From the NCBI GenBank assembly GCA_002713215.1, contig PAVO01000028.1:1-64000 (forward strand): 64,000 bases of DNA, written 5' to 3'. Positions 1-64,000 of this stretch are shown here, piece after piece (positions within the stretch are counted from its first letter, which is position 1; every line of letters begins with the position of its first letter). The notes under the pieces were generated by a model that did no database searches, was not told the origin of the DNA, and saw only the letters and a list, made by a program, of their open reading frames with translations. The position numbers and the translations under genes are program-made. This DNA is from Crocinitomicaceae bacterium (GTDB lineage Bacteria > Bacteroidota > Bacteroidia > Flavobacteriales_G > Salibacteraceae).

Positions 1-30
1 CAATAGGAGTAACTGAATGAATGTTTGTAA

Positions 31-68
31 AAGCCGGAGGTTGTTGAAGCGAACCTTCGGCTTTTTTT
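31..68 (+). terminator. Rho-independent terminator
   Basis: A 12-bp stem (AAGCCGGAGGTT pairing with AACCTTCGGCTT, one G-T wobble) encloses a 9-nt loop and is followed by seven T residues. It would end transcription of a plus-strand gene lying left of the window. The first 30 bases could hold the end of that gene, but its frame cannot be determined. Confidence 0.85.
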
Positions 69-236
69 ATTTTAACCGAGCTTAACGATAAATGAAGCTA
101 ACTAAGGCAGGTAAAAGTGTTAATTTACTAATTGAATTAAAACTCAGTTTATTTACGAGAATTTCAACCCCTGCTTAACAACGTAAGCAAAACGGCAAAT
201 GCAGAAGTTACTCATCATAATTTGAAATATCTTCCT

Positions 237-244
237 TAGGTTTG
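237..244 (+). promoter_or_regulatory. Bacteroidota-type -7 box (TAGGTTTG)
   Basis: A perfect match to the Bacteroidota -7 consensus TAnnTTTG lies 16 nt before the GTG start of the lipoprotein at 261. A TTTG occurs at 221-224, but 12 nt is too short for the usual spacing of about 19-21, so only the -7 element is convincing. Confidence 0.45.
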
Positions 245-260
245 CACTTTACTTACTGAA

Positions 261-1019
261 GTGAAGGCAAATAGAATACTATATTATTTCCTTATTCTTT
301 GTGGTCTTACAGGAACAACAAGCTGCGAACCTTTTGGTTGTACTGATGAAAGGGCGAATAATTATAACTCCAAGGCACAGGAAGACGATGGGTCTTGCAC
401 CTATTCAACAAGAAGAATTGGATTTTATACTACCAGTGGAATAGGTGGTGAAATATACATTGAGCTAAGCAATACTGATGCAGACCATGGGGGCGGCTAT
501 TATGGTAGCAGTGGGGTTGCTTCTGGTAATGCAACCTTCGATTTTGACCCGTCTGATGAGTATTATCCGGTTTGTGGTTTATCAAAACTGGCTTATTTTA
601 CAAGAAACACCAATTCTACCTATTATTACGATGCTCATGATAAGTATGGTAATGTATGGAGTGGAACTGTTAGTGCCGAGGCCGGAGAGTGTAAACTGGT
701 AGAACTGAATAGAGATAGCTCTTTGTATGGTAAGGTTATTTTGTACTCCAGTGTTGACATAAGTTCAACTTCCTATATGCAAGTAACTCAAAATCCAACC
801 GGAAGTTCTAGTATCGACGAAAACAAAACAACCAGATATTCATTAGCTGGTCTGTTTTATGCCACAGCACCAACTTGTGAATCATATACAGGCCAGGTAA
901 TGTTGGTGAATTCTGGTAAAGCGGTCTTGCGAATAATTTCACGTGGAAGATCAACCGATGTAAGCATAGATGTAAAGAGCGGTGAGTGCACTATTGTAGA
1001 TGTAGGTTCCTACATATAA
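261..1019 (+). CDS. Exported lipoprotein with GCTD...DDGSC motif
   Basis: A predicted outer-envelope lipoprotein of 252 aa. A short N-terminal hydrophobic segment ends in a lipobox-like LTGTTSC with the acylated Cys near residue 22. It is followed by GCTDERANNYNSKAQEDDGS, a Cys-bounded motif common in exported Bacteroidota proteins, often repeated on surface proteins. The rest is rich in Ser, Thr, Tyr and Gly and looks beta-structured; no catalytic motif is visible. The start is a GTG just downstream of a TAGGTTTG promoter box; no ATG precedes the signal peptide. Function is unknown. Confidence 0.7.
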   Translation: MKANRILYYFLILCGLTGTTSCEPFGCTDERANNYNSKAQEDDGSCTYSTRRIGFYTTSGIGGEIYIELSNTDADHGGGYYGSSGVASGNATFDFDPSDEYYPVCGLSKLAYFTRNTNSTYYYDAHDKYGNVWSGTVSAEAGECKLVELNRDSSLYGKVILYSSVDISSTSYMQVTQNPTGSSSIDENKTTRYSLAGLFYATAPTCESYTGQVMLVNSGKAVLRIISRGRSTDVSIDVKSGECTIVDVGSYI

Positions 1020-1046
1020 GTAAAGAAACCAATTAAACTTCTGGGG

Positions 1047-1256
1047 TTACTTTTTTTCTTCGTTGATAATGAATACGTTAAAAGGATTCGGAAAGGTCAC
1101 CGTCCTTTTAGTGGTATCTACCTGGGGGGTAGTAGACAAAGAATCTTTGCGAATGGTATAATCCGGTAATTTGTTAACCGATGTCTCTGCTTTGGCAGCC
1201 ATGGAAGTCATGGAAAGGAAGAAAACAACCACAAATAATTTGGCCCAGTTATTCAT
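1047..1256 (-). CDS. Small exported protein, unknown function
   Basis: A 69-aa protein starting MNNWAKLFVVVFFLSM, a typical signal peptide with probable cleavage after AKA (residues 21-23). The mature part is about 45 residues with a polar, Thr-rich stretch and a short C-terminal hydrophobic patch (NPFNVFIIN). It converges on the lipoprotein at 261-1019. No family recognised. The signal peptide and clean ATG start support a real gene, but its small size keeps confidence moderate. Confidence 0.5.
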   Translation of the reverse strand: MNNWAKLFVVVFFLSMTSMAAKAETSVNKLPDYTIRKDSLSTTPQVDTTKRTVTFPNPFNVFIINEEKK

Positions 1257-1382
1257 ATCAGCGGTAAAAGTAGATTAATTTAATAATGCCTGGTTGCCGT
1301 TCATCCCAAATGTTTACCGAATGTCCATTTCATTTGACGAAACCATTTTGTGATTTAGGTCAATTTACATAATGAGCAGTAT

Positions 1383-1415
1383 TTTGTTTATTTCGATTAA
1401 TTTTCCATAAAATTG
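1383..1415 (+). promoter_or_regulatory. Candidate promoter for the GCS2-CBS gene
   Basis: TTTG at 1383-1386 and TAAAATTG at 1408-1415 (7 of 8 to TAnnTTTG) are separated by 21 nt, close to Bacteroidota promoter spacing. Transcription would start near 1422, about 20 nt before the ATG at 1443. Confidence 0.5.
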
Positions 1416-1442
1416 AACCGGGAAATCATCTAAGGTATCGGT

Positions 1443-3332
1443 ATGGGACAGCAGAAGATTAGAGCCAATAGCACATTAAAGGAAAGAACACATTTCTTAA
1501 AGCATCTGTTGAATGATGTAGAGGCCCTGGATCAAATGCTTAAGAATGGTCTAATCGAGTCTGGTGTTAAGAGAATAGGAGCCGAACAGGAATTTTGTAT
1601 TGTAGACGAACACTTTCGACCTTCCATTAAAGGGCCAGACATATTGAACAATATTGAAGACAATCATTTTACATCAGAGCTGGCACGATACAACCTGGAA
1701 ATAAACCTGGAACCTCAAAAATTAGAAGGCCATTGCTTTAGTGAGATGGAGAAAAGGCTACGTAAGTTCTTGAACAAAGCCGATGATGTATGCGACGATT
1801 TTAATAGCCGGGTAATTCTTACCGGTATTCTGCCATCCATTGGGAAAGAACAGGTTGGAATGGATTACATGACTCCCAACCCCAGGTATTATGCTTTGGG
1901 CGATATTATAAAAGCCATTCGGGGTGCCGATTTTGAATTGAACATAATTGGGGTCGATGAGCTTATATTGTCTCATAGCAATATTCTTTTTGAAGCCTGC
2001 AATACCAGTTTTCAAATTCACCTGCAAATTAGTCCTGAAGAATTTGTAGATAAATACAACTGGGCTCAAATGATTACGGGACCGGTTTTGGCGGCCTGCA
2101 CCAATTCTCCTTTGCTATTTGGCAGGCAACTGTGGAGCGAAACCCGAATAGCACTTTTTCAGCAAAGTATTGACATGCGCACCAAGGGAAAACACCTGCG
2201 TGAAAAACAACAGCGGGTTAGCTTTGGTAGTAAGTGGATTAAGGAAATAACAGAAATATACAAGGATGATATTTCGAGATACACCCTGCTGCTTACCACT
2301 GAAATAGAAAAGGATTCGCTTGAATCGTTGAATAACGGTGAAATACCAAACTTAAATGCACTTAACCTGCACAATGGTACCATATGGAAATGGAATCGAC
2401 CTTGCTATGGATTATCAGAAGGCAAGGCGCATCTGCGTATAGAAAACCGGTATATACCATCCGGGCCAACCATAATTGACGAAATGGCCAACCTGGCTTT
2501 TTGGATTGGACTTATGGAAGGAATGCCCGATTACGTTCGAGGAAATTGGCACAACTACCAATTTGAAGCTGCCAAGGAGAACTTTTACAAGGCAGCCACT
2601 ACCGGGGTGCAAGCTGGAATTGTATGGGATGATAAGCTCTATAGTACCAAAGACTTAACCCTGGAAGTATTGATTCCATTGTGCAAGAATGGCCTGAGAA
2701 AATGCAATGTATTGGAAAAGGATATTGACCGATACATGGGCGTTATAGAAGGAAGGGTAACCAGTGGATTAACCGGAAGCCGTTGGTTGGTAAAAAGTTA
2801 CCGAAGGTTGAATAAGCAGTTGGGCAGGGAAGATGCCATGATTGCATTAACTCATGCGTTACATACCCGAAGGCTTTCTAAAAAGCCGGTACATACCTGG
2901 AAATTGGCCAGCGCCAAGGAGGTCAAAAAAATTAAGATTTCCCACGAAAACGTATCCAACATTATGAAAACCAATTTGTTTACCGTAAAGGAAGACGACC
3001 TGGTAGAACTAGTTGAAAAAATTATGGAGTGGCGATCCATTCGACACGTTCCGGTTGAAGATAATCACGGAAAGTTATTGGGGCTCATTACCAAAAAGAC
3101 CATTGAGAAACAAAAGAATAACGGGAAGTACAAGAAACTGTGCTGCGCGGGAGAAATTATGGTAACCGACTTAGTAACCATTAAACCGGAAATGGATATA
3201 AAAATGGCCATGCTTAAAATGATTGATAAGAAAGTGGGGTGTTTGCCAGTTGTGGATAACGGAGAATTGGTTGGAATTCTTACCGAAGTGGATATGAAGA
3301 TAATGTGGGAAAAATTGGAGGCAAATGAGTAA
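1443..3332 (+). CDS. GCS2-family carboxylate-amine ligase with C-terminal CBS pair
   Basis: A 629-aa protein. Residues about 30-480 resemble the glutamate-cysteine ligase type 2 family (COG2170), with RIGAEQEFCIVD near residue 45 matching the conserved metal-binding Glu region, and later NTSFQIHLQI and HLRIENRYIPSGP. These enzymes use ATP to join an amine or amino acid to a carboxylate. Residues about 504-620 form two CBS motifs (SIRHVPVEDNHGKLLGLIT and VGCLPVVDNGELVGILTEVD), which usually bind adenine nucleotides and could sense energy state. The gene overlaps the following aspartoacylase-like gene by 8 nt, so the two are translationally linked. The substrate is unknown; ordinary glutathione synthesis is not implied, since no glutathione synthetase is nearby. 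Confidence 0.85.
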   Translation: MGQQKIRANSTLKERTHFLKHLLNDVEALDQMLKNGLIESGVKRIGAEQEFCIVDEHFRPSIKGPDILNNIEDNHFTSELARYNLEINLEPQKLEGHCFSEMEKRLRKFLNKADDVCDDFNSRVILTGILPSIGKEQVGMDYMTPNPRYYALGDIIKAIRGADFELNIIGVDELILSHSNILFEACNTSFQIHLQISPEEFVDKYNWAQMITGPVLAACTNSPLLFGRQLWSETRIALFQQSIDMRTKGKHLREKQQRVSFGSKWIKEITEIYKDDISRYTLLLTTEIEKDSLESLNNGEIPNLNALNLHNGTIWKWNRPCYGLSEGKAHLRIENRYIPSGPTIIDEMANLAFWIGLMEGMPDYVRGNWHNYQFEAAKENFYKAATTGVQAGIVWDDKLYSTKDLTLEVLIPLCKNGLRKCNVLEKDIDRYMGVIEGRVTSGLTGSRWLVKSYRRLNKQLGREDAMIALTHALHTRRLSKKPVHTWKLASAKEVKKIKISHENVSNIMKTNLFTVKEDDLVELVEKIMEWRSIRHVPVEDNHGKLLGLITKKTIEKQKNNGKYKKLCCAGEIMVTDLVTIKPEMDIKMAMLKMIDKKVGCLPVVDNGELVGILTEVDMKIMWEKLEANE

Positions 3333-4497
3333 GGTTTACAGCAAAGCCTTAGAAAAAGAAATAAAGGTAGAACGGTATATCGGTAAGTTCGAAAACGATC
3401 CTTCTGAACCTACGGTAATTGTTTTTGGTGGAATACACGGAAACGAGCCTTCTGGTGTGTTTGCCCTGAATACGGTTTGCAATCACATCAGAAGCAACAA
3501 TCTAAATCTTAAGGGTAATTTCTATGCCCTTTCAGGGAATTTATGTGCACTCCCCGAAGGAAAAAGGTATTGCGAGGTAGATCTTAATCGCATTTGGAGC
3601 GAAGAACTAATTCGAAAAATAGAGAGCAGGGGTGGACTCAACGGCGAAGCACGAAAAGAGGACATCCAAATGCAGGAATTACTCGTTGAGATAAAACAGA
3701 TTCTTAAAAGAAGTTCAGGAGAAATCTACTTTATAGATTTACATTCTACTTCCTCTCAATCCTGTCCTTTTATTCCCATTAACGATACGATGGCAAACAG
3801 AAGGTTTGCCCGAAAATTTCCGGTTCCCACCGTTCTTGGAATTGAAGAATTCCTGGACGGTCCGCTTTTGAGTTTCATTAATGAAATTGACCACATTGCC
3901 CTTGGATTTGAAGGAGGACAGCACGATGAAAAAAGTGCCATTCAGAATCACATCGCCTTTGTAGGACTGGTATTGTATTATTCGGGGTGTATTTCGGAAT
4001 ATGAAATCCCTGATTACAAGACATACCTCAACAATTTAAGAGAAGCGGGAAAGAAAGAAAAGGGCATTTATGAAATCTTGCATCGTTATGGAGTAGAGGA
4101 TGCAGAGAAATTTGAGATGAAAGAGGGTTTTAAAAGCTTTGATCCAATTGAAGAAGATCAGTTTTTAGCAACCTATGATGGTGAAAAGATTACGGCTAAA
4201 GAAAACGGTAAAATTTTTATGCCGCTCTATCAAAATCAAGGAGACGATGGGTTCTTTATCATTCGAAAAGTGCCTTTGGTCTGGTTAAAGTTATCATCGC
4301 TCTTGCGAAAAATAAAGTTTGAGGGGTGGCTGGTCCTACTTCCGGGAATAAGTCGAGATAAGAATAACCCCAAAACGCTATTGGTTAATCGAAAAGTTGC
4401 CAGGTACCTTTCTAAAGATTTGTTTCACCTGCTTGGGTTCAGGCGAAAATCAAGCAGGGGAGACATTTATAGTTTTACGCGAAGGGAGAAAATTTAA
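3325..4497 (+). CDS. Succinylglutamate desuccinylase/aspartoacylase family zinc hydrolase
   Basis: A 390-aa cytosolic metallohydrolase of the AstE/AspA group (M14-like fold), which removes acyl groups from amino acids. Zinc ligands are visible: His38 and Glu41 in GGIHGNEPSG and His140 in FIDLHSTSS. A substrate-binding DLNR follows at 86-89, and the probable catalytic Glu196 lies in GFEGGQH. The C-terminal region (about 240-390) is longer than in small family members and has no recognised motif. The start overlaps the end of the GCS2-CBS ligase. A paired amide ligase and amide hydrolase suggests synthesis and turnover of one small N-acyl or peptide-like metabolite; this is inference. Confidence 0.85.
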   Translation: MSKVYSKALEKEIKVERYIGKFENDPSEPTVIVFGGIHGNEPSGVFALNTVCNHIRSNNLNLKGNFYALSGNLCALPEGKRYCEVDLNRIWSEELIRKIESRGGLNGEARKEDIQMQELLVEIKQILKRSSGEIYFIDLHSTSSQSCPFIPINDTMANRRFARKFPVPTVLGIEEFLDGPLLSFINEIDHIALGFEGGQHDEKSAIQNHIAFVGLVLYYSGCISEYEIPDYKTYLNNLREAGKKEKGIYEILHRYGVEDAEKFEMKEGFKSFDPIEEDQFLATYDGEKITAKENGKIFMPLYQNQGDDGFFIIRKVPLVWLKLSSLLRKIKFEGWLVLLPGISRDKNNPKTLLVNRKVARYLSKDLFHLLGFRRKSSRGDIYSFTRREKI

Positions 4498-4529
4498 GCA
4501 CTCGATTCTTGCCAATAAACTACTAGACC

Positions 4530-5090
4530 TTACAAGCTAATTTCCAGGGGGGTTCCCGTTTTTTCATGAAATACCTGGATTAGTCGTTCAAACAACTCTT
4601 CCGAATGGTGTTGTTTAATCAGAAAGGAGGCAACGTAAACAACGAGAATAAAAACCAGGGCAAACAAGAGCAGAAACCAATAGCCATGTCTAAAATAGAC
4701 AGGTGCGCTTATGAAAAGAATAAATGGCGGACTGTACAAAACAGTTTTAAATACCATGGAAATAGGCTCACTTTTTATTTCTATTACCGGATATTCTTTC
4801 TCCCGAATGAGTAAATAGGTGTCATATTTGTTAAGGTATGACTTATAACCGGATATTTTAATTGCATTCCTTTTTACTTCAAAAAGCAAAGAGTCCTGCT
4901 CCTTTTTTTTCATTTTCGCAAGCTCAAGCAATTGATTGTAGTTACAATTTAATGGATACGACCTACTAAATATTCCCGGTCTGAATGGTAAGTATATTGA
5001 GTGTTTGGTCGGAATATTCTTTATTGAATTGCTCTTTTTCACCGAGAATATAATGTTAGACCAAGGTAGTAAAAGCTGCTTCCAAATCAA
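4530..5090 (-). CDS. Membrane protein of unknown function
   Basis: Two close hydrophobic segments near residues 108-150 (VLYSPPFILFISAPVYF and WFLLLFALVFILVVYVASFL) predict a membrane hairpin, flanked by a basic N-terminal domain and a short cytoplasmic tail. The longest frame (186 aa) begins with TTG. An internal ATG at 4913 would give a 127-aa protein that keeps both membrane segments, and the start is uncertain. No homologous family was recognised. It is convergent with the AspA-like gene. Confidence 0.5.
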   Translation of the reverse strand: MIWKQLLLPWSNIIFSVKKSNSIKNIPTKHSIYLPFRPGIFSRSYPLNCNYNQLLELAKMKKKEQDSLLFEVKRNAIKISGYKSYLNKYDTYLLIREKEYPVIEIKSEPISMVFKTVLYSPPFILFISAPVYFRHGYWFLLLFALVFILVVYVASFLIKQHHSEELFERLIQVFHEKTGTPLEISL

Positions 5091-5132
5091 GGTAGGTTGG
5101 TTGTCGATTTTTTGTTGAACTCAAAGAATTGA

Positions 5133-5165
5133 TTTGGTTAAATCAGGTGATTTGGTTAAACTTTG
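5133..5165 (+). promoter_or_regulatory. Candidate promoter for the LamG/T9SS gene
   Basis: TTTG (5133-5136), a 21-nt spacer and AAACTTTG (5158-5165, 7 of 8 to TAnnTTTG) end 5 nt before the ATG at 5171. If used, the transcript would start at or very near the start codon. Confidence 0.35.
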
Positions 5166-5170
5166 GGTTC

Positions 5171-6847
5171 ATGACAACAACCTTAAAAACTATTGGCCTA
5201 TTGTTGGGCCTATTGGTGGTTGTACCTATTCTAAAAAGTCAACCCGGTCCTTGCCTTAGGTTCAATGGCTCAAATGAGTATGTCCGGGTCAATCACAATT
5301 CCGATTTTAATGTTACTTCAACCTGGACCATCGAATTCTGGTTGAATCCCGATGTTACTCCTTCGGGCTGGGATGCTGTAATAAGCAAAAATGTTAGTGA
5401 CCGCCCGCCCGGTGTATGGCTCTACTATAATAGTGTGGAGGTATGGTATGGCACGGGAACCAACGGGCTTATTGCCTATACAAACTATGGAACCATTTCA
5501 GCTGGAGAATGGCAACACGTTGCGGTAACCAGAAGCTCGGGCAACTCGGTAAAAATCTACATCAATGGTGAATTAGAAGCTACATTTAATAGCACCTCAA
5601 CACCTCCTACCAATAGTTCCAGGTTAAATTTTGCTCAACGGGGAGATGGGAGTTACTACTACGACGGATACCTGGACGATATAAGATACTGGAGTGATGA
5701 AAGAACACAGTCAGAAATTCGTGACAACATGTGCAAGCAGCTGACGGGATCGGAAGCAGGGCTTATTTCTTATTGGAGATTCGATAAAGGAAGTGGTAGT
5801 ACTGCAACGGATTTTGCAAGCGCTCACAACGGTTCATTAAGAAACACACCAACCTGGGACACTTCCGGAGCACCAATCGGTACCAGTTCGTCAAGCTTAT
5901 ACACCAGTAGCTGGAGTGGTAAAACCTTATACCACACCTCATCGGATGGAGACTCACTTAGGGTGTCCAGTGTAACCGGTTCACCCGATGGCATTATCAT
6001 TTATTCAGTAGATAAAACACCAAATTATACGAGCGGTACGGCTGGTTTGGGGGGAAACGATCACTATTTCGGGGTGTTCAAGGCCAATGGTAGTTCACCA
6101 ACCTATACCATGACCTATTACTATGGAAACAACAGTGCTTTTAAGGTCGGAGGAGGAGCTACCGAAACGGATTTAAAAATATATCAGCGAACCAATAATG
6201 CCTCTTCGTCGTGGTCAACAACGTCAACTACGTTAAACACCGGTAGTCAGACGCTTACCGCTACAGGTTTAAACTCTCAATTTATTCTTGGAAGTTCAGG
6301 TAATGCGTTGCCGGTGGACTTACTAAAATTTGAGGGTGAAAAATCTCCCAATGGAAACGAATTGTATTGGGTTACTTCTTCAGAGACCAATAGCGATTAT
6401 TTTTTAATTGAGCGCAGTCCGGATGGCAATGAATGGGAATATTTAAAAACGGTTGACGGTGCTGGAACGAAGAACGACATCACAAAATACCATATAACAG
6501 ACTACTTCCCCTGGGAGTATACCTATTACCGACTCACTCAGTTTGATCTCGATGGACAAAAGGAAGTATATGATGTGATTTTGGTAGATAATACTTCACC
6601 AAATTCTAATTTTCGAAGTTTCGAAGTATTTCCTACGGCGGCTATCCAGGATGTTAACATAAAATCAACGGAAAATGGAAAGGTAGAAATACGATCAACA
6701 AACGGTCAATTGGTATATACCAACTCCATGGAGACCGGAGCATTAAAGGTAAACATTGAAGATTTTCCAGCCGGCTCTTACCTGGTGACACTAATTCCGG
6801 AGAACGAAAAATCCAGAACAATTCGGTTTGTTAAGATTGCTCAATAG
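5171..6847 (+). CDS. LamG-domain secreted protein with T9SS sorting domain
   Basis: A 558-aa exported protein. I choose the ATG at 5171 because a signal peptide (MTTTLKTIGLLLGLLVVVP) begins there; an upstream TTG only adds residues before it. A LamG/concanavalin-like jelly roll follows (CLRFNGSNEYVRV, TIEFWLNPD, WQHVAVTRS, YLDDIRYWSDERTQSEI), usually a carbohydrate- or protein-binding module. A second beta region precedes ALPVDLLKFEGE, a common lead-in to a T9SS type A C-terminal domain ending GSYLVTLIPENEKSRTIRF. The sorting domain predicts export across the outer membrane and cell-surface anchoring. The ligand is unknown. Confidence 0.85.
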   Translation: MTTTLKTIGLLLGLLVVVPILKSQPGPCLRFNGSNEYVRVNHNSDFNVTSTWTIEFWLNPDVTPSGWDAVISKNVSDRPPGVWLYYNSVEVWYGTGTNGLIAYTNYGTISAGEWQHVAVTRSSGNSVKIYINGELEATFNSTSTPPTNSSRLNFAQRGDGSYYYDGYLDDIRYWSDERTQSEIRDNMCKQLTGSEAGLISYWRFDKGSGSTATDFASAHNGSLRNTPTWDTSGAPIGTSSSSLYTSSWSGKTLYHTSSDGDSLRVSSVTGSPDGIIIYSVDKTPNYTSGTAGLGGNDHYFGVFKANGSSPTYTMTYYYGNNSAFKVGGGATETDLKIYQRTNNASSSWSTTSTTLNTGSQTLTATGLNSQFILGSSGNALPVDLLKFEGEKSPNGNELYWVTSSETNSDYFLIERSPDGNEWEYLKTVDGAGTKNDITKYHITDYFPWEYTYYRLTQFDLDGQKEVYDVILVDNTSPNSNFRSFEVFPTAAIQDVNIKSTENGKVEIRSTNGQLVYTNSMETGALKVNIEDFPAGSYLVTLIPENEKSRTIRFVKIAQ

Positions 6848-6881
6848 GTAATTTGGTTAGAGGTGCGGTTGTTGTCAAGCA

Positions 6882-7454
6882 CTATTCTTCAAAATCTACG
6901 TTAGTAGGTTGTTCGTTAAGGTTTGTAGGCAAACCTTCTGTTATTTCAAAAGAAATATCATCAAACCAAACCTTGCCGGTTCCATTAAGCAATACTCCAT
7001 AACTCATCGAATAACTTCCTGCCGGTACATCCAATACGATTTCATACTTGCTCCAATCTTTTGTTCCGGTTAATTTCCGGTTATACATGTTGTCAAAACT
7101 CAAGGATTTGCCTCCGTTGGCAGGATCAATTCTTAACCACATTCCAGACCAACCCTTAACGGATTCTGTTTTAATAAAACCGGTCATTTTTACCTTTTTT
7201 CCCCGATATTTACCAACCTTGGAAGATTGCATTAGGGTGCCAAACCCCTTAATTTTTTCTTTTTTAGACTGAATATACGCGCTTTGTGCTCCTGAATTAA
7301 AAACTTGGTTGTCCATTCCCATTTCATAACTATCGGGATGGCTTCCCGCCTTGTGCCAGTTATTTGGCAGTTCGGCAATGGGTGTGAAAGCCAGAATAAT
7401 AACCAGTAGAAATGGCGTCAGATTAAGAAGAACTGTTTTCATAATAGTATTCAT
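6882..7454 (-). CDS. Exported jelly-roll (galactose-binding-like) protein
   Basis: A 190-aa exported protein. ATG codons at 7454 and 7442 are both possible; the second gives a cleaner signal peptide (MKTVLLNLTPFLLVIILAF). The mature part has a beta-sandwich pattern typical of CBM-like or galactose-binding-like domains: AGSHPDSYEMGMD, GFGTLMQSS, GKKVKMTGFIKTE, GWSGMWLRID and GKVWFDDISFE. Such domains occur alone or fused to regulators and enzymes. No catalytic residues are evident, so a binding role is the safest reading. It ends 17 nt upstream-equivalent of the neighbouring OmpA-like gene on the same strand. Confidence 0.6.
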   Translation of the reverse strand: MNTIMKTVLLNLTPFLLVIILAFTPIAELPNNWHKAGSHPDSYEMGMDNQVFNSGAQSAYIQSKKEKIKGFGTLMQSSKVGKYRGKKVKMTGFIKTESVKGWSGMWLRIDPANGGKSLSFDNMYNRKLTGTKDWSKYEIVLDVPAGSYSMSYGVLLNGTGKVWFDDISFEITEGLPTNLNEQPTNVDFEE

Positions 7455-7477
7455 TTTCAACGATTTAAAATTACTAA

Positions 7478-8182
7478 TTACTCTTCAAAGTCATCGCGTA
7501 ATACCTCAAACATGATACATTTATTGCAAACGTAGACGTAGTCAAGTCCTTCAAGATAGACGACAAAACCATAAACAAAACGTTTTTTATTGATGCTGGA
7601 ATTATCCAAAATTAATTTAAGCTGATGTAATCGATCAACCATAATTAGCGAATCCTTTTCCGAAGTATAATGGGCATTTATGCCTATAACAATAGTTGGA
7701 TTGTCATTAGCAACCTGAATAAGTTCCACTACAACTGAGTCTGAATCTATGATTTCCCTTTTAAAATCAATGCAAGGAAATGGGGTATAACTATGTGGTG
7801 GTTGAAGTTCAAAGTCATGAACAAATGCTGTAGACTGTTTCATATTTGTTGTCGTTTCAGTTCCTTTTGCAGAATAATACCATTCATTATTATCCGTGTT
7901 TTTTGGGCCCTCCACCAGTATGGTGTAACCGAAATTTACTTTACAGTATCGATCATCAAACTTGTAATTGCCAAGTGAATCAGTATTGGTATGGAATACT
8001 TGCCCATCAGACCGGTACAACTTAACCTCACAATTTTCAAGATTCTTTTTGGTCATGACCGATTTCACATTCCCTAGAATGTAGCATATTGGATCATTTT
8101 CCTGGGCACGTAAATCTCCTTCCGAATAGATGATAAAAACGAAGCTTAAAATGGCAATCAGCTGGTATTTGAAAGAAAGCAT
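7478..8182 (-). CDS. Exported protein with Cna-B-like and degenerate OmpA-like domains
   Basis: A 234-aa exported protein from the ATG at 8182, with signal peptide MLSFKYQLIAILSFVF. Residues about 30-100 look like a carboxypeptidase-regulatory/Cna-B fold (GNVKSVMTKKNLENCEVKLY then TDSLGNYKF). Residues about 140-215 follow the OmpA/MotB pattern (VVELIQVANDNPTIVIGINAHY, then LHQLKLILDNSSINKKRFVYG). However, the peptidoglycan-binding Asp and Arg of the normal TD...R signature are not clear, so the domain may be degenerate. It probably belongs to one transcription unit with the jelly-roll gene at 6882-7454, 23 nt away. Confidence 0.55.
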   Translation of the reverse strand: MLSFKYQLIAILSFVFIIYSEGDLRAQENDPICYILGNVKSVMTKKNLENCEVKLYRSDGQVFHTNTDSLGNYKFDDRYCKVNFGYTILVEGPKNTDNNEWYYSAKGTETTTNMKQSTAFVHDFELQPPHSYTPFPCIDFKREIIDSDSVVVELIQVANDNPTIVIGINAHYTSEKDSLIMVDRLHQLKLILDNSSINKKRFVYGFVVYLEGLDYVYVCNKCIMFEVLRDDFEE

Positions 8183-8260
8183 TCTCAAAAATAGCCAATT
8201 TTAATGCAGATCTTTTCAAAGAACCTTCAAACCCTTGATATTACTGCGTTACAGGCCGAA

Positions 8261-8292
8261 TTCGTTCATTTAATAAAATCAAGTTATCTTTG
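8261..8292 (+). promoter_or_regulatory. Candidate promoter for prmC
   Basis: TATCTTTG at 8285-8292 matches TAnnTTTG perfectly, and TTCG at 8261-8264 (3 of 4 to TTTG) is 20 nt upstream. The predicted start near 8299 leaves a leader of about 75 nt before prmC, which contains the inverted repeats described at 8316-8355. Confidence 0.5.
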
Positions 8293-8315
8293 CCGCCCTT
8301 TTTAGAAGTAGGAGG

Positions 8316-8355
8316 GTCCAATGTTCATTTCCATGTTTGGTTCAGGAACATGGAC
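8316..8355 (+). promoter_or_regulatory. Mutually exclusive hairpins in the prmC leader
   Basis: GAACATGGAC (8346-8355) can pair either with GTCCAATGTTC (8316-8326, one bulge) or, through AACATGG, with CCATGTT (8331-8337). The two pairings exclude each other, a layout seen in RNA switches. No ligand family was recognised, and the short stems could be chance. Confidence 0.3.
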
Positions 8356-8372
8356 AGATTGATTGAAGAAGA

Positions 8373-9236
8373 ATGAAAATTGCTGAAAATACATTAGAAG
8401 GTGTCGAGAAGTACATCGACCTTCAATTGGAGGGTCAGTATACTAAAAGTGAAATAAAAACAGTTCAAAGACACCTAATTGAACATTATTATAATATTTC
8501 GTCTGCCAGGCAAATTGTAGAAAAACAACACCGCCTGAGTGAATCGGAATTACTTAAAATAATATTTGCTATGAAAGAGATGAAGGAAGGAACACCATTG
8601 CAATATGTTGTTGGAGATGCTGAATTTTGTGGTCGTACATTTAAAGTAAATTCAAACGTACTTATTCCAAGACCGGAAACCGAAGAATTGGTTCAGTGGT
8701 TGTTGGAAACAAACGAATCGGCTAGTCCGTCAGTATTGGATATAGGTACCGGGTCAGGCTGTATTCCCATTACTATAAAAAGTGAATTGCCAAACTCTAA
8801 AGTTTCTGCCTGCGATGTTTCCATGAATGTGCTTAAAGTAGCTATTTCCAATGAAAAGCTAAACCAGGTAGAAATTGATTGGTACATCTTAGACGTTCTT
8901 TCAACCAACCAACCGTTTAAGGAAAATCAATTTGATATAATTATTTCGAATCCTCCGTACGTGCTAAAAAGCGATATGGACAGCATGGACAACAATGTGT
9001 TGGAACACGAACCTCATCTGGCCTTGTTTGTTGACGATAGTGATCCCCTGTTATTTTACAGAACCATTGCCGATCGGGCCAAGGTTTGGTTAAAACCCGG
9101 TGGTGACCTGTTTTTTGAAATTCACGAAAAACAGGGAAAGCAGGTGGTTAATTTGCTTACCGAAATGGAGTATTCTTCCATTGAACTTAGGAAAGACCTC
9201 TCCGGTAAGGATCGAATGGTAAAGGCTACACTCTAG
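8373..9236 (+). CDS. prmC: Release factor glutamine N5-methyltransferase PrmC
   Basis: A 287-aa SAM-dependent enzyme that methylates the Gln of the GGQ motif in class I release factors, tuning translation termination. The N-terminal helical domain contains GTPLQYVVGDAEFCG (residues 73-87) and the PRPETEELV motif. The SAM site is DIGTGSG at 123-129, and the catalytic NPPY signature is at 193-196. Length is normal for the family. It is followed 9 nt later by a DUF6913-like gene, so the two are probably co-transcribed from the promoter near 8285. Confidence 0.95.
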   Translation: MKIAENTLEGVEKYIDLQLEGQYTKSEIKTVQRHLIEHYYNISSARQIVEKQHRLSESELLKIIFAMKEMKEGTPLQYVVGDAEFCGRTFKVNSNVLIPRPETEELVQWLLETNESASPSVLDIGTGSGCIPITIKSELPNSKVSACDVSMNVLKVAISNEKLNQVEIDWYILDVLSTNQPFKENQFDIIISNPPYVLKSDMDSMDNNVLEHEPHLALFVDDSDPLLFYRTIADRAKVWLKPGGDLFFEIHEKQGKQVVNLLTEMEYSSIELRKDLSGKDRMVKATL

Positions 9237-9245
9237 GGAGATTGA

Positions 9246-9782
9246 GTGATTTGGAAGCTTAGAGAATACTTAGCCAAACGAGCGCTTCAAAAGAACCTCA
9301 AACGGGTAACAAAGGGAAATTTAACGGTCATTGACTCTGCCCAATCCGGTTGTGTATTGGTCAATTATTCCGATGTTTCGGCCATAGATATACAGAGCAT
9401 TCGGAATCAATTTCATTCCTTATATCCTAACCTAAGCCTACAGTTTGTTACTTACATAAAAAGCCCTAAACAGGCTGATGCCTTTGAGCAAAAGGCAGAT
9501 TGGGAAGTAATTAGCAAAAAGGACCTGGCTTTTGATTTGGAACCTGCTCAACTGGCTTCAACATCCTATGATATTCTTCTGGATTTTACCAACAAGGAAG
9601 AAATTCCATTGCTCTATTTACTCCTCGACAAGCAAATTGGTATACGAATAGGAAGTCGAAAAGCCTGGAAAGAGGACATGTTGGATTTTATGATTCAATC
9701 CGATGAGGAGCAGGATTTTAATTACCTGGCCGAACAGATGGTTAAGTATTTGGGTATGGTAAAAGGAGGTCGTACCGATTAG
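9246..9782 (+). CDS. DUF6913-like conserved Bacteroidota protein
   Basis: A 178-aa cytosolic protein starting with GTG preceded by GGGAG at good spacing. The pattern (basic N-terminal helix, VLVNYSDVSAID, YDILLDFTNKEEIPLLYLL, then a C-terminal helix ending YLGMVKGG) is what I remember of the Bacteroidota family DUF6913, whose function is not known to me. It is tightly linked to prmC (9 nt). No catalytic motif is visible. The family name is from recall and would need a profile search. Confidence 0.65.
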   Translation: MIWKLREYLAKRALQKNLKRVTKGNLTVIDSAQSGCVLVNYSDVSAIDIQSIRNQFHSLYPNLSLQFVTYIKSPKQADAFEQKADWEVISKKDLAFDLEPAQLASTSYDILLDFTNKEEIPLLYLLLDKQIGIRIGSRKAWKEDMLDFMIQSDEEQDFNYLAEQMVKYLGMVKGGRTD

Positions 9783-9791
9783 CTTTTCTAG

Positions 9792-9968
9792 TTAAGCCTT
9801 ATCAATGTTCATTTGCTGTTCCATTCGCTCCAATCGATCGTTTAGCTCCTGAAGTTTATTCAGAATTAAAATATGGGTCTTTTTGGCATCAATTCCCACA
9901 GGGCTTTTATCGCTATGGATCACTTCTGCTATTTCCTTATACGTGTTGGGATCAATTTCAAATTTCAT
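9792..9968 (-). CDS. Small 58-aa coiled-coil protein
   Basis: A short frame from ATG (9966-9968) to TAA encodes 58 residues beginning MKFEIDPNTYKEIAEVIHSD. The C-terminal half is a heptad-like amphipathic helix (ILILNKLQELNDRLERMEQQ), suggesting a dimerising or partner-binding peptide. It converges on the DUF6913-like gene with 9 nt between stops. Codon use looks like its neighbours, and no stop interrupts it. No family name is known to me. Confidence 0.55.
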   Translation of the reverse strand: MKFEIDPNTYKEIAEVIHSDKSPVGIDAKKTHILILNKLQELNDRLERMEQQMNIDKA

Positions 9969-10048
9969 GGGGCCTGTTTTTAGCGTTTGAACGGCTTATT
10001 GCCGAGTACTTTCAAATTTAAAGTTTTCGCGCAATGAATTCTCCCTTT

Positions 10049-10726
10049 CTAGTCCTTCCCGTAAATCTCTTCAATGTCTGGTAATTCCGTAAAATAATAA
10101 TGCACCCATATATACAGGTGGTTGAACAAAGCAATTAGCAAAGCCGCCTGAGATTGCAACAATATGCCTGGAATCCAGAGAACTAAAAATCCAAAATAGT
10201 ACATGCCGTTCGACGTGTATTTAAATATTCCCTGATTGACCAGGGGTTGTTTAGCATAATGTTGGGGTTGGAAATGATCAATGCCAAAAGCCCTGTCCAT
10301 TCCAAAGTATTTTACTACCGAATAGAATAGGTAAACGGAAGGTATGAGAAAAAGAATTGACAAAGCCAGTGATAATGTTGGGTTGATGGTAAAGGTGTTG
10401 GCATTGGAAATGGCAAGTAATACAATTAACAGGGGTCGGGAAAGAATAAGCAGGGCAAAACCTACTTTAAAAAGTTTAAATCCATTTTTTCCAAATCGAT
10501 TGCTAATGGCCTGGTAATGCAATTCCAGTCGCCAGCAAATAAGTACATAAAGTTGGTGAATAATAGGGGATAGGAAAGCGAAAACGTACCACCATAGGGT
10601 CGGTATTCCCCAAAGTTCTCCCCGAAGTAGTTGAGTCTGCTGGTCTATGGAAATGTAACAGACAGCAAGGGAAATTCCCAGTACAATAAATGGCCAGGTT
10701 TGATTTTTAAAGACTTTTTTCCACAT
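10049..10726 (-). CDS. Membrane methyltransferase-like protein (PEMT/ICMT type)
   Basis: A 225-aa protein with about six hydrophobic segments. The C-terminal third has the pattern of isoprenylcysteine carboxyl methyltransferase and phospholipid methyltransferase families: LVNQGIFKYTSNGMYYFGF (compare G-PY-RHPMY), then NHLYIWVHYYFTELPDIEEIYG with the HYYFTELPDIEEIYG acidic end typical of those enzymes. These use SAM to methylate lipids or prenyl-cysteine in the membrane. The RHP motif is replaced by YTSNGMY, so activity is uncertain. Confidence 0.6.
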   Translation of the reverse strand: MWKKVFKNQTWPFIVLGISLAVCYISIDQQTQLLRGELWGIPTLWWYVFAFLSPIIHQLYVLICWRLELHYQAISNRFGKNGFKLFKVGFALLILSRPLLIVLLAISNANTFTINPTLSLALSILFLIPSVYLFYSVVKYFGMDRAFGIDHFQPQHYAKQPLVNQGIFKYTSNGMYYFGFLVLWIPGILLQSQAALLIALFNHLYIWVHYYFTELPDIEEIYGKD

Positions 10727-10825
10727 GGGTTTTTAAAGTTTGTTGGTTGTAAAAGCTAACGGTTAGGTTCGTTTAAAATTGGATAATTCAAATTTAAGCA
10801 TTGTTTGGAAGCTTTGTACCAGTTG

Positions 10826-10921
10826 TTATTCGACTCTGTATAAATACGTATGGTTGCCATTGGAAACGGTATGTTCGGGTTTGTAGTCGGTAGTACTTTC
10901 AAATTCAGATTTAGCCAGCAT
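10826..10921 (-). other. 31-aa micro-ORF, possible gene remnant
   Basis: ATG to TAA on the minus strand gives 31 residues starting MLAKSEFESTTDYKPEHTVS. It sits in the 220-nt gap between the membrane methyltransferase-like gene and the putative defence block. It could be a tiny peptide or a fragment of a displaced gene; nothing else is visible in this gap. Confidence 0.2.
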
Positions 10922-10947
10922 TTTTTCTTACCCGTTTTTGGATCGGA

Positions 10948-12045
10948 TTATTTTAGTCGAATTGGGGCCTTCGCATGTGGATTAGCCAAATAATCAATAA
11001 CCGTTTTAATTTCTTCCCAATATGAAAAACGATGAACATCAAAGAAAACAATTCCGCTGCACCATTCGTTTTGTTTGGTTAACCAAGTCTTTCTTATGTA
11101 TGTTTTATTTTCAACTTCATCTCCAACAACATTTATTCCTTTAATAAAGACAAGGTTTGGGTAGCCAGCTACCATCTGGTTTGAGCTAGCCCTCCTTTTG
11201 CTTTTCAATTTTTTTTTATAGTTGACCATTTCATAAATTCCAATAGACCTTTTTCCAATTATTCTTTTGATGCCGATACTTTTATTACCGATGTCAGTTG
11301 CGTCATTAATTACATAAAGGTCAAAGTATACAACCAAGCCGCTATTTGTATTTGTACTTATACTACTTGACTGAAATGTTAGTTTGATATTGATTCCTTT
11401 TCGAATTTCCCACTCCACAAATTCTTCATTTAAATTCTTGTCAACACTAAGTATTTCATTTATAAAACTGTCATCAAGCATTTCTTTAAAAGCGTCAAAG
11501 TCAATAGATTTATTAAATGTTAATTCTATTTCGAATGGAGTATCAATCTTTTCAAGTATAAGGTTTGCAATTTTAATTTTAACTTCAGGCTTGTACAGGT
11601 TAGAGATTTCTGCAGTTTTGCACTCAACATAGGTTACATTACCGTTCTTTTCTAGTTGCAAATCAGGATGAGGCCCTGTGTGACTATCCATAATTGGTTC
11701 CATGATGACTTTGAATCCATTATCGCCTAAAAAACCTGCGACTTCGGCGCAATAAATATGTGAATTGAATTCTCTTTTATTGTATAGTTTTATATGCCTT
11801 TCAAAACCGTCAAAACCGTCAAAACCGTCAAAACCGTCAAAACCTGCAATTTTATGCAGACAATTACTTGTATTTATTATTTTATCAATATCATTTCCTG
11901 ACACTTCGGTTGGGAATAGAACTAGGTACTTTTCATTGAAAGTTTTAAGTAGAAAGCGGACATGATTTTCGACATCTTCGATTGTAATGTTCCTACTTTC
12001 GAGAAAATCGTTTTGGATACTTATGTTAACTTTTATTGTTTTCAA
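10948..12045 (-). CDS. PD-(D/E)xK nuclease-like protein with GFD tandem repeat
   Basis: A 365-aa protein starting with TTG. An in-frame ATG is not available upstream before a stop. Residues 68-82 are GFD repeated four times plus GFE, encoded by a 9-nt repeat. A complete PD-(D/E)xK layout follows: Glu101 in AEVAGFLGDNGF, Pro127-Asp128 in GPHPDLQLE, and Glu141-Cys-Lys143 in VTYVECKTAE. This predicts a metal-dependent nuclease fold. The C-terminal half is unassigned. It is the last gene of the minus-strand block after the HEPN and 1264-aa genes, 90 nt from the HEPN gene. A role in phage or plasmid defence is inferred from that context. Confidence 0.65.
   Translation of the reverse strand: MKTIKVNISIQNDFLESRNITIEDVENHVRFLLKTFNEKYLVLFPTEVSGNDIDKIINTSNCLHKIAGFDGFDGFDGFDGFERHIKLYNKREFNSHIYCAEVAGFLGDNGFKVIMEPIMDSHTGPHPDLQLEKNGNVTYVECKTAEISNLYKPEVKIKIANLILEKIDTPFEIELTFNKSIDFDAFKEMLDDSFINEILSVDKNLNEEFVEWEIRKGINIKLTFQSSSISTNTNSGLVVYFDLYVINDATDIGNKSIGIKRIIGKRSIGIYEMVNYKKKLKSKRRASSNQMVAGYPNLVFIKGINVVGDEVENKTYIRKTWLTKQNEWCSGIVFFDVHRFSYWEEIKTVIDYLANPHAKAPIRLK
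11801..11844 (-). repeat. 9-bp minisatellite encoding GFD
   Basis: TCAAAACCG is repeated four times head to tail, followed by a truncated fifth copy. Each unit adds exactly three residues (GFD on the minus strand), so copy-number change by slippage would lengthen or shorten the protein without a frameshift. Confidence 0.95.
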
Positions 12046-12135
12046 CTTAAACTGCGTTTTATCAATTAATCATGGCACAGTTTCAACCTTAAGCTATCAT
12101 GACAGTTGCCATGCACAGTTGTTGCCTTATGCCTG

Positions 12136-12750
12136 TTATGGAAGTATTTTAGTAATGAGTCTATCACAAGATTCAACAAACAATTTAATGTCAGCAATTT
12201 GCTTTTTTGATCTGGTATGATCAACTTCCTTCAATTTATCATGAGAATTGTAATCGCCTTTATGAACAATCTCATGTCTTCGCTTAATGGTTCTTCCAAT
12301 TGATTTTATCAAAGCCTTTCGCTTAGTTAACCCTTGTGCATTAGTTGTCAAATTATTTATTCCATAAATTTCGAATAATCTGTCAATTACATCAAACCTT
12401 TGTGTTGTATATTCAGATAGGTATTGATCAACGAGAGTTCGAATTCGTCTGTAAGGTCTATCCATGGTTATCATTTGTAGCGCTTGCTCAGTATTTAGGC
12501 CAGCTTTTTGTAATACGTCAACAAGCTGCCTTGTGGTTCCTTTATTCTTTATAAAACTAATTAGATTCTCAGTAAACCTAGAAGTAAAGTAGGCGTCCAT
12601 TCCAGAAACTGCCAGAACAATTGCTGAACGAATTAAGTCAGCATTATTTAAACCTACAAAAGTTGGGTTGTTGTGGGTTTTTTGATAAATGATGAGAAGT
12701 CCATTACTTCGATTAATAGTCTTATGAAAAGTGTCAAGTGCTTTAGTCAT
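12136..12750 (-). CDS. HEPN-domain protein (RiboL-PSP-HEPN-like)
   Basis: A 204-aa all-helical protein. LIRSAIVLAVSGMDAYFTSR (residues 39-58) resembles the first helices of RiboL-PSP-HEPN domains, and RRHEIVHKGD near 157-166 supplies the HEPN catalytic signature Arg158-x4-His163. HEPN proteins with this motif are typically metal-independent RNases used in abortive infection and toxin-antitoxin systems. The gene starts 29 nt after the end of the 1264-aa protein gene and is probably in the same operon. That it is the RNase effector of a defence operon is inference. Confidence 0.75.
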   Translation of the reverse strand: MTKALDTFHKTINRSNGLLIIYQKTHNNPTFVGLNNADLIRSAIVLAVSGMDAYFTSRFTENLISFIKNKGTTRQLVDVLQKAGLNTEQALQMITMDRPYRRIRTLVDQYLSEYTTQRFDVIDRLFEIYGINNLTTNAQGLTKRKALIKSIGRTIKRRHEIVHKGDYNSHDKLKEVDHTRSKKQIADIKLFVESCDRLITKILP

Positions 12751-12779
12751 AACTTAAAGGCATTGCATTATATCTAGTT

Positions 12780-15700
12780 TTAATGGTCAAGTTCATCTCG
12801 CTCAGCACTTTCATCCATACGTTTTGCATCTTCAATATATCCTTTGGCCAGACTGGTCAATATTTTGGCTGTTTCAGGAAATTCAAACTTAATGGCTTCA
12901 GCCTGCTTTTGAAAGAATTCAGCATGACCTCTTTCGATCTCACCTCCATCAAAAACACCTCTAGTTGATGATCCTCTTTTGTTAGAGGTCGCTGAGGAAA
13001 AACCACTCTTTAGACTATCAGTGTTAATGGATTCTATGATCTTACATATTTCTACTGGTGGCCAGTGCTTCTCTTTTTCTGGATATTCTGCCAATACCTG
13101 GCCAATATGTACATCAGCAACTTTTAACCTACCTGATCTTTCTGCTAATTCTCTTACTTCTTTTATCCAATCCACCAAGTACTTTTCATCAATGTTTATG
13201 TTATCATCTACTCCTGGTATTTGTTTCCATGAACGCAGTAGGTCAAAAGCATTTTTACTCCTATTTCGTCTTGCCTCATCTGAAATATCCTCAGAGACCT
13301 CTTCTTTTATATCTTCTTTATCGGATTTATACACCCATTTTAATACCTCAACAAAAAATTCAGGATTGCTAGCCAATTCCTCGTGAAGTACTTTAGGTTT
13401 GTGATTTGACCCATAGGAAGTTAAAAATGGGAGGTATAGGCCTTCAATATTCAAAAGAACCGACTTTTCAATGTCCTCTCTTGTTTCAAGTTCTTGAATG
13501 ATTTGGGTTACATGGTAACTATCCAGCCTTATTTTTTCGTCTGACTTTTTTGTTCCGACTTTTTGTAATATCTCGACTAGTTTTTCGGAGGGTATTTTTT
13601 TAGGTTCATGGTATGCAACATCCAAGGCACTAAGAAACCGATCTACGCCAATTAGTTTGTTAATTCCCAAGATGTAATCATCATCAGGCAATCTCCAAAA
13701 ATGAGGATATATATTTTTCCAATAACAGTTTTGTATTTCCAGATTTGTATTATCGAGAAATTTCCAGACTTCCTTAGATTGTTCTACTTGATAGAAAATT
13801 CTTGATAACTCTAGGTTTGTAAATTTTAAAACTTTCAGTTTTTTATATAGGTCAAATACCCAATGAATGTCATTGATGATCGACTTTCTATAAATAAATC
13901 GCTGAATAAAACCTTGAACGGAGTCTTCTTCCTTTTTTAGGTATTCACACAATGAAATAATTTCTTCTTCATTGTTGATTATATGAGCTAATGTATCCCC
14001 GTATACCCAGGTTTCTTTAACAATTTCAGCTAACTCTTTTATCTTTTTAAACCCGAATTCATAATATATGGATTTTAGCCCATCAACTCTTCTTTCTAAA
14101 ATCAACTTCTCTTGTTCCTGATAGGATAATTCTTTTCTTTCCAGACCTTCCGGAAATCCAGGCCAATGAACATTGAACATCCATATCACACGCTCTATAG
14201 AATCCGAGGGCTCTAACTTTTTGTAAATACTATCATACCATTTTAATTCTTTTTCTGGTAGTGCCCATTCTGCATCTGGATAAGATCGGTGTTGAGACAA
14301 AGTATCTCCGACTTTACGCCAGGCAGAATTATCTTTAAGTTGTATTTTGTTGAGATTAGATCCAATAAACAACAATAGTTTTTTCCTATCGCTAGATCGT
14401 ATTTTCCTTGAATCAGATTTATCCAATAAATCGATCAGCTTCTTTTCGGAAAAATCGAAATATTCCATAAGTAATTCTAGGACATGGGTATGCGTATCAA
14501 ATATTTCAGACCATAGGTATTGATTATTGAAACTGCGTTCGAAAATTCGCCATCTCAATTTATGTGTAGGAAAGGCTGCACCTGGAATACCGGCTGGAAT
14601 CATACCCAGTAATAACTTCCAACCAGTTTCGTATTCTTTTTTTATGATCTGTTCCAAAATCTTCATACGATCTTCAAAGGCCGCAAGGGTCTGATAATGC
14701 CAGGGCTTATATATTTCACTAAGGCTATTCAAAGGGCGATTGGCCAATTTTCCTCCAGGGTCTAAAGTGGTTAACGTGGCCAAAAGCATTGAAGCATCAA
14801 ATATGTATTCTTCTGTCCATGCTAAACCTTCCAATGCCCAGAGTAAACCAGAATGCTGACTGGTAGGTGAAATGAAACCGTCCTCTTCAATGAACATATT
14901 CATAATAGGCTTATCATCCAAGGACAGAGAGTGATAAGCGGATTCAAAAAAACTTTTTGGAGATGCTTCAGCAATTAAAGGTATTTCACGGTTTCTGGAA
15001 GCCCATAAATCACCGGTGGCTTCATTCAGAAGTTCTTTTATAATGTCATCCACCCATTCTTGAGTGTTTAATTTGTGCCCGAATTTCATTTTGTTTCCGT
15101 ACAAACCCACAAGAATAAGCGATTGTGTTAATCCCTCCCTACACCATTCGGAATAGAGCGATACTTTGCCCCGAAAAGAGGCCATTATTCGGTCTTTAGG
15201 ATCAAGTTCGAATGTTGGATTGATTTCCGACATTACCTTAAGAAAACAGGTTTTCAGATTTTCAAAATCTTTTACTGATAAATGATTAGACAGGTTTGTC
15301 CATGCGTCTAAGGGAGAGGTAAGACGCCATGAACTTCCAATTTTTATTAATGGAGGAGATTCTACTTCTAGCCATTTGTAAAGTTTCTCTAAATACGATT
15401 GATAACTTTCACCTGAGAGATGTTCTAATATCTTTCGATCTCCTACTTTGTTTTCATTCCAACGGCCAATTAATAGTATAGGTACTAATTGGTCTAATTC
15501 TTCTGAGAATTCCCATTTTGCCTTGTTTAGTTCAAATCCAATTAGTCTCTTTAAAATGGTAATATTTCTTGTTGATTCTTTGGAATATTTTTCAGCCTCT
15601 TGCTCTGATAATCCAGAATCGATTAATGCCTTAACCTGACCATCTCGTTCAATATAGGGAAGTGTAATTATATCCTGAGAATTATATGGATCGTCTGGTC

Positions 15701-16574
15701 CCAGCGGTAACAACACATGGTGACTTCGTGCTACTGCGCTGTGCAATTCACTTGTATCATCAAACTTAGCGATTAGGTTCAAATTAAAACTACTTTTTTT
15801 TGCCAGCCTAAAATCTTGTAGATGTTCGATAACCAAACTTTTTGAGTTGAATTGCACTTTGAACTGCTCAGAAGACAGGTTTACTGCTGCAATGATAAAG
15901 GCAATCGCCTCATCCTTTGTGGAGCCTTTTACCCTCAATAAATTTGGCTCCCCCTGAAGGAATTCAATGATTTTTTGGCACTCTATCTCTCTACCCGCAG
16001 TGACAACTTTTGGTGTCAATATGATATGACCATTAGTTTTTTTTGGACCAACCGACCAATTTTCCCAAAAATCCTCAATGGTCAGGCAATTATGATCTCT
16101 TCCTAATTGTGCAGAGAACCACTTATATGTGATTTCAGTCAAATTGACCCAATTGGAAATATTAACCGCATCATATGCCCTAACATCATTCCAAACTTTT
16201 TCTTTGAGTTTTGCCTCAACCCACTTTTTTTTGCCCTTCCAGATTTTTGTAGTGACAAAAATGAACGTGACTCGTGATTTGTCAAATCCTAAACTTTCTT
16301 GTTTCCTTTTTTCATAGTCTGAATCAGCTTGTGTCTTGCCTCCATTTGTTTTTAATTCCCACAGTGATATATCTTCAGGAACTAAACCTGATTTTGAATC
16401 ACATTTTACAATACCATCCCAACCATCAAGAAAGACAGCACTCCCTGTAGGTATTTCGAAAAATGTGCTTCTTGGTGTCGTTTCGAAAATAAGTTTGGCC
16501 ATTAACAAAGGAAATTCACCTTTTGGTTCCTGTCTTTTACCCCAAGCATCTATTTCAGTTCTATCAATTTGCAT
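12780..16574 (-). CDS. Large protein with N-terminal PD-(D/E)xK-like nuclease, defence candidate
   Basis: A 1264-aa cytosolic protein with no signal peptide or membrane segment. Residues about 1-160 look like a restriction-endonuclease fold: GWDG at 51-54 (Asp53) and LWELKT at 71-76 (Glu73, Lys75), followed by ADSDYEKRKQ. A linker (LTPKVVTAGRE, about 187-197) leads to a middle domain with LLRVKGSTKDEAIAF near 212-226, placed where a STAND or AAA P-loop would be expected but lacking GxxxxGK(S/T). Residues about 300-1150 are helical, repeat-like. The tail has a Gly/Ser-rich STRGVFDGGEIERG and a final helix. I recall similar proteins of about 1250 aa in other bacteria but know no named function. 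First gene of the block with HEPN and PD-(D/E)xK partners. Confidence 0.7.
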   Translation of the reverse strand: MQIDRTEIDAWGKRQEPKGEFPLLMAKLIFETTPRSTFFEIPTGSAVFLDGWDGIVKCDSKSGLVPEDISLWELKTNGGKTQADSDYEKRKQESLGFDKSRVTFIFVTTKIWKGKKKWVEAKLKEKVWNDVRAYDAVNISNWVNLTEITYKWFSAQLGRDHNCLTIEDFWENWSVGPKKTNGHIILTPKVVTAGREIECQKIIEFLQGEPNLLRVKGSTKDEAIAFIIAAVNLSSEQFKVQFNSKSLVIEHLQDFRLAKKSSFNLNLIAKFDDTSELHSAVARSHHVLLPLGPDDPYNSQDIITLPYIERDGQVKALIDSGLSEQEAEKYSKESTRNITILKRLIGFELNKAKWEFSEELDQLVPILLIGRWNENKVGDRKILEHLSGESYQSYLEKLYKWLEVESPPLIKIGSSWRLTSPLDAWTNLSNHLSVKDFENLKTCFLKVMSEINPTFELDPKDRIMASFRGKVSLYSEWCREGLTQSLILVGLYGNKMKFGHKLNTQEWVDDIIKELLNEATGDLWASRNREIPLIAEASPKSFFESAYHSLSLDDKPIMNMFIEEDGFISPTSQHSGLLWALEGLAWTEEYIFDASMLLATLTTLDPGGKLANRPLNSLSEIYKPWHYQTLAAFEDRMKILEQIIKKEYETGWKLLLGMIPAGIPGAAFPTHKLRWRIFERSFNNQYLWSEIFDTHTHVLELLMEYFDFSEKKLIDLLDKSDSRKIRSSDRKKLLLFIGSNLNKIQLKDNSAWRKVGDTLSQHRSYPDAEWALPEKELKWYDSIYKKLEPSDSIERVIWMFNVHWPGFPEGLERKELSYQEQEKLILERRVDGLKSIYYEFGFKKIKELAEIVKETWVYGDTLAHIINNEEEIISLCEYLKKEEDSVQGFIQRFIYRKSIINDIHWVFDLYKKLKVLKFTNLELSRIFYQVEQSKEVWKFLDNTNLEIQNCYWKNIYPHFWRLPDDDYILGINKLIGVDRFLSALDVAYHEPKKIPSEKLVEILQKVGTKKSDEKIRLDSYHVTQIIQELETREDIEKSVLLNIEGLYLPFLTSYGSNHKPKVLHEELASNPEFFVEVLKWVYKSDKEDIKEEVSEDISDEARRNRSKNAFDLLRSWKQIPGVDDNINIDEKYLVDWIKEVRELAERSGRLKVADVHIGQVLAEYPEKEKHWPPVEICKIIESINTDSLKSGFSSATSNKRGSSTRGVFDGGEIERGHAEFFQKQAEAIKFEFPETAKILTSLAKGYIEDAKRMDESAERDELDH

Positions 16575-16824
16575 TCTTTAATGGCTTTATTCTATTAATG
16601 AACAATATTCATCAAATAACGTCCTAATTAGCTTTCTTACTTAAGTTTCATTCTTCCCAAAGTTCAACCAAAACCCTAGCATATACCAGAATCCAAATCA
16701 GGTTTTGATTTTTTGTATAAAATGAAATAGCATAGAAATTTGAGGTAGGATTGTTTGTACTGCCCACCATAAGAGGAGTTCAAGGCACATTAAGATACTT
16801 GAAGATTTCAAAAACAGCACCCTT

Positions 16825-16850
16825 AAACTAAGGCACACCTTAGTTTTTTT
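16825..16850 (+). terminator. Orphan terminator-like hairpin
   Basis: AAACTAAGG, a CACA loop and CCTTAGTTT form a perfect 9-bp stem followed by further T residues to 16850. On the plus strand no gene lies upstream of it (the 1264-aa gene diverges at 16574), so it would end an unannotated short transcript from 16.6-16.8 kb or insulate the repeat array. Confidence 0.5.
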
Positions 16851-16917
16851 AAGGTTTAGCTTATTCAAGGTAAGCCATTGCTTAGCTTCCCTGTAAAACG
16901 CCACCACTTTCCGAAAA

Positions 16918-17273
16918 GCGTAGCCGGTTTTCGAAAAAAGAAGAGTGTAGCCATACCCAGTAGGGGGTGCTACACCCCTTTGCACCAAGAAGTGTAGCCG
17001 GGTTTTGCTTTTTTAAGTGTAGCAGGTCAAAAAAATTTTAGGTGTAGCCATACTTTTTTTTTCAAAGTGGCTACACCCGTTTCTGAAAAAAGTGTATCCG
17101 GTTTTTATAAAATTGAAAGTGTAGCCATACCCTCTAGGGGGTGCTACACCCCTTAACGAAAATAATGGATCGGGTTTTTCGAAAAGTTCAACTTGTAGCC
17201 ATGCTCAAACGCCCGGCTACACTGAATTTTTTACATTATTTGGGAATTCGTGGAAAAATAAAACGGGCTACAC
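16918..17273. repeat. GTGTAGCC repeat array, both orientations
   Basis: Exact GTGTAGCC copies lie at 16945, 16992, 17042 and 17119, with variants at 16918, 17017, 17092 and 17193. Inverted copies GGCTACAC lie at 17069, 17215 and 17266, and the shorter GCTACAC at 16969 and 17143. Two near-identical blocks (16944-16980 and 17118-17154) each form a hairpin, GTGTAGC with GCTACAC and ACCC with GGGT. Spacing is irregular. Flanking words recur (CATACC or CGGTTTT after the core). It fills most of the 820-nt gap before the HTH gene and may be a protein-binding array, iteron-like region or set of structured RNA motifs. Confidence 0.75.
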
Positions 17274-17393
17274 CTTGTTTTATTATTGGTCAGCACCGAC
17301 ACCCAGGGTTTTACCAAAATTCCATGCCCCGACCACCTTTAATAATTAAAATAGAAACCTGCTACTGTTTACGGCAGTTAAACCAAAGAAATT

Positions 17394-17660
17394 ATGAGAA
17401 CACGGTTAAAAAGAATAAAATACAAAACCACAGCCTTAGTATGCGGACATGTAATGATAGCAAAAAAGATAAGCGGGCGGGCACTTGCCAGGCAATTGGG
17501 TATTCACTTTACTACCTGGCACCGTTACGTGCGGGGAGAACGCAGGCCCAATACCACAATAAAAGCCCGATTGGTTTCCATGATGGGGGTCGAAAATTTT
17601 ATCGAACTCATTCAAAGGGCTTACAAAGACAAACGTAGAATACAATCCCGATTAAAATAG
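17394..17660 (+). CDS. Small HTH (Xre/Cro-like) DNA-binding protein
   Basis: An 88-aa very basic protein. GRALARQLGIHFTTWHRYVR (about residues 28-47) fits a helix-turn-helix in which ALARQLGI is the first helix and TTWHRYVRGERRP the recognition helix, followed by helices as in Xre/Cro folds. N- and C-terminal Arg/Lys clusters would add non-specific DNA contacts. It lies directly downstream of the GTGTAGCC array, which could be its operator set; this is inference. The ATG at 17394 follows an A-rich stretch with no strong ribosome-binding site. Confidence 0.6.
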   Translation: MRTRLKRIKYKTTALVCGHVMIAKKISGRALARQLGIHFTTWHRYVRGERRPNTTIKARLVSMMGVENFIELIQRAYKDKRRIQSRLK

Positions 17661-17741
17661 CAGGAGTAGTGCAGCATCCGGAAATCCTTCAAGGATGAGA
17701 AACAACAGCAAGGAGATATAAACCAATAAAATTTGTCAATT

Positions 17742-18146
17742 ATGATTACGTTAAATGATCTAACCACTGAAGAGTTGCAATACGTACGCTCGAAGTGGGC
17801 CTCTGAAATAACGGAGATAGACAAAGAAAAGGCGCGAAAGCAGGAAAGGCTTGACGCAAAGCTTGATAGCCAGGGCGATGATGCTGCGGCTAAGGCCAGT
17901 TTGCAAGCCGATATTGCACACGCCCAATCGGTGCGTGATGTGTTGGTGGCCAACAATGCCGATGCTGCTCTTATAGCTGCTCAAGATGCCGTTATAGCGG
18001 AGCTGCAATCGGAGTTGGATGCCTATGGCCTCAGCTCCAGTTACGTAAGCCCTACGGATGCCATACTCCAGCAAATGGATTTGGACGAGTTGACTTACGC
18101 TTCTCAGCGACGTGCTGCCCGAATTGTTGAGATCGATGCGATCTAA
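17742..18146 (+). CDS. Charged helical protein with internal duplication
   Basis: A 134-aa protein from ATG 17742 (an upstream TTG at 17733 is less likely; AGGAG lies at 17711). The ends repeat one pattern: DLTTEELQYVRSKWASEITE in the N-terminus and DLDELTYASQRRAARIVEID at the C-terminus. Between them are long alanine-rich helices (DIAHAQSVRDVLVANNADAA) likely to form a coiled coil. No family recognised. Its bases are visibly richer in G+C than the island to the left. It ends before a nested-repeat element and a strong terminator. Confidence 0.6.
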   Translation: MITLNDLTTEELQYVRSKWASEITEIDKEKARKQERLDAKLDSQGDDAAAKASLQADIAHAQSVRDVLVANNADAALIAAQDAVIAELQSELDAYGLSSSYVSPTDAILQQMDLDELTYASQRRAARIVEIDAI

Positions 18147-18151
18147 GCAAT

Positions 18152-18269
18152 TGCAGATTTAAGCGCCTCCGCTATAGCTACAGGCGACGCGTGGAGCGCC
18201 TCCGCTATAGCTACAGGCGAAACGCAGGGCGCCTATGCATTAGCTACGGCGCTCACGGAAAAATCTGCA
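18152..18269 (+). repeat. Nested inverted/direct repeat element
   Basis: TGCAGATTT (18152-18160) and AAATCTGCA (18261-18269) form outer 9-bp arms. Inside, an identical 24-bp unit occurs at 18163-18186 and 18196-18219 (begins GCGCCT, centre TATAGCTA, ends AGGCG, itself nearly palindromic), with a diverged third copy at 18229-18254. A transcript of this stretch would fold into a branched structure just upstream of the terminator at 18283. It could be a non-coding RNA, an mRNA-stabilising 3' element or a REP-like repeat. Confidence 0.7.
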
Positions 18270-18282
18270 CTACTCATGTAAG

Positions 18283-18311
18283 GGATGTTTCTTCGGAAGC
18301 ATCCTTTTTTT
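18283..18311 (+). terminator. UUCG-tetraloop terminator
   Basis: GGATGTTTC, loop TTCG, GAAGCATCC form a 9-bp stem with one wobble, followed by seven T residues. It ends plus-strand transcription of the helical protein gene and the repeat element. Confidence 0.92.
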
Positions 18312-18330
18312 GTGGAGTAGGGAGGGGGCA

Positions 18331-18368
18331 AAAAAGAAACCCCAGCCTTATATCTAAGGCCAGGGTTC
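18331..18368 (-). terminator. Terminator of the SBBP/T9SS gene
   Basis: On the minus strand GAACCCTGGCCTTA pairs imperfectly with TAAGGCTGGGGTTTC around a 4-nt loop and runs into TTTTT. It lies 30 nt past the stop of the gene at 18398-20932. Confidence 0.75.
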
Positions 18369-18397
18369 TTCATCGTAGGTCCCGTTAGTAATATTGG

Positions 18398-20932
18398 TTA
18401 TTCCTTTATAAACTTAACCGTTGCCACTTTACTATTTTGCTGCAAGCGCAGCAAATAAGTTCCAACACTCAACCAACCAACAGCAAGGGCATTTTGCTCT
18501 GGCGAAACTTTACCCGATTGCAATTCCCTTCCGCTAATATCTAAGAGTTGGTAATTCGCTTCCCCTTCCAGGTCTATATGAAGCCACAAATTGGTTGGAT
18601 TAGGATAGGCAATTACCTTCCAATTGTCGGCTCTAATTTCTTCAACAGTAACAAAGGTGTCAAACATGGAAATATCGAAACGAGCCGCATAGGTTGCACT
18701 ATGCCCCCTGGGATTTATTGCTTTGGTATCATCATACCAGGCGGTTCCACCTAAATCTTCCAGTGGAAACTTGGTTCTACCTGAAACTGTTCTCCCACTT
18801 AAATACAAATAGTCGTTTCCATAGGTTCTGACTTTGGTAATATGATCGTCATGTTTTCCACCAAAATAGGTTGTCCAGGTGCGGAGGCGTTCGTAATTAA
18901 AAGCAGCCAGAAAGCCTCCCGGGGAAGCTCCCATCTTGTTTACACCCAAATTAAATATATCGGGGTTGTATTGCAATGGAAAAGCATAAGAGGGTCTGCA
19001 ATCATCAATATCCCCGGAAACATAAACATTCCCGTCGTCATCGACATCAATTCCGGTTCCATGATCGGCCCCGTCTCCACCCAAATAAGTACTCCAGAGC
19101 AATTCCCCGTCGTTAGAAAATTCCGAGATAAAACCATCAAAGTTTGAACTCCCCGGATTACTTCCAATCACAGTATCGAAATAGGCCCTGGGTCCTGGTT
19201 GCTTTAATGGAAACCCGGTAGTTCCCGGTGCCTGGCCAGTAATAAATACATTTTCTCCGTCGCTTGCTATATCGTAAGGGGTACTGCCGACGTTACGGCC
19301 AAAATAAGTACTCCAGATTAAACTGTCTAAACTATCTAACTTAATCATAAAGATGGGTGATCTATAAGGAATGGTAGGACCGGTTTCGAAATGAGCATTA
19401 CCTCCCGGATCTTTTAATTCCAGACCATCCCGATCGCTTCCTGTAATAAAAACGTTGTCGTTGGCATCGAAACAGAGGGCCGAAAAATCGGCAGATGTAC
19501 TGCTTTTGTAGCGAGTGGCCCACTGAACAGTGTGGTTGGGGTTCCATTTTTGAATAAACAAATGACCCGTAGGGCTTGAATGGGCCCCTGTTTTGTAGAG
19601 GTAGTGTGTACCAATGGGTCCAGAACCCAACAGGTAATACTCGTCTTTGCTGTTGATTTCCAGGTCGTAAACCTTCAGGTCGCTACCAATACCAAAATAA
19701 GTAGTATAAATAAGTTGCTTTCCATTACTCGAAAACCTGGCAATAACCAAGTCAAAGTTACCAGCGTTAGGGCCATCGGGTACGGTATCGACCCAGGCAC
19801 CGGTAGGTTGGCTCACAGGAAAAGGAATGTCGGTACTTTGGGTTCTAAATGCCACGTGGGCCTCGTCCTGGCTGCTGATGGTAATAACAGGATCTTGTTC
19901 CAATTTGCTCCCGCCATAAAAAGTAGCGTATTTACGCACTTGTGTAACTGAATCAAATTTGAGAATGTACAAATTTCCACTTCTATTTATTTTCTTAAAC
20001 AGAGCACCTTGTGAGTATGGGAATTTTGGCTCTGACGTGGTTCCACAGAAATAATTTCTACCGTATTGTTCCAGGGCCACATCGGTATTGCTGCTTGCCA
20101 TTTGCCCCCCGTAGTAGGTACACCAGCCCAGGTTTTTGGTGGCAACACTAGAAGAACTGGTAGGTAGTTCGTAACCAAACTGAAGCACCAGGGTTTGGGT
20201 GGGGTCGTAACTGCCCAGGGAAAAACCCAACAGGCCGGGGCCGTTGTCGAGGTAGTCGGCCGTCCAGCCGAGGGGAACAACCTGGTTTTGAGCATTTACC
20301 TGGTAGGCCATGCCGTTGGGCAGTTGTAAGGTCATACCGGCCATTTCAATTTGCAAAACTTGTGCGGTAACCATTAGTTGATCCTGCCCCGTAAATTCCA
20401 GCAACAGGTTGTCAGGGTCGGCACCGGGGTCAATAACAAAATAAATTTTAGGACCAGCACCGTTGCTGTAGAAATGCATGTCTATACCGGGGTAAATATC
20501 GGGGTATACTACCCGTTTATAGCCCTTAACATCGGTTGCTCCCTGCGGGCAGTGCGGCAAAAAATAGTTGCTAATGCCCTCTCCCTGCTCATAAGCCACG
20601 GGGGTAACGTTGAGCAAGGGATTTACAGGAGTCATTTTTACCAGGCCCACGGTATCTTCGGTGGTGGTATCTTCATCTACGTTTTCCAAAACAAAGCCCA
20701 CGTAGGTATCGGCCAAATAAATACGGGGATAAGCGTGGTCGGTAACGTATTTTACTTCGGGGTGCAGGTAGCCGTCCATATCTACTACCTGGTCTTTGTT
20801 TTCGTTGTACAAATAAGCCGATGAGGGGGATTCTCCCAACCCATCGGGAATGTCCCACTGGGCCAGCACGGAGCCAATTGTTGTTGCTAAGAAAAAGCCT
20901 GTAACTAACAGGTATAGTGTTGTATTACGCAT
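18398..20932 (-). CDS. SBBP-type beta-propeller surface protein with T9SS sorting domain
   Basis: An 844-aa exported protein with a clear signal peptide (ATG at 20932, cleavage near VLAQ). The N-terminal about 200 residues (YLADTYVGFVLENV, YKRVVYPDIYPGIDMHFYSN) match the conserved module that often precedes SBBP repeats. Repeated propeller blades follow with phrases such as WSTYFGRNVGSTPYDIA, STYLGGDGADHGTGIDVD and GNVYVSG. The last about 75 residues form a T9SS type A domain (VIAYPNPTNLWLHID to VGTYLLRL). Predicted to be surface-exposed or released; ligand unknown. Transcribed alone with its own terminator. Confidence 0.88.
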   Translation of the reverse strand: MRNTTLYLLVTGFFLATTIGSVLAQWDIPDGLGESPSSAYLYNENKDQVVDMDGYLHPEVKYVTDHAYPRIYLADTYVGFVLENVDEDTTTEDTVGLVKMTPVNPLLNVTPVAYEQGEGISNYFLPHCPQGATDVKGYKRVVYPDIYPGIDMHFYSNGAGPKIYFVIDPGADPDNLLLEFTGQDQLMVTAQVLQIEMAGMTLQLPNGMAYQVNAQNQVVPLGWTADYLDNGPGLLGFSLGSYDPTQTLVLQFGYELPTSSSSVATKNLGWCTYYGGQMASSNTDVALEQYGRNYFCGTTSEPKFPYSQGALFKKINRSGNLYILKFDSVTQVRKYATFYGGSKLEQDPVITISSQDEAHVAFRTQSTDIPFPVSQPTGAWVDTVPDGPNAGNFDLVIARFSSNGKQLIYTTYFGIGSDLKVYDLEINSKDEYYLLGSGPIGTHYLYKTGAHSSPTGHLFIQKWNPNHTVQWATRYKSSTSADFSALCFDANDNVFITGSDRDGLELKDPGGNAHFETGPTIPYRSPIFMIKLDSLDSLIWSTYFGRNVGSTPYDIASDGENVFITGQAPGTTGFPLKQPGPRAYFDTVIGSNPGSSNFDGFISEFSNDGELLWSTYLGGDGADHGTGIDVDDDGNVYVSGDIDDCRPSYAFPLQYNPDIFNLGVNKMGASPGGFLAAFNYERLRTWTTYFGGKHDDHITKVRTYGNDYLYLSGRTVSGRTKFPLEDLGGTAWYDDTKAINPRGHSATYAARFDISMFDTFVTVEEIRADNWKVIAYPNPTNLWLHIDLEGEANYQLLDISGRELQSGKVSPEQNALAVGWLSVGTYLLRLQQNSKVATVKFIKE

Positions 20933-21094
20933 AATATAATTCGTTTAAAAATTTTAAAAAATGAAATAAATGGGGCCGTTTAGTCAGCCATTGGTTAAAA
21001 TGGAGCTAGTTTTGCAAGCACAAAGGTCAAGTAGGGTGTAAGGCGTAGAGCCTTATGCACACGTTTCTAATCATTTCTATTTTTCTTTTGTAAC

Positions 21095-21124
21095 AAAGCA
21101 TCGAGGTGGCTGCCTCGGTGCTTT
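21095..21124 (-). terminator. Terminator downstream of the propeller/T9SS gene
   Basis: AAAGCATCGAGG and CCTCGGTGCTTT form a 12-bp stem (one wobble) around a 6-nt loop, 6 nt beyond the stop of the minus-strand gene at 21130. The T-run on that strand is weak, so it may work less well than the others. Confidence 0.6.
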
Positions 21125-21129
21125 ACTTT

Positions 21130-22479
21130 TTATTGTTTTACTATCTTTTTTGTTATCCTATTATTATTATTATTATTATTATTCGTGACCAATTCCAGGA
21201 AGTAAATTCCGGGAACTAATTCTTCGATATTTATTGTAAATTTTAATTGCAAAAAATTTCCTGATCGTAAAACCTGCCCCTGCATGTTAATTAATTTGTA
21301 ATCGGTTTCTTGCGGTGTACCACTGCCCTCAATAACTAATTCGGCTAATACTGGATTGGGATAGATTTTAAAATCAGATACGTCTATTTCGGAAAACCCA
21401 TCAATTACACCACATCGGTTAGTTTGGTGGATGTCCGTTAAAATATTCACTTGGTCTTTTGAGGGTGGCCCGAAGTAACCGTTAGCCACCACAAGAGAAT
21501 CATTATAAACAGCTAAGTCTGACACCGTATTTACAAAATCGTTCCGGTAACCACACCATTCTTTTCCCTCCCATTTGGCAATAACATTAGCATCAATTCC
21601 ACCGGCTTCGTCGAATGCTCCGCATACAAACAAATTATCTTTGAATTTTATTAAATCCCATGCCTGGTAATTAACCCCCCCACCAACGGGTTTCCAATTG
21701 GTTCCATCCCACCGGATAACATGGTCGCTTGGGTTTCCGGTTAATTGTTTAAACTCGCCAGCAACGTACAATTCGCCATTGTAAATTTCAAAATCCCGAA
21801 CCCATGAATCTCCCTTTAATCCTCCACCAACGTCTTTCCATTCGGTTCCAGAAAAGCGTATGATATCATTCCCATATTTACCCATAAAATTTCCACCAAA
21901 GTAAAATTCACCTTTATAGTAAGCAATAGATGCAAAATCATTGGTACTCCCTACTTTGGGTACGTTGACCGGCAGAGTGTCCCATCGATTACCATTCCAG
22001 GTGGCGATACCTAAAGCAGGTAGCGTGTCATCGACTTTTGTAAAATTTCCGACAACAAACAACAACGAATCATTAAAATTAAGTAGACCACCTACGTAAC
22101 CGTTAGCACCTTTGCCAAGCGTATCAAGTTTAAAACCGTTCCACCGGTTTATTCCATAATTACCTCCGAAATAGATATCTCCTTTAAAGCGGGTCATGGT
22201 TCTTATGGAACCTCCCTTCCATTTAAGGTCTAACGAATTCCATTTTATCCCATCATAATAAACCACCTGATCAACAGTCTTTCCATTAAGTTTTTTAAAC
22301 TCTCCACCAACATAAAGTCGATTATCAACCGTATCGGAGTACATTACTCCAATATAGGCATCGGCACGAAAGCCAAGTCCTTTAAACAGCTGGGCCTGTG
22401 AAACCAAAGAGGCCAATAAGAACAGGTATGTAAGTTTTATTTTCAATAGCTTGTAATTATTGTAAGCACATTTTTGCAT
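21130..22479 (-). CDS. Kelch-like propeller surface protein with T9SS sorting domain
   Basis: A 449-aa exported protein. Blades repeat the pattern LYVGGEFKKLNG...VVYYDGIKWNSL: YFGGNYGINRWNGFKLDTLG, LFVVGNFTKVDD, YFGGNFMGKYGNDIIRFSG, LYVAGEFKQLTGNPSDHVIR. Six or seven blades are expected from about residue 40 to 350. The C-terminus (FKIYPNPVLAELVIEGSG to LVPGIYFLELV) is a T9SS type A domain interrupted by eight consecutive Asn residues before RITKKIVKQ. The start ATG precedes a basic stretch and hydrophobic segment LTYLFLLASLVSQAQ. Function probably adhesive or binding; unknown. Confidence 0.85.
   Translation of the reverse strand: MQKCAYNNYKLLKIKLTYLFLLASLVSQAQLFKGLGFRADAYIGVMYSDTVDNRLYVGGEFKKLNGKTVDQVVYYDGIKWNSLDLKWKGGSIRTMTRFKGDIYFGGNYGINRWNGFKLDTLGKGANGYVGGLLNFNDSLLFVVGNFTKVDDTLPALGIATWNGNRWDTLPVNVPKVGSTNDFASIAYYKGEFYFGGNFMGKYGNDIIRFSGTEWKDVGGGLKGDSWVRDFEIYNGELYVAGEFKQLTGNPSDHVIRWDGTNWKPVGGGVNYQAWDLIKFKDNLFVCGAFDEAGGIDANVIAKWEGKEWCGYRNDFVNTVSDLAVYNDSLVVANGYFGPPSKDQVNILTDIHQTNRCGVIDGFSEIDVSDFKIYPNPVLAELVIEGSGTPQETDYKLINMQGQVLRSGNFLQLKFTINIEELVPGIYFLELVTNNNNNNNNRITKKIVKQ
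21160..21183 (-). repeat. (ATT)8 microsatellite encoding poly-Asn
   Basis: Eight tandem ATT triplets (AAT on the coding strand) encode Asn8 within the last strand of the T9SS sorting domain. Slippage in units of three would change the length of this loop without a frameshift. Confidence 0.95.
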
Positions 22480-22538
22480 TTATATTCCTTTCAACAGCTG
22501 AATTTAGTTATTTATTGTACTAGACTTACATTCATGCA

Positions 22539-23123
22539 TTAAAGTTGCCTGATGGAGTTTACTCCCAGTTTTTCAAAAATATGCGTTACGTGGTTCCTAA
22601 CCGTATTAATGGAAATACCCAATTCCGTGGCCACTTCCGGTTTGGAGTAACCCTGCTGCAGCAAACCAACTATTTCGTTTTCGCGGTTGGTTAGCACCTG
22701 GCTTTTGGGTAGCTTCATAAGCCGTTTTATTTCTTCGGCATATTGGGGTTGGTACCAACGCTTACCGGCCAATACTGCATCAATGGCTGCAAAAGAGTCT
22801 ACCAGTCCGTAGGTTTTATTGAAATAACCCAATACCAGCGGATGGCGACAGACCATAAGCACCTGGGGTTTCCAAAAAGAGCTAAACAGAATTATTTTTA
22901 GATCGGTTATTTCTAACCGTTCCAGTTCATTTAGCAGGTCGTTGGCATTGCCCAGGGCACCAAAATCGAAATCGAGCAGCAACAGGTCATAGTTTCTTAA
23001 TATGCGGTGGTCCAGGTTTTCAGGACTATAAGCATGTATGTGTTCGCCGTACTTGCTTTTTAACGCTTCGGCCAGGGTTTCGGCCACCAATACCAGGTCG
23101 TCTACAATTGCAATTTTTGTCAT
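22539..23123 (-). CDS. LuxR-family response regulator
   Basis: A 194-aa two-domain regulator. The receiver has the acidic pair Asp8-Asp9, the phospho-acceptor Asp51 in LLLLDFDFG, Ser81/82 and Lys103 (FNKTYG). The C-terminal about 50 residues (VLTNRENEIVGLLQQGYSK, EVATELGISINTVRNHVTHI) are a LuxR-type HTH. It should activate or repress target promoters when phosphorylated. It overlaps the TPR kinase-like gene by ATGA (23120-23123), so it is translationally coupled to its probable partner. Confidence 0.92.
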   Translation of the reverse strand: MTKIAIVDDLVLVAETLAEALKSKYGEHIHAYSPENLDHRILRNYDLLLLDFDFGALGNANDLLNELERLEITDLKIILFSSFWKPQVLMVCRHPLVLGYFNKTYGLVDSFAAIDAVLAGKRWYQPQYAEEIKRLMKLPKSQVLTNRENEIVGLLQQGYSKPEVATELGISINTVRNHVTHIFEKLGVNSIRQL

Positions 23124-24577
23124 CTGTTTTCGAGTAAGGGAATGTGTAACTTGGTGTTTTGTAACCTACAGTGGAAAAAACGAAACAGGGCTAGGGTGGT
23201 TTTGGAAAACTCAATGGGCTTGTCCCATTCTACCAATACTCCGTATTCGTCGGGGGTTACACGCAACTTCTGTTGGCCTTCGTGGAGCAACTGCTCCAAC
23301 ATACTAAGTACGGCAATCTGGAAGTCGGTAGTATAAGCCCGGGGGTCGTGATGGCATTGAATTTCTATCCATTCCGAATTGTGTTTGGCATTGGTAGGGG
23401 TGTAAATAAGCCAGTCGGCATGGTCGAAGCGGAGGCTATAGAATTGGTTGTTTTGGAGTTTGGCCAGTTTCTCAATGCTTTGCTGCAGGTGAGTTTCGCC
23501 TTCTTTTACCCGGTTGAGGTGGAGTAAGTTCCGTACTGAAACCAGGGTAGGTAAGATGTTGGAATGGAGTAGAGAACCCACTTCGGTTTTTTCGTTTTCA
23601 AATACCTTAAGTTGTTCAATAAACATGTTGGTTAAACTTTTAGATTCTGCAAGGCGTTGTTTGCTTATTTTTTTTTCACGAACCCAAAACAACAAGCCTA
23701 CCAGTAAAAGAACAACCAGCACCACAATCCACATTAGGGCGGTTGCCAATTGGGCACGGTCTTTTTCTCGCTGCAATTCGGTTTCGAGTTGGGCAATGGT
23801 TAGGGCAATTTTTTTGTTCTTTAGGCTGTCAGATACCATTTGGTATTGATCTCTATAATAGAATGCGCTATCCATATTACCCAATTGGCGATTTAGTTTA
23901 TATAGGTTTTTTAGCGCTGCTTTTTTAAGGTTTAAATGAGAACTCTTGGAAGCGGTTTTTCTTAAATAAACCAATGCACTATCAGGCATAAATTGGTTAA
24001 GGTACATAGTAGTTAAGTTATTCAAGGTCATTTCTGCGAACAATGTATCCCTCAATTTAACTGCAAGAATTTGAGCCGTCAACAAGTGACTTGAAGCAAG
24101 GTCGAACTCTTTTGTGTGGTTGTATAAGCCACCCATATTCAGATGAATCATAAGTTGAAGGGTCGAGTCGCTATTTTTTACGGCCGTTTGGAGACAACTT
24201 TGATAAAGGGTTTCCGCCAATTCGTATTCCTGCATTTGCACATATACATTGGCTAGGTTCGAACGACATTTTTCGGCATTGGGTTGGTCATTTATTTTTT
24301 TGTAGTGGATATGCGCCTGCTTAAAATAGACTACGCTTTTTTCATATTGTTTTTGTTGGTAGAGTATAATTCCTAGTTTTCGATAGCTCTCAGCGATGGC
24401 GCTATCAGGAATGTTTTCCAGTTGTTTGTGAGCCAGTTTAAAATAATAGACATAGGCACTGTCGTATTGTTTTTGGGCATAATGCTGGTTAGCCAGTTGG
24501 TAGTACTCAGGCCAATGCGCATTGGCATTGGCCCGGGTTATACCACTAACTAGTAATATGGCAACTACCATTTTCAT
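23120..24577 (-). CDS. TPR histidine-kinase-like membrane protein, apparently lacking an ATPase domain
   Basis: A 485-aa protein: signal peptide 1-20, about six TPR units (residues 30-240, e.g. YYQLANQHYAQKQYDSAYVY), a coiled stretch, one transmembrane segment 281-298, then a cytosolic helical part. GSLLHSNILPTLVSVRNLL with His338 aligns with the H-box of LuxR-partner (HisKA_3/NarX-like) kinases. The C-terminal region that should carry the N and G boxes of the HATPase lacks visible NxxxNAxKH or DxGxG signatures. It may be a degenerate kinase or a phosphatase. Starts on the base next to the upstream gene's stop codon and overlaps the response regulator. Confidence 0.8.
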   Translation of the reverse strand: MKMVVAILLVSGITRANANAHWPEYYQLANQHYAQKQYDSAYVYYFKLAHKQLENIPDSAIAESYRKLGIILYQQKQYEKSVVYFKQAHIHYKKINDQPNAEKCRSNLANVYVQMQEYELAETLYQSCLQTAVKNSDSTLQLMIHLNMGGLYNHTKEFDLASSHLLTAQILAVKLRDTLFAEMTLNNLTTMYLNQFMPDSALVYLRKTASKSSHLNLKKAALKNLYKLNRQLGNMDSAFYYRDQYQMVSDSLKNKKIALTIAQLETELQREKDRAQLATALMWIVVLVVLLLVGLLFWVREKKISKQRLAESKSLTNMFIEQLKVFENEKTEVGSLLHSNILPTLVSVRNLLHLNRVKEGETHLQQSIEKLAKLQNNQFYSLRFDHADWLIYTPTNAKHNSEWIEIQCHHDPRAYTTDFQIAVLSMLEQLLHEGQQKLRVTPDEYGVLVEWDKPIEFSKTTLALFRFFHCRLQNTKLHIPLLENR

Positions 24578-24970
24578 TTATCCAAAAGCAAAAACCGATT
24601 CACCTTCTTCGACTTCACCCTTTTTGGTAACGACCTTACCAGAAGGCTGGTTGTTTACCCGCTCTACCAGCACCGAAAAAAGCCGGTCCCCGGCAGGTTC
24701 GGTACCACTTACAATATCGAACTGAAACTCTTCGTTTGTATTTTTTCCTACGTAATTAATTTCTTCCTGGTCTCCCACAGGAATGTACCCCGCAAGGGTA
24801 TACAAATTGCCACTGTCGTGGTCAATGGGGTCTGGGTCTATAACCGGCTTGTACAATACACTCATAATATTTATTGAATTTAAATAAGTTAATAAAGTGC
24901 GTTCAACGGTTTTTTTCAAGTCTTTGTTATAGTCTGCGTTTTTTCGTTCCAGGGTCAAAATGTGCATCAT
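24578..24970 (-). CDS. Small acidic protein heading the TPR kinase/LuxR operon
   Basis: A 130-aa protein with no membrane segment. Tandem ATG codons begin at 24970 (MMHILTLERK); an internal ATG at 24864 would give a shorter form starting MSVLYKPV. The C-terminal half is acidic and beta-like (FQFDIVSGTEPAGDRLFSVL, then VVTKKGEVEEGESVFAFG). Its TAA stop directly abuts the ATG of the kinase-like gene, a strong sign of a single operon. Not recognised; possible ligand sensor or regulator of the two-component pair. Confidence 0.6.
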   Translation of the reverse strand: MMHILTLERKNADYNKDLKKTVERTLLTYLNSINIMSVLYKPVIDPDPIDHDSGNLYTLAGYIPVGDQEEINYVGKNTNEEFQFDIVSGTEPAGDRLFSVLVERVNNQPSGKVVTKKGEVEEGESVFAFG

Positions 24971-24993
24971 ACGTTGCTTTATTTAAATTCAAT
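24873..24993. repeat. 14-bp inverted repeat flanking the small gene's start
   Basis: ATTGAATTTAAATA (24873-24886) is repeated exactly in inverted form as TATTTAAATTCAAT (24980-24993), 93 nt apart, bracketing the two candidate starts of the 24578-24970 gene. It may be a pair of regulator sites or a long stem in the mRNA. Confidence 0.6.
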
Positions 24994-25224
24994 GGGTTAA
25001 CAAACCTACAGGAGCGCATTGAGAAAAACTATAGCATCAAAGTACTATAGGATAAGGAGTTAATGAACTCCCATGCCGTACCAGCTTATGTTATGGACAC
25101 CTTGATTATCAATTGTATAATTGGATTATTGCTTAAGGCTTAGCCTTAGGTTCCCTTTTGTTGGTAAGCGGTTGAAGTTTGGTTGGTGGAGTATTATTTC
25201 AAAACGTTACAATAATTAATTGAA

Positions 25225-26010
25225 TCACACCTCGCTAAAACTCGGTTTTCTTTTCTCCACAAATGCAGCAAGTCCTTCAATAGCGTCGCGATGATTGGCC
25301 GATTCTGCCAAGAAGCGTCTTTCCTCTTCAATTTGTTCTTCGAAGCTTGAATTAAATGTTTTATTGAATAATCTTTTTGAAAGCTTAAACGAACTGGAAG
25401 ATCGGGCCATTAAAACTCCAGCCATTTCTCTGGCTTCAGGTAGAACCTTATTGTCTTCAACCACTTTGGTTACCAGTCCCCAATCCAATGCCTGTTTCGA
25501 AGATATGGGTACATCAAACGCCATAATCTCCAAGGCTTTGGCCATCCCTACTAATCTGGGTAATGTAAAACTGCCACCCCCGTCAATGCTCAATCCGGCA
25601 GATGTGTATCCTTGCTTCAATGAAGTATTTTGAGCCATAATTCTAAAATCGCAGGCCATTGCCAGGGAAAACCCACCTCCTGCAGCTACACCATTAATTG
25701 CCGCAATTACGGGTTTAGACATGTTTTTAATTTCAAGCACCGCCTGATGGTATTTCATCGCCATGCTATGAAAAGCGGAAGAATATCCATCGGGATGGTT
25801 TTTTACCCATTCCAGGTCTCCACCAGCGCAAAAAGCCTTCCCCGACCCACGAATAATTATAACTTTAACATTGGGGTCTTTTGCGAGCTTTGTCAGCAAG
25901 TCTGCCAGGGCTTCAATTCTGGGTTGATCAAAAGCATTGTATCTCTCGGGCCGGTTTAGGCATAACTCGGCAATACCCTTATTAAGGGTTTTTATAACGT
26001 AATCCTTCAT
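25225..26010 (-). CDS. Enoyl-CoA hydratase/isomerase family protein
   Basis: A 261-aa crotonase-fold enzyme. I start at ATG 26010 (MKDYVIKTLNKGIAEL) because family members begin just before this strand; the longer upstream extension is unlike the family. Oxyanion-hole residues are in GSGKAFCAGGDLEWV and GVAAGGGFSLAMACDF. At the catalytic position the sequence is LSIDGGGSFTLPRLVG, with an Asp rather than the Glu of classic hydratases, closer to PaaG/isomerase-type members. Probable role is hydration or double-bond isomerisation of acyl-CoA in fatty-acid or aromatic degradation; substrate unknown. Confidence 0.85.
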   Translation of the reverse strand: MKDYVIKTLNKGIAELCLNRPERYNAFDQPRIEALADLLTKLAKDPNVKVIIIRGSGKAFCAGGDLEWVKNHPDGYSSAFHSMAMKYHQAVLEIKNMSKPVIAAINGVAAGGGFSLAMACDFRIMAQNTSLKQGYTSAGLSIDGGGSFTLPRLVGMAKALEIMAFDVPISSKQALDWGLVTKVVEDNKVLPEAREMAGVLMARSSSSFKLSKRLFNKTFNSSFEEQIEEERRFLAESANHRDAIEGLAAFVEKRKPSFSEV

Positions 26011-26204
26011 AGTGTATAATTTAAAATACCAGTAGTGCAGAACAGGTTGTTTGGCAATATGCACTTTTGGCTTTGTTATCCTGCTAAGTTATGCCAACAA
26101 CGGAGATAATAAAAACATATTTCAAACAATTAATATTCACCTGAAACTCTTTATGTATTTGAATCGAAAATCGGATATTTGCGGCCCGATATAAGATTAG
26201 AGAT

Positions 26205-27086
26205 ATGCAGCATAAATTTCAAGGGCTGGGAGTGGCAATGGTTACTCCGTTTTCAGCAAACGGTTCAGTCGATTACGATGGACTTACTTCACTAACTGAG
26301 CATTTAATTAATGGGGGAGTGGATTACCTGGTGGTTCAGGGAACTACCGGAGAGTCGGCTACCATGAACTTAAAAGAGAAGCAAGACGTGTTGGAACACG
26401 TTAAAAAGATAAATGCAGGCCGCAAACCCATTGTATTTGGTCATGGCGGAAACAATACTGCTGCATTGGTTGAAGGATTCAAAAACTTCGACTGGAATGG
26501 AGTAGATGCTATTCTTTCTGCAAGTCCTTACTACAACAAACCCACTCAGGAAGGAATTTACCAACACTACAAAGCATTGAATGAGGCTACTCCACGGCCC
26601 ATTATTTTGTATAACGTTCCGGGTAGAACTTCCAGCAATATTACTGCTTCTACAACCCTTCGTATGGCTAATGATTTTGAAAACATAATTGCGGTAAAGG
26701 AAGCCAGCGGCGATTTGGGACAGATCTCTCAAATTCTTAAGAGTTGTCCGGCTGATTTTACCGTGCTTTCCGGTGATGACCCTTTAGTGGTTCCTCACAT
26801 TGCAGTTGGAGGGCATGGGGTAATTTCAGTAATTGGAAACGCGTTGCCTAAAACATTTTCAACCATGACACATCAGGCATTAAATGGCGACTACGAAAAT
26901 GCCAGGCAACTACATTTGCGACTATTGGTTGGTATTGATATGCTATTTGCTGAGGGCAATCCCGGTGGAATAAAGGCTGCATTAAAAGCTCGTGGAATCT
27001 GTGGTGATACGGTTCGTTTACCCCTGGTAAATATTTCTTCTGAACTGTACAATAAGATTGAAGCAGAATTCCAGGGATTGGATTAA
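26205..27086 (+). CDS. dapA: 4-hydroxy-tetrahydrodipicolinate synthase
   Basis: A 293-aa TIM-barrel aldolase that condenses pyruvate with aspartate semialdehyde, the first step of the diaminopimelate/lysine branch. Visible signatures are GTTGES (46-51), SPYYNKPTQEG, Tyr136 and Arg141 in LYNVPGRT, and the Schiff-base Lys165 in AVKEASGD. Length is normal. The gene appears to be monocistronic: a strong bidirectional terminator follows. Confidence 0.96.
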   Translation: MQHKFQGLGVAMVTPFSANGSVDYDGLTSLTEHLINGGVDYLVVQGTTGESATMNLKEKQDVLEHVKKINAGRKPIVFGHGGNNTAALVEGFKNFDWNGVDAILSASPYYNKPTQEGIYQHYKALNEATPRPIILYNVPGRTSSNITASTTLRMANDFENIIAVKEASGDLGQISQILKSCPADFTVLSGDDPLVVPHIAVGGHGVISVIGNALPKTFSTMTHQALNGDYENARQLHLRLLVGIDMLFAEGNPGGIKAALKARGICGDTVRLPLVNISSELYNKIEAEFQGLD

Positions 27087-27151
27087 CCTTCGAAAAAATG
27101 TTGGATAGGTTTATTGTTGATTTCTAGCCTCGAATACCAGAAATAACGCAT

Positions 27152-27192
27152 AAAGAAATCCCGTTTCAACTTAGTCGAAACGGGATTTCTTT
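27152..27192. terminator. Bidirectional terminator between dapA and the NHL/T9SS gene
   Basis: AAAGAAATCCCGTTTC pairs perfectly with GAAACGGGATTTCTTT (16 bp) around a 9-nt loop, with a T-run on the plus side. It lies between convergent genes and would serve both, more strongly dapA. Confidence 0.92.
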
Positions 27193-27215
27193 TATCCAAT
27201 ATCTAAGATACCATT

Positions 27216-28616
27216 CTATCTCTTAATCAACTTATTCTGGTAAACAACCGCACCATTTTCCTTAAGAGTAACAACATACATACCCTCGGTTAATGTAGAA
27301 ATATCCACTCTGCTATTACCAGGAGTCAGGTCGAAGTTTTCCAGGGCAATTCTTCCGGCGATATCATGGATAACCAGTTCTACATTGGAGTTCAATCCAT
27401 TAAAATTGAGAACCTCATTTGCAGGATTGGGGAAGAAAGAAATCAATTGCTTTTCTCCTGCCTGTTTCACAGAGACAATGCTTCCATCGCTTTTTACTTT
27501 CTTAATCGCATTATCATTGTCAATGCGAATAACTACTTTGGCCGATTTATCAACAAACCAGATTTTTCCTTCCTGATCCAATTTAATTCCCATTATATCT
27601 ATGTAGGGAACACTTATCCTTCCTATTTCCGGAAAAGTACCATCATTCTTTGTAATGTCATAAACAATGATTTCATCTGTTTCATTATCCGTAACAATCA
27701 GGCGGTTGCGATCAACATCTAGCCCACAGGGTTTTTTTAGACCAGTGCTTGCAACAACTTCCCACTTCATGTTTATGATGTCGTTGTTTTCTGCCAAAGC
27801 TTCTCTTGGGGGAATAGAAGAGCTTCCTTTCACATTTCCACTGGTTATATCCACCCGAATTATACGTGAATTTCCTATATCGTTAATGTAAAGCCATTTT
27901 CTTTCCGGATCAATTTCCATGTGTCCCGGAATAAGACCATTTCTTTTCAATTCGATTTCCTGGTACCTTCTTAAACGACCGTCATCATGGTTAGAGTTTC
28001 CAGGGCCGTGGTCAATTACAAAATCATAACTTACCAGGTGGCCATTTTCACCATCAAACAACCAATATTTATTTCCAACTTCCCAGGCAATTCCCATTGA
28101 ACGCGGACTTCCATGAAGCATATCAAGATGCGACCCATTTGTTCCCGGGCCAGCCCATTGTGCGTAAATAGTAAAATCGGAAGACCATAAACTTGGTCCT
28201 GTAAATGGTGCTCGTTGACCACCAGAAAAGTTGGCGTCAAGAACGCCAGGTGAGTTTGCCCAGTCTCCTTTGTCACCAAATGCTAGTGCTGTTGGGAGTG
28301 ACATAAAATGTCTCGCGTTGCCGTCGGTTTTTAAGAATGCTTCTTGATTCGATTTACCAGCGTTTCTATACGTAACTGTGTTACCACCCATTGTTTCGGT
28401 TCTCATATTGATCACCCAGAGTTCTGTTAGGTCAGTTTTGTTAAAGTCTAGGTCCACCGGACTACTCAATCCGTCCGATACATCACCTACAACGGTGTAT
28501 TTGTTAGAGCCGCTATTGGTTACAAATTCGTCAGCGAGATACTTATTCTGTGCGTTTACGCTTAAGCTTATTAAGCCCAAACAGACCATACATAATGCTG
28601 ATAAATGTTTCTTCAT
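27216..28616 (-). CDS. NHL-like propeller secreted protein with T9SS sorting domain
   Basis: A 466-aa exported protein with signal peptide MKKHLSALCMVCLGLISLSV. Middle blades resemble NHL/SMP-30 propellers: GHMEIDPERKWLYINDIGNS, KKPCGLDVDRNRLIVTDNET, DIMGIKLDQEGKIWFVD. A conserved-looking HLDMLHGSPRSMGIAW precedes them. The C-terminus (LISFFPNPANEVLNFNG to TEGMYVVTLKENG) is a T9SS type A domain. It may bind a ligand or be an unrecognised enzyme; no catalytic residues are assignable. Confidence 0.85.
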   Translation of the reverse strand: MKKHLSALCMVCLGLISLSVNAQNKYLADEFVTNSGSNKYTVVGDVSDGLSSPVDLDFNKTDLTELWVINMRTETMGGNTVTYRNAGKSNQEAFLKTDGNARHFMSLPTALAFGDKGDWANSPGVLDANFSGGQRAPFTGPSLWSSDFTIYAQWAGPGTNGSHLDMLHGSPRSMGIAWEVGNKYWLFDGENGHLVSYDFVIDHGPGNSNHDDGRLRRYQEIELKRNGLIPGHMEIDPERKWLYINDIGNSRIIRVDITSGNVKGSSSIPPREALAENNDIINMKWEVVASTGLKKPCGLDVDRNRLIVTDNETDEIIVYDITKNDGTFPEIGRISVPYIDIMGIKLDQEGKIWFVDKSAKVVIRIDNDNAIKKVKSDGSIVSVKQAGEKQLISFFPNPANEVLNFNGLNSNVELVIHDIAGRIALENFDLTPGNSRVDISTLTEGMYVVTLKENGAVVYQNKLIKR

Positions 28617-28746
28617 AATTTAAAGTTTAATTCTTCCATTCAATTATTTAACCGATTGCAAGTTTAATGATGTTTTAAATCATATTTACCAATGATTTAG
28701 TAAAAGGCCAAAAAGATATAACAATGACTTTTTACTGACAGTTGAT

Positions 28747-29559
28747 TTAGTTGCCCTGATTAAACGATTCCTGATAGGGACTGGATTTAACCCCAAACCC
28801 AATGCTTGATTTCATAAGGGTTCGCACAGCAATTCCATTCTCCAGGGCGGGAAACCACTTTACATTTTTTATTAGGCGCAAAGCTTCTTCGGTACATCCT
28901 GCCGGCATGGTTTTAATAATTTCAATATTGGTAACATGGCCACTTTGTTCTATTACGAACGATACAACAACATCTCCCTTTAGCCCCAGTTTAAGTGCTT
29001 CCGGAGGATACTCCAATTTATTAACGATGTAATCGTAAAAATCAGAATAAGGCTCCTTTTTAGAGAATATAGGTTCCGGTTTCTTTTCCAATAGCTGGTA
29101 ATGGTAAAGACGTTGAGTGCTGTCGATAGGTAAGTGCGGATATTCAATTTCACGGTATTTTCTTTTGTTATATAACTTCATCCAATCCTTTTTAGAAAAG
29201 GCAAGTTGAAATAAATCGGGTGATTCGCTACCCGTACGGAGTTTGCTGTATGGAAACCTGATTTTACCAAATATCCGTTTTGCCTCGGCTATCAATAAGT
29301 CATTGTCTATTCCTGAAACACTTAAAACTTTTGGTGTTCCATCCTTGTTGAGTCGGTATGAAATGTCTACGGCACCTTCCACGTTATCGGTAAGCGCCTT
29401 CATTGGATAAACGAATTCTTTTTTTACAATGTCCTTTATGTTCTTAGTTCCACCAACGGGTGCATTAATTTTAGAATAGCTTGATTTCCAATACGCCTTT
29501 TGCCCAGGGGTAGAAAGGCTAACCAGCAATACACCTAGAATAATTAAAATTCGATTCAT
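28747..29559 (-). CDS. Exported protein with two TonB C-terminal-like domains
   Basis: A 270-aa exported protein with signal peptide MNRILIILGVLLVSLS. A first TonB_C-like unit lies at about 45-105 (YPMKALTDNVEGAVDISYRL, VLSVSGIDNDLLIAEAKRIF) and a second at about 165-255 (YPPEALKLGLKGDVVVSFVI, VTNIEIIKTMPAGCTEEALR, VKWFPA). TonB itself needs a membrane anchor and Pro-rich linker, both absent after signal cleavage, so this is probably a periplasmic relative. It is divergent from the FKBP lipoprotein operon. Confidence 0.75.
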   Translation of the reverse strand: MNRILIILGVLLVSLSTPGQKAYWKSSYSKINAPVGGTKNIKDIVKKEFVYPMKALTDNVEGAVDISYRLNKDGTPKVLSVSGIDNDLLIAEAKRIFGKIRFPYSKLRTGSESPDLFQLAFSKKDWMKLYNKRKYREIEYPHLPIDSTQRLYHYQLLEKKPEPIFSKKEPYSDFYDYIVNKLEYPPEALKLGLKGDVVVSFVIEQSGHVTNIEIIKTMPAGCTEEALRLIKNVKWFPALENGIAVRTLMKSSIGFGVKSSPYQESFNQGN

Positions 29560-29597
29560 TTTTTACCTCTGATATGGGGTAAAGTTACATTCTAAAA

Positions 29598-29605
29598 TAC
29601 ATTTG
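29598..29605 (+). promoter_or_regulatory. -7 box TACATTTG abutting the FKBP start
   Basis: A perfect TAnnTTTG lies only 4 nt before the ATG at 29610. If it is the active promoter, the mRNA would be leaderless or nearly so. Confidence 0.35.
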
Positions 29606-29609
29606 CAGT

Positions 29610-30158
29610 ATGAGCATTTATCAAAAGGAAATAAACTTTTTCTCTACTTTTTTAATAGCAGCAATTTTGACCCTGTTTATGGCTTGTTCATCAAATGATG
29701 CTCGTAATAAAACTCAGCCATCTGATCAGGAGCTAAAAGAAAAACTAATGGAAGCCAATAAGAATCGGGTAGAAGTAGAAAAAAATAAAATAGACACAAC
29801 TACACTACAATTGGGCTGGGATTTAATAGAGACCGGCACGGGGTTACGCTACGAGGTATACGACACTCAAAATGGTGATTCGGTCAGGGAAAATCAAGTG
29901 ATAGAACTTAACTACGTAATTACTCTTCTCAATGGAGATACCGTTTATTCAAGCGAAGAAAGCGGTAGTCAATCCTTTAAGGTGGGCATGGACAACGTAG
30001 AGAGTGGCATTCATGAGGTAGTTACTTATTTACGGGTTGGTGACAAGGCACATGTTATTCTTCCGGCCCATTTGGCTCATGGTTTTATGGGAGATGCTCA
30101 AAAGATTCCCTCAAATGCAACTCTTGTATACGACCTTGAAATCTTATCGGCACAATGA
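29610..30158 (+). CDS. FKBP-type peptidyl-prolyl isomerase lipoprotein
   Basis: A 182-aa lipoprotein: hydrophobic segment then lipobox LFMACSS. A charged helix (QELKEKLMEANKNRVEVEKN) precedes an FKBP domain at about 85-182 with VIELNYVITLLNGDTVYSSE, HEVVTYLRVGDKAHVILPAH, HGFMGD and ATLVYDLEIL. It should assist folding of exported proteins in the periplasm. It overlaps the next FKBP gene by 4 nt. Gliding Flavobacteria have a related lipoprotein (GldI), but identity cannot be established here. Confidence 0.88.
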   Translation: MSIYQKEINFFSTFLIAAILTLFMACSSNDARNKTQPSDQELKEKLMEANKNRVEVEKNKIDTTTLQLGWDLIETGTGLRYEVYDTQNGDSVRENQVIELNYVITLLNGDTVYSSEESGSQSFKVGMDNVESGIHEVVTYLRVGDKAHVILPAHLAHGFMGDAQKIPSNATLVYDLEILSAQ

Positions 30159-31006
30159 GGTATTATTTGTTCATTATTACCTGTATTCTGTTTGCTTCTT
30201 GTGACCAAAACAAATGGAATGGGTATTCTTTGAGCTCTTCGGGATTGTACTATAAAATACATTCTTTGGGTGATGGTGTGCGTAAAGCCAGACCGAATGA
30301 TAGGGTGTTTGCTCAAATTACGATTGTCGATCAAAGCAATAAAATATTGTACAAAAATGGAATGCAAAGAGGAGCTATTCTATCGGTTGAATTGGGGAGT
30401 ACAACCAATGCTTCAATTAGTGAAGCACTTAGTTTAATGCATTCTGGCGATTCGGCTTCTTTTATTTTTCCTAAAACCATTGATGTGAAGTCACTTACTA
30501 AGGGCAAGCTCATGGAGTGGAACGAGTCTTATGTACTTAGCATTAAACTAAATAGAATAGTTGGTGAAACTGACAATCAAAATACGGCTGTTGAGGTGGT
30601 TGATGAGGAATTGGAAGAATTAAAACAACTTCGGGCTTATCTCATAGAGAATGATATCGATCCCAACAAACACACTCAAGGCGTGTATTTAAAAACAATT
30701 AAATCGGGTAACGGAATTAAGGCAAGTAGTGGACAAAACCTTTGGATTCATTACAGTGGTAAATTCCTTGATGGGACCGAATTTGATAATACCAGAAAAC
30801 AGGGGCAATTGTTGGACTTTCAACTCGGGAAACCGGATCAGGTAATTCGTGCCTTCGAAATTGCTTTACATCACGTAGATGTTGGTGGGAAGATTCAGGT
30901 TATTTCATCCTCCGAATTTGCCTTTGGCGAAAGCGGGAGTTCCACAGGTATTGTACCTGCCCATACTTCCGTTGTTTACGAAATTGAATTGGTTAAAGCC
31001 ATTTGA
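30155..31006 (+). CDS. Two-domain FKBP-type isomerase lipoprotein
   Basis: A 283-aa lipoprotein with lipobox ILFASC. The N-terminal unit (about 30-145) has an FKBP-like layout but degenerate signatures (VFAQITIVDQSNKILYKNG, EALSLMHSGDSASFIFPK). The C-terminal unit (about 175-283) is a fuller FKBP: LWIHYSGKFLDGTEFDNT, VIRAFEIALHHVDVGGKIQV, FAFGESG, VVYEIELVK. Start codon overlaps the previous stop (ATGA), so the two isomerases are made together. The first domain may act as a substrate-binding or dimer module. Confidence 0.85.
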   Translation: MRYYLFIITCILFASCDQNKWNGYSLSSSGLYYKIHSLGDGVRKARPNDRVFAQITIVDQSNKILYKNGMQRGAILSVELGSTTNASISEALSLMHSGDSASFIFPKTIDVKSLTKGKLMEWNESYVLSIKLNRIVGETDNQNTAVEVVDEELEELKQLRAYLIENDIDPNKHTQGVYLKTIKSGNGIKASSGQNLWIHYSGKFLDGTEFDNTRKQGQLLDFQLGKPDQVIRAFEIALHHVDVGGKIQVISSSEFAFGESGSSTGIVPAHTSVVYEIELVKAI

Positions 31007-31020
31007 TACCCAAATTCAGG

Positions 31021-31956
31021 CTAGTAATACTGGAACTTCTCGGTAGTTACACCACCAATTACCCAAGTCAATTTATACCCGGTTGCATTGCAGTCGTTCC
31101 TGGCTACAATGCTTCCACTTACATGGGCATATCCTGGTTCAGCAGTTAAGGAATTTGGAGCTACCGTGTAAACTAATTTTCCTTGCGTTAAAACATAGGG
31201 TCCGGTCCAATGCCCGGAAGTATTACAATTTTTCATTAAATAGGGGATAGGAATTGTGGTCGTAAACTGATCCCCGTTTCTGTTGGTTCCAATTTCTGCA
31301 ATGTTCCCGGCAGAATCAGCGGACAATTGCAGGGTTAGGTCACCAAATTTGGAGGTTGGGGAATGATAAGTTCGCTTTTTATATACGTTCCACAACCTGG
31401 TTTTGCCATTATCAAAGGTTACATTAATAGCACCCCTTACCTTATGTATTATGGTTTTACCACCAATAATGGTTTCAAAGATTAATCCGCCGTTGACATT
31501 GGTGACGTATAAACTTCCGTTGAAAACCAGGGTTTGACCATTGGCTTCAAACTTTACCGTATAATTTGAATAATCCAAACGTAGTACGGTTCCCTTATCC
31601 CGCCATTTTGCATTGGAGGGCGACATGGATGCTGTAACACTTCCACTTAGTACTTTTCTACCGCAATTTTTACCATAAACAATGGTGTACTTACCGCCGG
31701 TTGTATCAATTCTAACTACTCCGCAAGGTAATACCACTGCCGAATCTCCACTTCTACTTCCAAAATCGGTGGATTCTAATGCCTCAAATATGTTATCAAG
31801 CGATTTATCATACTCGTCCCTGGCCGATTCATCATTAGACCCTTGCTCAGCAATGTTCGATTGCACTACAGGATCTTCTTCGTCTTTCTTACAGGAGTTA
31901 AGTGTTACGGCAAGACAAACTAATGTCACCGCAAGGTTTAAGAGTCTAGTATTCAT
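31021..31956 (-). CDS. Lipoprotein of unknown function
   Basis: A 311-aa lipoprotein with lipobox LTLNSCKKD and an acidic linker, then a long beta-rich region with repeated Thr/Asn/Gly strands (VVRIDTTGGKYTIVYGKNCG, GTVLRLDYSNYTVKF, LIFETIIGGKTIIHKVRGAI). The style is common among Bacteroidota surface lipoproteins. No catalytic motif or named family recognised. It is convergent with the FKBP operon, only 14 nt between stops. Confidence 0.7.
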   Translation of the reverse strand: MNTRLLNLAVTLVCLAVTLNSCKKDEEDPVVQSNIAEQGSNDESARDEYDKSLDNIFEALESTDFGSRSGDSAVVLPCGVVRIDTTGGKYTIVYGKNCGRKVLSGSVTASMSPSNAKWRDKGTVLRLDYSNYTVKFEANGQTLVFNGSLYVTNVNGGLIFETIIGGKTIIHKVRGAINVTFDNGKTRLWNVYKKRTYHSPTSKFGDLTLQLSADSAGNIAEIGTNRNGDQFTTTIPIPYLMKNCNTSGHWTGPYVLTQGKLVYTVAPNSLTAEPGYAHVSGSIVARNDCNATGYKLTWVIGGVTTEKFQYY

Positions 31957-32094
31957 ACAAATAGTTTGTTCGAAGTTATTGAAAAGAAATTAAATTTTAG
32001 ATTCAAAGGTCGAAATATCTGACTTTACAACGAGGTATTGGTAAACAATATTAGCGATTGAAGGTTGATGGCAAAAAAACTCATATTTGTTGTT

Positions 32095-32334
32095 ATGAGA
32101 AAGCTAAAATTGATTTGGGACTTTCGAAGTCCCGATGCTAATAAAATTGCAGAACATCATGCCAAACATTTGAGAGAGTACGTTGAGCAAAAAGAAGTAG
32201 AGTGTCATGGTGTTGGGGCGCAACATGCTAATAACAGCTATTCCATAGCCTACATGATAGTAAACGAACAGGATATGAAGCCTATTCGTGATGCACTAAG
32301 ACCCCATCGAGGTGAAATTTATGAAGAAACTTAA
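32095..32334 (+). CDS. Small conserved Bacteroidota protein
   Basis: A 79-aa cytosolic protein beginning MRKLKLIWDFRSPDANKIAE. I choose ATG 32095 rather than the upstream TTG/ATG pair because the sequence from here has the compact pattern I recall from short Bacteroidota proteins: LIWDFRSPDA, AEHHAKHLREY, IAYMIVNEQDM, IRDALRPHRGEIYEE. The fold looks ferredoxin-like (beta-alpha-beta-beta-alpha). Function unknown. A CATATTTG box lies 5 nt before the start. Confidence 0.65.
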   Translation: MRKLKLIWDFRSPDANKIAEHHAKHLREYVEQKEVECHGVGAQHANNSYSIAYMIVNEQDMKPIRDALRPHRGEIYEET

Positions 32335-32346
32335 TTAGTAGGTAGT

Positions 32347-32500
32347 GTTGTAGAATAATGTGAGATTATTCCAGTAACGCATATAGTTCGTCATTCCGTA
32401 TAACTATCTCACACAACCCGCTTCTCGGCTTGGTTCGATAACGTTTACGGAATGACGGAATACCAGACTAATTTATACTCTTTCCATATAATACTACAAC
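32347..32500. repeat. MITE-like element with imperfect terminal inverted repeats
   Basis: GTTGTAGAATAAT at the left end and ATAATACTACAAC at the right end are imperfect 13-bp inverted repeats bounding about 154 bp. Inside, CGTCATTCCGTA (32389-32400) and TACGGAATGACG (32446-32457) are a perfect 12-bp inverted repeat. No ORF is inside. A related fragment is seen at 38503-38526. Confidence 0.6.
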
Positions 32501-32506
32501 GCCTTA

Positions 32507-33316
32507 TTAGTTAAAAGCTTCCACGGCTTTTCTTACGCTTCCATGTTGTAGTAATAGTTGCCTGGCCGTTTCGTAATCAACGGCATTGTTTAGTTCGCTC
32601 ATTACCATTTTAGCCCCCCGATCAATCAGTTTGTTATTGCTCAGTTGCATATCCACCATCCGGTTTCCCTTTACGCGACCAAGTTTAATCATACAGGCAG
32701 TTGAAATCATATTGAGAATAAGTTTTTGTGCTGTTCCCGATTTCATTCGTGTACTTCCGGTCACAAATTCTGGTCCCACAACTACTTCAATGGGGTAATC
32801 CGAAGGAACCGAAATAGGTGCATTAGGGTTACAGGTTATTGATCCCGTTGGTATACCGTTCTCCTGACATTTTTCTAACGCTCCAATTACGTAAGGCGTG
32901 GTTCCACTTGCTGCAATTCCAATTACAAAATCATCCTTATCGACCACTTCTTTTTGTAGATCGTTCCAGCCCAACTCTTTGTCGTCTTCTGCAAATTCTA
33001 CTGCCTTTCTCATGGCCTTGTCTCCTCCAGCCATTATTCCAACAACCATACCATGTGGAACACCAAAGGTTGGAGGACATTCCGAGGCATCTACTATTCC
33101 TAACCGGCCACTTGTTCCAGCTCCTATATAGAAAAGACGTCCTCCTTTTTCAAGTTGTTCTGCTGCTTTGTCGATCAGTTTTTCCAATTGGGGGATAACT
33201 TTTTTAATTGCAGCAGGAACCGCCTGGTCCTCTTCATTAATACCGAGCAAAAGCTCCTGAGTTGATTTTTTATCCAGGTCTGTATGATTAGATTCCGATT
33301 CAGTAACTTTTTTCAA
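32507..33316 (-). CDS. murQ: N-acetylmuramic acid 6-phosphate etherase MurQ
   Basis: A 269-aa SIS-fold enzyme that cleaves the lactyl ether of MurNAc-6-P to GlcNAc-6-P and lactate during peptidoglycan recycling. Signatures are LFYIGAGTSGRLGIVDASEC (about 62-81), PPTFG, GIAASGTTPYV, and VTGSTRMKSGTAQKLILNM. Length matches short Bacteroidota forms. It lacks neighbouring murP or anmK, so sugar input must come from elsewhere. Divergent from the subtilase gene. Confidence 0.95.
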   Translation of the reverse strand: MKKVTESESNHTDLDKKSTQELLLGINEEDQAVPAAIKKVIPQLEKLIDKAAEQLEKGGRLFYIGAGTSGRLGIVDASECPPTFGVPHGMVVGIMAGGDKAMRKAVEFAEDDKELGWNDLQKEVVDKDDFVIGIAASGTTPYVIGALEKCQENGIPTGSITCNPNAPISVPSDYPIEVVVGPEFVTGSTRMKSGTAQKLILNMISTACMIKLGRVKGNRMVDMQLSNNKLIDRGAKMVMSELNNAVDYETARQLLLQHGSVRKAVEAFN

Positions 33317-33447
33317 GGCCCAATTTTACAAGCGAAGGTAAATCAATGCAGACTTATTCGATTTGCAGAGATATCAACAGGCTTTGAATATTACTGACAA
33401 TTTTTGAAGGTATGCATTCATTATTTTTACCAGCCAATTCAGATTCT

Positions 33448-36033
33448 ATGAAATCCTTTTTTGCACTCGTTTTTCTATTTCCCATTCTGGTTTATTCGCA
33501 GGCAGATTTGAGCCCTAAGGTCCGTGAGACTTTGTACGGGCCTGATCGCTCGGAAACAAAAATGGAAGTTTGGGTTCAGTTTTCCGATCAATTGGATTAC
33601 CAAGCGCTGACTGATCATTTCGAGGCCGAGCAGTTCACCAATCACCAGCGACGAAATTTTGTTTACAAACAGCTACACACTAAAAGTGCCAATACTCAAA
33701 AATGGTTGCTCGACTTTCTTTATGTAAATGCACCTGAAGCTTCCGTAAAGAACATTTACTGGCTATCAAATTCGGCCATAATTTCTTTAAATACAAGTTC
33801 GATAAAGCTTTTGTCTAAGCAGTTGGAGGTGCGTTCCATCGAGCTTAGTAATGAACGAATGCTTGCAGTTGAGGACCTCGAAATGCAGCCCACTGGAAAT
33901 TCGCAAGCTGAGAGTGTAAATGGGCATGAAAAAGGTTTAGAAGTAATTCAAGCTACCAAAATGTGGAATAGGGGTTATACCGGTTTAGGCCGCCTGGCTT
34001 TAATTATGGATACCGGAGTTTGGTCCGACCATCCCGCATTAGGAGGACGCTGGAAGGGGAGAAGGGCTTCGATTGATGCTGCATGGTTTGGGTACGATAG
34101 TCCCATACCCAAGGACAAAGGAAGTAGTCATGGTACTCATGTGTCGGGAATTGTTTTGGGCTTGGATAGAAAAACCAATGACACCATTGGCGTTGCGTAC
34201 AACGCACAGTTTATTCTTTCTGATTTTGTGGTGAGCAATTCGGCTGAAATTAAACCCTTACATACCATTACACCTGCATTTGAATGGGCATTTGATCCCG
34301 ATGGAGACACCAGCACTTATGACGATGTACCCGATGTGGTAAACAATTCATGGGGGCATGCACTGGATACCTCGGAATACATTTGTACCAATCCAATTGG
34401 TGATGCCATTGCGGCCCTTCAGTTAGGAGGTACCGCAATTGTCTGGAGTGCTGGAAATAATGGTCCGGGAGCTAAAACCATAGGAAGTCCTGCTACCATT
34501 ACCCGGAATCCGTACCTCGTATTTACCGTGGGAGCCATCGACGGAAACAACGCGAGTTATCCCATTGCCGGATTTAGTAGTAGAGGCCCCTCACATTGTG
34601 TGGATACCGGAAAACTATCCATTAAACCGGAAGTGGTAGCCCCCGGAGTCAGTGTTCGTTCTTCAATCGATTCACTTGGGTATGCCAATTATCAGGGTAC
34701 TTCAATGGCAGGTCCTCATGTGGCTGGCGCCGTGTTGCTACTCAAAGAAGCTTTTCCTACCTTGCCCGGAGAAAAGCTATTGGAAGCTTTGTACATGACC
34801 GCACACGATTTGGGCTTGGCAGGAGAGGACCAGACCTATGGCAATGGTTTGATCGATGTTGATAGTGCCTTTGTTTGGTTATCCCAAACGTATACGCCCG
34901 AATTACCAAAGAACCACAAAAACGATATTGTGTTGGAGTTTGCCGGTTTTAAGAAAAATGGAGTAACGTGCGATGAAAACAACGAGGCCATGCTTATGGT
35001 CATTAATGCAGGAAATAAAACGCTAATAGCCATCGATTTTAAACTGGTTGTGGAGTCGAATGGAGGAAAATCCGAAGTACTCCTAATGCAGAACGACCTT
35101 GCTTCGGGAGATACAGCCTTTTTTAATCCAACTGTTACTTTTAACCCAACCGGTCAATCGGGTTTTTCAGCTTCACTTGCTATAAATGCTGGTTATGATG
35201 ATGCCTTATGGAACAATAAAATAGTGGGTAGGTGGGATAATATTCGCAATGCTACGCTGCCTTATTCCGAAGACTTTGAAAATGGATATGGAAAATGGTT
35301 GGTTCAAAATCCGGATAAGGATCGCACATGGTCCATTGTGTACCTGGGAGATACCGGCAATGTAAAGCGACATGCTCAACTGGCCTTTCACACCATTGTA
35401 CAAAGAAATGATCAAAAGGATGTTCTGATTTCACCAAAGTTTGATGCCAGTAGGTTTGCCAATCTAAAACTCTCTTATGACTATACATATACCACAAAAT
35501 CATTGGCTGTATTTATCGATACATTGAACATCTATGCCACTTCGGATTGTGATTTAAAAAAATGGAAACGGGTAGCACAAATTTTTGGTAATGACCTGAT
35601 GACTGTACCCGAACAGGGAGCTTTTTACTGGGCAGTTGACAAGGATTGGAAAAAGAATACCATTGACTTATCAGCTTTTGATGGGAGCGATAATCTGGTT
35701 ATAAAATTTGAGGGTGTAAATGATTATGGAAACAACTTATACCTCGATAACATCAATGTAACGGGGAGTACTTTTTCTGGCCTGGACTCTAAAGAGAATC
35801 AACAATCACTCGCTGTTTATCCTAATCCAGCCAGGGATAAAGTTCTTATAAATGGAGAATTGGACAATTTTAGCTCCTGGGAAATTCGCTCAGCACTTGG
35901 TCAGGTGATGAAGTACGGGCAGATTAAAGATGATAACAACATGCAGATTGGAATGGAGGAGTTACCAACGGGCACCTACTTGTTAATCGTCAATGGAGTT
36001 GATACTCAATATTTCCCTCTAATTAAGCAATAA
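33448..36033 (+). CDS. Subtilisin-family (S8) protease with T9SS sorting domain
   Basis: An 861-aa exported serine protease. The start at ATG 33448 gives a signal peptide (MKSFFALVFLFPILVYSQ); a longer frame begins at 33412. A propeptide (about 20-165) precedes the catalytic domain with Asp188 (LIMDTGVW), His231 (SHGTHVSG) and Ser419 (GTSMAGPHVAG), plus the oxyanion Asn in WSAGNNGPG. A CARDB-like and a jelly-roll (MAM-like) region follow, then a T9SS type A domain (AVYPNPARDKVLINGE to TGTYLLIVNG). All catalytic residues are intact; predicted to be a secreted or surface-bound protease. Confidence 0.92.
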   Translation: MKSFFALVFLFPILVYSQADLSPKVRETLYGPDRSETKMEVWVQFSDQLDYQALTDHFEAEQFTNHQRRNFVYKQLHTKSANTQKWLLDFLYVNAPEASVKNIYWLSNSAIISLNTSSIKLLSKQLEVRSIELSNERMLAVEDLEMQPTGNSQAESVNGHEKGLEVIQATKMWNRGYTGLGRLALIMDTGVWSDHPALGGRWKGRRASIDAAWFGYDSPIPKDKGSSHGTHVSGIVLGLDRKTNDTIGVAYNAQFILSDFVVSNSAEIKPLHTITPAFEWAFDPDGDTSTYDDVPDVVNNSWGHALDTSEYICTNPIGDAIAALQLGGTAIVWSAGNNGPGAKTIGSPATITRNPYLVFTVGAIDGNNASYPIAGFSSRGPSHCVDTGKLSIKPEVVAPGVSVRSSIDSLGYANYQGTSMAGPHVAGAVLLLKEAFPTLPGEKLLEALYMTAHDLGLAGEDQTYGNGLIDVDSAFVWLSQTYTPELPKNHKNDIVLEFAGFKKNGVTCDENNEAMLMVINAGNKTLIAIDFKLVVESNGGKSEVLLMQNDLASGDTAFFNPTVTFNPTGQSGFSASLAINAGYDDALWNNKIVGRWDNIRNATLPYSEDFENGYGKWLVQNPDKDRTWSIVYLGDTGNVKRHAQLAFHTIVQRNDQKDVLISPKFDASRFANLKLSYDYTYTTKSLAVFIDTLNIYATSDCDLKKWKRVAQIFGNDLMTVPEQGAFYWAVDKDWKKNTIDLSAFDGSDNLVIKFEGVNDYGNNLYLDNINVTGSTFSGLDSKENQQSLAVYPNPARDKVLINGELDNFSSWEIRSALGQVMKYGQIKDDNNMQIGMEELPTGTYLLIVNGVDTQYFPLIKQ

Positions 36034-36077
36034 GGTTAATACTCACCGGCACAATTAAGATATAACGATAAAAGATA

Positions 36078-37163
36078 ATGGAACCATTAAAAAACATGTT
36101 TCACCGCAAGGTTATTGAAGCATTGGCTCATGCAATTAAAACCAATGACAAGGCATTTAAATCCAATCAGTTTGTAAATGCAGTTATAGATAACCAATGG
36201 GAAAAACGCGAGTTGAAGGATCGAATTTTTCATACGGCAGTTAGCCTCGCGGAATTTCTACCCAATGATTATGAAAAGGCTACAGTAATCATTCAAAAAG
36301 CGAGTAAAATACTTCCTGCCGGATTTGAGCAAATGCCATTACCAACTTATGTGGAGCATTATGGTGTAAATCACTTTAACACGTCAATGAAAACCCTGGA
36401 AATTATTACTCAGGGCAGTACCGGAGAGTTTGCAATACGTCCATTTTTAAAGAAGGATTCAGTTAAAACCTTGAAGAAGATGGAGAACTGGGCCAGGCAT
36501 AAAAATGAGCATGTAAGAAGACTTGCGAGTGAAGGTTGCCGGCCTCGTTTGCCCTGGGGGGGTAATTTTGATGAAGCGATCAGGAATCCGGGAATCATAG
36601 TTCCTATTCTCGAAACACTTAAAAATGATGATTCATTGTATGTCAGGAAGAGTGTTGGTAATAGTTTGAACGACATTTCAAAGGACAATCCGGATGTTGC
36701 CTTGGAAACTTCAATTCGTTGGCTAAAAGAAGATCATGAACACGCCAGATGGATCGTTAAAAAAGGGCTAAGGGGCTTGTTAAAGCAGGCACATCCAAAA
36801 TCGCTTGAATTATTTGGTTATACCAATCCCAAGTCAATTTCGATACATGATTTTGAATTGAAGGAAAACACGGTGAAAATTGGGAGTCGGTTAAACTTTG
36901 AATTTTCACTTTCTAATGAAAGTAAGACTGATTCGAAAATCAGGGCGGAATACCTTATAGATTATTGTAAGAAAAGTGGAAGATCAACCAAAGTATTTCA
37001 AATTGCCGAATTTGAACTGCCAGCAAAAAAGAAGCGAAAATTTAAGAAGTATCAATCCTTTGCGGATATGTCTACCCGAAAGCATATTCCGGGAACCCAT
37101 TTTATTGCTATTCGGGTAAACGGAGTTATTAAACAGTCTTTAATTTTTGAGGTAATCAAATGA
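36078..37163 (+). CDS. AlkC-like DNA alkylation repair protein with C-terminal Ig-like domain
   Basis: A 361-aa protein. Residues about 1-255 are HEAT-like helical repeats with ENWARHKNEHVRRLASEGCR and PRLPWGGN, the characteristic stretch of the AlkC/AlkD glycosylase superfamily (COG4335), which removes N3-alkylated bases. Residues about 265-361 (IHDFELKENTVKIGSRLNFE, KYQSFADMSTRKHIPGTHFI) look like an Ig-type beta-sandwich, known from some AlkC proteins as a DNA-contacting module. It overlaps the YkgJ-like gene by 4 nt. Confidence 0.85.
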   Translation: MEPLKNMFHRKVIEALAHAIKTNDKAFKSNQFVNAVIDNQWEKRELKDRIFHTAVSLAEFLPNDYEKATVIIQKASKILPAGFEQMPLPTYVEHYGVNHFNTSMKTLEIITQGSTGEFAIRPFLKKDSVKTLKKMENWARHKNEHVRRLASEGCRPRLPWGGNFDEAIRNPGIIVPILETLKNDDSLYVRKSVGNSLNDISKDNPDVALETSIRWLKEDHEHARWIVKKGLRGLLKQAHPKSLELFGYTNPKSISIHDFELKENTVKIGSRLNFEFSLSNESKTDSKIRAEYLIDYCKKSGRSTKVFQIAEFELPAKKKRKFKKYQSFADMSTRKHIPGTHFIAIRVNGVIKQSLIFEVIK

Positions 37164-37645
37164 TTAAGGACCCTGAAAAGTCTGCCACACAGGCAAAAAG
37201 TTTAAAGGAGGCGAATAAAAGCCTGATGGATCAATTGCATCAAAACCAACGTGATTTGGATGCGACTTTTGATCGGCATCATGAAGAAGTTTTTGCTATT
37301 ACCGATTGTTTGGAGTGTGCCAATTGTTGTAAAACCACAAGCCCAATATTTCTTCAGGAAGATATAGATCGAATAGCTTCTTATTTAAAGATGAAGCCGG
37401 GTGCATTCATTATTGAATACCTGGAAATGGACGAAGAGGGAGACTTTGTTTTACGACAAGCGCCCTGTTCTTTTTTAAATGCTGATAATACGTGCAAGGT
37501 TTATGACGTAAGGCCAAATGCTTGCAGGGAATATCCACACACCAACAGAAAGAACATGCATGAGATTTTAGATTTAACCCTGGAAAATTCTATTGTTTGC
37601 CCAGCTGTAAACGAAATACTGAAGAGGATAAAGTTAGAAAATTGA
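37160..37645 (+). CDS. YkgJ-family cysteine-cluster protein
   Basis: A 161-aa protein with the zinc/iron-chelating cysteine cluster of the YkgJ/CxxCxxCC family: CLECANCC (about 52-59), later PCSFLNADNTCKVYDVRPNA followed by CREYPH. These proteins are thought to bind a metal or Fe-S centre; their substrate is not established. It is translationally coupled (ATGA) to the AlkC-like gene, suggesting a joint role in repair of alkylated or oxidised macromolecules; that link is inference. Confidence 0.85.
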   Translation: MIKDPEKSATQAKSLKEANKSLMDQLHQNQRDLDATFDRHHEEVFAITDCLECANCCKTTSPIFLQEDIDRIASYLKMKPGAFIIEYLEMDEEGDFVLRQAPCSFLNADNTCKVYDVRPNACREYPHTNRKNMHEILDLTLENSIVCPAVNEILKRIKLEN

Positions 37646-37710
37646 GACGATCCACTTTTGATCGAATGCCATCTAATATCAAAGATCAGATACCTAGAAT
37701 CCAGAACCTA

Positions 37711-37743
37711 GATGTTTGATATTGGATATTCGATGTTTGATAT
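37711..37743. repeat. Short direct repeats in gap after the YkgJ gene
   Basis: GATGTTTGATAT occurs at 37711-37722 and 37732-37743, period 21, in an A+T-rich gap between convergent genes. Such ATGTTTGATATT strings are common in Bacteroidota intergenic DNA; no function is inferred. Confidence 0.5.
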
Positions 37744-37770
37744 AATACCTAGTCATATTGCACCATTCAT

Positions 37771-38427
37771 TTACAATATGGTAAATCCTGTAATTTTTTC
37801 CAGGGTCAGGTACTCTTCCTTTTCGTTTTTGTCTAACCAAAAGTATTTGGCCTGAGTGGGAACCTTGTAACTCTTCTTTATGTTGTATTTGCTGTATTCT
37901 ACCTTCCATGGGTTCAGCACGTATTCCTGGTCTACCTTTCTATACCGATCGGCATTAAAGCTAACGATTCGGCCTTCATTAGTAAATTGAAATACCCCGA
38001 CCACCTCCGGGAAGGTGTTTAATGCGATAGAAACAAAATTTTCTTCAAGTTGTTCGAGTATAAAATGATCTGCAGCAAACGACCAGGGCATCCATGCCAG
38101 GGAAGACAGATAGATCAACAGGTTTGATCGAAGCAGTTGATTGCTTTGCAACTCATTTGTTTTTTTGAAACCAAATGCCCTGGTGATTAGAAAAGCTTCC
38201 TGATCGCTTATTCCCTCCAGCCGTGAATGCAAGAAATAATTGGTTTGCCTTTTAAACTCAATTTTTGGGTATTGAAATTCCTGCTTGCACGTAATCTTCT
38301 TCCAGCCAGAATTGTCAGTCAGTTTGAGCCTGCCGGTTTGCTCCATTTGTATACCATGGGCCCTGGTGACCCGGTAGGGGTTAGCAATGGCAATGTGATT
38401 TTTTATTATTTCAGGTAGGTTATTCAC
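37771..38427 (-). CDS. Conserved protein, DUF6544/DUF6920-like
   Basis: A 218-aa soluble protein. LSSLAWMPWSFAADHFILEQ, VVGVFQFTNEGRIVSFNADR and LNPWKVEYSKYNIKKSYKVP match what I recall of the DUF6544/DUF6920 family, in which a W-P pair and FNADRYR are conserved. The fold is probably lipocalin-like or LolA-like, but I know no reaction. No signal peptide is visible. Single gene, convergent with the YkgJ gene. Confidence 0.65.
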   Translation of the reverse strand: MNNLPEIIKNHIAIANPYRVTRAHGIQMEQTGRLKLTDNSGWKKITCKQEFQYPKIEFKRQTNYFLHSRLEGISDQEAFLITRAFGFKKTNELQSNQLLRSNLLIYLSSLAWMPWSFAADHFILEQLEENFVSIALNTFPEVVGVFQFTNEGRIVSFNADRYRKVDQEYVLNPWKVEYSKYNIKKSYKVPTQAKYFWLDKNEKEEYLTLEKITGFTIL

Positions 38428-38502
38428 CCTAAGAATTTAAGCAAATGTATATTTCTGGCCGTCGTAGTAGGTATTTAGTCAAAAAAATAGATTTTGTCAT
38501 AG

Positions 38503-38526
38503 AATGACGACATTATTATTCTACAA
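38503..38526. repeat. Relative of the MITE-like end sequence
   Basis: ATTATTCTACAA (38515-38526) is the inverse complement of TTGTAGAATAAT found at 32348-32359, and GAATGACG lies beside it as GTCATTC does in the larger element. It appears to be a fragment of the same repeat family. Confidence 0.4.
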
Positions 38527-38534
38527 TAACGTAC

Positions 38535-38563
38535 AAAAAAAGCCGCTTCGATAGAAGCAGCTT
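38535..38563 (-). terminator. Terminator of the LPP20-like lipoprotein gene
   Basis: On the minus strand AAGCTGCTTC, loop TATC, GAAGCGGCTT form a 10-bp stem (one wobble) followed by T residues, 27 nt beyond the stop of the gene at 38590. Confidence 0.9.
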
Positions 38564-38589
38564 CCCTTATTCATAATTTTTATAGCTTA

Positions 38590-39168
38590 TTATCTTCTTT
38601 CGTCTTCAAGCTTCTTCATTTCAGCATCGAAAGTTTCCTTGAATTTTTCGTAGTTGTAGTCAATCTTCAAGTTTTCGTCCTTAGATAGTCGCTCGTTGTA
38701 TTTACTTACGATATCAGTACCCGATAACTCAATCGCCAAATAACATTTGAATTTTCCTTCCTGTGTTTTAGTGTATTCTTCACAAATGGTTCGAATACCA
38801 GTAAGGCTCTGATTTACTACGGTTCTCGCGTTTTCTTCAAATCGCTCCAACACTTCTTCCTTATTGTTGAACTCGGAAGACTTCACATAGTTGTCACTAA
38901 CTACTTTCATGGTAGTATTAATATCTCCTGCCAGGCTTGCCTTAGCATTAGAAAGTGCTTTTTTACGAGCAGTCATTTGATCAATACTTTCGCCAATGGC
39001 ATTAGCCCTGAAGTATTTACTGTTAGAGAAATATTCAGATCCGGTGCAATATTGTTTTAATAAAACTTCGCCTTCTTTTTTCGGCGTTGATTTCTTGTTT
39101 TTACAGCCCGTTAAGCTTAAAGTAAATGCTGCTAATAAAATTGCAGAATAGGTGAGTAATTTTTTCAT
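38590..39168 (-). CDS. LPP20-like exported lipoprotein
   Basis: A 192-aa lipoprotein from ATG 39168 (MKKLLTYSAILLAAFTLSLT, lipobox SLTGC); a longer upstream frame adds only non-signal residues. The mature part has the LPP20-type layout: FRANAIGESIDQMTARKKAL, an Ala-rich helix, and CYLAIELSGTDIVSKYNERL near the end, as in proteins where KCYLAIE marks the second domain. Function of such lipoproteins is not established. Gap of 77 nt from the MMPL transporter gene upstream, possibly the same transcript. Confidence 0.75.
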   Translation of the reverse strand: MKKLLTYSAILLAAFTLSLTGCKNKKSTPKKEGEVLLKQYCTGSEYFSNSKYFRANAIGESIDQMTARKKALSNAKASLAGDINTTMKVVSDNYVKSSEFNNKEEVLERFEENARTVVNQSLTGIRTICEEYTKTQEGKFKCYLAIELSGTDIVSKYNERLSKDENLKIDYNYEKFKETFDAEMKKLEDERR

Positions 39169-39245
39169 CTTATGAATAATTAGATTACGAATATAATGTT
39201 TTGTTTCTGCCGTTTGCAATCGATGTGCCAAACTTAAAAAAATGA

Positions 39246-41570
39246 CTAATTATTTTCCATTTTAGCCAATCGCTTCCGTTCTTTTCTTAAATATCTCTTG
39301 CTTTTTTTACCCGGATTTTGATAGAATATTAAAACCAATACAGGCAAAAAGAATAAGTCGCTAAGCACTGCAAACAGCAGGGTTGTAGAAACCAACAGGC
39401 CAATATAGAATGTACTGGAGAGGTTAGAAGCTACCAGAATTAAGAACCCTGAACACAGTATTAAACTGGTTACAATTATTGCTTTTCCTGTTGACAAATA
39501 AGTTCGCTTCAACGAGTAAATAATTGATCTTCCCTTATTCAATTCAATTCGAAGTTTACTCATAAAGTGGATGGTGTCATCAACCGCAATACCAAAAGCA
39601 ATGGCAAAAATGATGGAGGTGGATATTTTTATGTTAATTCCCAGGATTCCCATTAACCCGGCAATAACCAAAAGTGGTAACACATTGGGTAAAATAGCAA
39701 TGATGATCATTCTCAAGGATTGAAACAACATTCCCATGATTAATGAAATAACAATAAATGCGATTAAAAGGCTTAGAACAATGTTGTTTGCCAAAAACTC
39801 GTTGGTTTTATCAACCAGGAATGGCATGCCGGTAACCCGATACCCAATTACCTCTGTATTGACGTTTGCCTCCATGTAGTCTTCAAACTCCTGGTTGAGA
39901 ACCCGGGTTTGCTTACCTCCAAAGTCTTTTATTTTGGCATTGATCCGTGCTTCTTTTTTAGAATCGGTTAAATAGCTCCTTAAATTGACACGAGGCAGGC
40001 GACGAATACTTCGCTTTACTTTTTTTAGTTCACGTTCACTTTCTGGCAGCTTAAATTGATCATTTTTACCACCATTAAGCGCTCTTCTGGTACCTTTAAT
40101 AAATGTGTTGGGAGAAACGATAAATCCGGCACCGTATATATCTTTTAGGCCTTTTTCGATTTTGTCTATTTCCTGAACAACCTCAAAGTCATAGAAGTTT
40201 TTAGTGGAATCCTTTATCCATAGAGAAAGCTCATAAGGTCGGAACCCACTAAAATTATCTTCAAAGAACTCGTAGTCGGTTCGCATGTTATCATCGCTCG
40301 CAAAATCTTCCAGAAACTTATTGTTGAACTCCAAATTCCATAACCCAACAAAGGATACCAGCATAAACAACAAGACAGTACCAAATATTTTCATGCGGTT
40401 GGGTACCAGCCAAAGAAAAAGTCGGTGCAGTTTAAGCGTCCAGAAAGAATCATCTGCATGCTTCCCTTTTACCTCGGGTTTAGGAAGTAATATAAGCAGG
40501 GCAGGAAGCAAGGTAAACGATAAGAAGAATGCCACATATACTCCCAGTGCCGTAATCCAACCAAATTCTTTAATCGGTACAATCATAGAAGTATAGAGGG
40601 ATAGAAATCCAACCGCAGTGGTAAAAGCTGTAAAAAAGGTAGCTAAGCCAATCTCTTTAAAAGCAGTAAACATGGCGTCGTACTTACCATAACCTTTACG
40701 AAGTTCGTCCAGGTATTTTTCAACGATATGAATTACATTGGATATACACACCACGAACAATATAGTGGGAAGTAATGTGGTCATGAAGTTAATGGGCCGT
40801 CCAATAACCGTCATAAAAGCGATCATCCATATTAGAGTAATACCAACTACACTAATTGGAACCCATACCCCCCAGAGTGATCGAAAGGAGATAAACAGGA
40901 AGGCAATTAGGAGAAGGAAGGAAATGGACATAAACAGGATCAATTCAAATTCCATTTGCTTGATGAAGTAATACGCTCCTTTTATTTTACCGGCCACATG
41001 AAATTCATCAAATTCAAAATCCTTACCCAGAGATTCAATATCAGAAACAATTTTATCGTTGAATTTTCGGTCATTGGATGGTTCAATCCCAAGAAACAAG
41101 GTGACTTTTTCTGCATCAGGAGAAAACAAAGAGCCTACCAGGCCATCACTTCCAAATATTCGTATGGAGTCACTTTGGTATAAATCCGGTTTATCGGTAT
41201 GAATATAGGCTGCCTTTACGACTCCAATTGGGCCAATAATAGGATTACTGATGTTTGAAGGGCTGACAACCCTTTTTACATGTTCATGCTTTTCATACTG
41301 ATTGGTAAGGCTATCGAGCTTAACCAAAAAATCTTGCTGGAATATTCCTTCTTCATTTGAAATTCCAATCAGCAAAAAGTCGTTATCGGATTCAAATCGA
41401 TTAACATGCTCAAAGTAAAATTGTAAATCCTGGTCACTAGGTGGAAAGAACTTTTCGAACTTATAATCGAAGCCGACTTTAGGAAGAACGGTAAGTGCCC
41501 CTATGGTAACAAGCCCCAAACAGAAGAGGGCTATAATGGCAAGGGTTCTTTTAAACTTGTCGTTAAACAT
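39246..41570 (-). CDS. RND/MMPL-superfamily transporter
   Basis: A 774-aa inner-membrane protein with two repeats, each of one N-terminal helix, a large periplasmic loop and about five helices. The first bundle (LILFMSISFLLLIAFLFISF to FTLLPALLILLPKPE) and second (IVLSLLIAFIVISLIMGMLF to FLPVLVLIFY) carry conserved TTAVGFLSL and FGIAVDDTIHFMSKLRIEL motifs typical of MMPL/HpnN/patched-like exporters. The Asp pair in VDDTIHF could serve proton relay. Such proteins move lipids or hydrophobic compounds; substrate unknown. Ends in a basic cytosolic tail. Confidence 0.88.
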   Translation of the reverse strand: MFNDKFKRTLAIIALFCLGLVTIGALTVLPKVGFDYKFEKFFPPSDQDLQFYFEHVNRFESDNDFLLIGISNEEGIFQQDFLVKLDSLTNQYEKHEHVKRVVSPSNISNPIIGPIGVVKAAYIHTDKPDLYQSDSIRIFGSDGLVGSLFSPDAEKVTLFLGIEPSNDRKFNDKIVSDIESLGKDFEFDEFHVAGKIKGAYYFIKQMEFELILFMSISFLLLIAFLFISFRSLWGVWVPISVVGITLIWMIAFMTVIGRPINFMTTLLPTILFVVCISNVIHIVEKYLDELRKGYGKYDAMFTAFKEIGLATFFTAFTTAVGFLSLYTSMIVPIKEFGWITALGVYVAFFLSFTLLPALLILLPKPEVKGKHADDSFWTLKLHRLFLWLVPNRMKIFGTVLLFMLVSFVGLWNLEFNNKFLEDFASDDNMRTDYEFFEDNFSGFRPYELSLWIKDSTKNFYDFEVVQEIDKIEKGLKDIYGAGFIVSPNTFIKGTRRALNGGKNDQFKLPESERELKKVKRSIRRLPRVNLRSYLTDSKKEARINAKIKDFGGKQTRVLNQEFEDYMEANVNTEVIGYRVTGMPFLVDKTNEFLANNIVLSLLIAFIVISLIMGMLFQSLRMIIIAILPNVLPLLVIAGLMGILGINIKISTSIIFAIAFGIAVDDTIHFMSKLRIELNKGRSIIYSLKRTYLSTGKAIIVTSLILCSGFLILVASNLSSTFYIGLLVSTTLLFAVLSDLFFLPVLVLIFYQNPGKKSKRYLRKERKRLAKMENN

Positions 41571-41673
41571 TCAATCCAATTGGCTGCAAAAGTAGTTATT
41601 TGAATTAGCTGCCAATCATTGCCGTCTAGGCAATTAATTAGAGTCTGGATATGGGTTGGATTTGCAGAATATA

Positions 41674-41681
41674 TATATTTG
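41674..41681 (+). promoter_or_regulatory. -7 box TATATTTG
   Basis: A perfect match to TAnnTTTG, 27 nt before the ATG at 41709. The -33 element is not clear (TTG 41656-41658 gives a 15-nt spacer). Confidence 0.45.
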
Positions 41682-41708
41682 GTTTCTCTCTAATTTAATC
41701 TCATTGCT

Positions 41709-42053
41709 ATGAATAACTTCAAAACAAGTTCAATTTTAGGTGCGTTTTTAATTTCTATGTTCTTATCTGTCAATGCATTTGCGCAGGATAGTCATGTGGT
41801 TGTTCGAGTGTACGAACCGGTGAATCAGGCTGGTGAAATAGTGATATCTTATGGGAACGGTAAATCCGAAAGAATTCCGATTGAGAAACTAAACTCGGAA
41901 CATCACGAGGTGAATGCCAATAAAATTGTAGACGTATTTAACCGATTGGCCAAAGAAGGGTATAGCTTAGAGTCTTCTGCTGGCAGCAGTCATGGTAATA
42001 CAGGTTCCATTTTACATGTTGATACTTTTGTCTTTGTTAAGGATGAAGATTAG
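41709..42053 (+). CDS. Small exported protein, unknown function
   Basis: A 114-aa protein with signal peptide (MNNFKTSSILGAFLISMFLS, cleavage near AFAQ). The mature part is short, with VVVRVYEPVNQAGEIVISYG, then NKIVDVFNRLAKEGYSLESS and a final beta strand. The layout (strand, loop, helix, strand) resembles small Bacteroidota proteins that describe a one-domain alpha/beta fold. It sits 3 nt before the SDR gene and is probably its operon partner. Confidence 0.65.
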   Translation: MNNFKTSSILGAFLISMFLSVNAFAQDSHVVVRVYEPVNQAGEIVISYGNGKSERIPIEKLNSEHHEVNANKIVDVFNRLAKEGYSLESSAGSSHGNTGSILHVDTFVFVKDED

Positions 42054-42056
42054 TAA

Positions 42057-42854
42057 ATGAATTTTAAAAATAAAGTTTGTTGGGTTACAGGAGCCTCGTC
42101 AGGAATCGGCGAGGCTTTGTGTTATATAATGGCTAAGCAAGGGGCGAGATTGGTTCTTTCTTCACGAAATGCTCATGCGTTGGAAAAGGTGAAATCAGCC
42201 TGTAAGTCAAAGGGCGCGAAGGAATGCGTCATTATTGCAATTGACCTGGCTGACCCTTCTTCAATCGACAGAGCGTTTAAGTCTTTTAGTTCACAATTCT
42301 CTTCATTGGATTTTTTAGTTAACAACGGCGGCATTAGTCAACGGGGGTTAGCCTTGGAAACAGACTTTAAGGTTGATAGAAAGGTGATGGAAGTTAATTT
42401 CTTTGGTGCAGTTAATCTCACCAAAAAAGTATTGCCTCTAATGATAAAGCAGGGCAGTGGAAATATTTCCATTACCAGTAGTGTGGTTGGAAAGTTTGGC
42501 TTTCCGCAAAGAACAGCTTATTCAGCTTCAAAACACGCTGTACAGGGGTTTTATGAGGCGTTGCGAACTGAAGTGGAAAAAGAAGGGCTCAAGGTTTCGA
42601 TTATCATTCCCGGAAGGGTAAAAACCAACATTAGTATCCATGCCCTGGAGGGAGACGGAAGTGAACATGGGAAAATGGATGCAGGGCAGGAGGAAGGAAT
42701 GCCTGTCGACAAGGCTGTCCAAATTATTGCTAAAGGACTGCTAAGCGGAAAGCGGGAAATAATGGTGGGAGGAAAAGAATTGAAACTGGTTCAGATTCGT
42801 CGTTTTTTTCCTTCATTATTTTATAAAATTGTCGCTCGAATAAAACACACTTAA
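42057..42854 (+). CDS. Short-chain dehydrogenase/reductase
   Basis: A 265-aa Rossmann-fold oxidoreductase: cofactor loop TGASSGIG (11-18), NNGG structural motif (FLVNNGGISQRG), catalytic Ser in ISITSSVVGKFG and the Tyr155-x3-Lys159 pair in YSASKHAV. Arg38 in LSSRNAH suggests NADP(H). Subgroup resembles DHRS7-like/classical SDRs with PGRVKTNIS. The substrate is unknown. It is co-oriented with the exported protein before and the VOC protein after, with gaps of 3 nt on each side. Confidence 0.9.
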   Translation: MNFKNKVCWVTGASSGIGEALCYIMAKQGARLVLSSRNAHALEKVKSACKSKGAKECVIIAIDLADPSSIDRAFKSFSSQFSSLDFLVNNGGISQRGLALETDFKVDRKVMEVNFFGAVNLTKKVLPLMIKQGSGNISITSSVVGKFGFPQRTAYSASKHAVQGFYEALRTEVEKEGLKVSIIIPGRVKTNISIHALEGDGSEHGKMDAGQEEGMPVDKAVQIIAKGLLSGKREIMVGGKELKLVQIRRFFPSLFYKIVARIKHT

Positions 42855-42857
42855 CGC

Positions 42858-43916
42858 ATGAGTATTGTTATAAGCGGAATACAGCAAATTGGAATTGGAA
42901 TTCCGGATGTTCACAAGGCTTTTGATTGGTATCGTCATCATTTTGGAATGAACATAAAGGTATTTGAAGAAGCAGCCGATGCTGCTCTAATGCTGCCTTA
43001 TACGCAAAATGAAGTAAGAAGCCGTCACGCTATCCTGGCACTCAACTTACAAAGTGGTGGTGGCTTTGAAATATGGCAATACACCTCCAGAACCCCGCAA
43101 TTGCCTGATTTTGAAATTGCGATGGGTGATACGGGTTTGAACGCATGCAAAATAAGAACCTACGATGTTAAGAGAACCTTCGAAGATTATAAGAGTAGGG
43201 GAGTAAAACTGCTAGGCGATTTAGGAGTTGACCCGGAAGGAAACCCTACTTTTTTTATCGAAGACCCCTTTGGTAATGTGTTTCAAATGGTTCAAAACAG
43301 CTATACGTTTAAGAATACCGGAAGCCCTACTGCCGGACCCATGGGGTGCATTATTGGGGTAACCAACATTGAGAAAGCTCAAGAGCTTTACGGTGACATT
43401 TTAGGCTACGATACCGTAGTTTATGATAAAACCCGGGTCTATGATGACTTTGCTGGGTTAAATGGCGGAAAAGAGGAGTTCAGACGGGTGCTATTGCGTC
43501 ATGCTAAACCCCGGAACGGATCGTTTAGTCGTATGATGGGGCCTTCTGAAATAGAATTGGTTCAGGTCAAAAACAAAACACCCCGAAAGATTTTTGAAGG
43601 ACGTGACTGGGGAGACCGGGGTTACATTCACCTGTGTTTTGATATCAACGGCATGGATGAGCTTAAGCAACTTTGTGAAAGCAAGGGATTTCCCTTTACC
43701 GTCGATAGCGATAACAGTTTTGATATGGGAGAGGCTGCCGGCCGATTCTCCTACATTGAAGACCCCGATGGAACGCTCATTGAATTTGTGGAAACGCACA
43801 AACTACCGATCATGAAAAAATTAGGGTGGTACAAAAACCTAAAGAATCGAGATCCAAAGAAACCGCTACCGGATTGGATGTTAAAAGCTATGTGGTATAC
43901 TCGAGTTAAGGATTAA
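42858..43916 (+). CDS. Two-domain VOC (glyoxalase/dioxygenase-fold) protein
   Basis: A 352-aa protein with two vicinal-oxygen-chelate units: about 5-145 (IGIGIPDVHKAFDWYRHHFG to FFIEDPFGNVFQMVQNSY) and about 155-320 (IIGVTNIEKAQELYGDILGY to YIEDPDGTLIEFVETH). His in YIHLCFDI and Glu in LIEFVE are possible metal ligands of the second unit. The first has Gln where a Glu ligand is common. Could be a dioxygenase, lyase or isomerase; forms an operon with the SDR, suggesting one catabolic or detoxification step. Confidence 0.82.
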   Translation: MSIVISGIQQIGIGIPDVHKAFDWYRHHFGMNIKVFEEAADAALMLPYTQNEVRSRHAILALNLQSGGGFEIWQYTSRTPQLPDFEIAMGDTGLNACKIRTYDVKRTFEDYKSRGVKLLGDLGVDPEGNPTFFIEDPFGNVFQMVQNSYTFKNTGSPTAGPMGCIIGVTNIEKAQELYGDILGYDTVVYDKTRVYDDFAGLNGGKEEFRRVLLRHAKPRNGSFSRMMGPSEIELVQVKNKTPRKIFEGRDWGDRGYIHLCFDINGMDELKQLCESKGFPFTVDSDNSFDMGEAAGRFSYIEDPDGTLIEFVETHKLPIMKKLGWYKNLKNRDPKKPLPDWMLKAMWYTRVKD

Positions 43917-43919
43917 CCA

Positions 43920-45875
43920 CTACTTACAGTACATTTTCATTACTTCGTAAGCATTCGAAAGCCCCAGTTCACCGGCTTTGCTAAAGTCTGCACAGGCTTT
44001 CTTCGAATTGTCTATATACAGGTAAGTTAAAGCCCGGTTGTAATAAGCCTCTGCAAAATCGGGGTTTATCTTAATCACCTTAGTATAGGCATCAATTGAC
44101 TTGTTAAACTCTTTGAGCTCTGACCGCACGATGGCTATGTTAAACCAGGCATAATAGAAGTCAGGGGACGACTCTAATGATTTTAAATACAACTCTTCGA
44201 TTCCTTTTAACTGAACTGTCAAGGTCTGCATATCGTTTAGTTGAGCCGACTTAGCATCCTCTCCCAGTTCAATTAAACTGCCACTTCCTGCTTCTAACTT
44301 TAGTAAGAGTTCCAGCAGGTCAAACTGGGTACTTGCCTTATTAAAATAAGCCAGGGAAAAATCGGGATAAAGTGCTATTAAACTATCGTAGGTTGCAATA
44401 GAATTGTTGTAATCGAAATTCGATTTTAACCAAACAGCCTTCCACAACCAGTTTCGTTTTTCAAGCTCATTATTGGTGCCGTTCAAGGCTTCGTTTAAGG
44501 CCGTTTTTCGAAGTTCCGGTTTTATAAAATCTTCCTGCAACAAGGTATTGCTTAAATAGAAGAAAGGAAGGTTGGCATTCCCTTCGTTGTATGTGGTTAA
44601 TAATTTAATGTTGTACTTTAAATTACTATTACTAACTGATTTATAATCAGTTTCTTTAATTTCGAAAACAGGAATAGTATAGACTGCAATTTGATTCTCT
44701 TCTTCATTGAAATTTGGACGATAAAAATCGGCATCTAAATGCGTTTTTTTCTTAAGCAAATTAGCATCCTCAACATTGAATATTTTAGATTGATTTTCCC
44801 CTCTGATTTCATTGCCCTTCATGTAATCAAATTGTGCTCCTTCCTGATCACCAATTTTCTTTTTCGCAAATGCCCGGTTAAACCAGGCGTCTTCCATTTC
44901 GGGATACAGTTCTATGGTTTTGTCATACGATTTAATGGCTAGCTCATGTTTACCCAGTTTGTGGTAGGTGAGGGCCAGGTTAAAATGCCCCAGGATATTG
45001 TCGGGGTTTATTTTGGTCACCTGACGGTAATCAAGGGCTGCTTTGGTGTATTCATTTTGCCTGACTTCTACGTTGGCTCGATTGAAATAGGCTAAAGCAT
45101 TGTTAGGCGTGAGATCGATTACCTTGTCGTAATTTGTCAACGCACGATCGTAATCCAGTCTTTCGGCATAAATGTTTGCTTTTACGAAATATCCCATGGA
45201 AGAGGTGCTATCTATAGCAATGGCCGAGTCGCAATCTTCTATGGCCAGACTAAATTCCAGGTTCTCATTTCGGGCAATGGCGCGACGTAGATAAGCTTCA
45301 TCGTTTTTTGGATTTATTTCAAGTGTATTGGTGTAGTCGAGAATGGCAAGATCCAGGTTTTTTAATTCGGCATTGCCTATTCCCCTAAAAAGGTAGCCTG
45401 ACTCAAGGTATTCATTCAAAGAAATAGCCCGGTTACAAGAAGCAATTGCTCCCTCATAGTCTTTAATCTGTAGTTGACTGTATGCCTTGTTGATGTAAAT
45501 AAAATAGTTACTCGGATCAATCTTAATAGATCGATTAAAGTCTTCAATGGCCTTGGCATTATCACCCGATTTTGCCCGGCTTAAGCCCCTATTTTGGTAG
45601 GCAGCGGAACTTGTTGGGGCTAACCTTATGCAATGCGAGTAATCCATAATAGCCCCTTGATAGTCATTTAACTGGTGTTTAGCCATGGCCCGTAAGAAAT
45701 AGGCTTCTACGTTATAGGGACTGGCTTTAATGGCAAAATTGAGGCGTTGTATGGCTAGTGTAAAGTTTTGATCCTCTAAGTCTGCCCGGGCCAGTGAAAC
45801 GTACTTTTCTGTACTCAATTGAGCCTGTAAGGTTAAAGTTCCAAGCAATATTGTCAATACCAATACCAGTCGCAC
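43920..45875 (-). CDS. Exported TPR-repeat protein
   Basis: A 651-aa exported protein. I start at GTG 45875, which begins a good signal peptide (MRLVLVLTILLGTLTLQAQ); a longer frame runs to a TTG at 45914. At least ten TPR units run from about residue 25 to 370, for example AKAIEDFNRSIKIDPSNYFI and AIKSYDKTIELYPEMEDAWF. After a low-complexity middle part (about 370-500), further TPRs end the protein (FNKSIDAYTKVIKINPDFAE). A scaffold for protein complexes in the periplasm or at the surface is likely. Divergent from the 46085 gene. Confidence 0.85.
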   Translation of the reverse strand: MRLVLVLTILLGTLTLQAQLSTEKYVSLARADLEDQNFTLAIQRLNFAIKASPYNVEAYFLRAMAKHQLNDYQGAIMDYSHCIRLAPTSSAAYQNRGLSRAKSGDNAKAIEDFNRSIKIDPSNYFIYINKAYSQLQIKDYEGAIASCNRAISLNEYLESGYLFRGIGNAELKNLDLAILDYTNTLEINPKNDEAYLRRAIARNENLEFSLAIEDCDSAIAIDSTSSMGYFVKANIYAERLDYDRALTNYDKVIDLTPNNALAYFNRANVEVRQNEYTKAALDYRQVTKINPDNILGHFNLALTYHKLGKHELAIKSYDKTIELYPEMEDAWFNRAFAKKKIGDQEGAQFDYMKGNEIRGENQSKIFNVEDANLLKKKTHLDADFYRPNFNEEENQIAVYTIPVFEIKETDYKSVSNSNLKYNIKLLTTYNEGNANLPFFYLSNTLLQEDFIKPELRKTALNEALNGTNNELEKRNWLWKAVWLKSNFDYNNSIATYDSLIALYPDFSLAYFNKASTQFDLLELLLKLEAGSGSLIELGEDAKSAQLNDMQTLTVQLKGIEELYLKSLESSPDFYYAWFNIAIVRSELKEFNKSIDAYTKVIKINPDFAEAYYNRALTYLYIDNSKKACADFSKAGELGLSNAYEVMKMYCK

Positions 45876-46084
45876 TTCGCAAAAGTAGATTTCCGTATTG
45901 ATTAAGCTCACCAATCTTGTTAAATCGTTTAAAGAGTACTTTTAATTCAAGTAGGATCAATGGAATGTATCAGGTTTTATTTGGCTTATTAATTGTTGGT
46001 AAAGAGCAATTTGAATTTAATTTATTCGTTATCATTTCAGTTCATGTCCAAATTCCATATCAGCCTATAAGTCAAAAAAACCAT

Positions 46085-47533
46085 ATGAAACGATTTTTGT
46101 TATCTCTAGCCGTTTATTTTTTTAGTAATGGTCTTACTGCGCAATCTGGTGAATTTAAGCTTTACCCCAATGGGCTCATGTATAGTACCAGCACCATGAA
46201 TCAATTGGAATACATAGTAGACTCCTTGAATCTAAAATTTAAAAATTGTGATTTAAGCAGAACATACCTATCGTGTAAGCAACTAAAAGGACATTTTGTG
46301 TATCTCGAAAAGGGGAATATTAATCAGGCTTTAAAGGACATGAAAAAAAACATCTCCTTTGATGAATTTAAGAGAAAGTATGGCAGGGCAGAGATCAATA
46401 AAGATGTTTTGGTATTGAGGGATGTTTATAAGAATTGGGAAGGAGAACAAGTAATTGATTACAGCAGCATGGTGTTTAGAAGAACAGTTCAACCAAAAAA
46501 ATCGGTGGATGAGCTATTTGGAAAAGGGGAAGGAAACTGGGTCTATGAATTCAGTTCAAAAACTGAGTATTCTGGCGAATATGTAAGTGCATTTTATTTG
46601 TCCAGCAAACTTGAATCGAATCCTATACCAGAAAAATATGCTCGCTTAATTCAATATTCGGATTGTTTAGTGGATACGTCTACAACCATTTTCATTGAAG
46701 GTGCTGAAGATGCCGATCAATTTTATACGAGTAGTCAGGTAGCGGATTTTGTTAACTATGTGCATGACAGAACCAATCGTCCTGTGTACGATACCAGCGA
46801 CCGTAAATCCTACTGGAGTAAATATGCCCTCTGGGATTCAACCAAATACCTGACGCTTGATTCAATGAAGAATGAAGAAAAATTCAAGAATATGCTTAAT
46901 AAAGCAACCAATGAAGCACTTGCAAAAGGTGGTTCTAATGACGAATTTGAATCTTATGTAAGTAGGTATAACTCTCCGGCAGCTGCGCTGGAGTTAAAGA
47001 GGAAAAGACAAGTATGGGGGCAATGTAGTATGGATAATAGGCCTAGAATTCATGCCTTGAATATTGCGGTATTATCGGCAGAAACCATCAACTGGGAGGT
47101 TTTTTTAAGGGCTCATTTAGACATTATGAATGATAATTTCAGGCGGGCTTCGGATGGTAGTTATGCCTGGAAACGTCGGAATACATACATTCGGGAGTTG
47201 GAGGAATTGGATATAAACGTAGCGGATTTATTGCTTGGAATTTCGCTACGCCTGGAAAATCCAAGTGCTAATCATTACTATGCTAACATTCGTAGGGTGG
47301 GTAGAGCTCTTGCTGAATATTCTGATAAAGAAGAAATTGAAACAAGAATGATATCCATTATTGAAGACGAATCACTCGATGACTACAATCGTTTGATCAT
47401 ATACTACCTCTATGACAACTATTATTACAACCTGCAAGAAGAGGATCAAACTAAAGAAGGTGAAAAGAAGTTGGCTGATGCTTTGAATACGCTTCCCAAA
47501 TACTTGCTTCAAGACATGAAAAAGGAGCATTAA
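46085..47533 (+). CDS. Exported protein of unknown function
   Basis: A 482-aa protein from ATG 46085 with signal peptide MKRFLLSLAVYFFSNGLTAQ. An upstream in-frame start at 45917 exists but lacks a signal peptide and overlaps the divergent promoter region. The mature part is polar, mixed alpha/beta in the first half (KLYPNGLMYSTSTMNQLEYI) and helical in the second (NVADLLLGISLRLENPSANH). No repeat or catalytic motif was recognised. It is followed by the ssb terminator region. Confidence 0.65.
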   Translation: MKRFLLSLAVYFFSNGLTAQSGEFKLYPNGLMYSTSTMNQLEYIVDSLNLKFKNCDLSRTYLSCKQLKGHFVYLEKGNINQALKDMKKNISFDEFKRKYGRAEINKDVLVLRDVYKNWEGEQVIDYSSMVFRRTVQPKKSVDELFGKGEGNWVYEFSSKTEYSGEYVSAFYLSSKLESNPIPEKYARLIQYSDCLVDTSTTIFIEGAEDADQFYTSSQVADFVNYVHDRTNRPVYDTSDRKSYWSKYALWDSTKYLTLDSMKNEEKFKNMLNKATNEALAKGGSNDEFESYVSRYNSPAAALELKRKRQVWGQCSMDNRPRIHALNIAVLSAETINWEVFLRAHLDIMNDNFRRASDGSYAWKRRNTYIRELEELDINVADLLLGISLRLENPSANHYYANIRRVGRALAEYSDKEEIETRMISIIEDESLDDYNRLIIYYLYDNYYYNLQEEDQTKEGEKKLADALNTLPKYLLQDMKKEH

Positions 47534-47534
47534 A

Positions 47535-47564
47535 AAGCCCCTACCGAACAAACGATAAGGGCTT
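47535..47564 (-). terminator. Terminator between convergent genes, mainly for ssb
   Basis: AAGCCC and GGGCTT arms with inner TA/CG pairs form an interrupted stem around an about 8-nt loop, followed on the minus strand by CTTTTTAA. It lies 20 nt past the ssb stop. Confidence 0.65.
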
Positions 47565-47583
47565 CTAGGTAAATTGGTGCTGG

Positions 47584-47928
47584 TTATGCCTTGGCTGGTC
47601 GTCTCAGCATTAGCAGATCATACGCATTTACTTCCGTAACGAACTGCTTTTTACCGTCCGTCGTTTCAAACTGACGGTGAACCAACTTACCCGATATTGC
47701 GACTTCAGATCCTTTTTGAAGGTGTTTTTCAGCGATTCCTGCTAGATTGCCCCATATCACTACATTGTGCCATTGGGTATCTTCTACAAGCTCTCCTTTT
47801 TTGTTTTTAAACTTATCGGATGTTGCTAGTTGAATACGAGCCATTTTTTTGTCCTTTCCAAATTCTCTCACTTCCGGGTCCATACCCAATCTTCCTATTA
47901 ACTGAACTCTATTATTTAAATTACTCAT
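47584..47928 (-). CDS. ssb: Single-stranded DNA-binding protein (short form)
   Basis: A 114-aa OB-fold protein starting MSNLNNRVQLIGRLGMDPEV, with WHNVVIWGNLAGIAEKHLQK and GSEVAISGKL typical of SSB. It binds single-stranded DNA in replication and repair. Normal bacterial SSB has a disordered tail ending in an acidic DDDIPF-like tip; this one stops at LLMLRRPAKA right after the OB fold, so partner recruitment by the tail is absent. It may be a second, specialised SSB in this genome. Confidence 0.92.
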   Translation of the reverse strand: MSNLNNRVQLIGRLGMDPEVREFGKDKKMARIQLATSDKFKNKKGELVEDTQWHNVVIWGNLAGIAEKHLQKGSEVAISGKLVHRQFETTDGKKQFVTEVNAYDLLMLRRPAKA

Positions 47929-48194
47929 AACGTGTTGTATTAAATTATTACATGATTGTTAATTGTTGTCTTTATGATTAACTGCTGCAGTCAGTGTTTC
48001 AATTTGACGAGGCAAAGAATGGAAGAGTTAGAAAATAGAGCAGGTAGATAAGTGTTTGTAGTCGTAAATAAACGTTTACTACCGGTTAAATAGCTTTGTC
48101 CACTGATATTATTCTGATTAATGAAATACGTTAATTTTTTTGATAATTAGGTTGTATACTTGTCCATTACCCTTATTGTAGGAAGACTGCACCT

Positions 48195-48671
48195 ATGAAA
48201 ATTACCGAGTTCAACAGAAAAGATCAAGCCGAATTAGCCGAATTTGTCCTGGCTATTCAAAACGGAGAATTTAAACTTGGATTTAGCACGGAAGAACAGC
48301 CGGATTTAATCAATACGGAACAATTTTATAAATCTGGAGGTTTTTGGATCGTTAGAGAAGATGGAAAAATCATTGGCTCCATTGGACTTCAACGGTTGAA
48401 TTCAGAATGTGGTATTTTAAGAAAACTATTTGTTGACAAAGAGAAAAGAGGAAGTGAACTAAATATAGCTCAGCGGCTTTTTGACCGGCTGTTGAGTGAA
48501 GCGCAATCCTTAAAACTAAAGTACGTAATCCTGGACACCCCTTCGGTGGCTAAGGCCTCGCATAAATTCTATCTTAAAAATGCATTTAAAGAAATAACCA
48601 AGGCTGACATTCTTTATGAATTTAAATATCCAGAAAGAAATTCGAGATTATTTAGGTTAACCCTTAATTAG
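48195..48671 (+). CDS. GNAT-family N-acetyltransferase
   Basis: A 158-aa protein with the GNAT pattern: GKIIGSIGLQRL strand, CGILRKLFVDKEKRGSELNI with the acetyl-CoA-binding R-G/A turn (weak: KEKRGSELNIAQ), and YVILDTPSVAKASHKFYLKN near the end. It would transfer an acetyl group from acetyl-CoA to an amine; substrate unknown. Gene is alone, with a possible TATACTTG -7 box at 48155. Confidence 0.82.
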   Translation: MKITEFNRKDQAELAEFVLAIQNGEFKLGFSTEEQPDLINTEQFYKSGGFWIVREDGKIIGSIGLQRLNSECGILRKLFVDKEKRGSELNIAQRLFDRLLSEAQSLKLKYVILDTPSVAKASHKFYLKNAFKEITKADILYEFKYPERNSRLFRLTLN

Positions 48672-48748
48672 AAGAGATCATTCTTGATTAGATAGGAGTG
48701 AGCATTGCTGCAATTGGTTAATTTAGTAGCCAATCTTAAATTAATACC

Positions 48749-49603
48749 ATGAAAAGAAATCATCTAATCCTCTTACTTGCTTTATTATTTTTTATCGGAT
48801 GTAAAAAGGATGAAAATCCGCAACCGACGATAACCAATACGGGTATTTGCAGTGGTTTGTCATTTTACAAAAGTTTTCCCAATCCTAAAAATGGTGTAGG
48901 ATATTTAGGAGCGTTCTCGCACAAAATGGCACTCAGTAATACCCACATTTATGGAATAAATGGTGATGGTCTTTTCCAATTGGATTTCGAAGGTAACATA
49001 AAAAATCTATTGGGGCCAGCAGAAGGGGTGTCGTCAGTTCAAATGGATGTGGATGGCAAGTTGTACGTGTTCGATTTTTCAAAATTCAGAATTTATGATG
49101 CCGGATTTAACCTGCTTGAGACTCATATTCATAATGGCGTGGTTGATGATGACTATGTGGGTTTAAATTCCGCAGATCGTGTGGTAAGTTGTGAAAAAAC
49201 TGACTTTGATGTAAAAATCTATTCTTATACCACAGATACCATTATTAAGGTGTTTGGAGAATTCGGATTAAATGATGGACAATTTGGAACCGCCATTACC
49301 AGGGTTGACGGAGATGGGATTGGTAATATTTATGTGGATACTAAAAGTAGTAGTCCCCAAATATTTGATAAACTGGGAAATTTTATTGGAAAAATTGAAA
49401 CATACGATTACGTAAAAACCTGGTTGGGAGGGTACGTAACTTATGGTGCAAGTGGGGTAGCTACCTTTAAATCTCCTGATGGAACCAACAAGGGAACATT
49501 CTATGCCAGCTCCGGAAGCGGTTTTATTGACGTTAGATTGTCCCCGGATCAGAATACACTGGTAATTGCTACTCGAACCGAAATTCACGTGTACAAGAAA
49601 TAA
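48749..49603 (+). CDS. Propeller-like lipoprotein
   Basis: A 284-aa lipoprotein with lipobox LFFIGCKKDE. Short blade-like repeats follow, such as THIYGINGDGLFQLDFEGNI, KLYVFDFSKFRIYDAGFNLL, GIGNIYVDTKSSSPQIFDKL and TLVIATRTEIHVYKK, matching an NHL/6-bladed propeller. Probably binds a ligand or partner at the outer membrane. Convergent with pbpC, 19 nt between ends. Confidence 0.75.
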   Translation: MKRNHLILLLALLFFIGCKKDENPQPTITNTGICSGLSFYKSFPNPKNGVGYLGAFSHKMALSNTHIYGINGDGLFQLDFEGNIKNLLGPAEGVSSVQMDVDGKLYVFDFSKFRIYDAGFNLLETHIHNGVVDDDYVGLNSADRVVSCEKTDFDVKIYSYTTDTIIKVFGEFGLNDGQFGTAITRVDGDGIGNIYVDTKSSSPQIFDKLGNFIGKIETYDYVKTWLGGYVTYGASGVATFKSPDGTNKGTFYASSGSGFIDVRLSPDQNTLVIATRTEIHVYKK

Positions 49604-49622
49604 AGGACAATAAAGCGCTTCA

Positions 49623-51914
49623 TTAGTATACTTTAAAATTAGAGTATGCCTTATTTCCCTTTTCATCCAACACGGTCAATCGATAACTTCCCGGTTTAAT
49701 CTGTACCGATAATTCATGCACGTCGGAAGTGCTTCCAACGTATTGATCGTTCAAATGCCAGAAGAGCTGCTGTCCGGAAATTACATGAGTAGCTTTTAAT
49801 TGAATTCGTTCGAACTTTCCGTCAAAGTCTTTAGGGACAATAATTTCAGCGCCATTAGCGGGGTAAATTATTCCTATGGACTTGGGAATCGATTTATCGC
49901 AACTGGGAGAAAGTGCTGGTATGGGGCGGTAATTTTGGTGGTTCATTTTATAATAGTAGGCGGCAATAGGATCCAGTTCAAACCAGACCGTGTCTTTTTT
50001 ATCGCCCTTCCAACAATCCCGATAAACCCGTTCACCGGCAGGGTTTAGTAGAATTGGATTGTGGTATTTGCACGAATTTAATTCGTTGGTTTTTAACGGG
50101 ATTTCTACCATAACCTTCGGGCAACGAACGGTAGGGTTTAGTCCGGTGGTGACACACAGTTTTTCAAACTTCAGATGTCCTTCCGGTTTATCGTACCAGC
50201 TGCCTTTTGGCAAGCTTTGAAAGACTTCAAACATAAGTGGGGCCGAAGCAGATATACCGGTTAAACCAGGCCTGCCTTCGCCCTCAGCGTTACCCACCCA
50301 TACAGCAACCAAATAGTTTTGGTCATAACCAATGGCCCAGGCATCCCTAAAACCATGGCTTGTTCCTGTTTTCCATGCAATTTTTCGGGTAGAAGAGTAT
50401 TGTTTCCAGTTCTTATTCAATCCAGGCCGCTTAACATTGGTAAGCGCTTCGGAAATCAGCCACCAGGCCCCTGGGTCAATTAATTTTACTTGTGATTCGT
50501 TTGCCTCACGGTCCTTCCAAATTTGGATTTCGTTAACCCTGTTATTGCCGCTTGATGCCTGTTTCAAATTGATAGCCTGGTAGGCGTAAGCATGTGCAAG
50601 GTCCCACAGGCTTACTTCAGCACCACCCAAAATGAGCGACAATCCATAATTGTTTACCGATCGATTTATGGTTTTAAATCCAAGGTTTTTAAGGTTGTTG
50701 TAAAACGGGTGAACGCCATAGTCGCGCAGTAATATGGTGGCCGGAACATTTAATGACCGGGATAGTGCTTCGCCAGCCGGCACCATTCCCTCAAATTGCT
50801 TATTAAAATTATGTGGCGAAAACTTGCCAATGGTTAAGGGCACATCTTTGATAAGCGTTCGGGTATGAATTAATCCATCGGAAACACTGGCCCCATATAA
50901 AAAGGGCTTTAATATGCTGCCCGAACTTCGGGGTGCATGTATTAAATCTACGAATTTGGCATTCGATTCTTTGGCTGAGGAATTTCCGACATAGGCAGCT
51001 ATTTCACCATCTTTTAAGGAAATAACCAGGGCACAGGCATTTCTTACTTCGTTTTGAACTAAAAAGGATATGTAGCGATTCAATTTTTTGGAAACCAATT
51101 TTTGCAATTCTCCAACAATGGTTGTATTTATTCGTTGCCCTTCAAAACCTGATTTCATTCCGTAGTTAAGCAAATGGTAGGCGTAGGAGGGGAGTGAATG
51201 AGGCTGATCAGGAATCTTTTCCATTAAGGACAGGGAATAGGTAGTTGAGTCGATTTCTCCGTTTTGCAGCAATTTTAGAAGAAGTTTATTGCGCTTCGTT
51301 TCAAGTGTTTTTCGGTTTCTTCCCGGGTGAATGAGGCCTGGTGCATTCGGAAGCACTGCCAGGGTGCTATACTCCGCCCAGGACAACTGATCGAGCGGTC
51401 GTTTGAAGTAACGCCACGAGGCAGCTTCCACACCTACAATATTTCCACCATAGGGGGCATGTGAGGCATACAAGCCTAGAATTTCATCTTTGCTGTACGA
51501 GAATTCCAATCGAATGGCCAGGTATACTTCCAGTAATTTTTCAAGGTAGGTTCTTGATTTGTTTTTCCTGGACAACCGAATGGTTTGCATGGTTATGGTG
51601 CTGCCCCCGCTAACAATTTTGGAAGCTTGGATGTTTTGCCTGGTAGCACGTACCATTGAAATGGGATTTACACCTGGGTGCCAATAAAAGTATTCGTCTT
51701 CAAAGTAACGGATACAGGTTACCAGCCTGGATGGTAAGCTATCAATTTCCGGGAACCGCCATTGACCATCGCTGGCAATGTGGGCAGCTAATAGATTATC
51801 ATTCCTATCCGTAATAACGGTAGCAATGGGATCATTAAACAGGGTAGAAGGGAGGCTAAAGAAAAAGATCAGCGTTATTACAGCGAATACTGTGAACTTT
51901 ATTTTAGTGTTCAT
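49623..51914 (-). CDS. pbpC: Penicillin-binding protein 1C
   Basis: A 763-aa bifunctional peptidoglycan synthase: short cytosolic tail and one membrane anchor (7-25), glycosyltransferase 51 domain with catalytic Glu72 (FEDEYFYWHPGVNP) and GGSTITMQ (103-110), transpeptidase domain with SILK (SxxK), SLN (SxN) and KTGTSHGFRDAW, and the C-terminal BiPBP domain (about 680-763). It polymerises and cross-links peptidoglycan. It lies 32 nt downstream of the alpha-2-macroglobulin gene, the conserved yfhM-pbpC arrangement. Confidence 0.94.
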   Translation of the reverse strand: MNTKIKFTVFAVITLIFFFSLPSTLFNDPIATVITDRNDNLLAAHIASDGQWRFPEIDSLPSRLVTCIRYFEDEYFYWHPGVNPISMVRATRQNIQASKIVSGGSTITMQTIRLSRKNKSRTYLEKLLEVYLAIRLEFSYSKDEILGLYASHAPYGGNIVGVEAASWRYFKRPLDQLSWAEYSTLAVLPNAPGLIHPGRNRKTLETKRNKLLLKLLQNGEIDSTTYSLSLMEKIPDQPHSLPSYAYHLLNYGMKSGFEGQRINTTIVGELQKLVSKKLNRYISFLVQNEVRNACALVISLKDGEIAAYVGNSSAKESNAKFVDLIHAPRSSGSILKPFLYGASVSDGLIHTRTLIKDVPLTIGKFSPHNFNKQFEGMVPAGEALSRSLNVPATILLRDYGVHPFYNNLKNLGFKTINRSVNNYGLSLILGGAEVSLWDLAHAYAYQAINLKQASSGNNRVNEIQIWKDREANESQVKLIDPGAWWLISEALTNVKRPGLNKNWKQYSSTRKIAWKTGTSHGFRDAWAIGYDQNYLVAVWVGNAEGEGRPGLTGISASAPLMFEVFQSLPKGSWYDKPEGHLKFEKLCVTTGLNPTVRCPKVMVEIPLKTNELNSCKYHNPILLNPAGERVYRDCWKGDKKDTVWFELDPIAAYYYKMNHQNYRPIPALSPSCDKSIPKSIGIIYPANGAEIIVPKDFDGKFERIQLKATHVISGQQLFWHLNDQYVGSTSDVHELSVQIKPGSYRLTVLDEKGNKAYSNFKVY

Positions 51915-51946
51915 CCTCCCTTAGGGTGTTTAGGTAAGGTCCTTGT

Positions 51947-54900
51947 TTACTCTGCGGGGTTTACCACCTCTACCCATTCACCGGGATCAAGCGCCTGAAT
52001 GCTTTCGTCGTACATAGGAGCACAGAAAATAGCAGGCTTATAAAACTTGCCTACAAAAGTGGCATTGAGTAATACTTCGAACGTTTTCGATTTCCCTCTT
52101 CCCAGGTTAAAATAAGTAAGCACCCGGTCATCCCTTATGTCGCGGTATACGTAGTTTGCAGCAGTTGGAGTTGATTCACCAACCCGTGTATTAATAATCT
52201 GCCATCCCGAAGGAAATAACTGACTAAGAGCAACTTCCTTGTACTGACCGCGCGGACCAGTATGACCTATGGTAACAATCGCCTTAAAATCAGTTCCCTG
52301 GTCCAGACGGGTAACGGTAAGTGGGTTTCCCTTTAAATCCTGATAGGTAACCCGCATGGTCATGTTTTTTCTACTTGCTGGGTCGTTCATTTCTACCGGA
52401 ATACCGGAGCTCGCTATACTGGCAAAAATGGCTTGGTCATTCTTGTTTTTTACTACAACATTGCCCGATTCAAGATGATCTTTATCTACTTCAATCTGGT
52501 AAATCGGCTGATCCGTATCAATTGATCTCTTTTCTCCGTTAACCGTTGCTTCAAATGCAAAGTTGGCAGAAGCATCGTTGCCTCCTATAAATTTTGAAAT
52601 AGCAAGCAGGGAATAAGCCCTTGTTTGTGTGCTATGCCATCCAATATTCAATTCTTTCGCAATATTATTCAACAAGGCTGTACCATTTTCCATATCCCTG
52701 GTGTAGGACATGGTTTCCAAAATCATAGCCATGTCCCTTACGTGAGAACCATAACTGTACCCCATATCCCGATATGGACTCACCGAATAGGTACGATTAC
52801 AAAGGCCTTTGGCTACGTCATCCCTACCCATAATGGCGTAGGCCGCTGCAAGCCTCCAGGCTGCAGCATCACTAAGGTTGTTGTCAATTCTCAACCGGTT
52901 CATGGCTCCAACTTCAGCATTGTCGCTCAGTGCCAGGGTATACAATCGATAGGCCTGGGTCAAATCTCCACCGTACCTGCCATATTCATTGTATCGGTTC
53001 CGATCCCAGCTAGTAGCTCTTTCTTTTTGAAATTTAAGCCAGGACTGTAACATGCCTGGAGGAAGGTCATAGCCTTTGTTTTTAGCTTCTATCATAAAAT
53101 GCCCGGCATAGTTGGTTCCCCATTCAGAAATGTAGGTATGATGACCGGGCCAGTATGTGAATGCACCGGATACCACCTGAAAGCTTTGTAAGCGATTTAA
53201 GCCGGCAATCACATTCTTTTCTATTTCTTCTTTTTGATCATCCCTCAAAGGAATCAGTGAGTTTAAAAACAACTGAGGAAACACGCCGGAAGTGGTTTGC
53301 TCTATACAACCGTGTGGGTATCGGATCAGGTAACCCAGGTGTTTTTCCAGGTTTAAATCGGGCAATTTTGATACCTGAAGCGTAATTTTATTGGTACCCT
53401 TTATTCCCATCGCTTTATAACCATAATCCCATACTTCTGCCGGGTTAATGGATTTAAGTGTAGAACTGGTAATCTCTGGATTCGCAGGACGAACCAACAA
53501 TTCCACCTCTTCGTAAGCATTTTCTTTACCCGAGGAAACCGTGACTTTAAACTTTGCAACTCCTAGTTTTCGGGCCACATCAAATTCAAAATAGGTTGTT
53601 TTTTCAGCTGCTTTGGTAAACGAAACCGTTTGCTGAGTAGATCCAATGCACTTTAAAAGGTCATTACTTTCCACTTTTACCTTGACATTTTTTAGGTTGT
53701 CACTCATGGTAATTACATTAATCGGCACTTTAATTTTCTCGGAAGGCCCAAGCACCCTCGGTAGGGTAGAGAGAACCATAAGTGGTTTTTTAACTTGAAT
53801 CTCTTTCTCTCCAGAACCATAAGCACCTTCGTAACCCGCTACAACCATAACCCGCACTGCCCCAATGTAATTGGGGATATGCACCGAATGCTTGTTTACA
53901 TCACCAGCATCAAGGAAGAAGGGACCGAGGTAGCTCACAACGGGTTTAAATCGATTGGCTTTTGCATCTTCCTTAAAGATCAATCCCTGGTCTCCACCGA
54001 TCGCCAATAACGAGTTCATCTTACCGGTTTGCGCATTCATGACGTATTTGTACATGTCCCAGGTTCTAATTTTTAGCGCTTCTTTCGAATAAAAAGTTCC
54101 CCAGGGATTTGGTGTTTTAAATCGGGTTAAAGAAAGTAGCCCTTCGTCAACAACTGCCAGGGAATAGGCCATCTTTTTACCGTCCTTTTCGCTCACCTTC
54201 ACTTCAAACGTTTTTTCAGGCTGGAGTACATCAGGGCAATTTATTTTCGGATTTAGTCGCGTGTTCGGGTCGTTTATCAATACCGGTATAACTCCGTACA
54301 TCCTTATAGGTAAAGAGTTTTCCGTTTGTCCATGGGGTTGAATCAATACAGCATTTACATACACGTTAGGAGCCATTTCGCTGGTAGCTTCAATGGAGAA
54401 TTGAGTGCTTCCGGACTCAGCATCAACCCAGAACTGATCCAAAATCTTGTCTCCTTTTTCTACGGTTATATAAGCCTTGCCAATTCCACCGGAAGGAATG
54501 GTGACGTTTACCTTTTCACCAACATTATATTCAGATTTGTCCGTTTCCAGGTTTAGCATTGAAGCCGCTTCTGTTCCGGCACCAGAACCATCGTTGTACC
54601 AGTTTTTGTAGCTGGTGTAGAAGATTTGCGAAGCACTATGTCCTGATTTGGTGTCTCTTACCAGAATTAGATAGCGACCCCATGTTGGTTTTGGAAAGGT
54701 CAGGTTAAATACTCCTTTTCCATTGTCAACAGTATAGTTACTGCTCGAAATCAGGTCGGATGAATTTCTGTTGATGTAGCGTGTTATTTCACTCGATCCA
54801 CTGCTTTCCCACCACCAGTTCCAGCTCATTTTATATACCTCAACTTTTACGGTACGGGTAATCGGTTTGCCATCGTCACTTAAACAGGCAAGGGAAACGC

Positions 54901-57466
54901 CGTGTTCATTCTCGGAATCCAACGCCGTTCTCCAATTGGTTCCTCCATCCATTTTTAGACCCACGTAACTGTTGTAAGGCGAATATTTACGATTTAGAAA
55001 ATCCTGGCTAAAATCGCCTCCCTGTTCAAATACCTTGGTTCGGAAGGTCATTTTAAGCATGCCGGGTGCTGAGGAAGGTTTTTTCCACGGAAACTGAAGT
55101 TTAACATCCCCTTCTGCATTGGTCTTCCCTTCCGCCAGAATTGGATCATTGAAATAGAATGATTTGGAACGATCATCAAACTGGTAATTGTCATAACCTT
55201 TAAAGACGGTTTTCATGTTGCTAACCTCCATTTCAACTTTTGCCTTTAAACCCGCTCCGGGAGAACCGTAAAGCCATTTTGCATTTAAAGTAGAGGCAAT
55301 AAGCTTATCCGATTTTATGACTTCGGGAAAATCAAATCCAATTTTGATTCGATTGGGTTTGATGGTTTCAATTTTTAAGGATTTTCCAAATTCCGAATTT
55401 CCTACAATGGCTTTAACCCTCCAGTTACCGGTTTTATCTTCTTGTTTGGTTTTAAATTTGAAACTATACAACCCTTTTACACCGGAACTTTTAACCCGTT
55501 TTTCGTAAAGCTTGCCCATCGGATCGTATAATTCCATAATGATGGGATGGTTCTCCGGAATGGTGTTTTGTTTGTCCTCTAACATAAAGGACAGGAACAG
55601 GGTGTCACCCGGACGCCATACACCACGTTCTCCGTAGATAAACCCTTTAACTCCCTTTTTAATACTCGATCCGCCCACGTCGTATAAGCTCACTGATAGT
55701 GCAGAACCATTATCTACCCGTAAGTAGCCACGTTGATTTCCTTTTTTGGCAACCAGCAGATATGGTTTTCCATCGGTTTTAAGGTTAAGAACCCCGTCGC
55801 TATTGGTGCTTCCCATTCCAATAATTTGATTTTGGTAATTGAAGGCTTCAACGTCAATTCCACTTAAAGATTCCGTATTTCTAAGGTCCGTGATAATAAC
55901 ATTGTAATTGTTGTCGGCTCCTTCCTTGGCTATGATTCCGAAATTACTGGAGAAGATATTGGCACTTATTCCTCTGTCGTAGTACTTATAGTATGAAGGT
56001 GAACAAGGATCGTTTCGTTCGCTGTAATTATAACGGCCCTGGTACCAGTTGTTGTCATTGAAATAGCCATTGCCATCATCAAAGTTTAGTTTTCTTCGTT
56101 TAAACGGTTTTACCTGTTTGCTCGAATCGGCACAGGGGTAGAGGCTCTGGTACATTTCATAAGAAATCATTACCCGGTAAATGGCTCCGGCTTCTGGCTC
56201 CATCAAAGAATTAATATCCAGCGAAAAATTATTCCATACACCGTAGTCCAGGGCTTCATCCGAAACCAGGTCTATTACGTCGTCATAAACAATTCTTCCA
56301 ACACGGGTTAGTTCTCTTGACCCATTGTAGTTGTTTTCCTGAAAAAACTGATTGACGTTATTTTCATAAATCCGTAGAATTCGAACGTTAACCGCTTTTA
56401 GGTTAATGGCTTTAAAAGGAAATCGAAGTTGCCCGTCAGTAGGCATGATAACCCCTTTACCTAATAATTCCACAGCAGGTCGCTCCAAATTGAATTGTAC
56501 CTGTCGGTCATAACTACTTTGCAGCTGATTGCCACTGGTATTTCGAATGGTATTTTCTACCTGAATAATTTCTACGCTGCTGAGGTTTTGAATGGGGTAG
56601 GCTTTTATCTCATTTTTGTTTACCTCTAACCTTAGCTTTTTGCCCGACTTTAGATGAACAAGCCCGGTCAGATCTTGTTTTGGATCTACCGGGTCGGAAA
56701 ATTGAATTGAAAAATACAGCCCTGGCTTGCGAACCGTATTAATTTGAACCAAGGTAAATTCTCCCAACGGAGGGATACGAATTTCCTTTTGATCTTCTGA
56801 TTCAGACCCAATGTTCTCTCCGTTCCAAACCAGGTTTACGAAACTTTCTTCCTCACCTCGGGTCACTCCAACCACGGTGAACTTATGTGTTTTACTTCCC
56901 TTGGTATGCTCCCATTTTATGTCCAGGTCTTTTGCGTCCTGTGAGGCCTTTAGGCATGACTCAATTTTGCTGGGATCAGCCACATCACTTGTGCGGAGCG
57001 TTCCAAATAGTTCTTGCACTTCAGGCTTATCAATATCTGTTGTGCTTAGTCCCTCGAATGAGACAAACAGGCTTTGATTGATTACTATGAACCCAAATTC
57101 CAGCATTTTAAATTTGGAAGGAACTTCAATGAGTTTACCCAATTCAAAATTGACCACAAAGCTTTCGCCCGATGGCAGATTATTAAATGGCCGGAATTCT
57201 ATCGTTTGTGCATCTACCCAGTAGGCTTGTCCTTCAATCTCGGGGCTAAATTGAAATAATTCATCGGTAATTGGGTTTCCGGGATTGGCATTAGCATTGG
57301 GCTCGAGCAACACAACTTTAATGGTCGATTGGTTAGAAATAACCCCTGAACTGAATGCATTTACATAGGAGCTAAACCCCGGGTCAACCACTATTTTGGA
57401 TACATCTTTTTGGCCACAACCAATTATTAGAAAAGAAAGAACAAGAATGGAAATGAAATGCCTCAT
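51947..57466 (-). CDS. Bacterial alpha-2-macroglobulin lipoprotein
   Basis: An 1839-aa periplasmic lipoprotein (lipobox LIIGCGQKD) that traps attacking proteases. Macroglobulin-like domains fill about residues 120-1300, including the conserved KGVKGFIYGERGVWRPGDTL. The reactive thioester is intact: Cys1387 to Gln1390 in GCIEQTTSG, followed by an alpha-helical toroid (GRYGGDLTQAYRLYTLALSD) and a C-terminal receptor-like domain. Bacterial family members pair with PbpC to guard the cell wall after damage; here pbpC follows by 32 nt. No frameshift is seen along its length. Confidence 0.95.
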   Translation of the reverse strand: MRHFISILVLSFLIIGCGQKDVSKIVVDPGFSSYVNAFSSGVISNQSTIKVVLLEPNANANPGNPITDELFQFSPEIEGQAYWVDAQTIEFRPFNNLPSGESFVVNFELGKLIEVPSKFKMLEFGFIVINQSLFVSFEGLSTTDIDKPEVQELFGTLRTSDVADPSKIESCLKASQDAKDLDIKWEHTKGSKTHKFTVVGVTRGEEESFVNLVWNGENIGSESEDQKEIRIPPLGEFTLVQINTVRKPGLYFSIQFSDPVDPKQDLTGLVHLKSGKKLRLEVNKNEIKAYPIQNLSSVEIIQVENTIRNTSGNQLQSSYDRQVQFNLERPAVELLGKGVIMPTDGQLRFPFKAINLKAVNVRILRIYENNVNQFFQENNYNGSRELTRVGRIVYDDVIDLVSDEALDYGVWNNFSLDINSLMEPEAGAIYRVMISYEMYQSLYPCADSSKQVKPFKRRKLNFDDGNGYFNDNNWYQGRYNYSERNDPCSPSYYKYYDRGISANIFSSNFGIIAKEGADNNYNVIITDLRNTESLSGIDVEAFNYQNQIIGMGSTNSDGVLNLKTDGKPYLLVAKKGNQRGYLRVDNGSALSVSLYDVGGSSIKKGVKGFIYGERGVWRPGDTLFLSFMLEDKQNTIPENHPIIMELYDPMGKLYEKRVKSSGVKGLYSFKFKTKQEDKTGNWRVKAIVGNSEFGKSLKIETIKPNRIKIGFDFPEVIKSDKLIASTLNAKWLYGSPGAGLKAKVEMEVSNMKTVFKGYDNYQFDDRSKSFYFNDPILAEGKTNAEGDVKLQFPWKKPSSAPGMLKMTFRTKVFEQGGDFSQDFLNRKYSPYNSYVGLKMDGGTNWRTALDSENEHGVSLACLSDDGKPITRTVKVEVYKMSWNWWWESSGSSEITRYINRNSSDLISSSNYTVDNGKGVFNLTFPKPTWGRYLILVRDTKSGHSASQIFYTSYKNWYNDGSGAGTEAASMLNLETDKSEYNVGEKVNVTIPSGGIGKAYITVEKGDKILDQFWVDAESGSTQFSIEATSEMAPNVYVNAVLIQPHGQTENSLPIRMYGVIPVLINDPNTRLNPKINCPDVLQPEKTFEVKVSEKDGKKMAYSLAVVDEGLLSLTRFKTPNPWGTFYSKEALKIRTWDMYKYVMNAQTGKMNSLLAIGGDQGLIFKEDAKANRFKPVVSYLGPFFLDAGDVNKHSVHIPNYIGAVRVMVVAGYEGAYGSGEKEIQVKKPLMVLSTLPRVLGPSEKIKVPINVITMSDNLKNVKVKVESNDLLKCIGSTQQTVSFTKAAEKTTYFEFDVARKLGVAKFKVTVSSGKENAYEEVELLVRPANPEITSSTLKSINPAEVWDYGYKAMGIKGTNKITLQVSKLPDLNLEKHLGYLIRYPHGCIEQTTSGVFPQLFLNSLIPLRDDQKEEIEKNVIAGLNRLQSFQVVSGAFTYWPGHHTYISEWGTNYAGHFMIEAKNKGYDLPPGMLQSWLKFQKERATSWDRNRYNEYGRYGGDLTQAYRLYTLALSDNAEVGAMNRLRIDNNLSDAAAWRLAAAYAIMGRDDVAKGLCNRTYSVSPYRDMGYSYGSHVRDMAMILETMSYTRDMENGTALLNNIAKELNIGWHSTQTRAYSLLAISKFIGGNDASANFAFEATVNGEKRSIDTDQPIYQIEVDKDHLESGNVVVKNKNDQAIFASIASSGIPVEMNDPASRKNMTMRVTYQDLKGNPLTVTRLDQGTDFKAIVTIGHTGPRGQYKEVALSQLFPSGWQIINTRVGESTPTAANYVYRDIRDDRVLTYFNLGRGKSKTFEVLLNATFVGKFYKPAIFCAPMYDESIQALDPGEWVEVVNPAE

Positions 57467-57674
57467 AGTGATAAAAATTAATAATGGTTGCCGGTGATGT
57501 ACCAGTTAAAAGTTAAGCTACCGAAATTAAAAAAAATGAATGGGGTAGAAGTTCTCCTTTACCAATTTAATAAAAGCCAACGGAGTAAGCGACACTTTAA
57601 TTGTTGATTCAATTGGAAATAAAATGAGTATTTTTAGACAAGTGTATTTTGGTTAGAAAAGTATTCTGTTAACA

Positions 57675-58076
57675 ATGATGTCAATTGCTACGTCCTTATT
57701 TCCCTATGGAGTTCAATACAATCCCTTTATGGTTTTGTTTGGTTTTATCCTGTTGGTATTGATAATCTATTATATGATAAGGCAAAGAAGAAAGGTCAGG
57801 AATGGGACGGTACCTGAAGGTCAACTGCAACCAGCCAACTTAGTTTTTAGTGAAACCGATGTCCTCGGTCTCCAAAAACCAACGATGGATACACTGGTTT
57901 CGGATAAACCTGGAATTAAAAATCCCAGGTTGGTGTTTTCTATGCTGATACTAATATTGCTGACTCTACTTGCCGGGTTTACCATTAAGTTCAACATTCT
58001 GGATTCAGTGGAAGGTGATAACACCTACAACGAATGGTATACACCAGAAATAAAACAGGGCAAGAAAGCCAAGTAG
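57675..58076 (+). CDS. Small membrane protein with two TM segments
   Basis: A 133-aa protein with hydrophobic segments near 18-36 (FMVLFGFILLVLIIYYMI) and 84-105 (LVFSMLILILLTLLAGFTIK), separated by a basic and then polar linker. No domain recognised. It is divergent from the alpha-2-macroglobulin gene and stands alone before the sulfatase. A second ATG one codon later at 57678 is equally possible. Confidence 0.55.
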   Translation: MMSIATSLFPYGVQYNPFMVLFGFILLVLIIYYMIRQRRKVRNGTVPEGQLQPANLVFSETDVLGLQKPTMDTLVSDKPGIKNPRLVFSMLILILLTLLAGFTIKFNILDSVEGDNTYNEWYTPEIKQGKKAK

Positions 58077-58115
58077 AAGAAACCTGACAATAATTGAGTT
58101 ACTTAATCGTGGTGT

Positions 58116-59696
58116 TTAATATTTTGCAGGACAATAAGTATTGCCCCAGTTTCTATTCTTCAGATTTGCTCCAAGTTGATTGTAGATGCCATTTAGATTG
58201 CTAAACGCTGCTGAGTCAATCGGACTTGGATATTTGCCCGATGGCCCTTCGGGAACCTTTGGAATAACAATTCCATTTCCAGGTCCGTTTACAATAGATG
58301 TTAACCAAGGTGTATCTCCTTTTTGATAAGTAACCTGGAAACTTTTGTTGGCAACAAATGCGCTGTTGCAGAATTGAGAATAAACATAGTCTCGTATGGG
58401 GTTATTCAGGCTATCCGTTCCATTCGTTATGTTTTGTAAGAAGGAGAATCCGTCGAGAACATAATTGGAATCATGTGCATTGATCCATTTATCTACCATT
58501 TTTTGTCCGTCTGACAATTCTACCATGGTTGTGAAAACATCACTAAAATCGGCAAGCTCGTTATACTCAATGTTTGAGTCTATGTGATTCGGCCATTTTA
58601 CGATAAATGGCACCCGGCTTCCATAATAATCTAAGGTACCTTTGCCTCCCTGCAAAATTCTATCTTCATAAAGGGTATAGTAATTGTTTTCCGTTCCATT
58701 ATCGCCCGCAATAATTACAATGGTGTTGGTATCTAATCCCGAATCACTTAACGCTTGAAGCACATTACCAATAAGCGTGTCAACAATATTCATTCGTGTA
58801 GCCCAATTTTCGGCCTTACTCATATTAGTATCTTGTCCTGGAGGCAACGGAACAATTTTGCCATTTCCGTAGTTCGGTGAATAAGAGTCATGAATGAGGC
58901 CCAGGCAATAATGCAGGTAGAAGGGTTCGTTCGATTTAGCATTTTTAATGTAATTCACCATCCATTCGTTGAGTTGGTAAGGAAAGTATTTGCCATTCAT
59001 TTGCGGCGGATAATAATCTACCATCGCCCCAAGCAATGCTGTGCTGTCAGGACCAAAAGTGAGATCAAACCCACAGTGTTGCAGGTGTTCCCTTTGCTGC
59101 TTTACGTTGTGATCCACCCTTGATATCATTGTATCCAATACCGTATTAGGTCTGCCATAGCGCATATTCCACTTGCCTCCAAAAGCTGTCTTATAACCTT
59201 GCTGTTTCAGGACTTTTGGATAGCACAGGTTTGCGTTGGTGTCTAAAAAACCAACACTTGTATCCGTCGCAGGAAACTTGGTTGGATAAGGATAGGCAGG
59301 ATAAATCATATTGTTTCTAAAGGTGTAGCGGCCGGTCATAAGTTCGGCTCTGGAAGTAGCACAAAGAGGTGTTGCATACATGTTGTTAAAACGAACACCC
59401 TGAGAAGCAACCAAGTCCATGTTTGGTGTTGTATAGCTTCCTGGTTTTGGATCCTTCGGATTTGAAAAAACGTAGCCCACCTTGCTATCTTTATTTTTAG
59501 AATAGAGTGGAGTGGAAATCATTCCCAAATCATCAATAAGGATAAATACAATATTGGGTTTGGTGGGTGTTGTTACAGTATCCGAATTATTTTCAACGCG
59601 CTTTTCTTGATTTGAACAGGATTGGCTCAACAGACCAATGGATAAAATCAGTAAACAGGTGATTCCTTGTATGGAAAATATTTTTTTATGATTCAT
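58116..59696 (-). CDS. Sulfatase-family lipoprotein, formylglycine motif C-A-T-S-R
   Basis: A 526-aa lipoprotein from ATG 59696 (lipobox SQSC, Cys27). Sulfatase core: IDDLG with metal ligands Asp55-Asp56, the maturation site Cys112-A-T-S-Arg116 followed by AELMTGRY, GGKWNMRYG, and AGDNGTENN. Sulfatases hydrolyse sulfate esters of glycans or small molecules. The usual signature is C-x-P/A-S-R; here position +2 is Thr, so activation by formylglycine-generating enzyme is uncertain. No such enzyme is in the window. Other members of the alkaline-phosphatase superfamily are possible. Confidence 0.85.
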   Translation of the reverse strand: MNHKKIFSIQGITCLLILSIGLLSQSCSNQEKRVENNSDTVTTPTKPNIVFILIDDLGMISTPLYSKNKDSKVGYVFSNPKDPKPGSYTTPNMDLVASQGVRFNNMYATPLCATSRAELMTGRYTFRNNMIYPAYPYPTKFPATDTSVGFLDTNANLCYPKVLKQQGYKTAFGGKWNMRYGRPNTVLDTMISRVDHNVKQQREHLQHCGFDLTFGPDSTALLGAMVDYYPPQMNGKYFPYQLNEWMVNYIKNAKSNEPFYLHYCLGLIHDSYSPNYGNGKIVPLPPGQDTNMSKAENWATRMNIVDTLIGNVLQALSDSGLDTNTIVIIAGDNGTENNYYTLYEDRILQGGKGTLDYYGSRVPFIVKWPNHIDSNIEYNELADFSDVFTTMVELSDGQKMVDKWINAHDSNYVLDGFSFLQNITNGTDSLNNPIRDYVYSQFCNSAFVANKSFQVTYQKGDTPWLTSIVNGPGNGIVIPKVPEGPSGKYPSPIDSAAFSNLNGIYNQLGANLKNRNWGNTYCPAKY

Positions 59697-59858
59697 AAAG
59701 CAGTACTGTAGTAGTTTGAAAATCAAGTTATTTTGTGCTAAACTAAAAGGAATTTGTACTACAGTCAATGGGGGTAACCCCTCAATTTATGGTTATTGAA
59801 CAACGAGAGGGTTGGTTGTAGTCTTCAAATGCTATTTTAGCCCCCAATTCGATTTACG

Positions 59859-60299
59859 GTGAATATTGAAATAAAGAATTATACTCTACAGGAAATTGAG
59901 TTGTTGATCATACGATTCGAAAAACAAGAATTTTCCAAGGTAGAATGGACGCATGAGGCCCATTTGGTAGTTGCCGTTTGGTATTCCAAAAAGTACAATG
60001 AGGAGGCTGCTCTGAACCTGGTTAGGGATTTTATTACACGACACAATGAGTCTGTAGGCACGCCGAATACAGATGTTGAAGGATACCATGAAACCATAAC
60101 CCGGTTGTGGCTCATGATTGTCCAAAGGTTTTTAAATCAACATTCTAGTTTATCTGTGGCTGACGCCTGTAATAAGTTTATTAATTCCGCAACTGGAAAA
60201 AGTAACTATCCGTTAACTTATTACAGCGAAGAGGTTTTGTTCTCCGTTAAGGCAAGGCACCAATGGGTTGCTCCGGACAAGAAGGCCTGGGAGGGTTGA
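59859..60299 (+). CDS. Conserved His-rich protein of unknown function
   Basis: A 146-aa cytosolic protein with GTG start. Conserved-looking stretches are WTHEAHLVVAVWYSKKY and VGTPNTDVEGYHETITRLWL with three His that could bind metal, followed by LTYYSEEVLFS. I recall similar short proteins in other Bacteroidota without a defined function. A TATTTTAG box (59833-59840) and TTG 18 nt upstream may form its promoter. It leads the VOC and MDR genes and may be in the same operon (57-nt gap). Confidence 0.65.
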   Translation: MNIEIKNYTLQEIELLIIRFEKQEFSKVEWTHEAHLVVAVWYSKKYNEEAALNLVRDFITRHNESVGTPNTDVEGYHETITRLWLMIVQRFLNQHSSLSVADACNKFINSATGKSNYPLTYYSEEVLFSVKARHQWVAPDKKAWEG

Positions 60300-60356
60300 T
60301 TCTAATTCGCAGCATTGTCTACCTTAGCTTTTGCAAATCCATCTAATGCAAAGAAT

Positions 60357-60773
60357 ATGAGTTTAAAGGAGAGTAATCCATTTGTCAATTCTGAATTGAC
60401 AACAATTTTGGTTGTTTCTGACTTAAAGGCATCAAAGTCTTTCTACATTGAAACACTTGGAGCGGATCTTTTTCGTGAGTATGGAGACGATTCGGTTGTT
60501 ATTAAATTTCTTGGGCACTGGATGCTATTGGTTTCTTCTGGTGGACCAACTGAAGACAAACCCAACATAGAGTTTTTACCTCCTCAAAACCGGGAAATGG
60601 TTAGTCGTTCCTTTACTATTCGGGTCGATGACTGTCAAAAGTCTTATGAGATTTTAAATGAAAGAGGAGCAGAGTTTATCACACCACCCGTAACCAATGG
60701 GGCAGAAACCCGATGTTTCTTTTATGATCCCGATGGACATTTATTTGAGATTAGTGAGTACCGGGCTGGATAA
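60357..60773 (+). CDS. VOC-family (glyoxalase-like) protein
   Basis: A 138-aa single-unit VOC protein from ATG 60357; an in-frame TTG at 60315 is less likely. Fold marks are TTILVVSDLKASKSFYIETL at the start, FTIRVDDCQKSYEILNERGA in the middle and FFYDPDGHLFEISEYRAG at the end, with a possible metal-binding Glu in FEISE. The partner or substrate is unknown. Its stop overlaps the ATG of the MDR gene (TAATG), a strong sign of coupled translation. Confidence 0.82.
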   Translation: MSLKESNPFVNSELTTILVVSDLKASKSFYIETLGADLFREYGDDSVVIKFLGHWMLLVSSGGPTEDKPNIEFLPPQNREMVSRSFTIRVDDCQKSYEILNERGAEFITPPVTNGAETRCFFYDPDGHLFEISEYRAG

Positions 60774-61744
60774 TGAAAGCAGTTACTTATCACAAATACG
60801 GCCCACCGGAGGTTCTTACCTTGGGCGAATTAGAGTCTGTAACCCCTAAGGCCAACAAAATTCGAATAAAGATTAGAGCCTGTGCCATTACTGCCGGAGA
60901 TACTGAATTGAGAAGTCCAAAGATTCCGACCCTGGTTTGGTTTATTGTTCGCTTATTTTTTGGAATTTTTAGCCCAAGAATTAAAGTATTGGGGGGATAC
61001 TTGTCGGGTGATGTAGTTGAAGTAGGCGAGGAGGTATCTGAATTTAAGGTAGGTGATTCGGTATTTGGAATTTCAGGTTCAAGCTTCGGAGGTTACGCAG
61101 AATATGTTACATTAAACACTACAGAAGCTTTTATTGCTAAACCCTCTCAATTGCCTTACGACGAGGCCTCTCCCATTGGCCTTGGGCTTGATTCACTTCA
61201 TTTTATTCGAAAACTGAAACTTAAAAGGGGTGAAAAGATCCTTATCAACGGAGCAGGTGGGGGTATAGGAACCTATGCTGTTCAAATTGCGAAGAATATA
61301 GGAGCCCGGGTTACAGTAGTTGATAGTGTAGATAAGTCGCAAATGTTGCATGAAACCGGAGCAGATGAAACAATAGATTACCAAGGTGAAGAAGTTTTTT
61401 CTCGAGGGATTAAATACGATGCGATTTTTGATGTGGTGGGAACCATTTCTAAATGGCAATGCCTGAAAGCATTAAATTCCGGTGGGCGATATGTTTCTGC
61501 AATACCGTCTCTTTCTTACTTGTTTTGGACTGTATGGCCAAGATGGGTTGGTAACAAAAAAATCATGACCGGATTGGCGAGCCCCGGTAAAGAAGACCTG
61601 ATTCATTTGAGAGATTTGGTTGAGTCGGGAAAATTGAAAACGATTATTGATAGGCGATATACAATGGACCAGTTGGTGGAAGCACACCACTACATTGAAA
61701 GTGGAAAGAAGAAAGGAAATATCGTGATGATTGTTCCCGAGTAA
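60773..61744 (+). CDS. Zinc-free MDR oxidoreductase (quinone oxidoreductase-like)
   Basis: A 323-aa medium-chain dehydrogenase/reductase: GroES-like N-terminal part (VTYHKYGPPEVLTLGELESV, GDVVEVGEEVSEFKVGDSVF), Rossmann loop INGAGGGIGTYAVQIAK (about 159-175) and a C-terminal IVMIVPE strand. The structural zinc Cys cluster of alcohol dehydrogenases is absent, so it is a quinone-oxidoreductase or enoyl-reductase-like MDR using NADPH. It is coupled to the VOC protein, which may handle the same reactive carbonyl. Confidence 0.88.
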   Translation: MKAVTYHKYGPPEVLTLGELESVTPKANKIRIKIRACAITAGDTELRSPKIPTLVWFIVRLFFGIFSPRIKVLGGYLSGDVVEVGEEVSEFKVGDSVFGISGSSFGGYAEYVTLNTTEAFIAKPSQLPYDEASPIGLGLDSLHFIRKLKLKRGEKILINGAGGGIGTYAVQIAKNIGARVTVVDSVDKSQMLHETGADETIDYQGEEVFSRGIKYDAIFDVVGTISKWQCLKALNSGGRYVSAIPSLSYLFWTVWPRWVGNKKIMTGLASPGKEDLIHLRDLVESGKLKTIIDRRYTMDQLVEAHHYIESGKKKGNIVMIVPE

Positions 61745-61849
61745 CTCAAAATTCTGGGCACTCGATGTTTCAGTTGAACTCTGTAAGTGAATGTTTTAAA
61801 GATTCATTTAAGCTCAAATATCATTAAATTTTATATTATTGTTACCCCA

Positions 61850-62608
61850 ATGATAAGGCCAATTTTTTTAACCAGAGTTTTTCTTGTGTTGGTGACTCTG
61901 TTAGTTGCTTTCTCACTTTTTTCTCAGGAACAACAGGGTCATTTAATGCTACGTGTTTTCCCCTATGATGCGATTGTAAAAGTTGATGGTAAACCTTATT
62001 CCAAAAGAGGTCGCGCAGGTTTTATTTATCTGGACCTTAAGCCTGGAACGCATGTCATTCAAGCATGGGCGCCCACTTACAATCTATTTGAAAAAGAGGT
62101 TGTAATAAATGCAGGGGACACAATTCAAATTACGAAGTCACTTTCATTTACTGAAGAATATATTGCATATAAAAAAGAAAAGCGCCTGCAGACCATAGCA
62201 AAGGTTAGCTTAATTGCTATTCCATCATTGGCAACCGTTGGTTTTACGGCAGCTTTTTATTCTAAAAAAACGGCTGAAGAAAACAAGGTTCACGAAGCCA
62301 AAGTTCAGGTAGAGGTTGATAGGGTAAAATATGAAAATTCCATTTCAAAAGACAACATTAGAATTACCAAGGCTGAATTAAATGAATCGCTTAATGCCTA
62401 TGATGTCGCAGTAGATAACTACAATAAGTTTGTTACAAACTCCATGATAAAAATTGGAGTTTCTGCTGGACTAACGGCTGTCGCCGTTTGGACGGTGTCT
62501 AAGTTTAAAAAAATTGAATATAAAGAAGATGTGCTACTAAGTAGGTTACAATTACAATTAAACCCAATCGATAATGAGTTAGGGCTTGTATGGAGGTTTT
62601 CGAAATGA
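61850..62608 (+). CDS. PEGA-domain membrane-linked protein
   Basis: A 252-aa protein from ATG 61850 with signal peptide or anchor (FLVLVTLLVAFSLFSQEQ). A PEGA domain follows (about 30-105): LMLRVFPYDAIVKVDGKPYS, GFIYLDLKPGTHVIQAWAP. A second hydrophobic segment near 126-146 (AKVSLIAIPSLATVGFTAAF) and a coiled-coil (about 150-200) precede a third segment near 205-225. PEGA domains mediate surface or wall contacts. Overlaps the next lipoprotein gene by ATGA. Confidence 0.7.
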   Translation: MIRPIFLTRVFLVLVTLLVAFSLFSQEQQGHLMLRVFPYDAIVKVDGKPYSKRGRAGFIYLDLKPGTHVIQAWAPTYNLFEKEVVINAGDTIQITKSLSFTEEYIAYKKEKRLQTIAKVSLIAIPSLATVGFTAAFYSKKTAEENKVHEAKVQVEVDRVKYENSISKDNIRITKAELNESLNAYDVAVDNYNKFVTNSMIKIGVSAGLTAVAVWTVSKFKKIEYKEDVLLSRLQLQLNPIDNELGLVWRFSK

Positions 62609-63003
62609 AAAAACTGGTATTTATTTTAATGTTAGGCTTTGCACTTTTGTCATGTATTAAAAACGAATACGAAGATTATGAAATCCCAGAACACAAGTAC
62701 GAAGGGGAATATGAGCAATACAAGGCAATTAAGGTTGTCGGTTTTCAGGAAGTCGACAGAAGCATTTATTGCGATTTACTCATTCGCTATGAAATTGATA
62801 CGGCTAAATTTAATATCCATCCCGCTAATTTGGGCCACGTTGTTATAAGTACGGATGGAAATGTATTGCAGAGAATCGGTGTTGAAAATACATATTCTAT
62901 TTTACTGAACATGTGCTCAACACCAAGAACATTCGAATTAAAACTAACAGATAGAGAAGGATATCAGGTTGGGAAGGAAACCATCGCTGTTTGGAACAAA
63001 TAA
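62605..63003 (+). CDS. Small lipoprotein after PEGA gene
   Basis: A 132-aa lipoprotein from ATG 62605 (MKKLVFILMLGFALLSC, lipobox LLSC). It carries acidic repeats at the start (NEYEDYEIPEHKYEGEYEQY) and a mixed beta part. The start overlaps the PEGA gene stop by 4 nt, indicating a shared operon. Not recognised; likely partner of the PEGA protein. Confidence 0.7.
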   Translation: MKKLVFILMLGFALLSCIKNEYEDYEIPEHKYEGEYEQYKAIKVVGFQEVDRSIYCDLLIRYEIDTAKFNIHPANLGHVVISTDGNVLQRIGVENTYSILLNMCSTPRTFELKLTDREGYQVGKETIAVWNK

Positions 63004-63027
63004 TAATTATGCTCATTGATGTAAAAC

Positions 63028-63561
63028 ATGGACGTATATAGCAAGGTTGGATTGATTTTCATAGGAATTCTAAGTGGCTTACTAATGTCATGTAGCGCAT
63101 TAAAAAAGGATTATAGTACTTCACTTAAGTTGATTGAGCTGGACCAGTATAACTTTTCATACCAGGAACCAATGTATTGGACCAAAAATCAATCGGATCA
63201 ATATAATGCGCTGGTAATTAATTATAAAAAGGAAGTGTCTGCTTTTAAAGAATTTTCCATATTAATTCGGCCTAGAGGACATCAAGATGTACATCAAGAG
63301 ATAGTCAAAACCGCACTTAAGAAATCAATTCAATCCTTTACCCAGGAACTTGGTGATACCATTTCAGATCAATTTGGTGCTAAGGCTTATATTCTTTACG
63401 GAAAGAACGATCCCGGGAACGGTAATGTTAATTATATTACTGCAATAGTTTCGTATTCAAATGGTTATGAGTTCAGGGTAATCTTAAGTAACTATTACAG
63501 TCCAGTTGAAGAAAACGCTGAACTGGTTCAAATTGTTAAGGGAATAAGGATAGAAGAATAA
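63028..63561 (+). CDS. Lipoprotein of unknown function
   Basis: A 177-aa lipoprotein with lipobox GLLMSCSA. The mature part has YNFSYQEPMYWTKNQSDQYN and a later beta/alpha section (FGAKAYILYGKNDPGNGNVN, YEFRVILSNYYSP) resembling small domains that bind hydrophobic or peptide ligands, but no family is recognised. Gap of 24 nt from the preceding lipoprotein, so probably the same operon. Confidence 0.65.
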   Translation: MDVYSKVGLIFIGILSGLLMSCSALKKDYSTSLKLIELDQYNFSYQEPMYWTKNQSDQYNALVINYKKEVSAFKEFSILIRPRGHQDVHQEIVKTALKKSIQSFTQELGDTISDQFGAKAYILYGKNDPGNGNVNYITAIVSYSNGYEFRVILSNYYSPVEENAELVQIVKGIRIEE

Positions 63562-63599
63562 AATGGGTGAATTGACTGTAACCTCATTATTTTAGTGAC

Positions 63600-63935
63600 A
63601 TGGATAAGAAAGCCTGGGAAAAAGAACTGGAAGAATACGATCGCATTGTAGCCATGCAAACTGAGTTTAAAAGAAAGGGTAAAACAGTGCCGTATACATC
63701 GGCCAATGGATACATGTTTTCGCTCTTAAATAAAGAAGGAAAAATAGGATTTCGACTTTCGCCGGCTTCAGGAAAGAAGTTTATGGAGGATCACAACACG
63801 ACCATTTTTAAATCGCATGGGGCCGTAATGCGAGATTATGTACTCATCCCAAAACGGCTCTACACCAATGATCAGTTGATGAAAGATACCTTGTACGAAG
63901 GTTATCAGTATGTAATGTCATTGCCGCCGAAATAG
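63600..63935 (+). CDS. TfoX/Sxy N-terminal-like protein
   Basis: A 111-aa protein: YTSANGYMFSLLNKEGKIGF, RLSPASGKKFMEDHNTTIF and KSHGAVMRDYVLIPKRLYTN match what I recall of TfoX/Sxy-like single-domain proteins in Bacteroidota, which resemble the first half of the competence regulator but lack the second half. Regulatory role unproven. The window ends 65 nt after its stop with no further feature. Confidence 0.7.
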   Translation: MDKKAWEKELEEYDRIVAMQTEFKRKGKTVPYTSANGYMFSLLNKEGKIGFRLSPASGKKFMEDHNTTIFKSHGAVMRDYVLIPKRLYTNDQLMKDTLYEGYQYVMSLPPK

Positions 63936-64000
63936 AATAAAGATTCTTTTTCATTTCGATAGAAATGCAATTAATAAAGCCAAGAATTGTCCATATCAAG

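Follow-up and report, generated by a model that had tools for sequence, protein, structure and literature searches.

A probable Avs-like nuclease sensor without a Walker A motif belongs to a widespread, unnamed protein family

On the minus strand of a contig of a Crocinitomicaceae bacterium, within a window of 64,000 nucleotides, three genes follow one another in the same direction (Table 1). The initial annotation had read them as a candidate defence operon consisting of a nuclease-fused sensor, a HEPN RNase and a second nuclease. The locus thus raises the question of whether the three genes form one system or whether the large first gene, here called BIG, is a complete system with two neighbours of separate origin. 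Direct database comparison yielded little: PADLOC gave no match for BIG, the HEPN gene or the third gene, NCBIfam returned nothing but matches far under its cut-offs for the three proteins, PDB sequence searches with all three led to nothing meaningful, and the HEPN gene alone had a Pfam match above threshold. We consider it probable that BIG is a stand-alone anti-phage nuclease sensor of the Avs/NLR-like type with a Walker-less STAND core. We infer its defence activity from fold, homology, the conservation and loss of individual residues, and genomic context.

Table 1. Genes of the locus and predicted domains of BIG (window positions; residue numbers refer to BIG)
Feature	Position	Strand	Residues or length	Basis
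BIG (ATG start)	12780-16574	minus	1264 aa	ORF call
HEPN gene (ATG start; RiboL-PSP-HEPN, PF18735)	12136-12750	minus	204 aa	ORF call and Pfam
Third gene (TTG start; PD-ExK nuclease-like)	10948-12045	minus	365 aa	ORF call and motif
BIG nuclease domain	16095-16574	minus	1-160	separate AF2 model, VIA-align, motif counts
BIG NTPase-like domain	15534-16085	minus	~164-347	VIA-align to Apaf-1/STAND/Avs5
BIG winged helix			~350-420	
BIG helical solenoid			~430-1264, ~800 residues	

An AF2 model of residues 1-1195 of the 1264 residues of BIG (52 homologues) reached a pLDDT of 89.9, and its best PDB match in Foldseek was Avs4 bound to phage portal (8dgf; E 1.7e-7); a Foldseek comparison with viral structures gave no match at E 0.001. 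In VIA-align, residues 164-347 matched Apaf-1 with Z 8.2 (3.9 Å over 161 residues) and both the STAND protein 6mfv and Avs5 (9nc9) with Z 6.7, while residues 25-519 matched Dark with Z 8.0; values below about 8, or below about 13 for helical repeats, can reflect a mere common arrangement. For this reason, matches of the solenoid were dropped as evidence of kinship. Helical solenoids resemble many unrelated proteins, and the Avs4 likeness of the BIG solenoid is weak when taken alone. In the model, the NTPase-like domain is followed by a winged-helix-like segment and then by the long helical solenoid, giving a tripartite layout of effector, NTPase-fold core and C-terminal repeat sensor. The initial description of the first gene product as a large sensor-like protein with a fused nuclease fold was thus borne out by AF2, Foldseek and VIA-align. 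Assignment of BIG to the type I/III restriction subunits or to the helicases was rejected, as it has no Pfam match and the model has a STAND-like fold.

When the N-terminal 188 residues were modelled alone (pLDDT 90.4), the matches were mostly PD-(D/E)XK nucleases. VIA-align returned AF1548 (Z 9.9), FokI (Z 8.9), MspJI (Z 8.2), LmuA (Z 8.2) and, over residues 1-181, the N-terminus of Avs4 (Z 8.2), with Can2 and EcoT38I as further matches. Since the Foldseek E-values of this domain were modest (best 3.9e-3), the nuclease-fold claim rests on the consistent list of nucleases and on conserved acidic residues; taken together, these confirm a PD-(D/E)XK-like fold for residues 1-160 at the level of the predicted model. 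D53 and E73 are invariant in all 52 aligned members of the BIG family. So is R90, and 49 of the 52 have K89; both lie on the helix that follows the strand. The invariance of D53, E73 and R90 points to a retained, predicted active site. The GWDG...ELK motif reported earlier is indeed present in BIG of the window, where the D53/E73/K75 triad is complete. Its lysine does not hold as a family feature: K75 is lysine in just three of 52 members (BIG itself, L029 and L037) and glycine in 44, so that 'ELK' is a trait of a subclade. Without K75, catalysis in most members either needs a putative substitute, R90 or K89, or is lost. If these proteins do act as nucleases, K89/R90 probably supplies the basic residue instead.

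A second departure from the expected residues concerns the NTPase-like domain. At the Walker A position BIG reads VKGSTKDEAIAFI, the alignment placing VKGSTKDEA where PD-Lambda-4_A has GLSGVGKT, and the family consensus at this site is x-A-[ST]-[ST]-x-x-E-A-x-A-F. A GK[S/T] signature is missing from all 52 aligned family members. Likewise, no G-x4-GK[ST] occurs in the 92 full-length ORFs of the family, a set that contains a few duplicates as well as 1182-aa forms devoid of the NTPase domain. By contrast, all four PD-Lambda-4_A proteins keep Walker A as GLSG[VL]GKT. In Avs5, mutations in Walker A abolish immunity (PMC12931631). Given the absence of Walker A throughout the family, BIG probably switches without the classical dependence on ATP binding. 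The same absence explains why BIG, which would work like a STAND NTPase or Avs protein, is not filed as one.

BIG was also compared with a known defence protein, PD-Lambda-4_A. The PADLOC model of this protein gave weak matches with 12 of 38 BIG relatives (best E 3.5e-5) and no match with BIG of the window at E up to 1. In hhalign, with a target built from only four genuine PD-Lambda-4_A proteins, all of Enterobacteriaceae, the BIG family aligned with 95.6% probability (E 1.1e-8) over 822 colinear columns, residues 8-914 being in register. Judged by sequence comparison, BIG and the anti-phage protein PD-Lambda-4_A are distantly homologous over their full length. The PD systems were obtained in an experiment that selected for anti-phage systems (Vassallo et al. 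2022, PMC9519451); a list of them includes PD-Lambda-4 and classes it as a P-loop NTPase system (PMC10952713). PD-Lambda-4_A (PADLOC PDLC03991; 1283 aa) resembles BIG in length, in its N-terminal nuclease-like region and in its colinear NTPase and helical regions; it differs in having Walker A and the motif DGGIDIHV...QAKK, whereas BIG has GWDG...WE and no Walker A. The layout of nuclease, STAND core and helical sensor is shared with Avs4/AVAST (8dgf), from which BIG departs in the missing Walker A and in having no sequence-level match to the PADLOC Avs models. Lamassu LmuA, Can2/Card1 and Cap4 share the nuclease fold with the N-terminus of BIG (Z 5.5 to 8.3). Those proteins use other sensors and modes of activation, namely SMC proteins and cyclic oligonucleotides.

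The BIG family is unnamed yet widespread. At least 539 loci were found among 84,980 prokaryote species genomes, and the 80 loci that were inspected extend to Bacillota, Acidobacteria, Cloacimonetes, Myxococcales and Methanosaeta. A plasmid search gave 22 records from Bacteroidota, Alpha-, Beta- and Gammaproteobacteria and Actinomycetota, and among 5,426 complete genomes of E. coli, 82 (about 1.5%) have an orthologue of the copy from Raoultella. The E. coli orthologue of BIG has the accession WP_022645558. The nearest homologue of BIG (68%) belongs to Candidatus Theseobacter exili of the phylum Auribacterota, followed by two homologues from Bacteroidota (60-61%), and among 100 sampled relatives of the host only three, the host included, have the gene. 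This patchy occurrence indicates horizontal transfer. Pfam, NCBIfam and the 2023 set of PADLOC have no entry for the family, and in view of the number of loci and its frequency in E. coli its members probably pass under the uninformative labels 'helix-turn-helix' or 'hypothetical' protein. No report of a member tested for defence was found in the open-access literature, a search that would miss a family name given in a subscription journal; queries of the same literature by family accession, HetE-N and degenerate Walker motifs returned nothing useful.

The surroundings of BIG homologues fit a role in defence. PADLOC identified type II methyltransferases, type II and IIG restriction enzymes, KwaA/KwaB, LmuB and several PDC candidates among 113 neighbours; as these were counted without matched random loci, the enrichment is to be read as qualitative. 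The copy of E. coli FDAARGOS_497 is flanked by an Avs4-like protein of 1727 aa on one side and a DEAD/DEAH helicase on the other, in an island that carries an integrase. In many proteobacterial members an additional HTH is fused to the protein, and the commonest recurrent partner of the family is a divergent AbiE-like pair beside this HTH-fused form, found at about a dozen loci. Two members (L099 and L103) have a different N-terminus, GGGGVHFEAHVQ...DTDDL...QIKHS, which we take to resemble Cap4-type nucleases. In a two-gene form from Buttiauxella (L011), a separate HetE-N ORF (E 1.5e-40) precedes a protein that consists of the sensor region only, and a similar pair is present at L104. The idea that the Buttiauxella form corresponds to GAPS6 was dropped for lack of confirmation in the open-access literature. 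As far as sequences can tell, N-terminal effectors are swapped between lineages of the BIG family. One sensor with interchangeable effectors is typical of NLR-like immunity.

As to the two smaller genes, both have recognizable features of their own. The HEPN gene product matches RiboL-PSP-HEPN (PF18735) with E 4e-10 and 40.3 bits (cut-off 28.4), and its R158-x4-H163 motif (RHEIVH) is intact, reading RHIIAH in a distant homologue. The earlier assignment of the second gene to the HEPN proteins with an Rx4H motif was therefore confirmed, and its product is a probable RNase. A HEPN-MNT toxin-antitoxin pair was rejected, because genes beside the HEPN gene have no Pfam match to an MNT nucleotidyltransferase. 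RiboL-PSP-HEPN has been reported in PD-T4-2, PD-T4-5, PD-T7-3 and ApeA (PMC10952713). The HEPN gene product shares the Pfam family and R-x4-H with those systems and differs from them as a stand-alone protein of 204 aa that lacks their partners and any PADLOC match. In the third gene product, the full E...PD...ExK set claimed for it was recovered as E116...H126-P127-D128...E141-C142-K143, and these residues are identical in a full-length homologue of 27% identity from another genome (L123:8542-9621). The Pfam family Hjc scored below threshold (E 0.024, 15 bits; cut-off 21.1), and the third gene product is plausibly a nuclease. Among 395 sampled Bacteroidota genomes, host included, homologues of the HEPN gene were present in four and those of the third gene in two; neither gene had a match in plasmids or viral contigs. 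The HEPN homologue L122 has SIR2-like and HsdR-like genes nearby, as identified by eye from the sequence. The initial annotation had held housekeeping surroundings of homologues to speak against a defence operon, and such surroundings are what the third-gene homologue L123 shows, its neighbours being housekeeping genes.

A three-gene defence system, in which BIG would sense the infection and the HEPN RNase and a second DNase would act as co-regulated effectors, has the local arrangement in its favour. The co-directional genes are separated by merely 29 nt (BIG and HEPN gene) and 90 nt (HEPN gene and third gene), exactly the spacing initially given, and neither gap contains a minus-strand terminator-like site. 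The third gene and the HEPN gene also have the lowest GC contents (0.325 and 0.333) of all window genes of at least 150 aa, and that of BIG (0.364) is likewise below the value of the whole window (0.398). Comparison with other genomes argues against such a system. Downstream sequence was usable at 76 other loci, and at none of them did searches with phmmer and two-sequence HMMs find a relative of the HEPN gene or of the third gene beside BIG; 17 of the 76 have any ORF in the same direction no more than 100 nt from BIG, and those examined with Pfam are mutually unrelated. Conversely, neither BIG nor the other small gene lies near the HEPN homologue L122 or the third-gene homologue L123, and BIG alone already comprises a full effector and sensor. 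Since neither small gene adjoins BIG at any other locus examined, the proposal that the three genes form one system was not upheld, and we regard it as unlikely. We know of no named system with this trio, probably because the trio does not recur in the loci examined. The HEPN gene and the third gene look like chance neighbours of BIG, not parts of one system; they are most likely independent defence-type genes that arrived in the low-GC patch of BIG and may be transcribed together with it. In this one genome, BIG and the HEPN protein could act together.

Two other explanations concern BIG itself. The protein might be catalytically dead and serve as a regulatory DNA-binding protein, for example as a regulator of a plasmid or island, with its folds kept as scaffolds. 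The loss of Walker A throughout the family, the replacement of the ExK lysine by glycine in most members and the HTH fusions of many of them are compatible with this idea. However, a dead protein is hard to reconcile with the invariance of D53, E73 and R90 in every aligned member, and its fold neighbours are nucleases, its effector modules are exchanged for others of a different type and its homologues are located among defence genes; we therefore judge this explanation to be quite improbable. To an even smaller degree do we believe that BIG is a type IV restriction-like enzyme that reads foreign or modified DNA directly instead of recognizing a phage protein. The likeness of its nuclease domain to the folds of FokI, MspJI and further restriction enzymes would suit such an enzyme, as would an operon without a methyltransferase, but BIG has no DNA-reading domain save for the optional HTH of other lineages, and its large solenoid and winged helix resemble those of protein-sensing STAND proteins.

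Our preferred model thus remains that of a stand-alone sensor with its own nuclease. According to this model, the solenoid of BIG would bind a phage protein, and binding would lead to a change in shape or to oligomerisation of BIG. The nuclease domains would thereby be brought together and cut DNA, resulting in abortive infection. The STAND domain would act as a structural relay in a switch that probably operates without classical ATP binding.

Nucleotide binding is generally held to be necessary for switching on STAND/NLR immune proteins. The case for and against is about evenly balanced that BIG and its relatives make up a cross-phylum NLR/Avs-like family without nucleotide binding, in which the STAND fold is kept, a conserved A-[ST]-[ST]-x-x-E-A stands in place of Walker A and activation comes about by ligand binding and oligomerisation alone, with related lineages that join the same C-terminal sensor to other N-terminal effectors and have no STAND NTPase domain. 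With its architecture and an apparently conserved nuclease site kept and Walker A lost in every member examined, the BIG family is a natural case in which to ask whether NLR-type activation may proceed without a nucleotide.

The C-terminal sensor region of BIG, the 1264-aa Avs/NLR-like protein, is joined to another N-terminus on two viral or prophage contigs (L099, L103). This N-terminus, which we take to resemble Cap4-type nucleases, is found in fusion proteins from which the STAND NTPase domain is absent. At two further loci, L011 and L104, a HetE-N protein (PF20701 in L011, E = 1.5e-40) is directly followed by the sensor region alone, and SGxGxN-type segments are present in both.

A short BIG paralogue of 361–402 aa, comprising the nuclease and part of the STAND-like domain, lies 20–30 nt upstream of full-length BIG at L014 and L062. 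HTH-fused BIG genes repeatedly have AbiEi (~204 aa) and AbiEii (~307 aa) as neighbours, a divergent toxin-antitoxin pair of the AbiE type.

In the window, the stretch upstream of BIG is dotted with numerous copies of a TGTAGCC-like word, and a small HTH ORF follows (PF13560, a sub-threshold match, E = 9.5e-5). A short tandem repeat (33-bp unit, ~2.8 copies) lies downstream of a 137-aa ORF.

Features and their locations
Feature	Location
BIG sensor region, different N-terminus	L099:8158-11706
BIG sensor region, different N-terminus	L103:8149-11697
HetE-N protein + BIG sensor region alone	L011:6564-9658
HetE-N protein + BIG sensor region alone	L104:8555-11688
Truncated BIG paralogue	L014:5295-6503
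Truncated BIG paralogue	L062:8995-10080
HTH-fused BIG + AbiE-type pair	L007, L071, L072, L076, L084, L086, L089, L092, L094, L097 and others
TGTAGCC-like words and small HTH ORF	window 16840-17660
Small HTH ORF	window 17394-17660
137-aa ORF	window 17733-18146
33-bp tandem repeat	window 18162-18251
9-bp repeat in gene 3	window 11801-11844

Gene 3, which encodes the 365-aa PD-ExK nuclease-like protein, contains 4.9 perfect copies of the 9-bp unit TCAAAACCG. The GFD repeat that these copies encode, immediately ahead of the nuclease motif, is absent from the L123 homologue. Slippage at the 9-bp repeat would change the length of the protein in frame and would not turn the gene off.
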